A model generated the notes under the pieces. That model was not told the origin of the DNA and did not search any database. It was given only the letters and a program-made list of their open reading frames with translations. From an uncultured Coriobacteriia bacterium (GTDB taxonomy: Bacteria > Actinomycetota > Coriobacteriia > Anaerosomatales > PALSA-660): a stretch of 44,494 nt of DNA. The position numbers and the translations under genes are program-made. Position 1 is the stretch's first letter. Each line of letters starts with the position of its first letter. The stretch covers positions 1 to 44,494 of the forward strand of contig CAIKZH010000180.1 in the NCBI GenBank assembly GCA_903831865.1, in the 5' to 3' direction. This document shows, in pieces, positions 1-44,494 of the stretch.

Positions 1-1313
1 ACAAGGTGCCCGAGACCATCCGCTCCCGCTGTCAGCGGTTCGATTTCCGGCGCATCGGGATCGACGACATCGTCGGGAGGCTTGAGCACATCGCCCGCGA
101 GGAGGGCATCTCGGTGGAGCCGGGCGCGCTGGCGCTCATCGCCCGCCACTCGGCCGGCGGCATGCGAGACGCCATCGGCACGCTCGATCAACTCGCGTCG
201 TTCACCGATGGGCGGATCGCCCTGACCGAGGTGGAGGGGCTGCTCGGCCAGGTCGACACCGCACGGCTCGCCGAGGCGGTCTCGCTCATCGGCTCGCGGG
301 ACATCGCCGGTCTCTTCGGCCTCACGGCGCGGCTGGCGGAGTCCGGCGCGGACGTCGCCGAGTTCTGCCGCGGCATGACCTTCTACGTCCGCGATCTCTA
401 CGTGACCGCTGCGTCGGGGACGACGGAACCGGCGGCCGCCGGCGAGGCCGACTCCGAACGTCTTCGGCAGCAGGCTGCCGAGCTGGGCACGGACCGCCTC
501 GGGCGGATGCTGGACGGCCTCGGGCGCCTTCAGTCCGAGCTCCGGTGGGCGCCCGATGCCAGGCTCGCACTCGAAGTGGCGCTCCTGCGCATCGCCCGCC
601 CGGAGGCCGAGTTGACGCTGGAGGCGCTCGCCGAGAGGGTCTCGGAGCTCGAACGGGGAGCGCCGGTCATCCCCCGCACCTCGAAGCGGCCCGCACCGGC
701 TGTCGCGGAGCCGGCGCCTGGTCAGGCGGCACACGTCGTGGCGCCCGTGTCCCTGCCGATGGCACGCCCCGCGTCGGCGGAGCAGGCGCCCGAGAACACA
801 GCCGGGGGGTCAGTGCCCGTCGAGCCCGCACCCGCACCGGTACCCGCACCCGATCTTGCAGCTGCCGCGGAGCGGACGTTCTCATCGCCGGGAGATGTGG
901 CCGAGTTGCGTCGGCGCTGGCCGGACGTCATCCGCCTGGTCAAGGAGAAGCGCCCGGCCGCCAGCAAGCTGTTCCTGGACACCGAGGCCGACCTGGACGG
1001 CGACACGGTCGTGGTCGAGTTCGACCCGAGCCGCAAGGTGCTGGTCAAGCGCGCGGAGGAGCAGGACGTGGTCGCGCTCCTGCGCGAGTCCATCGGGCAC
1101 GCGCTCGGGTGGAAGGTCGGCATCAGGTACCAGCTCGGGCGCGGCAGCGTCCATCACGACGACCCGGTGGCGGACAGTCCGCTGCCGGGTCCAGGTCATG
1201 TCCAGACATCCGCGATCCCGGAGCCTGCCTCCTCCCCGGGAGACGTCGATCGCGCCCTGATCGAGGGGCTGGGAGCAGAGGTCGTGGCCGAGAAGCCGCG
1301 CGACAGACGATAG
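1..1313 (+). CDS. dnaX: DNA polymerase III subunits gamma/tau, C-terminal part (5' truncated)
   Basis: The reading frame is open from the first bases (codon phase 3), so the gene begins upstream of the window. The first visible residues contain the DnaX signature [15 protein letters not shown], which lies just after the ATPase core and is part of the clamp-loader AAA+ fold. It is followed by the helical lid ([22 protein letters not shown], split here as a recognisable block near residues 35-55) and the collar domain. Residues about 225-290 form a Pro/Ala-rich linker, and the last 150 residues form the gamma/tau C-terminal region beginning near [16 protein letters not shown]. The product loads the sliding clamp and, as tau, couples the replicative polymerases. 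It is followed by ybaB and recR in the arrangement conserved across many bacteria. No lysine-repeat slippage site is visible in this part. Confidence 0.95.
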
Positions 1314-1327
1314 GAAGGGACGAGCAC

Positions 1328-1648
1328 ATGGCAGGTCCGAATCAGGCTCAGGCGCTCAAGCAGTTGCAGAAGATGCAGGCGGAGATGGCTCGCGTCCAAG
1401 AGGAGCTGAAGGGCGATCTGGTGACGGCGTCCGCCGGCGGTGGCGCGGTGAAGGTCACCATGAGCGCCGACCTCAAGGTGACCGGCGTGGTCATCGACGC
1501 TCGCGCTCTGGACCCCGACGACGTGGAGATGCTCCAGGACATGGTCGCGGCCGCCGTGAACGAAGCGCTGCGGGAGGCGCAGGACCTGCAGAACAGCAAG
1601 ATGTCCCGCGTGATGGGCGGGATGAACCTGCCCGGATTGGGTCTCTAG
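1328..1648 (+). CDS. ybaB: YbaB/EbfC family nucleoid-associated protein
   Basis: This 106-residue protein has the YbaB/EbfC layout. An N-terminal helix rich in Gln, Lys and Met ([20 protein letters not shown]) is followed by a beta segment with the family motif [19 protein letters not shown], and it ends in a Met/Gly-rich tail ([11 protein letters not shown]). The family forms dimers that bind DNA. It is usually encoded between dnaX and recR, exactly as here. The ATG at 1328 is preceded by a good ribosome-binding site (aggaaggga at 1312-1320). The gene starts 14 bases after the dnaX stop and ends 5 bases before recR, so the three are very likely co-transcribed. Confidence 0.95.
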
Positions 1649-1653
1649 CAATC

Positions 1654-2256
1654 GTGGCCTACTACGCTGAACCCATCGCGCGACTGCTCGAGGAGCTCGA
1701 GCGGCTTCCGGGCATCGGGCCCAAGTCCGCGCAGAGGCTCGCGTTCCACATCCTGAAGGGCGACGATGCCTCCGCGCAGCGCCTCGCCGACGCGATCACC
1801 CAGGTGAAGCGGGAGATCCACTTCTGCCGACAGTGCTTCAACTTCGCGTCCGACGATCTGTGCGCGTTCTGCGCGGACTCGCGCAGAGACGGCTCGATCA
1901 TCTGTGTCGTCGAGGAACCCCGCGACGTCGTCGCCGTCGAGCGCACGGGCGAGTTCCGCGGCCTCTACCATGTCCTGCAGGGCGCCATCTCACCGATGGA
2001 CGGCATCGGACCGGAGGAGCTGCGCGTGCGGGAGCTGATCGAGCGGCTGGGGACCGGGTCCGAGGTGCGCGAGGTCGTGATCGCCACCGACCCGGACGTC
2101 GAGGGGGAGACGACCGCGTTCTACCTGGCGCGGCTGATCAAGCCGCTGGGGATCCTCGTGAGCCGCATCGCCTCGGGGCTGCCCGTTGGCGGCGACTTGG
2201 AATACGCCGACGAGGTGACCCTCGGGCGCGCGCTCGAGGCACGCCGAGAGATGTAG
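1654..2256 (+). CDS. recR: Recombination mediator protein RecR
   Basis: The 200-residue product matches RecR in length and motifs. The N-terminal helix-hairpin-helix reads [20 protein letters not shown] (residues 16-35). A four-cysteine zinc finger has C58, C61, C70 and C73. A Toprim domain contains [12 protein letters not shown], and the C-terminal Walker-like segment ends in [20 protein letters not shown]. RecR acts with RecO and RecF to load RecA on gapped DNA. It starts with GTG, five bases after the ybaB stop, and completes the dnaX-ybaB-recR cluster. In the usually invariant ATNPNVEGE motif, this protein has ATDPDVEGE. Confidence 0.96.
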
Positions 2257-2328
2257 GGTCGACGGCGTGATCGAGGACCTGCCCGCCCTCCTTGTCCGTT
2301 CGTCCCTCTTCTTCCACGTTCTTCCTAC

Positions 2329-2378
2329 CGTTCACCGACGAAGCCGCCTCGTTCACCGTTGTGGCACCCTTCCGTGCC
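2329..2378 (+). promoter_or_regulatory. Direct and inverted repeats upstream of porG, possible regulator site
   Basis: The 244-base gap between recR and porG contains the 9-mer CGTTCACCG twice (2329-2337 and 2350-2358), with starts 21 bases apart, about two helical turns. Just downstream is the inverted repeat GGCAC-N6-GTGCC (2363-2367 and 2374-2378). The same-face spacing is typical of transcription-factor sites. No regulator can be named and no convincing -35/-10 pair was found, so this is only a candidate operator region for the por operon. Confidence 0.3.
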
Positions 2379-2500
2379 GAGGCGCGACGCGTATCGTGAG
2401 CGGCCTCCCCGGCGCGCATGCGTACGCGCGCGGGCATGCAGGACCCCGTCCGCTCGGCGATCCTCCGGGCGGCCGCATACGCCGATCGAAAGGGAGAGCC

Positions 2501-3070
2501 ATGCAGCAGCTGACGGAGATCCGTTGGCATGCGCGCGCCGGCCAGGGCGCCGTGACCGCGGCGAAGCTGGTCGCCGAGACCGCGCTCGAGCTCGACCGCT
2601 ACATCCAGGCGATGCCGGAGTACGGCCCGGAGCGGATGGGCGCGCCGATCCAGGCGTTCACGCGCATCAGCGAATCACCCATCGAGATCCACAACAACAT
2701 CGAGAACCCCAGCGTCGTCGTCGTTCTCGACGAGACGCTGCTGCCCATCGTCGACGTCGCCCGCGGGCTGGGGAACGGCGTCCTCATCGTCAACACCTGC
2801 AGCTCGCCGGCGGCCGTGCGCCAGGCGCTCCACCTGGGCGAAGGGACCGTCGCGTGTGTGGACGCCTCCGGCATCTCTCAGGAGACGCTGAAGCGCGACA
2901 TGCCCAACACGCCCATGATCGGCGCTCTTGCGAAGGTAACGGGCCTGTTCACCGTGGACCAGGTGGCGGGGCACCTCGCCAAGACCTTCGGCAAGAAGTT
3001 CAGCCAGGACATCATCGACGCCAACATCGCCTCGGTCACCCGGGCGTTCCAGGAGGTGCAGGCATCGTGA
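2501..3070 (+). CDS. porG: Pyruvate/2-oxoacid:ferredoxin oxidoreductase, gamma subunit
   Basis: This 189-residue protein has the POR gamma-domain start IRWHARAGQGAVTAAKLVAE, followed by QAMPEYGPERMGAPIQAF, which is diagnostic of PorG/VorG. The subunit joins PorA, PorB and PorD in an enzyme that oxidatively decarboxylates pyruvate (or another 2-oxoacid) to acyl-CoA and reduces ferredoxin in the cytoplasm. The ATG at 2501 is chosen because it follows the ribosome-binding site aaagggag and opens directly on the conserved domain. Upstream in-frame starts, for example 2267, would add residues with no family similarity. Its stop overlaps the porD start by four bases (GTGA). Confidence 0.93.
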   Translation: MQQLTEIRWHARAGQGAVTAAKLVAETALELDRYIQAMPEYGPERMGAPIQAFTRISESPIEIHNNIENPSVVVVLDETLLPIVDVARGLGNGVLIVNTCSSPAAVRQALHLGEGTVACVDASGISQETLKRDMPNTPMIGALAKVTGLFTVDQVAGHLAKTFGKKFSQDIIDANIASVTRAFQEVQAS

Positions 3071-3387
3071 GCTGGGACATCTCGGGCATCGACCACTGGC
3101 GCGCGGACGACTTCCCGCGCGGCGCCGCGATCCCCGACGCAGGGAACTCCCGCGACTACGTCACGGGGGGATGGCGCAGCCAGCGCCCCGTGCGCGACGA
3201 CGCGAAGTGCACCCAGTGTCTGTTCTGCTGGATCTACTGCCCCGACAGCGCGATCGCGGTCGGGGACGAGAAGGTCGGCGCCTTCAACTACGACCACTGC
3301 AAGGGCTGCGGCGTGTGCGCGAAGGAGTGCCCCGCCGACGCGATCTCGATGGTGCCAGAGGGCTGCGAACTGCCGGAGGTGGGCTAG
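3067..3387 (+). CDS. porD: Pyruvate/2-oxoacid:ferredoxin oxidoreductase, delta (ferredoxin-like) subunit
   Basis: The 106-residue product carries two classical 4Fe-4S ligand sets, CTQCLFCWIYCPD and CKGCGVCAKECPAD. In PorD these pass electrons from the thiamine-diphosphate site to external ferredoxin. The N-terminal part (WRSQRPVRDDAKCTQC) matches the usual PorD lead-in. It starts with GTG at 3067 inside the last codons of porG, so translation is probably coupled. PorA follows after three bases. The gene order gamma-delta-alpha-beta is typical of four-subunit enzymes in anaerobic bacteria and archaea. Confidence 0.94.
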   Translation: MSWDISGIDHWRADDFPRGAAIPDAGNSRDYVTGGWRSQRPVRDDAKCTQCLFCWIYCPDSAIAVGDEKVGAFNYDHCKGCGVCAKECPADAISMVPEGCELPEVG

Positions 3388-3390
3388 CTG

Positions 3391-4578
3391 ATGCCGACAC
3401 AGAAGACCGTCGCAGTCACCGGTAACGTGCTGGTCGCGGAGGCGTTCCGTCAGTGCGCTCCGGACGTGGTTCCCGCATACCCCATCACTCCCCAGACGAC
3501 CATCGTCGAGGAGTTCGCGAAGTTCGTCGCCAACGGTCGTGTCCATACCGAGTACGTCACGGTCGAGTCCGAGCACTCGGCCATGAGCGCCTCGGTGGGC
3601 GCGTCGGCCGCCGGCGCCCGCGTGATGACGGCCACCTCCTCCCAGGGCCTTGCGCTCATGTGGGAGGAGCTGCACATCGCGGCGGGGATGCGCCTTCCCA
3701 TCGTCATGGCCAACGCGAACCGGGCGCTCTCGGCGCCGATCAACATCCACTGCGATCACAGCGACATCATGGGCGCGCGCGACACCGGCTGGCTGATCCT
3801 CTTCGCGGAGACCGCGCAGGAGGCGTACGACAACACGATCATGGCGGTGCGCATCGCCGAGCATCACGACGTGATGCTGCCGGTGATGTCCACGCTCGAC
3901 GGCTTCATCACCACTCACTCGATCGACCGCGCCGAGATGATGGACGACGAGACTGTGGCCGCCTTCGTCGGCAGCTACGTCCCGGAGAACGCGCTGCTGG
4001 ACACCGACCACCCCGTCGGCCACGGCAACTTCGCCGGCCTGGGAGGCCCCTACTTCGAGTTCAAGCACTCGCAACGCCTCGCGATGGAGCGCTCTCGCGG
4101 CGTCGTGAAGTCGGTCGGCGCGCAGTGGTCGAAGATCTGCGGCCGTCCGTTCGGCGTGGTCGAGGGCTTCGGCATGGAGGACGCGGAGGTCGCGATCGTC
4201 GTGCTGGGCTCCACTGCCGGCAACGCGCGGCACGTGGCTCGTGGGCTTCGGGAGTCGGGCGTCAAGGCGGGCGTGCTGAAGATCCGCTGCTTCCGCCCGT
4301 TCCCCTACGCGGAGATCGCCGAGGCGCTCAAGGGCGTGAAGGCGGTCGCGGTCATGGACCGCAGCGAGAGCTTCGGCGCCGAGGGGGGTCCGGTGTTCCT
4401 CGAGGTGCGCAGCGCTCTGTACGATCTGGAGAAGCGGGTCCCGGTCGTCGACTACATCTACGGACTCGGCGGCGCGGACGTGAAGACCGAGTTGATCGAG
4501 CGCGTGTTCACCGACCTTGGTGAGATCGCGAACGGAGCCGCCGCGCCCGCGGGGCTCGTCTACCTCGGCGCGCGGTAG
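3391..4578 (+). CDS. porA: Pyruvate/2-oxoacid:ferredoxin oxidoreductase, alpha subunit
   Basis: This 395-residue protein shows the PorA pyrimidine-binding start (TGNVLVAEAFRQCAPDVVPA) followed by YPITPQTTIVEE. It then has the conserved block ESEHSAMSASVGASAAGARV and the middle motif GLALMWEELHIAAGMRLPIV. The C-terminal transketolase-like domain contains VAVMDRSESFGAEGGPVFLE. PorA forms half of the ThDP site with PorB. The substrate is most likely pyruvate, but other 2-oxoacids cannot be excluded from sequence alone. It sits three bases after porD and 13 bases before porB. Confidence 0.94.
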   Translation: MPTQKTVAVTGNVLVAEAFRQCAPDVVPAYPITPQTTIVEEFAKFVANGRVHTEYVTVESEHSAMSASVGASAAGARVMTATSSQGLALMWEELHIAAGMRLPIVMANANRALSAPINIHCDHSDIMGARDTGWLILFAETAQEAYDNTIMAVRIAEHHDVMLPVMSTLDGFITTHSIDRAEMMDDETVAAFVGSYVPENALLDTDHPVGHGNFAGLGGPYFEFKHSQRLAMERSRGVVKSVGAQWSKICGRPFGVVEGFGMEDAEVAIVVLGSTAGNARHVARGLRESGVKAGVLKIRCFRPFPYAEIAEALKGVKAVAVMDRSESFGAEGGPVFLEVRSALYDLEKRVPVVDYIYGLGGADVKTELIERVFTDLGEIANGAAAPAGLVYLGAR

Positions 4579-4591
4579 GAAGGGAGACAAG

Positions 4592-5530
4592 ATGGCGACC
4601 ATCAAGGAACTGTCCCACCGCGAAGACCGGCTCGAAGGCGGCCACCGCCTCTGCGCGGGCTGCGGCGCGTCGATCGCGGTGCGCCAGGTGCTGTTGGGCG
4701 CGGGCGAGACGCCGATCGTGGCCGGGTGCGCCACGGGGTGTCTCGAGGTGTCCACGACGATCTACCCGTACAACTCCTGGAAGGTGCCCTTCATCCACAA
4801 CGCCTTCGAGAACTCTGCCGCGACGGTCTCCGGCGTGGAGGCGGCCTTCAAGGCGCTGAAGCGCGCCGGCAAGATCCCCGCGGACAAGAAGGTGAAGTTC
4901 GTCGCGTTCGGCGGCGACGGCGGCACCTACGACATCGGTCTGCAGTCGCTCTCCGGTGCGATGGAGCGCGGCCACGACATGGTCTACGTCTGCTACGACA
5001 ACGGCGCGTACATGAACACCGGCATCCAGCGCAGCTCGGCGACCCCCATGGGAGCCTGGGCCACCACGGCCGAGGTCGGCAAGGTGGGGCAGGGCAAGCC
5101 TCAGCGCCGCAAGGACCTCACGTCGATCATCGCTGCCCACAACATCCCCTACGCCGCCCAGGCCTCCATCTCGGACTGGAAGGATCTCGCGGCCAAGTCC
5201 GAGAAGGCGTTCGCGGTGGAGGGCCCGGCGTTCCTGAACGTGTTCTCGCCGTGCCCGCGCGGCTGGCGCATCCCCTACGACGCGACGGTCGAGATCGCCA
5301 AGGCGGCGGTCGGCACCGCGTTCTGGCCGCTCTTCGAGATCGAGGAGGGGACGTGGCGCTACACGAAACGCAGCGTCACCCGTGAGAACCGCAAGCCGAT
5401 CGAGGAGTTCCTGAGGCCGCAGGGCCGGTTCAAGCATCTGTTCAAGGAAGGCAACGAGGAACTTCTCGCGCAGGTGCAGTCCGAGGTCGACTGGAACTTC
5501 GAGTACGTGCTCAAGAGGTGCGGGCTCTAA
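4592..5530 (+). CDS. porB: Pyruvate/2-oxoacid:ferredoxin oxidoreductase, beta subunit
   Basis: The 312-residue product contains the ThDP-binding motif FGGDGGTYDIGLQSLSGAME and the following YDNGAYMNTGIQRSSATPMG typical of PorB. Cysteines in HRLCAGCGAS near the N terminus, together with later cysteines (GCATGCLE, SPCPRGW), fit ligation of the proximal 4Fe-4S cluster. It completes the porGDAB complex. The ATG at 4592 follows the ribosome-binding site aggaaggga. The last gene of the operon is followed 40 bases later by a strong hairpin. Confidence 0.94.
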   Translation: MATIKELSHREDRLEGGHRLCAGCGASIAVRQVLLGAGETPIVAGCATGCLEVSTTIYPYNSWKVPFIHNAFENSAATVSGVEAAFKALKRAGKIPADKKVKFVAFGGDGGTYDIGLQSLSGAMERGHDMVYVCYDNGAYMNTGIQRSSATPMGAWATTAEVGKVGQGKPQRRKDLTSIIAAHNIPYAAQASISDWKDLAAKSEKAFAVEGPAFLNVFSPCPRGWRIPYDATVEIAKAAVGTAFWPLFEIEEGTWRYTKRSVTRENRKPIEEFLRPQGRFKHLFKEGNEELLAQVQSEVDWNFEYVLKRCGL

Positions 5531-5569
5531 GACGCCGGACATCTCAGAAGCTCGGCGGCGAGCAGTCGC

Positions 5570-5600
5570 GGAGGGCCCCGTCGGGGCCCTCCTTCGTCTG
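5570..5600 (+). terminator. Hairpin terminator after porB
   Basis: GGAGGGCCCC (5570-5579) and GGGGCCCTCC (5583-5592) form a perfect 10-bp stem with a GTC loop. The stem is followed by TTCGTCTG, only a weak U tract, as is common in high-GC bacteria. It lies between porB and the lysC promoter and fits the end of the por transcript. Confidence 0.75.
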
Positions 5601-5630
5601 ACGCGCGCCCGTCGCCCGCGCGGCTGCTGG

Positions 5631-5636
5631 TAGAAT
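5631..5636 (+). promoter_or_regulatory. Putative -10 element of the lysC-asd promoter
   Basis: TAGAAT matches five of six positions of the TATAAT consensus and is preceded by TGG, resembling an extended -10. No clear -35 box is visible at 16-18 bases upstream. It lies downstream of the por terminator and 67 bases before the lysC start, so it is a reasonable promoter for lysC-asd. Confidence 0.5.
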
Positions 5637-5645
5637 CGCCGATGA

Positions 5646-5666
5646 CGCCGGCCCGATGGGCCGGCG
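5646..5666 (+). repeat. Perfect stem-loop in the lysC leader
   Basis: CGCCGGCCC (5646-5654), loop GAT and GGGCCGGCG (5658-5666) form a perfect 9-bp hairpin. It would lie at the very 5' end of a transcript started from the TAGAAT box at 5631. A 5'-terminal stem-loop can stabilise an mRNA, and a role as an attenuator or protein site is also possible. No lysine-riboswitch features were seen in the leader. Confidence 0.5.
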
Positions 5667-5702
5667 CTCACCGCTCGCGGGATCGAGGGTCGCGGAGGGC
5701 CG

Positions 5703-6965
5703 ATGGCGCTGGTCGTCCAGAAGTACGGCGGGAGCTCGGTGGGGTCCACCGAGCGGCTGCTCGCGGTCGCGAGGAGACTCATCGCGGCCAAGCAGCGCGG
5801 CGACCATGTCGTCGCCGTCGTCTCCGCGATGGGCGATGTCACTGACGAGCTGCTTGAGAAGGCGCTGGAGATCAGCGACTGCCCGCCCGAGCGCGAGATG
5901 GACATGCTGCTCGCCACCGGCGAGCAGGTGACGATCGCTCTGCTGGCGATGGCCATCCACTCGCTCGGGCACGAGGCCATCAGCCTCACCGGTGCCCAGG
6001 CCGGCATCGTGTCGGACTCCAGCCACACCCGGGCACGCATCCAGGAGGTCCGCACCGATCGCGTGAGCGAGGCGCTGGACGCCGGTCAGATCGTCATCGT
6101 TGCCGGCTTCCAGGGGCTCACGCCCGAGGGCGAGATCACCACACTGGGCCGTGGCGGCTCCGACACGACGGCGGTCGCGGTCGCGGCGGGTCTGGGCGCA
6201 GATGTGTGTGAGATCTACACCGACGTGGACGGCGTCTACAGCGCGGACCCGCGGATCGTGCCGAACGCCCACAAGATCGACGTCGTCTCCTACGAGGAGA
6301 TGCTGGAGATGGCGGCCACCGGCGCGCGCGTCCTGCAGCTTCGAAGCGTCGAGTTCGCGCGCAACCACGGCGTGGTGCTGCACGTGCGCTCGTCTTTCAA
6401 CGACAACCCGGGAACGATCGTGAGGGAGGCCGACGCGACAATGGAGCAGGCGATCATCTCCGGTGTCACACACGACACGTCCGAGGCGAAGGTGACCATA
6501 CGCGACGTGCCGGACCGCCCGGGCGTGGCGGCCGACGTCTTCGGGCGGCTCGCGGACGCCAACGTCAACGTGGACATGATCATCCAGAACGTCTCCGAGC
6601 ACGGCACGACGGACATCTCGTTCACCACGCCAAAGGACGACCTCGTCCGTGCGAGGCAGGCGGTGGGCCGCGTCGTCGCCGATCTGGGCGCCCGCGGTCA
6701 CACGGTGGACGAGTCGGTCGCGAAGGTGTCGCTGGTGGGCGCGGGGATGAAGACGCACCCCGGGGTCGCGGCCAAGATGTTCCGCGCGCTCGCGGACGCC
6801 GACGTCAACCTCGACATGATCTCGACGAGTTCCATCCGCATCTCCTGTGTCATCGACGCCGCGCAGGTGGGCACCGCCGTGCGGGCGCTCCACACCGCGT
6901 TCGGGCTCGACGAGGGCTCGGTCGTGGCGGAAGTCGCGCCCGCGGCCGCGGGAGGCGCGTCATGA
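5703..6965 (+). CDS. lysC: Aspartate kinase
   Basis: This 420-residue protein catalyses the first step of the aspartate pathway to lysine, threonine and methionine. The kinase domain has the opening motif VQKYGGSSVGS (residues 5-15), the substrate motif GRGGSDTTAVAVAAGLGADV and the YTDVDGVYSADPR block. Two ACT domains follow: SEAKVTIRDVPDRPGVAADV and KVSLVGAGMKTHPGVAAKMF. They usually bind the feedback inhibitor lysine or threonine. The second half begins with an internal ATG at 6441 that has a plausible ribosome-binding site (gggagg at 6424-6429) and reads MEQAIISGV. In Corynebacterium and Bacillus relatives, a separate regulatory beta subunit is made from the equivalent position. The stop overlaps asd by four bases. 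Confidence 0.96.
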   Translation: MALVVQKYGGSSVGSTERLLAVARRLIAAKQRGDHVVAVVSAMGDVTDELLEKALEISDCPPEREMDMLLATGEQVTIALLAMAIHSLGHEAISLTGAQAGIVSDSSHTRARIQEVRTDRVSEALDAGQIVIVAGFQGLTPEGEITTLGRGGSDTTAVAVAAGLGADVCEIYTDVDGVYSADPRIVPNAHKIDVVSYEEMLEMAATGARVLQLRSVEFARNHGVVLHVRSSFNDNPGTIVREADATMEQAIISGVTHDTSEAKVTIRDVPDRPGVAADVFGRLADANVNVDMIIQNVSEHGTTDISFTTPKDDLVRARQAVGRVVADLGARGHTVDESVAKVSLVGAGMKTHPGVAAKMFRALADADVNLDMISTSSIRISCVIDAAQVGTAVRALHTAFGLDEGSVVAEVAPAAAGGAS

Positions 6966-7984
6966 GCGCAGGCAAGCGGATGCCGCAGCGCCCGGTCGTG
7001 GCCGTCGCGGGCGCGACGGGAGCGGTCGGCGTCGAGATGCTGAAGGTGCTGGCCCAGCGCGACTTCCCCGCCTCCGAGGTGCGGGCGCTCGCGTCATCGC
7101 GCTCGACCGGGCGGCACCTGGCTTACGGCGGGGACGAGCTCGTCGTCCAGGAGATGACGCCGAGCAGCTTCCAGGGCGTGGACATCGCGCTCTTCTCCTG
7201 CGGGGGGGAGCGCTCGATGGAGTTCCGCGACGCGGTCACCGGCGCCGGCGCGGTCATGATCGACAACTCGTCGGCGTTCCGGATGGAGGACGGCGTACCG
7301 CTGGTCGTGCCAGAGGTGAACCCGGAAGATGCGGCGCGTCACGACGGGGTGATCGCCAACCCGAACTGCTCGACCATCCAGATGGTCGTCGCGCTGAAGC
7401 CCCTCCACGACGCGGCCGGCATCAGGCGCGTCGTCGTGTCCAGCTATCAGGCGGCCTCAGGTGCCGGGCAGGCCGCGATGGACGAGCTGTACGAGCAGAG
7501 CGGCGACTTCCTCGAGGGGCGTGCGTTCACGCCCAAGAAGTTCGCGCATCGGATCGCGTTCAACTGCATCCCGCAGATCGACGTCTTCCTCGACGACGGC
7601 TCCACGAAAGAGGAGTGGAAGATGGTCGTCGAGACGAAGAAGATCCTGCACGCGCCCGAGATCGAGGTGGCCGCGACGTGCGTCCGGGTGCCCGTGCTGC
7701 GCTGCCACTCGGAGTCGATCGCCCTGGAGTCCGAGCGGCCGATCGATCCCGACACGGCCCGCCACCTGCTCGCCGCGTTCCCCGGCGTGACCGTGATGGA
7801 CGATCCCGCGGCCCGGAGCTACCCGATGCCCGCCCTGCTCGAGGGGACGGACGACGTCTACATCGGCCGCATCCGCCGCGACCCGACTGTGACGAACGGG
7901 CTGCAGATGTGGGTCGTCGCCGACCAGCTGCGCAAGGGCGCCGCGCTGAACGCCGTGCAGATCGCCGAGTTGCTGCTGCCGTGA
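6962..7984 (+). CDS. asd: Aspartate-semialdehyde dehydrogenase
   Basis: The 340-residue product reduces aspartyl phosphate, the product of LysC, to aspartate semialdehyde using NADPH. The N-terminal Rossmann motif is VAVAGATGAVGVEML. The catalytic cysteine is C136 in NPNCSTIQMV, followed by VSSYQAASGAGQAAMDEL. The C-terminal substrate-binding part includes CVRVPVLRCHSESI. The ATG lies in the ATGA overlap with lysC, so the two enzymes are translationally coupled and consecutive in the pathway. Confidence 0.96.
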   Translation: MSAGKRMPQRPVVAVAGATGAVGVEMLKVLAQRDFPASEVRALASSRSTGRHLAYGGDELVVQEMTPSSFQGVDIALFSCGGERSMEFRDAVTGAGAVMIDNSSAFRMEDGVPLVVPEVNPEDAARHDGVIANPNCSTIQMVVALKPLHDAAGIRRVVVSSYQAASGAGQAAMDELYEQSGDFLEGRAFTPKKFAHRIAFNCIPQIDVFLDDGSTKEEWKMVVETKKILHAPEIEVAATCVRVPVLRCHSESIALESERPIDPDTARHLLAAFPGVTVMDDPAARSYPMPALLEGTDDVYIGRIRRDPTVTNGLQMWVVADQLRKGAALNAVQIAELLLP

Positions 7985-8048
7985 AGGTAGCAAGGGCGGC
8001 GGCCGGATCGCCGGACCCGCCGACCAGCCCCCGCAGGCGGTGACGGGG

Positions 8049-8606
8049 ATGCATCCGCGTCGCATCGCGCTGGCGGGCCTGATCGCCGCGGCGTACGCCG
8101 CGCTGACGCTGCTCGTCGTACAGGTGCTGAACGTGTTCAGCTTCGGTCTCGTGCAGCTGCGGGTGAGCGAGGCGCTCACCGTGATCGCGTGTCTCACGCC
8201 GGCCGCCGTCCCCGGCCTCGCACTGGGCTCGGCGCTGGCGAACCTCACGAGCGTGGCCCAGTTCGGCCCCGTCGGCCTTCTCGACGTGGTGTTCGGCTCG
8301 CTCGGGACGCTGCTCGGCTCGATCTGGATGTGGCGCTTCAGACAGCGCACCGCGCTCGCACTCGCCGGGCCGGTGATCTTCAACGCTCTGATCGTGCCCG
8401 CATACCTGCCGGCCATGCTGCGAAGCGCGGGGATCGGCTCGGTTCCGCTGTTCGGTGTCTCGCTCTCTGCCGCCTGGCCCGTCCTCTACGGATTCGGGGT
8501 GCTCAGCATCGGCATCTCCGAGGCGATAGTCGTCTATGGCCTGGGATGGCCACTGCTCATCGCGATGCGGCGCATGCACCTGCCGGGGCTGGAGCAGCGG
8601 GACTGA
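8049..8606 (+). CDS. queT: QueT-family membrane transporter (ECF-type substrate-binding component)
   Basis: This protein of about 185 residues is very hydrophobic, with roughly five to six membrane segments. It shows the QueT-family blocks VQLRVSEALTVIACLTPAAV, LLDVVFGSLGTLLGSIW and VIFNALIVPAYL. QueT proteins are predicted S components of energy-coupling-factor transporters for queuosine precursors or related compounds, and they need an EcfA/EcfT module. None is adjacent; the only ECF-type ATPase and transmembrane pair in the window is the nickel set at 23863-25562. The ATG at 8049 is preferred because AGGCGG at 8034-8039 sits nine bases before it. An in-frame GTG at 8040 would have no spacing to that site. 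The exact substrate is uncertain. Confidence 0.8.
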   Translation: MHPRRIALAGLIAAAYAALTLLVVQVLNVFSFGLVQLRVSEALTVIACLTPAAVPGLALGSALANLTSVAQFGPVGLLDVVFGSLGTLLGSIWMWRFRQRTALALAGPVIFNALIVPAYLPAMLRSAGIGSVPLFGVSLSAAWPVLYGFGVLSIGISEAIVVYGLGWPLLIAMRRMHLPGLEQRD

Positions 8607-8636
8607 GTCTCCATGGCGGGTATGTGTGTAGCGAGA

Positions 8637-8674
8637 GCGGCGCCGTGCGCGGAGCGCCGCATCGAGCTTCGATG
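8637..8674 (+). repeat. Two small stem-loops between queT and amrS
   Basis: GCGGCGC (8637-8643) can pair with GCGCCGC (8654-8660). Directly after it, CATCGA (8660-8665) can pair with TCGATG (8669-8674) around a GCT loop. No U tract follows, so this may be a weak terminator of the lysC-asd-queT transcript or simply leader structure before the radical SAM gene. Confidence 0.3.
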
Positions 8675-8703
8675 GTCCGCGTGACTCGAGGGAGGCGACC
8701 GGC

Positions 8704-9717
8704 GTGGCCGAGCATCCCGCCGACCTGTGGGAGTCCGACGGAGAGCGCGTGCATTGTCTTCTGTGCCCGCACTCCTGCCATGTCGCAGATGGGCGACGAG
8801 GCATCTGCGGGGTCAGGCGCAACGACGGCGGCGCGCTCGTCGCGTTGACATACGGCCGTGTATCGTCGATCGCCGTCGACCCGATCGAGAAGAAGCCCGT
8901 GTACCACTACTTCCCGGGGACGACGGCGCTGTCGGTGGGATCGGTCGGCTGCACGATGAAGTGCGGTCACTGCCAGAACTGGCAGATCTCCCGCGCCTCG
9001 ACCGAGGACGCGTCTCTGCAGTACGTCGCCCCGTCCCAGCTGGTCGACCTGGCGATCGAGCAGGGCTGCCGCGGCGTCGCCTTCACCTACAACGAGCCGG
9101 TCATCTGGGCGGAGTATGTGCGCGACTGCGGGAACCTTGCGCACGAGCGAGGCCTCTACTCCGTCATGGTCACGAACGGCTTCGTCACCGAGGCCGGGCT
9201 GGACTACCTGGCGCCTGCAGTGGACGTGTGGAGGGTCGACGTGAAGGGGATGACCGACGAGGCGTACCGGACGCTCTGTCGCGTGCCGTCGGTGGCTCCG
9301 GTCCTCGCGGGCGCGGAACGCGCGCGCCACGTGCACAGGATGCACGTCGAGGTGGTCACGAACGTCGTGCCCGGCATCAACGACGACGAGGCGCAGCTCA
9401 CCGCTCTGGCCCGGTGGATCGCAACGTCGCTCGGCCTCGACACGCCGTGGCACGTGACGCGGTTCTTCCCCTGTCTCGAGTTCGAGGACGTGCCGGCGAC
9501 GCCGTTTCCCACGCTGCGGCGAGCGCGCGAGATCGGCCTCGAGGCGGGCCTTCGGTTCGTCTTCCTGGGCAATGCCGCGAACGAGGATGCCGAGAACACC
9601 ATCTGCCCCGCGTGCGGCGAGACGGTCGTGCGACGCGACGGATTCCGGGTGAGCCGCCACGACACGCGAGCCGGAGCGTGTCCCAAGTGCGGCGCGCCTC
9701 TCGGCATCGTGGAGTGA
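8704..9717 (+). CDS. amrS: AmmeMemoRadiSam-system radical SAM protein AmrS
   Basis: The 337-residue product has the radical SAM cluster motif CxxxCxxC at C83, C87 and C90 (GCTMKCGHCQNWQIS) and the family's conserved TYNEPVIWAEY block. A cysteine-rich N-terminal segment (CLLCPHSCHVADGRRGICGV) and a C-terminal zinc-ribbon-like pair (CPACGE and CPKCGAP) match full-length AmrS proteins rather than the shorter pyruvate-formate-lyase activases. AmrS usually accompanies Memo and AMMECR1 genes, and neither is seen in this window. The chemical reaction is not established for most members. The GTG start at 8704 follows gggagg at 8690-8695. Confidence 0.9.
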   Translation: MAEHPADLWESDGERVHCLLCPHSCHVADGRRGICGVRRNDGGALVALTYGRVSSIAVDPIEKKPVYHYFPGTTALSVGSVGCTMKCGHCQNWQISRASTEDASLQYVAPSQLVDLAIEQGCRGVAFTYNEPVIWAEYVRDCGNLAHERGLYSVMVTNGFVTEAGLDYLAPAVDVWRVDVKGMTDEAYRTLCRVPSVAPVLAGAERARHVHRMHVEVVTNVVPGINDDEAQLTALARWIATSLGLDTPWHVTRFFPCLEFEDVPATPFPTLRRAREIGLEAGLRFVFLGNAANEDAENTICPACGETVVRRDGFRVSRHDTRAGACPKCGAPLGIVE

Positions 9718-9770
9718 GAGCGGACGGCTCCGGGCGGCGGCGGCGACTCGTGGGCGGCACGGCGACGCGC

Positions 9771-9776
9771 TACAAT
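9771..9776 (+). promoter_or_regulatory. Putative -10 element upstream of the glycosyltransferase-like gene
   Basis: TACAAT matches the TATAAT consensus at five of six positions. It sits 78 bases upstream of the ATG at 9854, after amrS. A clear -35 box is not visible (TCGTGG at the expected distance is a poor match). The leader of about 70 bases has no RNA fold that I recognise. Confidence 0.45.
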
Positions 9777-9853
9777 GTGCCCTCGGCGAGTCCCTTTCGA
9801 TGACCGGCCAGGGCCGTGCCTCCGCCCGCCGGCTAAGGTGCTGAACTGAGAGC

Positions 9854-11095
9854 ATGAAACACTGCGTCGTCATCCCGACGTTCTGGACGAGGTCGCGCGG
9901 CACGGCCCCCGACCGGCTGATCAACGTGTACGATCACCCCACGTCGGTCGACGGTCCGACGCCACTGCCGACCTGCCTGAAGTCCCTTCAGGGTCTCGCG
10001 GGGCTGGGCAAGGTCATCGTTCTGGTGGCCGCGACCGACGCGTCGTGCGAGCACGAGGCCGAGGACCGCGTCTGCGAGATCGTCAAGGAGTTCCCGGGCA
10101 TGGACACCATGGTGTTCGGCCCCGCGGACCTCGGCTCGCTGCACCGCCGCCTGGAGCAGCTGGAGTTCTCCGACATGGTCGCGGGCGTCAGCCTCACCGG
10201 GTACGGCGCCGTGCGCAACGCGGGTCTGATCGTGGCCGCGACGCTGGGGGCCGAGACCTGCTTCTTCCTGGAGGACGACGCGATCGTCACCAGCCCGAGC
10301 TTCCTCAGGGTGGGCGCGGAGGGGCTTGGGATGAAGACGCCCGACGGCAGGGTGCTCTTCGCGAAGAGCGGCTACTACGTCGACGGGCAGGGCCGTTGGG
10401 AAGCGGACGAAGAGTCAGGCTGGTACGACCGGTTCTGGCGCGAGGCCGAGGAGTACAACCGGGCCATGCGGACGGTCAACAGGCCTCCTCGGATCAAGCC
10501 GACGAACCTCGCCTTCGGCGGTTGTCTCGCGCTCCATCGCGACATGTACTGCAACGTCTCCTTCGACCCTTGGGTGCTTCGAGGCGAGGACGTGGACTAC
10601 GTCCTCAACGCACGCATGCACGGCGCCGACGTGTTCATGGACAACGAGTGGAAGATCGTGCATCGGCCGCCGGAGCCCCGCAGCGCCGCGCTGCAGTTCC
10701 GGCAGGACGTGTACAGGTTCATATATGAGCACCGGAAGCTGGAGTTCGCACGCTCGCAGATCGACCTTCGGCGAGTGACCCCCGCGTCGCTGCGCCCGTT
10801 CCCGGGCGACTTCGTCGGTGGGTCCGTGACATGGCGCGCCACCGTGACCGCACTGCTGCGGGCGCTTGCGGGTCACGAGAGCGCGGCGCATCTCGCCATC
10901 GCGCGCGTCGCCCTCAGAGACGCGGCCAGTTACGCCCGGCGCAACTGCGACAACTACTTCGCCTTCCAGCGCCGCTGGCCGATCCTCACCGAACGCCTGT
11001 GGGAGGACGTCGCCCTCGGAGCGCTCTTCGGCGGGGAGCGTCGCGTGGACCGCTCCGCGATCACGGGGCGGTTCCCGGTCGTGCGCGGCAAGTAG
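9854..11095 (+). CDS. Putative GT-A fold glycosyltransferase (GT2-like)
   Basis: The 413-residue product starts with a Rossmann-like beta strand (MKHCVVIPTFWTRS). It then has a GYGAVRNAGL segment of the kind found around the sugar-nucleotide site of GT2 enzymes, followed by an acidic metal-binding motif FFLEDDAIVTSP (E140, D141, D142). A later block, FGGCLALHRDMY followed by LRGEDVDYVLNARMHG, resembles the GGED region of family-2 transferases. The last 120 residues are Arg/Ala-rich helices without a recognised fold. No membrane segment is evident, so it is probably cytoplasmic. The sugar donor and acceptor cannot be read from sequence. It has its own likely promoter and stands apart from the polysaccharide locus at the right end. 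Confidence 0.65.
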   Translation: MKHCVVIPTFWTRSRGTAPDRLINVYDHPTSVDGPTPLPTCLKSLQGLAGLGKVIVLVAATDASCEHEAEDRVCEIVKEFPGMDTMVFGPADLGSLHRRLEQLEFSDMVAGVSLTGYGAVRNAGLIVAATLGAETCFFLEDDAIVTSPSFLRVGAEGLGMKTPDGRVLFAKSGYYVDGQGRWEADEESGWYDRFWREAEEYNRAMRTVNRPPRIKPTNLAFGGCLALHRDMYCNVSFDPWVLRGEDVDYVLNARMHGADVFMDNEWKIVHRPPEPRSAALQFRQDVYRFIYEHRKLEFARSQIDLRRVTPASLRPFPGDFVGGSVTWRATVTALLRALAGHESAAHLAIARVALRDAASYARRNCDNYFAFQRRWPILTERLWEDVALGALFGGERRVDRSAITGRFPVVRGK

Positions 11096-11105
11096 GCCGC
11101 GGGTC

Positions 11106-11927
11106 GTGACCGGGGCCGGCGTCACGATCGTCGTGGGTTTCGTGTCCGGCGTTCTGTCCGGCGCCTTCGGCATCGGTGGCGGGATGGTGACCACACCTGC
11201 CATCCGGTTGCTGCTCGGCTATCCGGCGCTTGTCGCGGTCGGCACACCCCTGCCTGTGATCCTCCCGGGGGCCCTGACCGGTGCGTGGGCCCACCTGCGC
11301 CGGGGCGCCGCGGACCTGCGGGCGGGCGTCATCCTCGGGCTGGCCGGGTGTGTCACCTCGGTCATGGGCGCATACCTGTCCAAGTTCGCGGGGGGGACGG
11401 TCGTCATGCTGGCGACCGCGACAGTGATCGCCTGGGCCGCCGTGGACATGCTCCTCCAGCAGAGGCGCCGGGCGCGCGACCCCGTGCCCGCGCCCGGCGC
11501 CGAGGAGGCGGACCCGGACGTGGCGCTCGCGCTGTCTTCCGCGCCGGGCGCCCGGCGGTCCTGGCAGAGACTGGCGGCCGTTGGGCTCGCCGCGGGGCTG
11601 TACTCGGGCTTCCTCGGCCTCGGAGGAGGGTTCGTCGTGGTCCCGGGACTCATGCGCTACTGCGGCTTCACGGTGAAGGAGGCCATCGGGACCAGCCTGG
11701 TGACGGTGGCGATCCTCGCCGTCCCCGGCACGCTCGTGCATTCGCTGCTGGGGCACGTGGACTGGCGACTGGCTCTTCTGCTCGCGATCGGCGTCGTTCC
11801 GGGTGCGTGGCTGGGCGCGCACGCCGCCACCCGGGCCTCGGACCGCGCCGTGGCGCTCTCGTTCGCCGCCCTGTTGGCGGTCACGGGGATCTGGCTCGCG
11901 ATCAGCGAGATCGTGGGGCTGAGGTGA
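11106..11927 (+). CDS. TauE/SafE-family membrane permease
   Basis: This 273-residue protein has two homologous halves, each opening with the family's glycine motif: SGAFGIGGGMVTTPAIRLLL near residue 15 and SGFLGLGGGFVVVPGLM near residue 165. Each half has about four membrane helices, and a charged loop (ARDPVPAPGAEEADPD) joins them. The family exports or imports organosulfonates, sulfite or related anions; the substrate here is unknown. The GTG at 11106 is chosen because it opens on the first helix. An in-frame upstream start at 10866 would overlap the previous gene by more than 200 bases. The stop overlaps the next gene by four bases. Confidence 0.87.
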   Translation: MTGAGVTIVVGFVSGVLSGAFGIGGGMVTTPAIRLLLGYPALVAVGTPLPVILPGALTGAWAHLRRGAADLRAGVILGLAGCVTSVMGAYLSKFAGGTVVMLATATVIAWAAVDMLLQQRRRARDPVPAPGAEEADPDVALALSSAPGARRSWQRLAAVGLAAGLYSGFLGLGGGFVVVPGLMRYCGFTVKEAIGTSLVTVAILAVPGTLVHSLLGHVDWRLALLLAIGVVPGAWLGAHAATRASDRAVALSFAALLAVTGIWLAISEIVGLR

Positions 11928-12754
11928 GCCAGGAGACTCACGAGGCGACCGCCGCCGAGTTGGACTGGATCGCCCCGGCAGCCGTCGCCTCGCGGGTCGT
12001 CGAGGACGCTCGGGAGATCTCCGCCATCAGCCGCGAGACGCCATGGCGCGTGCGGGCCACGGCAAGCGGGGACGCCGCTCTGATCGGCCGCTGGCGAGAG
12101 CACCTCGACGACTGCGCGGTCCTGGGGATCTGGTGCGCTCCTCGCCGTGTTCCTGCGCTCATCGCGGACCTGGAGCGCGTCGCCGCCGTTCAGGGCTTCT
12201 CAAGACTCGTCGGGCCCCTTGTGCCGGAGGAGGCAGCACCGCCGTACCTGTCCGCAGGATTGCGGGTGGTCGAGCGGGTCGTTCTCATGCGACTCGAGCA
12301 CCCGCAGAGGGCGTGCCGCCATGAGCCGGCCCCGCGGGGGTTCGGGATCCGCGTCGCCTCGCCCGAGGACCTCCCGGGCGTCTTCGCGGTCGATGCGGAC
12401 TCGTTCGACGACTTCTGGCGCTACGACGAGCCACAGCTCGACAGGTACATGAGGACGGAGCGGGCGGCCGTGGCGACGGTCGAGGGGCGGACCGTCGGCT
12501 ATACTCTGGCCAACGTCCGCGGGGGCGAGGGCAGCCTCGGGCGCCTCGCCGTCTCACCCGCGGCGCGGCGAGGGGGCATCGGTCGCGGACTCGCCTGCGA
12601 TGCTCTGGGATGGCTGGTGCGCAACGGGGCGCGCACGGTCACGCTGAGCAGACAGGAGCACAACGCGGGCGCCGCCGGTCTCTATCATGCGATCGGGTTC
12701 CGCGACCTGCGGGGCGCCTTGGTGATCACGGTCTCGCAGGAGCTGCGGGTCTGA
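11924..12754 (+). CDS. GNAT-family N-acetyltransferase
   Basis: The 276-residue product has a C-terminal GNAT domain. Its acetyl-CoA-binding motif A reads LGRLAVSPAARRGGIGRGLA (about residues 206-225), and the following strand-helix ends in NAGAAGLYHAIGFR, the usual C-terminal signature. The first 130 residues form a second, more diverged half that may be a degenerate GNAT-like module. It starts with GTG inside the stop of the TauE/SafE gene (GTGA), so the two are co-translated. The acetyl acceptor is unknown. Confidence 0.85.
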   Translation: MSQETHEATAAELDWIAPAAVASRVVEDAREISAISRETPWRVRATASGDAALIGRWREHLDDCAVLGIWCAPRRVPALIADLERVAAVQGFSRLVGPLVPEEAAPPYLSAGLRVVERVVLMRLEHPQRACRHEPAPRGFGIRVASPEDLPGVFAVDADSFDDFWRYDEPQLDRYMRTERAAVATVEGRTVGYTLANVRGGEGSLGRLAVSPAARRGGIGRGLACDALGWLVRNGARTVTLSRQEHNAGAAGLYHAIGFRDLRGALVITVSQELRV

Positions 12755-12767
12755 AGGGGCGCGGTCT

Positions 12768-14060
12768 GTGCCGTATCGAAGGATGATGCTGGACCTGCTG
12801 GCCACGGCCTTCGTGGTCGTCCTCGGCGCCATCGTGGTGCTGGGCCCGTACGCGCGAGTCCCGCTGTGGGCGGTCACCTCCGCCGCCATCCTGCTCTCGG
12901 TGCTCGCGGGCGCCGCCTTCTGGGCGCGCATGGCGTCCCGGCCCGATCATCTCAAGGCCGTGCAGTCGCAGCGCGTGCTCGACATCGCCAACGAGTCGCT
13001 GTCCGACATGCGTCGCGGGCTCTCCCCAGCGACCGCGCAGGCCGTCTGCCGCCTCGCTCTGCGGGAGAGCGAAGCGGCGGCTGTCGCGATCACCGATCGG
13101 GAGACCGTGCTCGGCTTCGCGGGACTCGGCGAGGACCACCACACGGTGGGGGGACCGATCATCACCCGCGCCACGACAGAGGCGCTCGAGACCGGGGAGC
13201 ATCGGGTCCTTTGGACCAAGGAGGAGATCGGCTGTCCCAAGCGCGACTGCCCGCTGCGCGCCGCGATCGTGGTGCCGCTGGAGGTTCGCGACGCGCCGGT
13301 CGGGACGCTCAAGTTCTACTACACCACATCACGTCTCCTGAGCGAGACGCAGGTCACGATGGTCGGCGGACTCGCCAGGCTGCTGTCCACGCAGCTCGAA
13401 CTCTCTGAGCTCGAGCACCAGACGGAGCTCGCCTGCCGCATGGAGCTCAAGGCGCTGCAGAGCCAGATCAACCCGCACTTCCTCTTCAACACCATCAACA
13501 CCATCGCGAGCCTCATCCGGACGGATCCGCCCCGCGCGCGGGAGCTGCTGCGGGAGTTCGCGACCTTCTACCGCCGAACCCTCGAGAACAGCGATGAGCT
13601 CGTGCCGCTCTCGCAGGAGCTCGACTACGTCCGCAGGTACCTCGTCTTCGAGCGGACGCGCTTCGGCGAGGAGCGCATCCGCTTCTCTGTGGATGTCCCC
13701 GAGGAGTTCTGCAGCCTGCTCGTCCCCGCGTTCGTCATACAGCCGCTCGTCGAGAACGCCGTCCAGCACGGCATCCGCCCCTCGGGGCCGCTGCGCATCA
13801 CGCTGCGCGGCTCGCGGGACGACGCCGGCCACATCTGCCTCACCCTGAGCGACGATGGCCAGGGCATCTCGGCCGCCGAGTTGCCGCACGTGCTCGACGC
13901 CGGGTTCGGCAGCGGTCTGGGTATCGCCCTGAAGAACGTCGACGACAGATTGAAGGGGCACTTCGGCCCTGAGAGCGGGATCCTGATCTCCAGCGTGGAG
14001 GGTGAGGGCGCGACGGTGACGTTGACGCTCATGCCGGAAGAGATCGCGGAGGCGCTGTAG
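12768..14060 (+). CDS. LytS-like sensor histidine kinase
   Basis: This 430-residue protein has two N-terminal membrane helices (about residues 8-28 and 33-53). A GAF-like sensory region follows (about 75-210), then a His_kinase/HATPase pair of the LytS/YehU class. The phospho-accepting histidine is H237 in LQSQINPHFLFNTINTIASL, and the ATP-binding N box reads VIQPLVENAVQHGI with a later DDGQGIS. It lacks the five-helix 5TMR region of classical LytS. Two cysteines in the GAF-like part (EIGCPKRDCPLRA) could be a redox or metal switch. The GTG start has the ribosome-binding site gaagggg eight bases upstream. The response regulator follows directly after the stop. Confidence 0.9.
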   Translation: MPYRRMMLDLLATAFVVVLGAIVVLGPYARVPLWAVTSAAILLSVLAGAAFWARMASRPDHLKAVQSQRVLDIANESLSDMRRGLSPATAQAVCRLALRESEAAAVAITDRETVLGFAGLGEDHHTVGGPIITRATTEALETGEHRVLWTKEEIGCPKRDCPLRAAIVVPLEVRDAPVGTLKFYYTTSRLLSETQVTMVGGLARLLSTQLELSELEHQTELACRMELKALQSQINPHFLFNTINTIASLIRTDPPRARELLREFATFYRRTLENSDELVPLSQELDYVRRYLVFERTRFGEERIRFSVDVPEEFCSLLVPAFVIQPLVENAVQHGIRPSGPLRITLRGSRDDAGHICLTLSDDGQGISAAELPHVLDAGFGSGLGIALKNVDDRLKGHFGPESGILISSVEGEGATVTLTLMPEEIAEAL

Positions 14061-14780
14061 GTGCCGCTGCTGAAGGCATTGGTCGTCGACGACGAGGCCC
14101 CCGCCCGGGGCGAGCTGCGCTTCATGCTCAGCGAGGCCGGCGGGGTGGAAGTCGTCGGCGAGGCGGGGAACGCCGCTGAGGCTATGGAGCTCATCCGCGC
14201 CATCTCCTACGACGTCGTCTTCCTCGATATCGACATGCCGGGGCTGACCGGGATGCACCTCGCCGAGGCGCTCGGGGAGTTGGAGCGCCCGCCCGCGATC
14301 GTCTTCGTCACCGCTCACTCGGAGCATGCGGTCCGGGCGTTCGAGGTCGAGGCGACCGACTACTTGGTGAAGCCCGTCGAGGTGGAGCGGCTTCGCCGGG
14401 CGGTCGAGCGCCTGACCCCGGCGGCGCCGACCTCCGGCGCGGCGCGGGTCGAGCGTGTCCCTGTCGAGAAGGGCGGCAAGAAGCTCCTTCTCGCGGTGGA
14501 GGAACTCTTCTACGTGATGGCGAAGGACGACTACAGTTACCTGTTCACCGACGGCGAGCGGTACCTCTCGACGCTGTCGCTGGCGGAGCTGGAGCGGAAG
14601 CTCGAGCCCCGGGGCTTCTTCCGGGTGCACCGCAGATTCGTCGTGAACCTCGCGCAGGTGAAGGAGGTCGTGCCGATGTACGGCGGCACGCTGCTTCTGA
14701 CGATGAAGGACCGCGCGGCGTCCCAGGTGCCCGTCTCACGCCGCCGGGTCCCCTCTCTCAAGAAGGCGCTCGGCCTCTAG
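14061..14780 (+). CDS. LytTR-family response regulator
   Basis: The 239-residue product has a receiver domain with D10/D11, the phospho-acceptor D56 (VVFLDIDMPG) and the conserved lysine in ATDYLVKPVE. A LytTR DNA-binding domain covers about residues 135-239, with the family pattern LFYVMAKDDYSYLFT and GFFRVHRRFVVNLAQV. It pairs with the kinase ending one base before its GTG start. LytTR regulators commonly control cell-envelope, bacteriocin or sugar-metabolism genes; the targets here are unknown. It ends two bases from the stop of the convergent lipoprotein gene. Confidence 0.92.
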   Translation: MPLLKALVVDDEAPARGELRFMLSEAGGVEVVGEAGNAAEAMELIRAISYDVVFLDIDMPGLTGMHLAEALGELERPPAIVFVTAHSEHAVRAFEVEATDYLVKPVEVERLRRAVERLTPAAPTSGAARVERVPVEKGGKKLLLAVEELFYVMAKDDYSYLFTDGERYLSTLSLAELERKLEPRGFFRVHRRFVVNLAQVKEVVPMYGGTLLLTMKDRAASQVPVSRRRVPSLKKALGL

Positions 14781-14782
14781 CG

Positions 14783-15589
14783 CTAGATCCTGATCCTGGC
14801 CAGGATGTCGGCCGGGAAGAACGTGGCGTCGAGATGCGGATCACTGAAGTCGGCGATCTGTCCCGTCCACGCCCCGTTCTTGTAGCGCCCCCAAAGCCCG
14901 ATCGACTCCAGGCCCGACTTCTTCGGCTGGCCGAGTGCGTTGCCCCACCAACGGCCCTGCTTGTCCTTGGCCACCTTGAACGTGAACGTGAAGCCGCTGG
15001 TGTAGCTGCTGCCGGCGAAGTGGTTCACCTGCTTCGTTGCGAACAGGCGCCACGACGTCATCATCGCGGCGCTGCTCGGTCCGCTGGCGGGCTTCAGGTC
15101 CCACACGAGCTTGCCGGCGAGCTCAGCCGAGACGCCCGGAGCCGCGGCGAGCAGCGCCTTGACGTTCGCTCCGCTCGAGCCGAACGGCGCGTTCCACGCG
15201 AGCTTCCAGGTGCTGGGCCCGCCGGTGACCGCCACGAACACGCGCGAGCCGCCGCTGACCGGCTGCAGGTCGGCCACCGCTGCAGGCGCCGTCAGGTCAG
15301 CCCCTTGCACGAACAGCTGCTCCACGACGAATTGGGACTTCGTGCCGAGACCCGCCCTGACGGCGTCGAGGATGGCGGTCCTCTGCGCCGAGCCGACCGC
15401 GGGCGTCGAGATCGGCCCGCTGGACACGGTGACTGCCGCCGTCGATGTCGCTGGTGTGGTCGTCGCGACGGAAGGCGTTGCCACCACCGTGCCCGACGTG
15501 GACGGGCCGGAGGTCGCGGCACTGCGGCAGCCGGTGACGGCGCACCCCGATACGAGCAGCGACCAGACGAGAACCGTTCGGATGCGCAT
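14783..15589 (-). CDS. Secreted lipoprotein of unknown function
   Basis: The 268-residue product starts with a lipoprotein signal peptide. After MRIRTVLVWS comes the lipobox LVSGC, with C16 as the probable lipidated cysteine; a second candidate is C21 in AVTGC. A low-complexity Ser/Thr/Ala/Pro/Val linker runs to about residue 65. The rest is a globular domain containing QGRWWGNALGQPKK and ending in ATFFPADILARIRI, which I do not recognise. The ATG at 15589 is chosen because GGGAGG lies just before it and it opens on the signal peptide. It is the last gene of a long leftward run, 93 bases after pgi. Confidence 0.75.
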   Translation of the reverse strand: MRIRTVLVWSLLVSGCAVTGCRSAATSGPSTSGTVVATPSVATTTPATSTAAVTVSSGPISTPAVGSAQRTAILDAVRAGLGTKSQFVVEQLFVQGADLTAPAAVADLQPVSGGSRVFVAVTGGPSTWKLAWNAPFGSSGANVKALLAAAPGVSAELAGKLVWDLKPASGPSSAAMMTSWRLFATKQVNHFAGSSYTSGFTFTFKVAKDKQGRWWGNALGQPKKSGLESIGLWGRYKNGAWTGQIADFSDPHLDATFFPADILARIRI

Positions 15590-15682
15590 GTTTCCTCCCC
15601 CACGGACCGCGCGGATAGCCCCCGCGACCAGCGTATCAGCCCGCGGTCGCCACCGCATAGCGCAGACTCGGGGGCGACGGGC

Positions 15683-17308
15683 TCAGCCGGCCGCGTGCCT
15701 GAGGTTGGCCGCCAGAAGGTCGAGCGCGTCGGCGTCTCCCTGGGGCAGGTCCACACGCACGACGGGCCTGTGGTGCGCCGCGAGCGTCACGAAGTCGCCG
15801 GCTGCCTGCGCGCGATGCAGCGTCGCGAGGTCGAACGGCTGCTCCGGTATCGCCGGCCCGCTCGCGTCCCGCTCGGTGATCATGAGGAAGCGTCCGGAGC
15901 CCGGCCCGCCCTTGTGGTACTGCCCGGTCGAGTGCAGGTAGCGCGGGCCCAGCTCGAAGGTCACCGCGATCTTGCGAGCCGCCGCGATGGTCGCACAGGC
16001 GTCGCGCAGGGGTCCCAGGAGGCGCTCGTCGTAGGGCAGGTACGCCAGCACCGCGAGGTAGTCCCCGGAGCCGGCGCCCTCGAGAAGCCCGCTCAGGACC
16101 AGGGGGATGCTGAGGGCTGCGGGCTCCGGCATCGAGTCCATGTGCGCCGTCAGGGCGAGCCCGCCCTGCTGCAGCTGCGGCTCGGGAACGGGCATCTCGC
16201 CCGACAGGATCGCGGTCGTGGCGGCCTTCGCCTCATCCACATTCGGCTGGCCGAACGGCTCTATACCGTTCAGGGCGCAGAAGAGAGCGACCGCCCACTC
16301 CCATCGGACGAACTCCCCGCCGAGGTCGTGCACATCATCGATCGTCGTCTCGAGGACGGGCTCGTCAGCGGGCAGACGCGATCGCAGCGACTCCAGCGAA
16401 GCGTCACCGGGCCCCCGAAGGATATACGTCATGCGGTCCGACCCATGCGCTCGAGGGTCGCCGGGCGCGGACTCGAGGACCGGCAGCAGCCCGCATCCTC
16501 CCTTGCCAGTGGACTCGGCGACGAGCTGTTCCACCCAGAGGCCGAAGGGCGCGAGCTGCTCGGAGCAGACGATCGTCACCTTGTCACGGCCGGCGGTGTA
16601 CGCGTCGGCCAGCCATGCACCCAGCGCCGCGCCGGGGTTCTCCTCGTCCTCGAGGCGGCATGCGCCCTCCACCGCGAGCGCCGAGGCCGCCACCCGGGCG
16701 GTGTCGATACCGATGATGGCAGCCGGCACCATGGCGAAGGGGCTGAGCGCCGCGTAGCGCCCGCCGACATCCGCAGGAGTGGGGAAGACGGCAGCGAAGC
16801 CGTTGCGTGAGGCGTAGGCCTCGAGCGGGGATCCCGGGTCGGTGAGCGCGACGAAATGGCTCCCGGTCTGCTCGGCGAGATGGGGCCTCATCCACTCGCG
16901 GAAGACGCCGGCGAGCGAGAGCGGTTCCACCGTGACCCCCGACTTGCTGGAGACCACCACGAGGGTCGACGCCGGCCACAGCTCGCCCAGCAGCCGGCTG
17001 ACCTCCACCGGCGACGTCGTGTCCACCACATGGAGCAGGGGCGATCCCGAGGCGGGGCCGATCACCTGTGCCAGGACCAGCGGTGCGAGCGAGCTGCCGC
17101 CCATACCGAGAAGCACCACGTCGGTGATCGTGGAGCGCATCGAGGCGGCGAGCGCTGCCAGAGCGGGCGCCTGTGCAACCGCCTTGCCGGGCAGACCTAT
17201 CCAGCCCAGGCGATCCGCGGCGGCAGCCGGGTCGGAGAAGAGCGCGGCGTCCAGAGCCGCGAGCCGCTCGACGGCCGAGGACTCCGAGATGCGGGTGCGT
17301 GCGTCCAT
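15683..17308 (-). CDS. pgi: Glucose-6-phosphate isomerase (Tal-Pgi-type Pgi domain)
   Basis: The 541-residue protein interconverts glucose-6-phosphate and fructose-6-phosphate. It has the sugar-phosphate-isomerase motifs VVLLGMGGSSLAPLVLAQV, VVSSKSGVTVEPLSL and PVLESAPGDPRAHGSDRM. The C-terminal region GPRYLHSTGQYHKGGPGSGR closely resembles the Pgi half of the bifunctional transaldolase-Pgi proteins of Actinobacteria and Chloroflexi rather than classical Pgi. No transaldolase half is present here: the start at 17308 opens directly on the Pgi part and the upstream gene is a permease. It lies 25 bases downstream of the EamA gene and is probably in the same transcript. Confidence 0.85.
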   Translation of the reverse strand: MDARTRISESSAVERLAALDAALFSDPAAAADRLGWIGLPGKAVAQAPALAALAASMRSTITDVVLLGMGGSSLAPLVLAQVIGPASGSPLLHVVDTTSPVEVSRLLGELWPASTLVVVSSKSGVTVEPLSLAGVFREWMRPHLAEQTGSHFVALTDPGSPLEAYASRNGFAAVFPTPADVGGRYAALSPFAMVPAAIIGIDTARVAASALAVEGACRLEDEENPGAALGAWLADAYTAGRDKVTIVCSEQLAPFGLWVEQLVAESTGKGGCGLLPVLESAPGDPRAHGSDRMTYILRGPGDASLESLRSRLPADEPVLETTIDDVHDLGGEFVRWEWAVALFCALNGIEPFGQPNVDEAKAATTAILSGEMPVPEPQLQQGGLALTAHMDSMPEPAALSIPLVLSGLLEGAGSGDYLAVLAYLPYDERLLGPLRDACATIAAARKIAVTFELGPRYLHSTGQYHKGGPGSGRFLMITERDASGPAIPEQPFDLATLHRAQAAGDFVTLAAHHRPVVRVDLPQGDADALDLLAANLRHAAG

Positions 17309-17333
17309 GAGGCGCTCAACTCCTTCGTCGCAG

Positions 17334-18356
17334 CTATCCTACCCCGCTTCCGGCGTCAGAGGGGGTCGCTTGTGGCGCGTCCCCGGAGGGGTCGGTCGGC
17401 ACAGTCTCGGGCCCGGCCGGCGCGATGTCGGCGGCCTCCTGGCCGAACCCGACCTCGAGTGGCGCGATCCTGGCGACGAGCGCCCCTCCCGCGATCACCA
17501 TGGCCCCTCCGGCGATCGTCGCGAGAGTCAGCGGCTCCCCGAGGAACGCGGCGGCGAAGAGCACTGCTGAGGCTGGTTCCGTGTAGGAGAGGACGGCGGC
17601 GTGGTCCGTCCGTACCCTGCCCAACCCGCCGATGAACAGGATCCCGGCCAGGCCGGTGTGCACGACGCCAAGCGTGATCAGTGCTCCGTAGGAGACCCAG
17701 CCGCTGGGACCCTGCCCGGTCGCGTACATCCAGATCGCGAAAGGAAGGAGCAGCAGCGCCGCCACGGCGAGCTCGAAGAACATGAGCGTGGAGCCGGAGA
17801 CATCGGCCATCAGCCGCTTGGAGCGCAGCAGCAGCATCGCGTACGTGAGCGCAGACAGGAACGCGAGTCCGGCGCCGAGAAGCTCGCGAGGGCTCGAGAC
17901 CTGCAGCCCTTGAGGCGCCAGGATCACGACGATCCCCGCCAGCGCCAGTGCGAGAGGCAGCACAACGCGACGGTCGAAGCTCTCGCCGGTCACGAAGGGT
18001 GCCAGGACCGCCACGAACACCGGGCCGGTGTAGCCGAGCAGCTCGGCAACGGCGACCTTCGTCATGTCGAGCGCGTAGATGAACAGCAGCCAGTTCACCG
18101 CGAGGATCACGCCGAGCCCCGCCAGCCCGAGCATGGTGCGCCGGTCGAGGCGTCGCAGGTCCGAGAGCTTCCCTGTCGCGGCGAGAACCGCCAACAGGAC
18201 GAGGGCTGCGATGGCCACGCGGAAGAAGACCTTCACCAGGGGCGAACCGTCCGATGCGCGCAACACGAGCGGGATCGTGCCCCAGATGAGCCCGGCCGCC
18301 GCCACTTGCGTGAGACCGGCGAGTGTGTCGCGACGTGCGGGACCCGGTCGCGCCAT
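17334..18356 (-). CDS. EamA/DMT-superfamily permease
   Basis: This 340-residue membrane protein has ten predicted helices in two EamA repeats. The first opens with AAAGLIWGTIPLVLRAS and includes AELLGYTGPVFVAVLAPFV; the second ends in LSYTEPASAVLFAAAFLGEP. A hydrophilic Pro/Asp-rich tail follows from about residue 300. DMT permeases export metabolites or amino acids; the substrate cannot be inferred. The ATG immediately follows the hypE stop with no gap, which places it in the nickel/hydrogenase-maturation transcript, although a functional link is not established. Confidence 0.87.
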   Translation of the reverse strand: MARPGPARRDTLAGLTQVAAAGLIWGTIPLVLRASDGSPLVKVFFRVAIAALVLLAVLAATGKLSDLRRLDRRTMLGLAGLGVILAVNWLLFIYALDMTKVAVAELLGYTGPVFVAVLAPFVTGESFDRRVVLPLALALAGIVVILAPQGLQVSSPRELLGAGLAFLSALTYAMLLLRSKRLMADVSGSTLMFFELAVAALLLLPFAIWMYATGQGPSGWVSYGALITLGVVHTGLAGILFIGGLGRVRTDHAAVLSYTEPASAVLFAAAFLGEPLTLATIAGGAMVIAGGALVARIAPLEVGFGQEAADIAPAGPETVPTDPSGDAPQATPSDAGSGVG

Positions 18357-19367
18357 CTAGCAGATCCGCGGCAGCTGCTCGCCTACGAGCATGTCCATGA
18401 TGCGGCGCGCGCCGAACGAGGTGCGGACGTACACGCGCCCGGCCGGGCCCTCGGCGACCTCGCCGACGATGGCGGCGTCGCCGCCGTACCTCGACCCCCG
18501 CATCGCCTCAAGGGCCGCGCTCGCCTCGTCGCCCGGCACGACGGCGACCATCTTGCCCTCGTTGGCGACCTGGTAGACGTCGTATCCCAGAAGCTCACAC
18601 GCGCCACGTACCTGCTCGCGGACGGGCACCGACTCCTCCTCGACCGTGATCGAGACGCCGGATGCCGAAGCCAACTCGTTGAGGCAGCTCGCGAGGCCCC
18701 CACGCGTCGGGTCGCGGAAGCATCGCGCGCCGGGGGCCGCGTCGAGCACGGCGGAGACGAGCCCTCCGAGCGGCGCAGCGTCGGAGACGACGTCCGTGCC
18801 GAAGGTCAGGCCCTCCCGCGTCGAGATGACCGCGATGCCGTGGTCGCCGAGCGTGCCGGACAGAAGCACCGCGTCACCGGGACGGCAGTGCGAGCTCGAC
18901 AGGTCGAGTCCCTCGCGGATGACGCCGACGCCGGCAGTGTTGATGTAGACGCCGTCCCCGTGGCCGCGCTCCACGACCTTGGTGTCGCCCGTGACGATCC
19001 GAACGCCGGCCTCCTTCGCGACGGAAGCCATCGAGTCCAGCACCCGGCCGAGCTCCTCGATCATGAGGCCCTCCTCGAGGACGAAGCCGACGGAGAGGTA
19101 GAGCGGTGTGGCGCCGGAGGTCGCGACGTCGTTCACCGTGCCGGCCACTGCAAGGCGGCCGATGTCGCCTCCCGGGAAGAAGCGCGGCGTGACCACGTAG
19201 GTGTCGGTGGTGAAGGCGATGCGGCCCGGAGGGAGTGTCAACGCCGCCGCGTCGTCCATGCGCAGCAGGACCTCGTCGTTGAAGCGGGCGACGAAGACGT
19301 CCTCGATGAGCTCGCGCATCATCGTGCCGCCGCTACCGTGCGCGAGCAGGACGCGGTCCGAGCGCAT
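18357..19367 (-). CDS. hypE: Hydrogenase expression/formation protein HypE
   Basis: The 336-residue product belongs to the PurM/SelD-like ATPase family. It shows the N-terminal LLAHGSGGTMMRELIED, the ATP-binding segment GDTKVVERGHGDGVYIN and DPTRGGLASCLNELA. It ends in the diagnostic PRIC, whose cysteine (C336) receives the carbamoyl group from HypF and is dehydrated to thiocyanate, giving the cyanide ligands of the [NiFe] site. The ATG at 19367 is the start that opens on the conserved domain; an extension to 19508 would add unrelated sequence. It follows hypD by 29 bases. Confidence 0.97.
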   Translation of the reverse strand: MRSDRVLLAHGSGGTMMRELIEDVFVARFNDEVLLRMDDAAALTLPPGRIAFTTDTYVVTPRFFPGGDIGRLAVAGTVNDVATSGATPLYLSVGFVLEEGLMIEELGRVLDSMASVAKEAGVRIVTGDTKVVERGHGDGVYINTAGVGVIREGLDLSSSHCRPGDAVLLSGTLGDHGIAVISTREGLTFGTDVVSDAAPLGGLVSAVLDAAPGARCFRDPTRGGLASCLNELASASGVSITVEEESVPVREQVRGACELLGYDVYQVANEGKMVAVVPGDEASAALEAMRGSRYGGDAAIVGEVAEGPAGRVYVRTSFGARRIMDMLVGEQLPRIC

Positions 19368-19396
19368 CGCACCAGCCTTTCGAGTGAGAGGGGCCT

Positions 19397-20491
19397 CTAG
19401 CGGCCGTAGTCGGTGTAGCGGTAGTAGGCCGCGCAGGAACCCTCCGAGGAGACCATGCAGGGGCCGATGGGGTGCTCGGGCGTGCAGGCGCGTCCGAACA
19501 GCTTGCACTCGAAGGGAAGCGTCACGCCACGGAGCACCTCACCGCACTGGCACCCGGGGATCTCCTTGGGGGGAGGCGGGGTCACGTCGAATCTCAGCGC
19601 CGCATCCCAGGCCGCGAACTCCGGGCGGATGGCGAGGCCGGTGCCCGGGATCACGCCGATGCCGCGCCACTCCGCGTCCGAGGGCTCGAAGACCTCGGCG
19701 ATGCGGGCGCGGGCCGTCGGGTTGCCGTCGGCGCTCACGCCGCGGCGATAGGCCACCTCGATCTCGGCGCGCCCCTCGTGCAGCTGCTTCGCGAGCATCC
19801 ACACGCCCTGCAGCACGTCGACCGGCTCGAAGCCCGTGGCCACCCCGGGGACGTGATAGCGCTCGGCAAGGAAGCGGTAGGGCTCGGGCCCGATGATGGT
19901 GGAGACGTGACCCGGCAGGATGAACCCGTCGATGGCCACCTCGGGGTCGTTGACGAGCGCCTCGAGAGCCAGAGGGACGGTCTTGTGAACGGAGAGGACG
20001 CTGAAGTTGTCGAGGCCACGCTGCGCGGCCGTGAGGATCGCCATCGCGATGGCAGGCGCCGTGGTCTCGAAGCCGACGCCGAGGAAGACGACCTGCCGGT
20101 CCGGGAGGTCCGCCGCGAGTTGCACCGCGTCGAGGGGCGAGTAGACGATGCGGACGTCGCGCCCGTCGGCCTTCTCGCGCTGCAGCGATGAGTAGGAGCC
20201 TGGCACCTTCATCATGTCGCCGAAGGTGGCGAGGACGACACCGTCCACGTGCGTGAGCTCGATGGCGAGGTCGATGTCCCGGTTGGCGGTCACGCACACC
20301 GGGCAGCCGGGGCCGGAGAGCAGGGCGATGTTGGGAGGCATCAGATCGCGCAACCCGAACCGCGCGATGGCGACGGTGTGGGTCCCGCATACTTCCATGA
20401 GCTTGATCGGCCGGTCCGCGGCCTGCGTGATGAGGTCGACCAGGTGCTTGTCGAGCTCCGGGTCGCGCCAGGCGGCCTGAAGGTCGGTCAT
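19397..20491 (-). CDS. hypD: Hydrogenase formation protein HypD
   Basis: The 364-residue protein has the HypD signatures KLMEVCGTHTVAIARFG (C35), LLSGPGCPVCVT (C63, C66), GFETTAPAIA and the C-terminal cysteine cluster CQCGEVLRG with later cysteines for a 4Fe-4S cluster. With HypC it forms the scaffold on which Fe(CN)2CO is assembled using cyanide from HypE. Its start is one base after the hypC stop, so hypC and hypD are translated together. The length is normal for the family. Confidence 0.97.
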   Translation of the reverse strand: MTDLQAAWRDPELDKHLVDLITQAADRPIKLMEVCGTHTVAIARFGLRDLMPPNIALLSGPGCPVCVTANRDIDLAIELTHVDGVVLATFGDMMKVPGSYSSLQREKADGRDVRIVYSPLDAVQLAADLPDRQVVFLGVGFETTAPAIAMAILTAAQRGLDNFSVLSVHKTVPLALEALVNDPEVAIDGFILPGHVSTIIGPEPYRFLAERYHVPGVATGFEPVDVLQGVWMLAKQLHEGRAEIEVAYRRGVSADGNPTARARIAEVFEPSDAEWRGIGVIPGTGLAIRPEFAAWDAALRFDVTPPPPKEIPGCQCGEVLRGVTLPFECKLFGRACTPEHPIGPCMVSSEGSCAAYYRYTDYGR

Positions 20492-20492
20492 G

Positions 20493-20738
20493 TTAGGCGC
20501 TGACCTCTGCGGGATCCCCGTCGACCCACTCGATCTGCTTGATGAGTTCCCAGGACTCCTTCGCGAACTCCTCGTCCACGACCTGGATCGCGAAGCCCGC
20601 GTGGATCAGCACCCAGGAGCCGGTCTCTGCGTCCGGCGTGAGCGACAGGCTGACTGTGCGCGTCACCCCGTGGATGTCCACCTCGGCCATCTGGTTCTCG
20701 TTCATGAGGACGACTCGTGCGGGGATGGCGAGGCACAT
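20493..20738 (-). CDS. hypC: Hydrogenase assembly chaperone HypC
   Basis: This 81-residue protein begins with the invariant MCLAIP. The N-terminal cysteine C2 carries the iron centre and is used to dock to HypD and to the hydrogenase large-subunit precursor. The middle contains VDIHGVTRTVSLSL and VLIHAGFAIQVVDEE, as expected. AAGGAG lies eight bases before the ATG. It is encoded between hypF (54 bases upstream) and hypD. Confidence 0.97.
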   Translation of the reverse strand: MCLAIPARVVLMNENQMAEVDIHGVTRTVSLSLTPDAETGSWVLIHAGFAIQVVDEEFAKESWELIKQIEWVDGDPAEVSA

Positions 20739-20792
20739 GGGGGAACTCCTTCATCGGGAGTCGGCGTCAGAGCCGCTCCGGGGTATCGCTAC

Positions 20793-23144
20793 TTATACCT
20801 CATCACGGCGCGCCCATGCCACGACCGCCTGACCATAGCTGATACCGCCATCGTTGACCGGGAGTTCCCGATGAGCGAGCAGATCGAGTCCCGCGCCTTC
20901 GACTCCGCGGGTGATGCCCGACAGCAGAATCCGGTTCATGAACACGCCCCCGGAGCACGCGACATGACGTGCGCCCGTCGCCGCGCACGCGTCGCGCGCG
21001 ACCGCGACGCTCACGTCGATGACGGCGCGGTGGAATCGCGCGGAGATGACGGACGCGTGAAGACCGGCTGCAACGTCGTCGAGCAGCTCTCGCACGACGG
21101 GCTCGGGGTCGATGACCGCAGGGGCGGCGCCGACGACGTCGAACCGATACGCTCCGGTCTCGGACGGGTTGGCGATCGCCTCGAGTTCGATGGCCGCCTG
21201 TCCCTCGTAGAGGGCGTCGAAGCGGACGCCGATGAGCGCGGCGACCGCGTCGAAGAGCCTCCCCATCGACGACGTGAACGGGCTGTTCAGCCCTCGGGAC
21301 ACCATCGTCGGCAGGGTCGTAAGCTCGTCCGGGGCGAGCGCGGCCCGCAGTCCCGCAGCACCGGGATGCTCGAGGAGCCCCGGGTCGAGTCCGAGCAGCA
21401 GACCCAGAGCCATGCGTGCGGGACGCCGTATCGCGGCCGCGCCGCCGGGCATCCTCACCGGCTGCAGATGCGCGAAGCGTTCGAATCCTTTCCAGTCGGC
21501 AACGAGCACCTCGCCACCCCAGATGGTGCCGTCGGTCCCGTAGCCGGTGCCGTCGAACGCGAGACCCACCACGCGCTCCGAGACCCCGTGCTCGCCTGTC
21601 ACGGACGCTATGTGCGCATGGTGGTGCTGGACGCCCACCGATGGCAGGCCCAGCCCGAGTGCGAACTTCGTGGAGAGGTACTCGGGATGCAGGTCGTAGG
21701 CGACGAGTCCGGGCGTCACACGGAAGAGCCGCGTGTAGGTGTCCAGCGTCCGCTGGTATGCCTCGAGGGTCTCCGCGTCCTCCATGTCGCCGATGTGCTG
21801 GCTGACGAACGCGTATGAGTCGCGCGCAAGGCAGAAGGTGTTCTTCTGTTCCGGCCCCGCGGCCAGGATGTGCACGTCGGTGGTGAATGGGAGGCGGATC
21901 GGCGAGGGTGCGTATCCCCGGGACCTCCGCACGACCTGCGTCGCACCCTCGACCACTCGCGTCACGGAGTCGTCGTAGCGCTGGCGGATCGGCCTGTCGT
22001 GCAGCAGGAAGGCGTCGGCCACCGCATTCAGACGGGTCAGCGCCTCGGCATCGTCGATGGCGATGGGCTCGTCGGAGAGGTTGCCGGACGTCATCACCAG
22101 CGGGCGGGCGGCGGTTTCCAGCAACAGGTGATGGAGTGGCGTGTAGGGCAGCATGACGCCGAGCTCGGCGAGACCGGGCGCCACGGACGCCGCAAGCTCT
22201 GCGCCCGCTGGCGGGGCATCGCGAAGCCGCAGCAGTACGATCGGTCGGGCCGCGCCTGAGAGGAGCGCCTCCTCGGCATCGGAGACCTCGCAGTGCCGCC
22301 CCGCTGAATCGATGTCCGGCATCATCACCGCGAGCGGCTTGCCCCAGCGGTGCTTGCGCTCGCGGAGCTTCGCCACGGCCTGCTCGCTCGTCGCATCGCA
22401 GACCAGGTGGAACCCGCCAAGCCCCTTGAGCGCGAGCACGTCTCCACGCCGCAGCACATCCGCGGCAGCATCGAGTATGCAGTCCGTGCGAGCTCGCTCC
22501 GAGTCCGGATCGCGGTGGCGGCGGGGGACGTCGTCCTGGTCCGCCCGCCATTCGAGCTCGCCGCTACGGTCAGTCGTGTTCAGGTAGAGCCGCGGGCCGC
22601 ATCGGCCGCACGCGTCCGGCTGCGCATGGAACCGACGGTCGCCGGGGTCCCCATACTCGGCCGCGCACTCGGCGCACATCTCGAAGTCCTTCATCGTCGT
22701 CGCCGGGCGATCGTACGGGAGGGATTCGATGATCGTGAAGCGCGGGCCGCAGTTCGTGCAGTTGATGAACGGGTAGCGGTAGCGGCGATCATCGGGGTCG
22801 CGCATCTCGGCGAGGCAGGCCGGGCACGTGGCGATGTCCGGAGAGACCAGGGTGAGCCCGCTGCGGGTGCCCGATGCGCGGATCTGGAAGTCGTCGAAGC
22901 CCTCCACCGGGACCTCGCGGGCGCTCACCGACTCCACGACAGCCATCGAAGGCGCGAGCGCCCGTACGTCGCGGGCGAAGCGCTCGATGTCGGCGGCCCG
23001 CCCCTCGACGACGACGGACACGCCGTCACACGTGTTGTTCACCCATCCGCGCAGATCGAGCGACTGCGCCAGCCGATAGACGAAGGGCCGGAAGCCCACC
23101 CCCTGCACGACGCCACACACCTCGACGCGAGCCGCGGCCGTCAC
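20793..23144 (-). CDS. hypF: Carbamoyltransferase HypF
   Basis: The 783-residue product has the full HypF domain order. The acylphosphatase domain comes first (VCGVVQGVGFRPFVYRLAQ). Zinc fingers follow (CPACLAEM, CTNCGPRF, CAECAAEY, CGRCGPRL), then a YrdC-like domain (VLALKGLGGFHLVCDAT, KPLAVMMPD). The Kae1-like carbamoyltransferase domain has the metal-binding HHHAH near residue 507. It converts carbamoyl phosphate and ATP to an adenylate and transfers the carbamoyl group to HypE. The GTG start overlaps the stop of the zinc-ribbon/HEPN gene by four bases, coupling hypF translation to that gene. The start opens exactly on the acylphosphatase domain. Confidence 0.97.
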   Translation of the reverse strand: MTAAARVEVCGVVQGVGFRPFVYRLAQSLDLRGWVNNTCDGVSVVVEGRAADIERFARDVRALAPSMAVVESVSAREVPVEGFDDFQIRASGTRSGLTLVSPDIATCPACLAEMRDPDDRRYRYPFINCTNCGPRFTIIESLPYDRPATTMKDFEMCAECAAEYGDPGDRRFHAQPDACGRCGPRLYLNTTDRSGELEWRADQDDVPRRHRDPDSERARTDCILDAAADVLRRGDVLALKGLGGFHLVCDATSEQAVAKLRERKHRWGKPLAVMMPDIDSAGRHCEVSDAEEALLSGAARPIVLLRLRDAPPAGAELAASVAPGLAELGVMLPYTPLHHLLLETAARPLVMTSGNLSDEPIAIDDAEALTRLNAVADAFLLHDRPIRQRYDDSVTRVVEGATQVVRRSRGYAPSPIRLPFTTDVHILAAGPEQKNTFCLARDSYAFVSQHIGDMEDAETLEAYQRTLDTYTRLFRVTPGLVAYDLHPEYLSTKFALGLGLPSVGVQHHHAHIASVTGEHGVSERVVGLAFDGTGYGTDGTIWGGEVLVADWKGFERFAHLQPVRMPGGAAAIRRPARMALGLLLGLDPGLLEHPGAAGLRAALAPDELTTLPTMVSRGLNSPFTSSMGRLFDAVAALIGVRFDALYEGQAAIELEAIANPSETGAYRFDVVGAAPAVIDPEPVVRELLDDVAAGLHASVISARFHRAVIDVSVAVARDACAATGARHVACSGGVFMNRILLSGITRGVEGAGLDLLAHRELPVNDGGISYGQAVVAWARRDEV

Positions 23145-23827
23145 TGCTCGCCGGCCTCGCGGACGGGCGCCTCCCCGACGGTCTCGCCGTGCAGAGAGAT
23201 CCTCGGGATGTCCGAAGCGTGCGCGCGGGAGTCCGCGACGTAGTCGTTGTTCAGTAGGACGAAGAGGCGGTACGCCTCGTCGAGCAGTCGCATGGCGGAG
23301 GCGGCCGCCTCCTCGTCGAGGGCCGCGGCCTCCTCGCGGTAGGGCGTGTCGTGGATGAACGCGTTGCGGGTCGCCCGCAGCTGGCGCCAGCGCTTCGGGA
23401 AGTCGCGGAAGCCGAGCTTGGCCGCCGCGTCTTCGAACTCAGCTCCGGTGAGGTCCGGGAAGAGCCTCGAGATGCGCTGACCTACGGCGCGCACCGTGTC
23501 GAGCAGTGTGCTCCGCATGGCGACGTCCGCTCCGCGGGTCGCCATGATGCGGTCCAGGGTGTCTTCGAGCAGCGCCTCGAGAAGCGCGGCGGCGAGGATG
23601 ACCGCGATCTCCCACTCGCGCTCCCGGTAGTAGGCGCGGATGCGAGCGTCGAGGCGGCGCTGGCCCTCGGGCGGGAACCTGCGCCTCTCCCCGGCGACGT
23701 TCGCGCACTTCGGGCAGGCCGACGTCGCGTCGGCGAAGGTCGGGTCGAGGGAGAGGAAGCCGCAACCGGGACACTCCCAATACTCGGGGGCCTCGGCGGC
23801 GGGTTCGTAGGGGGGGATGGGTTCCAT
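23141..23827 (-). CDS. Zinc-ribbon protein with a HEPN-like RNxxxH motif, function unknown
   Basis: The 228-residue product has an N-terminal four-cysteine zinc ribbon (C19, C22, C38, C41: CPGCG and CPKC) and then an all-helical region (about residues 55-200). That region contains RNAFIH at R154-H159. The R-N-x-x-x-H pattern is the hallmark of HEPN-domain ribonucleases, and a preceding helix pair (EWEIAVILAAALLEALLEDT) fits a HEPN-like bundle. I do not recognise a named family; a DUF4145-like relation is possible. The ATG at 23827 opens directly on the ribbon. The gene is 35 bases downstream of nikO and overlaps hypF by four bases (GTGA), so it sits inside the nickel-uptake/hydrogenase-maturation operon. 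RNase activity is inference only. Confidence 0.7.
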   Translation of the reverse strand: MEPIPPYEPAAEAPEYWECPGCGFLSLDPTFADATSACPKCANVAGERRRFPPEGQRRLDARIRAYYREREWEIAVILAAALLEALLEDTLDRIMATRGADVAMRSTLLDTVRAVGQRISRLFPDLTGAEFEDAAAKLGFRDFPKRWRQLRATRNAFIHDTPYREEAAALDEEAAASAMRLLDEAYRLFVLLNNDYVADSRAHASDIPRISLHGETVGEAPVREAGEQ

Positions 23828-23862
23828 GTGACGAGTGTAGCCCCACGGCTCGCCGGCGGCGG

Positions 23863-24699
23863 TCACACGACCTCCTGGCCGTGGGTGTGCGGGTGCGCGT
23901 GCAGCACCCCGCCGTGCCGGTGCGCGTGCTCGTGGATGAGGTTCACCTGCAGGAGCAGGTCCTGGCGAGCGAGGACCTCGCGCGGCGTCCCGTCGGCGAC
24001 CACCACGTGGTCCTCCGACAGGACGACCATGCGGTCCACCTCCTCTGCGGCGACCGAGAGATCGTGGGTCGTGAGGACGACCGTCCTTCCCGTCGCCTTC
24101 CACTCGGCCAGCACGTCCAGGAGCCAGACCTGGCTGCGGGGATCGAGGTCGTTGGTGGGCTCGTCGAGGAGGAGCACGCAGGGCTCCATCGTCAGCACCG
24201 ACCCGATGGCGACACGCTTCTTCTCGCCGCCGGAGAGCGCGTAGGGGGCGCGGTCCAGGAGCTTCTTCAGCCGCAGAGCCTCGGCGCTCCTGGCGACCCG
24301 CTCGCGCACTTCTGCCTCCGGGAGTCCGAGCTGCAGCGGGCCGAACGCCAGCTCGTCGAAGACGCTCGGGCAGAAGAGCTGGACGTCGGGCTCCTGGAAG
24401 ACGAAGCCGACCTGTGAGCGGAACTCGCGCCGGAAGACGGGCTCCTCGAGCGCATCCTCGGTGAGGGGCCGGCCGAGCGCCTGCACATTCCCCCGCGAGG
24501 CGAACACGAGACCGTCGAGCATCTTGAGGAGTGTCGACTTGCCGGAGCCGTTCGCGCCGACGATGGCCACGTGCTCGCCCTGCTCGATGGAGAGCGTGAC
24601 GCCGCTGAGCGACTCCAGGCCGTCGCGGTAGGAGTGGTGGACATCGGTCAGCACGAAGGCCGGTGCGACCGTCCGGGGGCCCGACGCGGGGGCGTTCAC
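23863..24699 (-). CDS. nikO: Nickel/cobalt ECF transporter ATP-binding protein with His-rich tail
   Basis: The 278-residue ATPase has Walker A VGANGSGKST, Q-loop GFVFQEPDVQLF, ABC signature LSGGEKKRVAIGS and Walker B VLLLDEPTNDLD, as in CbiO/NikO proteins. After the ATPase core, the last 25 residues hold eight histidines in alternating positions (HEHAHRH, then HAHPHTH), a likely nickel- or cobalt-binding tail. The GTG start overlaps the stop of nikQ by four bases. The neighbouring nikR suggests nickel rather than cobalt as substrate. Confidence 0.93.
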   Translation of the reverse strand: MNAPASGPRTVAPAFVLTDVHHSYRDGLESLSGVTLSIEQGEHVAIVGANGSGKSTLLKMLDGLVFASRGNVQALGRPLTEDALEEPVFRREFRSQVGFVFQEPDVQLFCPSVFDELAFGPLQLGLPEAEVRERVARSAEALRLKKLLDRAPYALSGGEKKRVAIGSVLTMEPCVLLLDEPTNDLDPRSQVWLLDVLAEWKATGRTVVLTTHDLSVAAEEVDRMVVLSEDHVVVADGTPREVLARQDLLLQVNLIHEHAHRHGGVLHAHPHTHGQEVV

Positions 24700-25562
24700 C
24701 TCGCCACCAGCTTGTCGGCGCCGATGACCGCGGCGCTGAACGCCGCACAGCCGCACAGCCACAGCCAGTCGCGGCCTCGGGTCCGCAGCCGCACGATGGA
24801 GGGCCACGCTCCTGAATAGCCGCGGGCGAGCATGGCGTCGTAGACGTCGTCGGCAGTCTTGAGGGATTTGCGGGCGGTGAAGGCCATCCGCTCGACGACC
24901 CAACCGCGGGTCTCCGCTGTGCTGCCTTCTGAGAGCATGCGGCTCTCGCGGGCGAGATGAGTGCCCTCCACAGTACGCATGAGAGTGACGATCTGCTGCT
25001 GGGTCATGGCGAAGATGGCCACCACCACATCCGGCACGTGCCACGAAGTGAGCGCGCGCATGATGTCCGTCCAGCGTGTGGTCCACACGACGAGGAGCCC
25101 CACGCCCGCTCCGGCCGCGACCCGCGCCACCAGTCGGACAGCGATCGCGAGCCCGGGTGCGGTGATGGTCAGGGGCCCGAGGGTGACGAGCGCGCGGCCG
25201 GGCGTGAACCAGGAGGTCGCGGCCGGAGCGGCCAGCAGGACGGCGAAGAGGCCCGCTGACGCCCATACCCGCCGGACGAACGCTCCCACATCGACGCGGG
25301 ACGCCGCCGCGACGACCATCGTAGCCACGAACACCGCCGCGAGCACCCATACAGACCTCACGAGACTCGCTGTCACTGCGAGTGCGAGGACCGTCGTGAG
25401 TCTCACGCGAGGATCGAGGCTCTGCATGAGTCCCGGTCCCATGGCGAGGTCCTCGTTCTGCAGCAGCTCGCGCACTGCCCCACCGACGGCGTCGGCTGTA
25501 CGCCGCGCCACCGAACGCCGCCGCCCGTGCTCGTCGCCGATGTGTGCGAAGACCGGTATCAC
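24696..25562 (-). CDS. nikQ: Nickel/cobalt ECF transporter transmembrane protein (CbiQ/NikQ)
   Basis: This protein of about 288 residues has the CbiQ layout: LDPRVRLTTVLALAVTASL near residue 50, several membrane helices, and the coupling-helix motif TRWTDIMRALTSWHVPDVVV, followed by MTQQQIVTLMRTVEGTHLAR and a second Ala-Arg-Gly motif (DAMLARGYSG) that contacts the ATPases. It starts with GTG inside the stop codon of nikMN (GTGA) and overlaps nikO in the same way, so the whole transporter is one coupled unit. Confidence 0.92.
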   Translation of the reverse strand: MIPVFAHIGDEHGRRRSVARRTADAVGGAVRELLQNEDLAMGPGLMQSLDPRVRLTTVLALAVTASLVRSVWVLAAVFVATMVVAAASRVDVGAFVRRVWASAGLFAVLLAAPAATSWFTPGRALVTLGPLTITAPGLAIAVRLVARVAAGAGVGLLVVWTTRWTDIMRALTSWHVPDVVVAIFAMTQQQIVTLMRTVEGTHLARESRMLSEGSTAETRGWVVERMAFTARKSLKTADDVYDAMLARGYSGAWPSIVRLRTRGRDWLWLCGCAAFSAAVIGADKLVAR

Positions 25563-26572
25563 GACGGCTCCTCGTCGTCAGTCGGGACCGGAGACGCGTC
25601 GTCGCGCCTGCTCAGCGCGATCCCGACGAGCCAGACGATCGCCGCGATGAGCGCCGCCCCCGTGAGGGCGGCCGCGACATAGCCCACGACGGGGTCCTTG
25701 ATGAAGGCAGGCGCGTAGTCAGGCATCGCGGCGGTCCAGGCCCCGCTCATCCTCTGCAGCCCCGCGGGCATGTAGCCGACCATCCCCTTCACGGCCGCCG
25801 GGGCCCACTCCCCCCATGCGGAGCCGGAGGCGAGCAGGCCGACGGGCGTGAGCAGGATGAGCGCCCCGAGTCCCGCCCACAGCCACGTGAGCGGTCTCGA
25901 GGCGGGTCTCATCGCGACGAGCGCCGGGTCCGACCTCGCCAGAGCGGCGACGACGCCCATGGTCACCGCGGCTTCGAGGAGTCCGACGACCAGGTGCGTC
26001 ACAGCCATCGACGGGACCGCGACCGCGAGCGAGTAGGGCGCATAGAGGGCGTGTCCGGCCGCGTCGTGCGCGAGCAGAGGCTGGAGGCCGAACTCGATGC
26101 CGGCCGAGATCGACGCGGCGACGAGGCCCAGATAGGCCCCCAAGCCGGAGGCGGCGATCTTGCGTCTGAGGCTCGGCGCCGGACCGGAGACGAGTCGGTA
26201 GATGGCGAAGCCGACGAAGGGCATGACGACCGCCATGTTGAGGCAGTTGGCGCCGATGGCGGTGATCCCGCCGTCCCCGAACGCGAGGGCCTGGATGACG
26301 ATCGCTGTGGAGACCGAGAGGCATGCGGCCCAGGGCCCCAGCAGCACGGCGATCAGGACAGCCCCGACGGCGTGCGCCGTCGTGCCTCCGAAGACCGGGA
26401 CGTTGAACATCATGAGGACGAAGGAGAACGCCGCGCCCAGGGCCATCAGAGGGACCTGCCGGGACTTCAACGTCCGCCGGACCCTTGACGCCGCGGCGGC
26501 CCAGACGGGAAGGATCGCGACGTCGATCACCGCGTAGGTCTGCGGGCCGAGATAGCCGTCCGGGATATGCAC
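25559..26572 (-). CDS. nikMN: Nickel/cobalt ECF substrate-specific component, NikM-NikN fusion
   Basis: The 337-residue product begins with MHIPDGYL; in structurally studied NikM/CbiM proteins the N terminus and His2 bind the metal. The second conserved histidine is H67 in FGGTTAHAVG. About seven helices form the CbiM part (residues 1-215). The remaining C-terminal part has a membrane helix, a periplasmic-type loop (YMPAGLQRMSGAWTAAMPDY) and a last helix, matching the fused NikN/PDGLE-like domain. It imports Ni2+ (or Co2+) together with NikQ and NikO. It lies 10 bases downstream of nikR. Confidence 0.92.
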   Translation of the reverse strand: MHIPDGYLGPQTYAVIDVAILPVWAAAASRVRRTLKSRQVPLMALGAAFSFVLMMFNVPVFGGTTAHAVGAVLIAVLLGPWAACLSVSTAIVIQALAFGDGGITAIGANCLNMAVVMPFVGFAIYRLVSGPAPSLRRKIAASGLGAYLGLVAASISAGIEFGLQPLLAHDAAGHALYAPYSLAVAVPSMAVTHLVVGLLEAAVTMGVVAALARSDPALVAMRPASRPLTWLWAGLGALILLTPVGLLASGSAWGEWAPAAVKGMVGYMPAGLQRMSGAWTAAMPDYAPAFIKDPVVGYVAAALTGAALIAAIVWLVGIALSRRDDASPVPTDDEEPS

Positions 26573-26582
26573 AGCCGGGAGC

Positions 26583-27002
26583 CTAGAAGTCCCGGCCGTG
26601 GGTCGTCGTCACGAGCTTGCCGTGCTTGACGCCCTTTGTGCCGAGCAGGCCGTCGGCGATGTCCCGCACCTGTTCGGCCGTGCCCTTCACGACGACGACC
26701 TCAAGGCAGTTGTGCGCGTCGAGATGCACGTGCATCGATGAGATGATGTTCTCGAAGTGGGCGTGTTGAAGAGCGTCGAGCTTGTCCGAGAGGTCCGAGG
26801 CGTGATGGTCGAATACCATGGTCACCGTGCCCACGACCTCTTCGGGGCTCTCCTCCCATTCGGCGTCCACAAGCGCGTCGCGCACGAGGTCTCGCACGGC
26901 CTCGGAGCGGTTCACGGCCATGCCGCGCCGAGCCACCAGCGCGTCGAAGCGGGCGAGAAGGTCCTCGTCCATGGCCACGCCGAACCGGACGACCTTGCTC
27001 AC
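26583..27002 (-). CDS. nikR: Nickel-responsive regulator NikR
   Basis: This 139-residue protein has an N-terminal ribbon-helix-helix ([19 protein letters not shown], then [14 protein letters not shown]) and a C-terminal ACT-like regulatory domain. The four nickel ligands are conserved with correct spacing: H80, H91, H93 and C99 (equivalent to E. coli H76, H87, H89 and C95) within [16 protein letters not shown]. It senses nickel and represses uptake genes. As first gene of the leftward nickel/hyp unit it probably regulates its own operon. A candidate operator lies just upstream at 27033-27059. Confidence 0.96.
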
Positions 27003-27032
27003 GCCGACCCCTCTCGCGACCGCGGATCACCG

Positions 27033-27059
27033 GTGGCACGAACTGGGGGAACGTAGCAC
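27033..27059 (-). promoter_or_regulatory. Candidate NikR operator upstream of nikR
   Basis: On the + strand, GTGGCAC (27033-27039) and GTAGCAC (27053-27059) form an imperfect inverted repeat with a 13-base spacer, 31 to 57 bases before the nikR start codon. From memory, the Geobacter NikR site is GTGTTAC-N13/14-GTAACAC; this sequence matches 5 of 7 and 6 of 7 half-site positions with the same spacing. The position fits autoregulation of the nikR-nikMN-nikQ-nikO-hyp unit. Confidence 0.5.
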
Positions 27060-27091
27060 ACGGCCCGGGACCGAACAAGTCCCGGGCCGTG
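27059..27091 (-). terminator. Strong hairpin between the small hypothetical gene and nikR
   Basis: CACGGCCCGGGAC (27059-27071) and GTCCCGGGCCGTG (27079-27091) form a perfect 13-bp stem with a 7-base loop. Read leftward, it follows the stop of the small gene at 27125 by about 34 bases, so it most likely ends the trxB-trxA transcript. Its left edge touches the candidate NikR site. Only a weak U-rich run follows. Confidence 0.75.
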
Positions 27092-27124
27092 CATGCAGTC
27101 AGATGGCGCCGGTGCCTCTCGGCG

Positions 27125-27376
27125 TCAGAGAAGCTCCACGGTGACGTCCGGTGAGGGCGCAGCGTCCTCGAGACCCGCGAGCGCCGCGTCGAGCTTGGCT
27201 CGCACCTCGCCCAGCATGACGTTCGCCTGCGCCAAGTCGACGCTGGACGCATGCTTCTTGCCGTGGTCACACAGATGGTGCAGCTGCTCCAGCCACTGCT
27301 GTGTCATCGCGACCGCGTCGTCGACCTGTCCTATCGAGATCCGCATCTGCGGGATGTTGATGCCGCTCTCACACAC
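27125..27376 (-). CDS. Small hypothetical helical protein
   Basis: The predicted product of 83 residues starts with GTG and is preceded by a moderate ribosome-binding site (gaaggga). It is hydrophilic and helical (DDAVAMTQQWLEQLHHLC, then ANVMLGEVRAKLDAALAGLE), with two cysteines (C2 and C36), and is acidic at the C terminus. I do not recognise a family. It lies 33 bases downstream of trxA and before a strong hairpin, so it looks like the last gene of the trx transcript. An alternative start at the internal Met of PQMRISIG would give a shorter protein. Confidence 0.6.
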   Translation of the reverse strand: MCESGINIPQMRISIGQVDDAVAMTQQWLEQLHHLCDHGKKHASSVDLAQANVMLGEVRAKLDAALAGLEDAAPSPDVTVELL

Positions 27377-27409
27377 GATGGGCCGTCCCTTCGCTGGTCT
27401 TGGCCGGCC

Positions 27410-27739
27410 TCAGCCGATCCACTCCTGCAGCTCCTGCTCGATCTTCTTCTTGGGATTCGCGCCGACGAGCCGCTTGACCACGGCGCCGCCCGAGAAGACG
27501 AGCAGCGTGGGGATGGAGAGCACGTCGAACTTCATGGCGGTGTTCGGGTTGTCGTCGACGTTGAGCTTGCCGAACGCGATCTTGCCCTCGTGCTCCACCG
27601 CGAGCTCCGAGATCACGGGCTCCATCATGCGGCAGGGCGCACACCACGGCGCCCAGAAGTCGAGGACGAACGGGACCGCGCTTCCGATGACCGTCTGCTC
27701 GAACTCGGCATCGGTGACCGGTGTCACGAGATCGCTCAC
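27410..27739 (-). CDS. trxA: Thioredoxin
   Basis: The 109-residue product has the thioredoxin fold with active site WCAPC (C33, C36) in FVLDFWAPWCAPCRMMEPVI, followed by FGKLNVDDNPNTAMKFDVLS and the cis-proline segment IPTLLVFSGG. The GTG at 27739 is preferred over upstream in-frame ATGs (up to 27781) because GGGAGG lies seven bases before it and the extension is unlike thioredoxins. It is reduced by the adjacent TrxB, 50 bases upstream. Confidence 0.94.
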   Translation of the reverse strand: MSDLVTPVTDAEFEQTVIGSAVPFVLDFWAPWCAPCRMMEPVISELAVEHEGKIAFGKLNVDDNPNTAMKFDVLSIPTLLVFSGGAVVKRLVGANPKKKIEQELQEWIG

Positions 27740-27789
27740 GTCGAGCCTCCCTTTCCCTCTCATCCGGGTCATTCGCATCACGGATGGTA

Positions 27790-28731
27790 CTACGAGAGCG
27801 TGCAGGCTCCCGATTCGATGTAGCGCAGCGCCTCGAACGCCGCCGTGGCGCCCTGGCCGGCTGCGGTGACCACCTGCTTCAGCGGCCTGTCCGTCACGTC
27901 ACCCGCCGCGAACAGCCCGGGCGCGGACGTGGCCATCGCCCCGTCCACCTTCACCCATCCACCGTCGGCCAGGTCGGCGACGCCCGCCACGAGGTCGCTC
28001 TGCGGGTGGACGCCGATGAACTCGAACACGCCGTCGACATCGAGGGTCTCGGCCGCCTCTCCCGCCGCCGTCTGGAGCACGAGGCCGACGACGCGGCCGT
28101 CCCGGCCGAGGATCTCCACGGGCACGCGGTCGCCGTGCGCCTCGATGCGTTCGTTGGCGAAGCAGCGCTCCTGGATGCAGCGGGTGGCGCGGAACTCGGA
28201 GCGGCGATGCACGACGTGGACGCGCTCGGCGAACTTGGTGAGGAAGGACGCCTCCTCGAGCGCCGCGTCGCCACCGCCCACAACGGCGACCGTCCTGCCC
28301 TTGAAGAAGGCACCGTCGCACGTGGCGCACCACGACACGCCGTGCCCGATGTGCTCCTCCTCGCCGGGGATGCCGAGTCTGCGCGGCGTGGCGCCTGTCG
28401 CGAAGATGACCGTACGCGCGACGGCCTCGTCTTCGCCGCTGACGAGGACCCAGCCACCGCTGTCCATGCGGAGCGCGTCGACGCGGGCGAAGGTGCGGAA
28501 CTCGGCGCCGAACTTCTCGGCCTGCGCGTGCATCAACTCCCCGAGGCGCGCGCCGTTGAGGCCTTCCGGCATGCCGGGGTAGTTCTCGACCCAGTCGGTC
28601 GTGATGATCTGTCCGCCCGGCAACCCGGACTCGAACACCACGGTGCGCGCTCGGGCCCGAGCCCCGTAGAGCGCCGCCGTGAGGCCGGCCGGTCCGCCTC
28701 CGATGACAGCGATGTCGATCGTCTCGCTCAC
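27790..28731 (-). CDS. trxB: Thioredoxin reductase
   Basis: The 313-residue flavoprotein has the FAD motif IAVIGGGPAGLTAALYGARA, the redox-active CATC (C135, C138) in GVSWCATCDG, an NAD(P)H-binding GGGDAALEEASFL and the C-terminal FAD motif GLFAAGDVTDRPLKQV. It transfers electrons from NADPH to thioredoxin. It starts with GTG within the stop of the PIN-TPR gene (GTGA overlap), so these genes are translationally coupled. In the nucleotide-binding half, HRRSEFRA fits NADPH preference. Confidence 0.95.
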   Translation of the reverse strand: MSETIDIAVIGGGPAGLTAALYGARARARTVVFESGLPGGQIITTDWVENYPGMPEGLNGARLGELMHAQAEKFGAEFRTFARVDALRMDSGGWVLVSGEDEAVARTVIFATGATPRRLGIPGEEEHIGHGVSWCATCDGAFFKGRTVAVVGGGDAALEEASFLTKFAERVHVVHRRSEFRATRCIQERCFANERIEAHGDRVPVEILGRDGRVVGLVLQTAAGEAAETLDVDGVFEFIGVHPQSDLVAGVADLADGGWVKVDGAMATSAPGLFAAGDVTDRPLKQVVTAAGQGATAAFEALRYIESGACTLS

Positions 28732-29858
28732 AGTCCGCTCCCACTCGTCCGGATCGTGACGCCGGCCGCGGCCGCCGCCTTCTTCACCTGCGCCAGCAGT
28801 GTCTGTGCCTGCGCGAGGATCGCCGACTGCTGAGGGTCGCCTCTGGTGAGGCTCTCGACCTTCTCGAGCCGGTCAGCCGCGTTCTGATACTGCTCGGGAG
28901 TGGTGTTCATGTAGAACATGCCGAGCACCAGGTTCGCGTTCACGTTCTGGGGGTTGCCCGCAAGGACTTCGCTGATCGTCTGGATGGCGAGGTCGGGCTT
29001 GTGCTCGCGGAAGTAGTCCGTCGCGAGCGAGACGCGCGCGTCGGTGTTGGACGGTGAGAGGGCCACGACCTGCTCCCAGTGCCTGATCGCGTAGGGCAGG
29101 TAGTTGATGTTCTGCTGCGAGAGCGTGTCGTAGACCGTCGCGAGCGCGATCAGGGTATCGGTGTCCTTCGGCGACGTCTGGAGCCGGAACAGGAAGCCGA
29201 GCACCTGCTGCTGCTCTACCGACAGCTGCTCCACGAACTCGGGCGGCAGAGCCGCCACCCCCGTCAGCTGCCTGCCGGGCGCGAACGGGCTGAACACGCT
29301 CAGGTAGACCACCGCCGCGAACACGGCGAGCGAGGAGGCGAGGATGGCCAGCGGGATGCGATAGCGCTGGAAGGGTCGGATGACGAATCTGCGCATGAAT
29401 CCGTCGTCGACCTCGAAACGCTCGACCCCGAGCCCGTTCGATTGCGCCTTGAGCAGCATGTTGAGGTCGTTCGTGACGACGGTGACTCCCGGCGCCCCGC
29501 CGTCGCGCAGCGTGATCGCGAGCGCGACGATGCGATCGTCGGTGTTGCGCGAGGAGAGCCCCGGAGGCATGACCTCACTGGTCAGACCCGCCACCCGCAG
29601 GGTGCTGCCACCGCCCACGTCGAGGCCCTCCTGCAGGCTGCCGAGCTCGGAGAACTCGAAGAGGACGCGGCTCACCTGGCGGCCCTTGTATCGCAGATCG
29701 GGATCGACGCGCGCCGTCTTCAGCTTGTCGATCTCCGAGAGGACCATCTCGGGGATGACGAGGTCCGCGTCGTGGAAGGTGGAGATCACCTCCGGCTGCG
29801 ACAGGAGCACGTTGGTGTCGATGACGAGCGTGCGTCTCGCGTCCACGTGCGGGCTCAC
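28728..29858 (-). CDS. Membrane-anchored PIN-domain protein with C-terminal TPR-like repeats
   Basis: Residues 10-150 form a PIN domain of the kind found in PhoH-associated or YlaK-type proteins. It starts TLVIDTNVLLSQPEV (D14), then SEIDKLK (E42), NTDDRIVALA (D107/D108) and VVTNDLNMLLKA (D131), so the acidic nuclease residues are present. A single membrane helix follows at about 167-189. Residues 200-365 are helical, with repeat-like segments (YAIRHWEQVVALSPSNTDAR, LAIQTISEVLAGNPQNVNAN) typical of tetratricopeptide repeats, probably outside the membrane. The GTG start opens directly on the PIN domain. The fusion is unusual; a cytoplasmic RNase tethered to an extracytoplasmic interaction domain is an inference. 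Confidence 0.75.
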   Translation of the reverse strand: MSPHVDARRTLVIDTNVLLSQPEVISTFHDADLVIPEMVLSEIDKLKTARVDPDLRYKGRQVSRVLFEFSELGSLQEGLDVGGGSTLRVAGLTSEVMPPGLSSRNTDDRIVALAITLRDGGAPGVTVVTNDLNMLLKAQSNGLGVERFEVDDGFMRRFVIRPFQRYRIPLAILASSLAVFAAVVYLSVFSPFAPGRQLTGVAALPPEFVEQLSVEQQQVLGFLFRLQTSPKDTDTLIALATVYDTLSQQNINYLPYAIRHWEQVVALSPSNTDARVSLATDYFREHKPDLAIQTISEVLAGNPQNVNANLVLGMFYMNTTPEQYQNAADRLEKVESLTRGDPQQSAILAQAQTLLAQVKKAAAAAGVTIRTSGSGL

Positions 29859-29956
29859 TTCAGTCGATGTCAGGGGTGCCGGTGCTGTTCGGATGCGGCG
29901 TGCCGGCGCTCGCCAAGTGTAGCGCGGCGGTGTGTCGCCGCGGCCGGAGAGCGGGT

Positions 29957-31915
29957 TCAGCCGCGGTCGTCCTCGGGCTCAGCGGCGGCGGCCGGCCGGC
30001 GCGCACGTCGCCAGATGATCGCCAGCAGCACAAGCATCAGGAGCAGGGCTGCCGCGATGATGACGATCCGGTCGAGTCCTGACGCCTGCACCGTTGTCGT
30101 CGTGACCGCGAGCCTGATGCCGTCCACGTAGGTCGAGATCGTGACCTGGCCGCGGAGCGCCGCGAGCAGGTCCACCGGGACGTAGAGGATGTTCTCGCCC
30201 GGCCGGAGCTTGGTGTAGGTGCGCGGGTGGGTGAGCTTGACCGTGGACGACGTCGCGCGGACCACGACGGAGAGGACCTTCGACGAGCGATTCGTGATGC
30301 TGACGGGCACCTTCCCGGCGCTGCCGGAAAGGACCAGTGGGGGCGCGTCGATCGTAGTGGACGACAGGATCCGGGACGCGATCCCGTCCGCCGCGGAGGC
30401 GTACGCCTCGCCTCGCGGGGCGAGGGCCCACGACCCGTCGGCGCCGGCCCAGCCCCTGCTCTCAGCCATGAACGCGTCGCTGAGCGCCTTGACGCCGTCC
30501 GGGTCACGCGGCCCCGCGGCGTCGACGAGGGCGCGGGCCCGCGTGACGGCGCGACCGACCTGGTCCCAGTAGCCGGCCGGGGCGGGCGAGGGCTCCCGGG
30601 GTCCGTCGGCGAAGCGTGCGGTGACGGCAGGTCGCACTGCGGCCGCGGTGGGCGCGTCGACGAGCCGGACCCAGGGCAGACGAGCCAGGCTCGACAGTGC
30701 GGGGGCGAGGCGCGACACGGACGCGGCACCCGGCCCCACGAGCAGCTCGATCACGAGAGGCGACCTTGCTCGGCGTGAGATGGAGCGTTCGTAGAGGCGC
30801 GCGGCCAAAGCCCCCGGCAGGCCGGGCTGCGCGACCTCGCGGGAGCCGACGCGATCGACGACCAGGGCGGTGAGTCCGATCTCGCGCGCGGACGATCCCG
30901 TGCCGCCGATGATGCGATACGGGACCGGGGTCACGGTCGAGGCGGTCGCGCGCAGGCAGGACTGGTCGGCGATGACGAATGTCACGCCTGACGATGGCAG
31001 CGCGTCGCCCGCCGCCGCGGTGACGACGTCGCCCAGGCCGGCCTCTCCGGTCGCCTCCGTGGCGGCGGTGCCCGGAAGCGTCGCGTCCGTGACGCCTCGC
31101 GCCCTGGACAGCTGGGCGGGAAGGTCGCGTGCCGTGCTGCCGATCTTCGCAAGGCCGACGAGGTCCGGGTCGGCGTAGGGGACTCGCAGGAAGGCGACGC
31201 CGGACGTGGCGGCGCGCGAGAGGGAGTCGAGCGCGGCGCTCGCGCTCTGCGCGGCAAGCGCCTCTCCCACGGGGGTGGATGTGGGCGTGTAGGTGGCGAG
31301 CGCCCGCCACTCGTCGAGCAGGTAGGGTGGCACCGCGACCGTGAGTCGAAGCTCGGGATGCTGCCAGGCGAGGTCGCCCAGAGCCGCCGCCTCGGTGCTC
31401 GCTGTGAGACCGTCATCGGACGGGATCCAGCTCCCGTCGGGTGCCCTCTGCGGCGCTCCGGTGACCCGGACCACGACCGACACGGGTGTCCGCGCGCCTC
31501 CGGTCTCGGTCACGACAAGATCGGCCGTCCTGGACAGCCCCGACCCGTCGCTTGCGAGCACGCTCGCGACGAGGCGGTACACGCCGGGGGCCAGGCGGCC
31601 TTCGGAAGGAGACCGTGCGAACGAGAACGCATACTCGACGGGGCGCAGCGCGGAGGCGCTTCTCGTGCGGCGCCAGACGATCCCGTCGGCCGCGTCGTAG
31701 AGAGTCATGCTGACCGTCGCCCGCGGCATGGACGATCTCATCCGCAGATGAAGCGTCATCGGCAGGCCCGAAGCCGGCCCCACCCACTGGGGGACCCCGA
31801 TGTCGGCGGACGAGAACGGGGTGCGTGGGCTGACGGCGAAGACGCTCGCCGGGGAGAGCATCGCGACGGCCGCGACGAGGATGAGTGCTGCGATGCGGGT
31901 GTGACGCAGTTGCAT
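29957..31915 (-). CDS. DUF6049-like secreted membrane-anchored protein
   Basis: The 652-residue product begins with a signal peptide ([21 protein letters not shown]) and ends with one membrane helix ([18 protein letters not shown]) and a basic, then acidic tail, so it is anchored with a large outer part. The C-terminal extracellular region ([19 protein letters not shown], then [20 protein letters not shown]) looks like an Ig-like domain. The layout resembles actinobacterial DUF6049 proteins, usually found near murJ and the envelope-regulating genes at oriC. That assignment is by overall architecture only. The ATG at 31915 opens on the signal peptide; an upstream GTG at 32005 would add a non-signal extension. 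It is divergent from lon. Confidence 0.65.
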
Positions 31916-32031
31916 GCGGCGGAAGTCCGAGCGGGAGGGTCGCGCGGGGCGCGGCAGGGTGGACGGGTACCATACAGAGGAGACTGGACCAGGACAGTAT
32001 CGCACCCACCCTCAAGGCGGAAGAGAAGTGT

Positions 32032-34404
32032 ATGCCCGTGTCTGACGACGAGAAGGTCACGATCCCGGAGGTCCTGCCGATCATCCCCATGCGGGACCTC
32101 GTCCTCTTCCCCAACCTTGTGCTCCCGCTGTTCGTCGGCCGTGAGCGTTCCATCCTCGCCCTCGAGGAGGCGATGCGCGGCGACCACCACGTCGGGCTGC
32201 TCGCGCAGCGCGTCTCCGATACGCAGGACCCCGGTCCCGACGACCTGTTCACCATCGGCTGCGCGGGCACCGTGCTGCAGGAGTTGAAGCTTCCCGACGC
32301 CACCGCCCGCGCTCTCGTCGAGGGCATCGCCCGCTTCCGGGTCGTCGAGTTCATCTCGACCGAGCCGTTCCTCCAGGCCCGCATCGAGATGATCGATGAG
32401 TCCGAGGTGACGCCCGGGATGGAGACAGAGGCGGCGATGCGCGCCCTGGTCGCGGACTTCGAGAAGGCAGCCGAGCTGGGCAAGCCCATCCCGCAGGAGG
32501 TCCTCATGGCCGCGGGCGCGGTCGAGCAGCCGGGCCGCCTGGCGGATTTCGTCGCGTTCCACCTGAACCTGAAGTCCGAGGAGAAGCAGACGATCCTGGA
32601 GGCCATCGACCCTTCCGAGCGCATGGAGAGGACGTCGACGTTCCTGCACAAGGAACTGGAGATCCTTGAGCTGGGATCCAAGATCCAGAGCCGCGTCCAG
32701 GAATCCATGACGAAGTCTCAGCGCGAGTACTTCCTCCACGAGCAGCTCAAGGCGATCCAGCAGGAACTCGGTCAATACGACGAGATACAGGCGGAGATGG
32801 ACGACTACCGCGAGAAGATCGCGGCAGCGGGCATGCCCGAGGAGGTCTCCGAGAAGGCCGAGAAGGAGCTCGGGCGTCTGGAGAAGATGCCGCAGGCGGC
32901 GCCGGAGACGGCGGTCATCAGGACGTATCTCGACTGGCTCATCGGACTGCCGTGGCAGAAGGAGGACGAGGAGAAGCTCGACCTCATCGAGGCCAAGAAG
33001 ATCCTGGACGAGGACCACTACGGGCTCGAGGACGTGAAGAAGCGCGTGCTCGAGTACCTTGCCGTGCACAAGCTCACCAACCGGATGCGCGGCCCGATCC
33101 TCTGTTTCGTGGGCCCTCCGGGCACGGGCAAGACCTCGATCGGACGTTCCATCGCGCGGTCCCTCGGCCGCAAGTTCATCCGCATGTCACTCGGCGGCGT
33201 GCACGACGAGGCGGAGATCCGCGGACACCGGCGCACGTACGTCGGCGCGCTGCCCGGTCGCATCATCCAGTCCATCAGCCAGGCCGGCACGAGGAACCCG
33301 GTCTTCATGATGGACGAGGTCGACAAGATCGGCGCCGACTTCCGGGGCGACCCGACGTCGGCCCTGCTCGAAGTGCTCGACCCGGAGCAGAACAACAGCT
33401 TCCAGGACCACTACCTTGAGGCGCCGTTCGATCTGTCGCGGGTGATGTTCATCACAACGGCCAACCTGCTGGACACGATCCCGCCACCCCTGCGCGACCG
33501 CATGGAGGTCATCCACTTCCCCGGCTACACCGAGGACGAGAAACTCCACATCGCGCTGCAGTACCTCGTCCCCAAGCAGCTCACCGAGCATGGCCTGACC
33601 GCGGCCCGGCTGGAGATATGCGACGACGCGATCCACTCGATCGTCCGCCGCTACACCCGCGAGGCCGGCGTGCGCGGGCTGGAACGTCAGATCGCGATGA
33701 TCTGCCGCCAAGTCGCCCGAAGGGTCGTCGAGGGGCATCGCGGGAAGACGAAGGTCACCGGGCGCTCGGTCAGCCGATACCTCGGGCCGCCGAAGTTCAA
33801 CTTCGGGATGGCCGAGAAGCGCAACGAGGTCGGGACGGCGACGGGGCTCGTGTGGACCGAGGCCGGCGGCGACGTGATCTTCGTCGAGGCGACGACGATG
33901 CCGGGCAGGGGCAAGCTCATCCTGACGGGCCAGCTCGGAGACGTGATGCGCGAGTCGGCACAGGCAGCCGTCTCCTACATCCGGGCCCACGCCGGTCAAC
34001 TCGGCCTGGAGCCGGATTTCGCCGACAAGCTGGACATGCACATCCACGTGCCCGAGGCGGCCATCCCCAAGGACGGGCCTTCCGCGGGCATCACGATGGC
34101 CACCGCCCTCGCGTCCGCGCTGATGTCCTGCGCCGTGCGGCGCGAGGTCGCCATGACCGGCGAGATCACCCTGCGCGGCCACGTGCTGCCGATCGGCGGG
34201 CTGAAGGAGAAGCTGCTCGCAGCCCACCGGGCGGGCATCAAGACGGTGCTCGTACCCAAGGAGAACCTGCGCGACCTCGTGCTGCTTCCGGAGCGCGTGC
34301 GTTCCGAGATGGAGATCGTGCCGGTGAGCACGATGGACCAGGTCCTGGAGCGCGCTCTTGTCGACGGGTGCGCTCCCGGCGGGAAGGGTCCCCGCCGGGC
34401 CTGA
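32032..34404 (+). CDS. lon: ATP-dependent protease La
   Basis: This 790-residue protein has the full bacterial Lon layout. The N-terminal LON substrate domain starts [20 protein letters not shown]. The coiled region contains [18 protein letters not shown]. The AAA+ core has Walker A GPPGTGKT (residues 361-368) and Walker [13 protein letters not shown]. The protease domain has the Ser-Lys dyad S684 (KDGPSAGIT) and K727 ([18 protein letters not shown]). It degrades damaged and regulatory proteins in the cytoplasm. The ATG at 32032 follows gcggaagag. No complete HAIR or CIRCE heat-shock operator was seen in the 116-base divergent gap. Confidence 0.97.
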
Positions 34405-34696
34405 GTACGGGCCACACGTCCGCGGACCGGGCCGCCGGCGCTTCTCGCGGGCGGCCCGGCGCTTGCTTGCCCGGTCGCCGCCTCGGTGTGACGCTCGCCG
34501 GCGTGCTCTCGCGCGTGGCGCGTACGTGGTCGTCTTGGCGCCATGAACTGCCGATACTTCCAAGGAGCGGACCGCCCCGGAGGCGGCCCGCAGCTGTGGC
34601 ACGGCGCCCCCAGGTGCCCGACCGTCGTCGGTCACGGGGATCAGCCGGCCCACGGATGCGACGTCGACGCCCTTCGGGAGGTGGGACGCGAGGCAC
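34405..34696 (+). other. Intergenic region lon to GT39, with terminator-like inverted repeat
   Basis: This 292-base gap has no convincing gene. CCGGGCCGCC (34427-34436) and GGCGGCCCGG (34450-34459) form a perfect 10-bp stem with a 13-base loop, followed by CGCTTGCTTGCC; this is a plausible terminator for lon. The rest is GC-rich, without a recognisable RNA fold or a clear promoter. Any promoter for the polysaccharide genes must lie in its second half. Confidence 0.5.
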
Positions 34697-36373
34697 ATGT
34701 CCATAGCCGCACGCACAGACGCGCCCCGCACCGCGGACCGGTCGATGCTGACCGGCGCCGCGCTGGCCGCGCTCACCCTCGGGGGGCTGCTGCTGCGCGT
34801 CCTGAGCATGGACAGCCGCGGGCTGTGGCTCGACGAGGCAGTGACGGTGGCGCAGGCGAACCAGTCGGTCGGAGGCATCATCCGATCTCTGGCGACAGGT
34901 GTGCACCCGCCGCTCTATCACATCCTGATGCACTACTGGATCACGGTCTTCGGTACAGGGGAGATCGCGCTCCGTTCATTCTCCGTGCTCCTGGGGACGC
35001 TCGCGATACCTGCGGCGTTCTGGGCGGGGCAGCGGCTCTACGACCGGAGGACGGGACTCGTCGCAGCCGCGCTCGTCGCCTTCTCCCCGTTCCAGATCTG
35101 GTACTCCCAGGAAGCCCGGATGTACGAGATGCTCTTCCTGGCGGGGCTGCTCTCGACGGCGTTCCTGGTGCTCGCTGCGCGTGAGAACCGCAAAGCGCTG
35201 TGGGCCGGCTACCTGTTCTGGACCCTCGTGGGCATGTTCACCCACTACTTCTTCGCCTTCCTCGTGGTCGGCCAGCTGGTCTACTTCGTCGTCGGCGAGG
35301 TCGCGGACAAGGAGGCGGCGGCCCGCAGCGACGGGCGTGCGCGGGCCGAGTGGTGGAGACCGTGGGGACTGTTCGCCGACGTGGACACGCTGTGGCCGGC
35401 GTTCCTCTGCGCCCTGGTCACGCTGGTCGCCTTCCTTGTGTGGGTGTACTACGCCGCACATGTGCAGGCGCCCACCGACAACGCGATCGTCGGCTCGATA
35501 AGCGGCTCGGGTCTCGGCTACGGACAGGAGGCGCCCCGGCTGGCCCTCAGGTTCAACGACATCGCCCTGCTCGCCGTCCAGATGACGGTCGGCTTCCACG
35601 CGCAGCTGACCATGGATACGCTTGTCGCGATGTGGCCGCTCGCCATCTCGTTCGTGTTCGTGACGATGCATCTCTTCCGGCAGATGACCGCACACACGCG
35701 CCTTCTGCTGGCGGGCGTGATCGGGATGCTGCTGATGCTCGCCGTCGGCCAGTGGCAGGGCCAGATCCTCGCGTCGCGCTACTTCATGGCGGTGGCCGGC
35801 GCCCTGTGGCTGCTGATGGCGTGGCTGCTGGCGCGGTTGAAGGGGAGGGCCGCCCGGTGGGTCACGGCACTGCTCGTCGTCTTCGCGGCCGTGGCGTGGC
35901 TCGACCAGTCGTACGCGCCGCACAACGCGATGCGCTATGACAACCGAGAGGCGCTGCAGGAGGTCGCGCGATCCTGGCGACCGGGCAACACGATGATCTA
36001 CCTGCCGTTCTACCTCGATCCTCTGACCGGCTACTACCTGCCGCCGTCCATCCCCGCCCACGGATTCCCAGAGTACGGGGCGTTCGCGCACCTTCGCGAC
36101 AGCCAGGGCGAGATCGACACCGACCTTCGGAGCGTCGTCGGCTCCTCCCCCCGGGTCTGGCTGTTCGTGTCTTTCCAGAACATCACGGAGCTGAAGAACG
36201 ACGCCTACGCCGTCCGGTACTGGCTGAAGCACCAGGGCTACACGGTCACCGAGGATCGGCAGCTGAACCAGGTCGAACTGCTGCGCTATGACCGCACAGG
36301 GCTTCCGACGCAGCCCGTCGTGGCGGCCGCTTCCTCCCTCACCGCCACAGCTCAGGCGGCGACACGCCCATGA
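34697..36373 (+). CDS. GT39-like (ArnT/PMT-type) membrane glycosyltransferase
   Basis: The 558-residue protein has around ten membrane helices and the GT-C signature in the first outer loop, GLWLDEAVTVAQANQS, followed by GVHPPLYHILMHYW. These are the positions of the catalytic acidic residue and the lipid-sugar binding motif in PMT/ArnT enzymes. FQIWYSQEARMYEMLF is another conserved block. A soluble C-terminal part starts near residue 420. Such enzymes take sugars from polyprenyl-phosphate carriers outside the membrane. Its stop overlaps the start of the next gene (ATGA), so it is coupled to the glycan-synthase fusion. The ATG at 34697 opens on a short charged N terminus before the first helix. 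Confidence 0.85.
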   Translation: MSIAARTDAPRTADRSMLTGAALAALTLGGLLLRVLSMDSRGLWLDEAVTVAQANQSVGGIIRSLATGVHPPLYHILMHYWITVFGTGEIALRSFSVLLGTLAIPAAFWAGQRLYDRRTGLVAAALVAFSPFQIWYSQEARMYEMLFLAGLLSTAFLVLAARENRKALWAGYLFWTLVGMFTHYFFAFLVVGQLVYFVVGEVADKEAAARSDGRARAEWWRPWGLFADVDTLWPAFLCALVTLVAFLVWVYYAAHVQAPTDNAIVGSISGSGLGYGQEAPRLALRFNDIALLAVQMTVGFHAQLTMDTLVAMWPLAISFVFVTMHLFRQMTAHTRLLLAGVIGMLLMLAVGQWQGQILASRYFMAVAGALWLLMAWLLARLKGRAARWVTALLVVFAAVAWLDQSYAPHNAMRYDNREALQEVARSWRPGNTMIYLPFYLDPLTGYYLPPSIPAHGFPEYGAFAHLRDSQGEIDTDLRSVVGSSPRVWLFVSFQNITELKNDAYAVRYWLKHQGYTVTEDRQLNQVELLRYDRTGLPTQPVVAAASSLTATAQAATRP

Positions 36374-39231
36374 TCGAGATCCCTCGAGAGGCGCGTGCCC
36401 GCTACCTTCGCACCTGCCGCCTGCTCAGCGCCCTGTGCGCCACGACTGCCGCCTTCTACCTGTCGTGGCTCCTGTTCGGCGCGCGTGCGGCGAACCCGGT
36501 CCTGTTCGGCATCCTCGTTGCAGCCGAGGTGTTCAACCTCGTCCAGGCGGCAGGATTCTGGTACACGATCTCCACGCAGCGCTGGACCGATCCGCCCGAT
36601 GCGGACTTCGGCTGCTTCCCGGGTGGCGTGGACGTCTTCATCACGGTCTGCGGCGAGCCCGCTGATGTCGTGGAGCCCACGGTGCGCGGAGCGGTGGCGA
36701 TACGGCATCCCGCGCTGACTGTCTGGGTGCTCGATGACGATCCGTCGCCCGAGATCGAAGCGATCGCGCTGCGGCACGGGGCGAAGTACGTGACCCGCAG
36801 TGACCGCTCCGGCGCCAAGGCGGGCAACCTCAACCACGCTCTCACTCTGGCCCACGGCGCGTTCTTCGCCGTCTTCGACGCGGACCACATCCCCTCTCCG
36901 ACTTTCCTGGAACGCACGATGGCCTGCTTCCTGGACCGTCGTGTGGCGTTCGTGCAGACCCCGCAGTCGTATCGCAATCGCGGCGCGAACCGTGTGGCGG
37001 CAGGCGCCCACGAGCAGCAGGCGCTGTTCTACGGACCGATCCTGCGCGGCAAGGACAGTGCCGGTGCGGTCTTCTCGTGCGGCACCAACGTCGTGCTGCG
37101 CCGGGCCGCGGTGGACGCAGTCGGCGGCATACCCGAGGACTCCGTGACCGAGGACCTGCGGCTGTCGCTCGTGCTGGTGCGAGCCGGGTGGAGGTCGGCC
37201 TATCTCTCGGAGGTGCTCGCGCAGGGGCTGGGCCCGGTCGACGTGAGCGGGTATTTCGCGCAGCAGTTGCGTTGGGCGCGAGGCGGACTCGAGATCCTCT
37301 TCCGCTCCCGGCCGTACTACCGGGGCATGGGCGTCCGCAGGGCGGTCCAGTACACCTTGAGCTTCATCTACTGGTTCACCGGGTGGGCGTACGCCGGCTA
37401 CATGCTCCTGCCGCTGGCTTTCATGTTCGCCGGTCTGCGACCTGTGCAGGTCCCCAACGACTACCCGATCCACTTCCTGCCTTACGTCTTCATCACCCTG
37501 CTCACCATGGCGTACGCCTCGGGCTTCACGCTCCGTTTCCGCGCGCTCTGGTTCACGCTGGCGAGCTTCCCGGTGCACATGATGGCGCTGTTCGCGGCGC
37601 TCTTCGGCCGCGCGAGGACCTTCGTGGTGACCTCGAAGGGGGAGGGCCGCCGGTCTCTCGGGGCCGTGTGGCCGCAAGCCGTCATGCTCGTCGCGTTGCT
37701 GACCGCCGCAGTGGTCGGACTGGCAGTTCACGGGCCGACGCCTTCTGTGGCCAACAACGCCGCGTTCGCTCTTGGGCACATTCTCATCCTGCAGGGCTTC
37801 ATCGTTCTCGCGTGGAAACCGGAAGGGATCGGCATGGAGAAGTCGCGCGCGGGCGTCCCGGCCCTCGGCTCGATCGCAGCCTCGAGCGCCCGCGCTGTGA
37901 CGCCCGAGTCCCAGCCTGCGCCGCTCCGGCCGTCACCGGGCCTGGCGACCGCGGCCCATCGGGCGGCTCCCCCGGCACCCCGGGCCCGGGTCGGGCGTCG
38001 CCGCGCAGCGGTCGGGCACACGGCATTCCTTGCGGCCGCCTTCGCAGTGGTAGGCGCCGCTCTCCTGCTGGCGTCGGCGGTGCAGTCGCTCAGTGTCGCA
38101 AGAGCGGGCGGGGCGGGGCACGTCGGCGGCTCGCCGACCGCCACCGTTGTTCCCACGTCCACGGCGCCGTCTCGGGCGCCCGCCCCGACCCCGGCCGCTC
38201 TTCCGCTCGCGGGCAAGGTGGAGGCGCCGCGCAGCGGCGCGTACCTGGGGGCGTACGTCCCGCCGGCCCCCTACGACCTGAAGGCGGTCGACTCCTACAC
38301 CACGGTCTCGGGCAAGGGACTCTCGATAGTGATGTGGTACCAGCCCTGGGCCGCCGGCAACCGCTCGGACTTCGATGCAGCGGCGTGCGCCTCGCTCATG
38401 CAGCGAGGCATCGTCCCCATGATCACATGGGAGGCGTGGGACCCGGGCGCGAATGCCAAGACGCTCACCGATCCCGCTCGGCAGCCGGCCTACCGGCTGT
38501 CCGCGATCGTCTCGGGAAGGTACGACTCCTATCTCCGCGACTGGGCCGACCAGATCCGCGCCCTGGGCGGACCGGTCATGCTGCGACCCCTGCACGAGAT
38601 GAACGGCGACTGGTACCCGTGGGGCGGGACGGTCAACGGCAACACGCCCGCCCTGTTCGTGAAGGCGTGGCGCCACATGCACGACATCTTCGAGGCCGAG
38701 GGCGCCACGAACGTCACGTGGGTGTGGAGCGTCAACCACGAGAGCGTGCCCGACTCGCGCTACAACTCCTACGCGGCCTACTGGCCTGGCGACCAGTACG
38801 TGGACTGGACCGCGCTCAGCGGATTCAACTGGGGGACCGCGGGTCAGCGCACCCAGTGGCACACGTTCCAGTTCTGGTACGCCCGGCCGCTCGCCTACCT
38901 CAAGACACTGCACAAGCCCGTGTGCATCGCCGAGTTCGGGAGCGTCGAGCAGGGGGGCGACAAGGCCGCCTGGTTCGCCCAGACCTATCAGCAGGTCCAG
39001 AACACCTACCCGTTCGTGAGGGCCGCGGTCTACTACGACGCCATCGATCGCATGCCCGGCTACACCCAGGACTGGCGCATCACGTCGTCGGCCGCTTCCC
39101 TGCGGGCGTTCCGCCGCGCGGTCGCCCCGCCGTACTTCGTCGCCGATGCTCCCACGGCCCTTGCCGACTGGCAGAGCAAGCTTGCTCCCGACCAGAAGAG
39201 CTTCCTCGCCGGGCTGGTCCCCACCTACTGA
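36370..39231 (+). CDS. Cellulose-synthase-like GT2 fused to an extracellular GH26-like glycoside hydrolase
   Basis: The 953-residue product has two enzymes in one chain. Residues 1-480 are a processive GT2 of the BcsA type: two N-terminal helices, then D-D-D at 122-124 (VLDDDPSP), DAD at 170-172, TED at 260-262 and QQLRW at 298-302 (the QxxRW motif), then several membrane helices. No PilZ domain is evident. A Pro/Ala-rich linker (about 490-545) and a last helix (about 550-575) lead to a GH26-like domain, about 620-910. It has the acid/base E743 in RPLHEMNGDWYPWGG and the nucleophile E855 in CIAEFGS. The likely topology puts synthesis inside and hydrolysis outside. GT2 product and GH26 specificity (mannan, xylan or other) are not known. 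Confidence 0.87.
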   Translation: MIEIPREARARYLRTCRLLSALCATTAAFYLSWLLFGARAANPVLFGILVAAEVFNLVQAAGFWYTISTQRWTDPPDADFGCFPGGVDVFITVCGEPADVVEPTVRGAVAIRHPALTVWVLDDDPSPEIEAIALRHGAKYVTRSDRSGAKAGNLNHALTLAHGAFFAVFDADHIPSPTFLERTMACFLDRRVAFVQTPQSYRNRGANRVAAGAHEQQALFYGPILRGKDSAGAVFSCGTNVVLRRAAVDAVGGIPEDSVTEDLRLSLVLVRAGWRSAYLSEVLAQGLGPVDVSGYFAQQLRWARGGLEILFRSRPYYRGMGVRRAVQYTLSFIYWFTGWAYAGYMLLPLAFMFAGLRPVQVPNDYPIHFLPYVFITLLTMAYASGFTLRFRALWFTLASFPVHMMALFAALFGRARTFVVTSKGEGRRSLGAVWPQAVMLVALLTAAVVGLAVHGPTPSVANNAAFALGHILILQGFIVLAWKPEGIGMEKSRAGVPALGSIAASSARAVTPESQPAPLRPSPGLATAAHRAAPPAPRARVGRRRAAVGHTAFLAAAFAVVGAALLLASAVQSLSVARAGGAGHVGGSPTATVVPTSTAPSRAPAPTPAALPLAGKVEAPRSGAYLGAYVPPAPYDLKAVDSYTTVSGKGLSIVMWYQPWAAGNRSDFDAAACASLMQRGIVPMITWEAWDPGANAKTLTDPARQPAYRLSAIVSGRYDSYLRDWADQIRALGGPVMLRPLHEMNGDWYPWGGTVNGNTPALFVKAWRHMHDIFEAEGATNVTWVWSVNHESVPDSRYNSYAAYWPGDQYVDWTALSGFNWGTAGQRTQWHTFQFWYARPLAYLKTLHKPVCIAEFGSVEQGGDKAAWFAQTYQQVQNTYPFVRAAVYYDAIDRMPGYTQDWRITSSAASLRAFRRAVAPPYFVADAPTALADWQSKLAPDQKSFLAGLVPTY

Positions 39232-39259
39232 TCGCAGGCCTCACGCGATCCGGCGGACG

Positions 39260-40153
39260 TCACGCCGCGGCGTCAGGTCGCGTCGGCACCGATCTCTCGC
39301 GGAGCGCCTCCCACGCGAATCCCGATTGCTGGAGCACGACGCCGGCCACGAGGAGCGGCACGATGGCGACGATCTTGGGGTCCTTGAGGTTGTTCGCGAC
39401 GATGCGCCGGTAGCTGGCCAGCCGCTGCCCGATCCGTCGACCGGCCGGGACACGCCGTGAGAACTGTCGCGCCGCCCTTCCTCTTCGGAAGAACCAGCGG
39501 GCGAAGCCGACCAGGTTGGAGCGGGCGGCGTGCTCGATCACGGCGGTCGGCTGGAAGCGCATCCTCATGCCCGCCGAGCACATCCGGTGGGAGAGCTCGC
39601 CGTCCTCGCCGCCGAAGGTCATCGTCTCGTCGAAACCCCCGAGGCGCTCGAACACGCTGCGGCGCAGTGCGCATCCGAGGGTGGAGAGATGCTCGGTGAG
39701 GCCGTCCTCGTCCACGTGGAACATGACGGCGAACCCGGCGTTCCCGCCCCCCGGGAAGCCGAGCGCGGAGATCGAGTCGCCCAGGAAGGTGGAGGGCGGG
39801 ATGCGGACCTCGCTCATCACGGCGTCGATCGCGGGGTCCGAGAGCGGCGAGAGCAGTTCGGTGAGCCAGGTGTCCGTCGGCCAGCAGTCGTCGTCCACGA
39901 ACACGATCACGTCCCCGCGCACGGCGTCGACCGCCCGGTTGCGGTCGAACCCGAGCCCGCGCCCGGCAGGGAGTCGGACCAGGTAGGTCCGCGGCCGCAG
40001 GAGCTCACGGTCCGTCGGCGCGGCGGTCGTCGCGTCCTCAGCGACGATCACGACCTCGGTCTCCGGGTCCGGGGACCTGAGCGCGAGCAGTCGCGCCGCC
40101 AGCTCCTCGACCTCGAGGGTGAGACCGCGCGTGACGATGGCGATGCCTGTCAT
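39260..40153 (-). CDS. GT2-family glycosyltransferase
   Basis: The 297-residue protein is a GT-A transferase. It has GRGLGFDRNRAVDAVRGDV, the metal-binding D87-D88-D89 (VIVFVDDDCWPTD), GCALRRSVFERLGGFDETM and GGEDGELSHRMCSAGM, as in rhamnosyl- or mannosyl-type GT2 enzymes. A hydrophobic helix near the C terminus (IVAIVPLLVAGVVL) suggests membrane attachment. The ATG at 40153 overlaps the end of the flippase gene (ATGA), so it is the third gene of a coupled leftward operon. The sugar specificity is unknown. Confidence 0.87.
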   Translation of the reverse strand: MTGIAIVTRGLTLEVEELAARLLALRSPDPETEVVIVAEDATTAAPTDRELLRPRTYLVRLPAGRGLGFDRNRAVDAVRGDVIVFVDDDCWPTDTWLTELLSPLSDPAIDAVMSEVRIPPSTFLGDSISALGFPGGGNAGFAVMFHVDEDGLTEHLSTLGCALRRSVFERLGGFDETMTFGGEDGELSHRMCSAGMRMRFQPTAVIEHAARSNLVGFARWFFRRGRAARQFSRRVPAGRRIGQRLASYRRIVANNLKDPKIVAIVPLLVAGVVLQQSGFAWEALRERSVPTRPDAAA

Positions 40154-41652
40154 CGCTCGAACCCTTCGCGGATCGACTCGATGTCGCGTCGGGTGAGACC
40201 GCGCGTGACGAACAGCAGGCCCGCGTACAGCGCCGAGGCGACCACGTACCACCCGATGAGGGCGGGTCCGGCGGCGGGCCGCAGCGCCGCGGCAGCGAGT
40301 CCCACGACCGCCGCCGGGGCGACCAGGCGCAGCAGTGTCGACGCGAGCGGGAACGCGAGCCGCTCGCGAAGGGCGATCAGCGCCGCCACTCCCGCGATCG
40401 CGAAGGCGCCCCCGGCGGCAAGGGCCGCGCCTTTGGCGCCCATCCGCGGGATGAGCAGGTACGCGGCGACCGCCTCCGCGGCCACGAGCCCTATCGCCGT
40501 GCCGAGGACCGCGCGGCCGCGCCCCTCCAGCAGCAGGGTCGGGCCCACGGCCACGGCGACCATCCCGATGGCGGTGCCGGTCGTCAGCAGCATCAGGACC
40601 GGCGCTCCCGCTCCGTACGCCGCGGGGAAGCCGATGGTGATGAGGAGTGCCCGCGCGGTGGGCACGACCAGCGCGACCCACAGCGACGCAGCGGCCACCA
40701 GCAGCCTGACCGACTGGCTCACGTAGTGCCGCTGGCGCTCGACGTCACCTCGGCGGCGCGCATCGCTGTAGGCGGCGAAGAGCCCCCAGACGAGGCCCGA
40801 GGAGAGGGCGAAGGGGACCTGCGCGATGAGGCTCGCTCCGCGGTAGTAGCCGGCCTGCGCTGCCGGCAGCAGCGCCTTGACCATCCAGAGGTCGAGCGAG
40901 AGCGCGAGCGTCTGGGAGACGATCAGGGTGGCGGGAACGGTCGCCCCGGCCACAGCGCCGCCGTCAGGCAGCGAGGGGAGAGGCACGCCGTCACCGTCGG
41001 ACGCACGGGGGACCACCGGGGCGTCGCCGAACCAGCGTCGCCCGCGGAACCGGACGGCCACGAGGACGAGGGTGATCGCCAGCCCGCCCACGGACGCGCT
41101 GACCGATCCGAGGACGGCACCGATCACGGACATGCCTGCGAGCACGAAGGCCACGGTCGCCACGAGCTTGGTCAGGGCGTAGCCACCGGTCGACAGGCCC
41201 TCGAAGGTGTAGCTCTGCGACCCGAGCAGCGCCGCGAGTGCGAGGTTGTAGAGAGCGAAGATCGGGATGTCGATGGCGGCGAGCCGGAACGGGGCCAGCG
41301 TGCCCGTCTGGGCGAAGACCGTCGCAAGGAGTGGAGCCGCGAGCGCCAGAGCCCCCGCGAGAAGGAAGGCCACGCCGAGCTGGGCCGCCACGTAGCGCCC
41401 ACGCACGATGGGACCCTTCGCGTCGGGATCGACGACCCGCACGATCCAGAGCGGCAGCCCCTCGGCGACCACCAGTTCGAGCCACATGAGCACCGTGATG
41501 ACCACGCCGAGGAGTCCGAACGCGGGCACGCTCAGGTGTCGCGCGAGGAACACGTTGAGCAGGTAGCTCAGGCCGACCGCCACGAAGCGGCTGGCCGTCA
41601 TGATGGTCGCCCCGCTCGTGAGGCTCGGTCGTTTGCGCGCCTCCGCGATCAC
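40150..41652 (-). CDS. Polysaccharide flippase (Wzx/MATE-type oligosaccharide exporter)
   Basis: This 500-residue membrane protein has about twelve to fourteen helices. It opens with the polysaccharide-synthesis flippase pattern ATIMTASRFVAVGLSYLLNV and FLARHLSVPAFGLLG, and continues with SQSYTFEGLSTGGYALTKLV and QAGYYRGASLIAQVPFALSS. Such proteins move lipid-linked oligosaccharides to the outer face of the membrane. The GTG start overlaps the stop of the upstream GT4 gene (GTGA). Together with the flanking GT4 and GT2 it forms a small polysaccharide assembly operon. Confidence 0.85.
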   Translation of the reverse strand: MIAEARKRPSLTSGATIMTASRFVAVGLSYLLNVFLARHLSVPAFGLLGVVITVLMWLELVVAEGLPLWIVRVVDPDAKGPIVRGRYVAAQLGVAFLLAGALALAAPLLATVFAQTGTLAPFRLAAIDIPIFALYNLALAALLGSQSYTFEGLSTGGYALTKLVATVAFVLAGMSVIGAVLGSVSASVGGLAITLVLVAVRFRGRRWFGDAPVVPRASDGDGVPLPSLPDGGAVAGATVPATLIVSQTLALSLDLWMVKALLPAAQAGYYRGASLIAQVPFALSSGLVWGLFAAYSDARRRGDVERQRHYVSQSVRLLVAAASLWVALVVPTARALLITIGFPAAYGAGAPVLMLLTTGTAIGMVAVAVGPTLLLEGRGRAVLGTAIGLVAAEAVAAYLLIPRMGAKGAALAAGGAFAIAGVAALIALRERLAFPLASTLLRLVAPAAVVGLAAAALRPAAGPALIGWYVVASALYAGLLFVTRGLTRRDIESIREGFER

Positions 41653-42815
41653 GGTGTCTCCGCGCACTCGGGGAGAGGGTCGGCCTCGACGCCGAGGGCG
41701 CGCCGGTACTCCGCCCACGTCGTCTGCAGCACCCTGTCGGTCCCGTACTGTTCGATGACCTCCCTCTGCCCGGCCAGTCCCAGGGCCGACGCCGCTTGCC
41801 GGTCCGAGAGCAGACGCTCGATCCCCTCGGCGAGGGCGTCGTCGTCCGCCGGCGGCACGAGCAGACCCGTGACACCGTCCACGACCTGCTCCATCGTGCC
41901 GCCCACTGCCGTAGCGACGACGGGCACGGCGAGCGCGAGTGCCTCTGTCGTCGCCGTCCCCAGTCCTTCGCTCAGCGACGGCCCGACGTACACGTCGAGC
42001 GCCGCGATCAGCGGCGCCGGCTCCTCGACGTAGCCCAGGAAGTGGACCCGGTCGGCGATGCCCAGCTCGGCCGCCAGGCGCTCGAGATTCTCGCGCTCGC
42101 CGCCGTCCCCGGCGACCAGACAGATCGCGTCCGGGTGCCGCGACGCCACGCTGGCGAAGGCCCGCAACAGGTGGTCGACACCCTTCAGCCTCTGCAGCTG
42201 CCCGACGGCGGTGCCGATCCGGGGTCTGCCCGGAGGCAGGTCGATGGGGACCCTGGCACGCGCTCTCCACGAGTCCACGTCGAACGGGGTGGGCAGGACC
42301 ACGAGGTGGCCGCGCACGCCCATGCCCTCGAGCGCGTCGCAGACCGCGTGCGATACCGGGAAGACGCCGTCAAGAACGGGGGCGACCCGACGCAGAAGCC
42401 GGTTGCGCAGCGCGGTCGTGACCGGCCGCCTGCGGGCGTCCGCGTAGACGAGCGGAGAGCCGGGTTCCACGACGATGCTCACGAACATCGCGGGGCGACG
42501 CTGGCGAGGGCGACCGGCCAGCAGACCGGGCGCCGCCAGAACGAGCGGCACCGTGCTCATCGCATGGATGACGTCAGGGGTCTCGGATCTCACGACCTGT
42601 CGCAGCTCGCGGACGTGCCACGGCCACGGCCCGAACGTGACCGCGCGGAAGGGGATACCGGCGCCGGCCGCGGCCCGCTCCAGCGCCGATCCCCCGGGGC
42701 CCGCGATGGCGGCATGCCAGCCCTGCTTCAACGCGGCGGCGGCGAGGATCAGCGTCTGGGAGGCGGCGCCGGTGAGGTGCGCGCGGGGAGCACTGGCCAG
42801 GTACAGCACGCGCAT
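41649..42815 (-). CDS. GT4-family glycosyltransferase
   Basis: The 388-residue product has two Rossmann domains of the GT-B fold. The N-terminal domain starts MRVLYLASAPRAHLTGAASQ. The C-terminal domain has VGQLQRLKGVDHLLRAFASV, LVAGDGGERENLERLAAELG and the EX7E motif with its following segment SLSEGLGTATTEALALAVPV. It is the first gene of the leftward operon GT4-flippase-GT2. The ATG at 42815 opens on the first beta strand; longer in-frame starts up to 43151 would run into the divergent gene. Confidence 0.9.
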   Translation of the reverse strand: MRVLYLASAPRAHLTGAASQTLILAAAALKQGWHAAIAGPGGSALERAAAGAGIPFRAVTFGPWPWHVRELRQVVRSETPDVIHAMSTVPLVLAAPGLLAGRPRQRRPAMFVSIVVEPGSPLVYADARRRPVTTALRNRLLRRVAPVLDGVFPVSHAVCDALEGMGVRGHLVVLPTPFDVDSWRARARVPIDLPPGRPRIGTAVGQLQRLKGVDHLLRAFASVASRHPDAICLVAGDGGERENLERLAAELGIADRVHFLGYVEEPAPLIAALDVYVGPSLSEGLGTATTEALALAVPVVATAVGGTMEQVVDGVTGLLVPPADDDALAEGIERLLSDRQAASALGLAGQREVIEQYGTDRVLQTTWAEYRRALGVEADPLPECAETP

Positions 42816-42930
42816 CAGCTGACATCTTTCGCCTCGAGGGGCATCCTGTGCAGGTGACCGCACTGGTGAAAGGATAGACCCGGCGAGGTCACCATGACAT
42901 ACACCCAACGTCTCCGAGGAGGCCCGCACA

Positions 42931-43734
42931 TTGGACGTGCTCTCGGAAGCGCCGGGCGCGACCCTCTCACAGCTTCTGGCTCCTAAGGTCCTGCTGTACC
43001 ACGACATCACGCAGGGCGGCCGCGTCGACGCCCGCGATGCCCGGCGGCGCTTCAGCGCGCAGCTGGACTGGATGGGTGCCCGCGGCCTGCGGCTGGCGAG
43101 TCTCGACGATTGGATAGAGGGGCGTTTGGGGCCCCGTGACGTGGTCGTCACTTTCGACGACGCGCTTCGTTCGTTCCTGGAGATCGCGCTTCCCGCGCTG
43201 GAGGAGCGTCGCGCGCCGTCGGTGCTCTTCGCGGTGGCTCAGTTCAGCGGGCGTCCCGACGCCGCCCGCGTGTTCCTCACGTGGGACGAGCTGCGAGACT
43301 GCCGGGCGCGCAGTGTCCACGTGGCCTGTCACGCGCGCACGCACGTCCCGCTCGACGAGGTGCCCGCCGACAGGATGCGGCAGGAGGTGTCCGCTTCGAC
43401 GCGCCGGTTCGTCGAAGAGGGGTTGCCCCAGGTGGTGTTCGCGTATCCCTTCGGGCGCTACAACGACGGAGTGAAGGCCGCCCTGATCGAGAACGGGTAT
43501 CGGGTCGCGGTCACCGTGATGAAGGGCGGTGCCGACCGGCTCGAAGTGCGGCGCCGGCTCCTGACGGGCTCCGAGGGCCCGGCAGCGCTGGGGCTGATGC
43601 TCTCCGACTCCTTCTTCGGCATCCGCGAAGGAGCGCGCAGACTCGTGCCCCGCCGCTTCCTCAAGCAGGAGCAGCCGATCGCGTTTGAGCGCTGGGGCGC
43701 TCACGGGTTCGGCCTGCCGGACACGGAGGACTGA
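42931..43734 (+). CDS. Polysaccharide deacetylase (NodB/CE4-like)
   Basis: The 267-residue product has CE4-type motifs: VVVTFDDALRSFLE with D76 and D77, CHARTHVP with the metal ligands H134 and H138 (H-x3-H), and VFAYPFGRYNDGVKAAL near residue 171. These enzymes remove N- or O-acetyl groups from cell-wall or exopolysaccharides. No signal peptide is seen, so it may act on cytoplasmic or lipid-linked intermediates. The TTG at 42931 is chosen over the GTG at 42937 because GAGGAGG at 42916-42922 is eight bases upstream of it. It is divergent from the GT4 gene across a 115-base gap. Confidence 0.86.
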   Translation: MDVLSEAPGATLSQLLAPKVLLYHDITQGGRVDARDARRRFSAQLDWMGARGLRLASLDDWIEGRLGPRDVVVTFDDALRSFLEIALPALEERRAPSVLFAVAQFSGRPDAARVFLTWDELRDCRARSVHVACHARTHVPLDEVPADRMRQEVSASTRRFVEEGLPQVVFAYPFGRYNDGVKAALIENGYRVAVTVMKGGADRLEVRRRLLTGSEGPAALGLMLSDSFFGIREGARRLVPRRFLKQEQPIAFERWGAHGFGLPDTED

Positions 43735-43911
43735 GCGCGGTCCGCGCCGCCCCGCTCCTGCCCCGTAGGCGCGCTCGCCCAGCCCCTCGGCGTCCGTATG
43801 CCTCCGCTGGTCGGCGCGCGGTCGCGCACGGCGGACAGTGCGACCGCTGGGCGGACACCCCTCATGGAGGCGAGGTCGCCGGCCGACAAGAAGACCTGTA
43901 GGGAGTCGCTA

Positions 43912-44008
43912 CTCGCTCCCCGTGACAAGAGCAAACCCGTCGTGAGGCGGGCTCGCAAAGCCGTGGGTCTCCCCCTGGGAGACTGCCTGGTTGCCGAAGG
44001 TGAACGAG
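43912..44008 (+). ncRNA. GEMM-I cyclic-dinucleotide riboswitch aptamer, position-20 A variant
   Basis: The sequence contains the GEMM-I core in order: GAGCAAACC (43929-43937), a hairpin capped by the GNRA loop GTGA (43942-43945), then CGCAAAGCC (43954-43962), a second hairpin with GTCTCCC (43967-43973) pairing to GGGAGAC (43977-43983), and GGTTGCCG (43989-43996). Aligned by hand with the Vibrio Vc2 aptamer, the base at position 20 (43930) is A instead of the G found in c-di-GMP-specific members. An outer stem (43912-43921 with 43999-44008) could pair 8 of 10 bases and bury the ribosome-binding site AAGGTGA (43997-44003) of the GH26-like gene, so ligand binding may repress translation. The ligand is inferred, not shown. 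Confidence 0.85.
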
Positions 44009-44011
44009 AAA

Positions 44012-44494
44012 TTGAAGAGATTCCTGCGCCTCTGCCTCGTCGTCCCCCTCGTGATCGCGTCCCTCACGTTCCCCGCCGCGGCGGTGAACGCATCGGCTTC
44101 GCCCTCGGCCCGCTGGATCGGCTTCTACGTTCCGGGCGCACCGCTCGACCCCTCTCCGCTCACCACTCTGAGCTCCAAGGCCGGTGAGAAGGCGACCGTC
44201 AGCGAGTACTTCCAGAACACCTCGCAGGGGTTCACCTTCACGCAGGCGACCAACGCCGTCGCCGCCGGCGCCGTGCCGCTGGTGACGCTCGAGTTCTGGG
44301 ATCCCGCCAACGGGGTCGACCAGCCGTCGTTCAGCTACGCGAAGATCTCGGGAGGGTCGTTCGACACCTACCTGCACAGCTACGCCAAGGCCGCCAGGGC
44401 CTTCGGCTCCAGCGTGTGGCTGCGCCCGCTGCATGAGATGAACGGGAACTGGTACCCGTGGGGCGGGACGGTCAACGGCAACACGCCGGCCGGC
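44012..44494 (+). CDS. Secreted GH26-like glycoside hydrolase, N-terminal part (3' truncated)
   Basis: The frame is open to the end of the window. The visible 161 residues start with a signal peptide (KRFLRLCLVVPLVIASL, cleavage probably after PAAA or VNASA). The GH26-like domain follows at once: WIGFYVPGAP near its start and the acid/base motif RPLHEMNGNWYPWGG near the cut. It resembles the GH26-like half of the fusion at 36370-39231 and even shares a 40-base identical stretch. The TTG at 44012 is preferred because AAGGTGA (43997-44003) lies eight bases before it; an in-frame GTG at 44000 would lie on top of that site. The gene is under the GEMM-I riboswitch just upstream. Its full length is unknown. 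Confidence 0.85.
   Translation, partial: MKRFLRLCLVVPLVIASLTFPAAAVNASASPSARWIGFYVPGAPLDPSPLTTLSSKAGEKATVSEYFQNTSQGFTFTQATNAVAAGAVPLVTLEFWDPANGVDQPSFSYAKISGGSFDTYLHSYAKAARAFGSSVWLRPLHEMNGNWYPWGGTVNGNTPAG

Follow-up and report, generated by a model that had tools for sequence, protein, structure and literature searches.

An adenine at position 20 of a GEMM-I riboswitch upstream of a secreted GH26-like gene: c-di-GMP is the most likely ligand

Introduction

Does a GEMM-I riboswitch with adenine at its ligand-selecting position sense cGAMP? The question arises from a 44,494-nucleotide contig of an uncultured Coriobacteriia bacterium (CAIKZH010000180.1; we refer to this whole stretch as the window). 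Near the end of the window, a GEMM-I aptamer precedes a gene for a secreted GH26-like protein. According to the original prediction, this RNA has A at position 20 (numbered as in Vc2), and it may sense cGAMP, or both cGAMP and c-di-GMP, and tie that signal to polysaccharide hydrolysis.

In the solved cGAMP RNA from Geobacter, J1/2 comprises A9-A14 and P2 begins with the pair C15-G40; A14 contacts the adenine of cGAMP (PMC6274999). According to reviews, the G20A variant of Vc2 binds cGAMP, so it is quite possible that the RNA in the window would bind cGAMP in vitro. Position 20 is described as a selectivity factor and not a hard filter: Cd1 was not greatly affected when its equivalent base was mutated to A or C, and a protonated adenine allows cGAMP riboswitches to bind c-di-GMP (PMC9262584).

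Results

The aptamer and its binding pocket

We searched the window with cmscan and Rfam 15. The only RNA family with a match was c-di-GMP-I (GEMM-I, RF01051), at 57.4 bits (E = 9.3e-09; the gathering score is 35 bits). The match covers the full model (positions 1-87 of 87), and columns 1 to 50 align without gaps, so this is a genuine GEMM-I aptamer. The alignment places A43930 at model column 11, which is the final unpaired base 5' of P2 and the equivalent of position 20 in Vc2. By structure, A43930 corresponds to both position 20 of Vc2 and A14 of the Geobacter RNA; therefore, the hand alignment that had named this base was right. The usual G is absent, but G at position 20 is not universal in RF01051, and its absence does not disqualify the RNA.

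Two other explanations for A20 are unlikely. If the register were shifted, G43929 might be the true position 20, but the AAGA/GCA context of this RNA recurs in many verified A20 RNAs from other phyla. An assembly error is unlikely because two copies, on different contigs, both have A20 (see below).

The opening pair of P2, G43931-C43956, corresponds to G21-C46 of Vc2, which is the c-di-GMP type. The RNA does not have C21-G46, which is the opening P2 pair of GEMM-Ib. The original prediction also stated that all of the core GEMM-I blocks are present. This holds for P2, the GNRA loop, P3, and the equivalents of A47 and C92, but not for the usual GA just 5' of CGCAAAG (G42-A43 in Vc2), which is replaced by CU. 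These two positions are variable among relatives from the same order.

Table 1. Features of the riboswitch, its downstream gene, and related loci. Positions are in the window unless another locus is given.
Feature	Position	Strand	Basis
GEMM-I / c-di-GMP-I aptamer (RF01051)	43920..43998	+	cmscan, 57.4 bits
A, equivalent of Vc2 position 20 (model column 11)	43930..43930	+	cmscan alignment
P2 hairpin with GUGA (GNRA) loop; first pair G43931-C43956	43931..43956	+	cmscan structure line
CU for the usual GA in the P2 internal loop (Vc2 G42-A43)	43952..43953	+	alignment
A47 equivalent, stacked between both ligand bases; A41 of the cGAMP RNA (PMC6274999)	43957..43957	+	alignment
P3 hairpin, short form	43959..43992	+	cmscan structure line
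C92 equivalent, kept; Watson-Crick partner of one ligand guanine; C75 in PMC6274999	43994..43994	+	alignment
Shine-Dalgarno-like GAAGGTGA over the aptamer's 3' edge / P1	43996..44003	+	sequence; shared layout; predicted P1 pairing
Possible (weak) upstream hairpin GGGAG...CUCCC over the 5' strand of P1	43901..43920	+	31% of shuffles as stable
Secreted GH26-like protein: TTG start, signal-peptide-like N-terminus, ended by the contig end	44012..44494	+	identity to the 36370-39231 protein
Cellulose-synthase-like GT2 fused to a GH26 domain (paralogous GH26)	36370..39231	+	Pfam
Second A20 GEMM-I RNA, before a secreted subtilase	L002 1501-3077 (G000:C14)

The downstream gene

The start codon of the GH26-like gene is probably the TTG that lies 8 nt 3' of the Shine-Dalgarno-like sequence. 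The contig's end cuts the gene, so that 161 amino acids can be read. By itself, this incomplete protein has no match in Pfam when tested for PF02156 (GH26). It is 38% identical over 146 amino acids (E = 9e-32) to residues 616-761 of the GT2-GH26 fusion protein, in a region that overlaps the fusion protein's match to GH26. We infer that the downstream protein is a hydrolase. The gene for the fusion protein adjoins a mannosyltransferase-like membrane protein (34697-36373) and a polysaccharide deacetylase (42931-43734). These three genes form an exopolysaccharide locus, and the GH26-like gene is in the same locus.

Relatives of the riboswitch in the order and class

GEMM-I RNAs are present in 51 of 61 genomes in a sample that extends from the genus to the order and includes the window's own genome. 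We read the aptamers of this sample directly, leaving out one (L023) that lies at a contig end and was extracted incorrectly, and all of those from the other genomes have G20. Across 398 genomes of the class, searching for an A20 pattern (which misses some possible GEMM-I variants) gave genuine position-20 matches in GEMM-I RNAs in the window's genome only. The remaining matches were due to chance or were out of register.

The closest aptamers, which are short and have the same P2, are from four other genera of the order (G030, G036, G012, and G008), each with G20. In each of them, the GAAGGTGA Shine-Dalgarno abuts the aptamer, as it does in the window, and a secreted protein with PF02156 directly follows the RNA. 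Among 69 genomes from the order, the short RNA is found in five and GH26 is found in nine. GH26 is present in all five of the genomes with the short RNA versus 4/64 of the others (P ~ 1e-5, hypergeometric, uncorrected for relatedness). Thus, the link between the riboswitch and GH26, which was proposed from the window alone, is genuine and has been conserved, usually with G20.

Paralogs within the genome

The draft genome to which the window belongs (2.16 Mb in 192 contigs, 96% complete) contains three GEMM-I RNAs. One, on contig C84, has G20, and its best family is c-di-GMP-I-GGC (RF03167, 63.7 bits). The Shine-Dalgarno at that locus precedes a short ORF of 80 amino acids, with no clear secreted protein within it. 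Another, on contig C14, has A20, as does the RNA in the window. A stretch of 189 bp, running from the region of the upstream hairpin through the signal-peptide codons, is shared at 80% identity by the C14 and window leaders, with no similarity beyond. The genes that follow are unrelated: a secreted subtilase (PF00082) on C14 and the GH26-like gene in the window. The extent of the similarity suggests that a cassette, comprising a leader and a signal peptide, was duplicated, as if shuffled.

Second-messenger enzymes in the genome

The residue that governs selectivity in Hypr enzymes corresponds to Asp344 of PleD and is Ser or Thr in Hypr (PMC9140294). A PleD sequence served as the anchor for lining up this motif, and for nothing else. 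The original prediction suggested checking the genome for a Hypr GGDEF or a DncV-like enzyme. The 96% complete draft encodes 15 matches to GGDEF, with Asp at the Hypr site in 14 of them, Asn in one, and Ser or Thr in none; a SMODS nucleotidyltransferase was not found in it either. It also encodes six EAL domains. Judging from these domains, a c-di-GMP network is present and a source of cGAMP was not found. Because the draft is 96% complete, a cGAMP synthase could be missing from the assembly. The GGDEF with Asn at the Asp344 position (L017; G000:C186:13445-13918) lacks the usual FK motif and is probably degenerate or unusual.

A20/G21 RNAs across the bacteria

The combination of A20 and G21 is not peculiar to this genome: a search for this pattern across GTDB gave at least 118 stretches. 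Among the matches listed, we fetched 80 loci and verified 70 of them as A20/G21 GEMM-I RNAs, using a covariance model that we had built on GEMM-I RNAs of the order. The hosts of the verified RNAs, among the matches listed, include Pelosinus, Sporomusa, Desulfosporosinus, Paenibacillus, Chloroflexi, Omnitrophota, Cellulomonas triticagri, and another Actinomycetota MAG. The RNA from C. triticagri (L138, 7431-7506) is 5' of a short ORF, and the one from the other Actinomycetota, a bog MAG (L101, 168-247), is 5' of a terminator-like stem and a prepilin-like start.

We searched 40 of the A20/G21 genomes, again among the matches listed, for Hypr enzymes by their signature (ND..GH..G[S/T]). No Hypr GGDEF was found in 34 of the 40. 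The six genomes with a genuine Ser/Thr GGDEF are all from the Desulfuromonadales, Geobacteraceae, or Deltaproteobacteria, or are G434 (see below). We rejected the pattern matches outside the deltaproteobacteria, as their translations are not GGDEF proteins.

G434 (Geomobilimonas), a Hypr-bearing relative of Geobacter, served as a positive control. We checked 20 of its GEMM-I RNAs: 17 have A20-C21 and one has A20-G21. Wherever we read the relevant segment of the A20-C21 RNAs, it was CGGAAAG, which corresponds to G46. Two genomes that we chose for having A20/G21 gave other counts, which apply to those genomes and should not be taken as frequencies: Pelosinus has 10 RNAs with G20-G21 and four with A20-G21, Sporomusa has nine and three, and neither has any with A20-C21.

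In five tandem arrays (L132, L136, L131, L116, and L158), an A20 aptamer lies beside one with G20 or C20; no Hypr GGDEF was detected where we searched for one. These pairings are in keeping with position 20 acting as a modulator.

Layout of the leader and a likely mechanism

The Shine-Dalgarno-like sequence starts within the final columns of the aptamer, and the TTG at 44012 then follows. This layout is identical in six paralogs and relatives. In the predicted fold of the window's leader, the GG and the GA of the Shine-Dalgarno are paired within P1, at a probability of about 0.7. The overlap of the Shine-Dalgarno with the 3' edge of the aptamer makes control of translation by c-di-GMP the likely mechanism. 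A P1 helix stabilized by the ligand would hide the Shine-Dalgarno, and translation of the GH26-like gene would drop upon binding, which would make this an OFF switch. Across seven leaders, there was no covariation beyond chance between the P1 strand and the Shine-Dalgarno (permutation p = 0.28), and the stability of the upstream anti-P1 hairpin was not significant compared to shuffled sequences, except in G030. Therefore, it is the placement of the Shine-Dalgarno that points to a translational mechanism, and the OFF direction is a guess. In Clostridioides difficile, the class I riboswitches before zmpI and the flagellar genes are OFF switches that act on transcript level (PMC6200980).

Discussion

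What the riboswitch senses

Our preferred reading, to which we give a probability of roughly 65%, is that this riboswitch still senses c-di-GMP, that it has a derived G20A substitution, and that it controls the translation of a secreted GH26-like hydrolase. Judging from sequence, c-di-GMP is the most likely ligand. We conclude that A20 is a derived base within a c-di-GMP unit that has orthologs in other genera, because G21-C46 and the C92 equivalent are retained, as in c-di-GMP aptamers, because A20/G21 RNAs are widespread, because no cGAMP synthase was found, and because the orthologous units have G20. The substitution may alter the affinity for the ligand or relax discrimination.

Discrimination might be relaxed so far that the RNA binds c-di-GMP and cGAMP about equally. 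If the cell has only c-di-GMP, then this would be neutral. The mutational results for position 20 (PMC9262584) and the prevalence of A20/G21 in genomes without Hypr enzymes would both fit, but our literature search turned up binding measurements neither for natural A20/G21 RNAs nor for the one in the window, and we consider equal binding doubtful.

It is less probable still that the aptamer is decaying and unresponsive. On that account, A20 and the loss of GA from the P2 loop would be signs that the leader is a recent duplicate on which constraint is weak. Positions that are usually conserved have indeed changed at two places, and the leader is duplicated within the genome (on C14). However, the helices, the GNRA loop, A47, and C92 are all intact, both copies have A20, the GA positions vary in relatives, and A20 is common in nature.

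The cGAMP interpretation, in which the RNA is a sensor like GEMM-Ib of Geobacter and couples cGAMP signaling to polysaccharide hydrolysis, is unlikely, and we give it little weight. It would account for the A at the position whose counterpart (A14) contacts the adenine of cGAMP, and an engineered G20A RNA binds cGAMP, but the companion pair C21-G46 is missing; RNAs with A20-G21 are widespread in bacteria without Hypr enzymes and are the exception (one of 20) in Hypr-bearing G434; neither a Ser/Thr GGDEF nor a SMODS enzyme was found in the genome; and the orthologous RNA-GH26 units have G20. It is similarly improbable that a widespread A20/G21-C46 subgroup, including this RNA, has as its ligand not c-di-GMP but cGAMP or another mixed dinucleotide, which an unrecognized enzyme makes in bacteria that lack Hypr enzymes.

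Returning to c-di-GMP as the probable ligand, turning down both the secreted polysaccharide hydrolase and the secreted protease when c-di-GMP is high would fit with biofilm maintenance. More generally, A20 alone should not be read as a sign of cGAMP sensing, because RNAs that combine A20 with G21-C46 are common among bacteria without a known cGAMP synthase. In itself, the finding is unremarkable: this is a further GEMM-I riboswitch, with a derived substitution in its pocket. The orthologous GH26 leaders, with G20 or A20, and the tandem A20/G20 arrays provide a paired set for measuring the natural effect of this base.

Comparison with known systems

The RNA is similar to the c-di-GMP-I riboswitches Vc2 and Cd1 (RF01051) in its fold, P2 and P3, the GNRA loop, G21-C46, A47, and C92. 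It differs from them by A20, by CU instead of GA at positions 42-43, and by its short P3. With the cGAMP riboswitches of GEMM-Ib (Gs1761 and Gm0970), it shares A20 and the overall fold, but it lacks C21-G46, and no Hypr GGDEF was found in its host. Also, the genes downstream of the GEMM-Ib RNAs are for electron transfer, while a putative hydrolase follows the RNA in the window. Unlike its G20 paralog, which is most similar to c-di-GMP-I-GGC (RF03167), the RNA in the window scores best with RF01051. A further parallel is the leader of the zmpI protease of C. difficile (an OFF switch; PMC6200980), where a class I aptamer likewise precedes a secreted degradative enzyme. In the window, the expression platform is probably translational and the enzyme is GH26-like. 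The parallel extends to the C14 paralog, which is also followed by a secreted protease.
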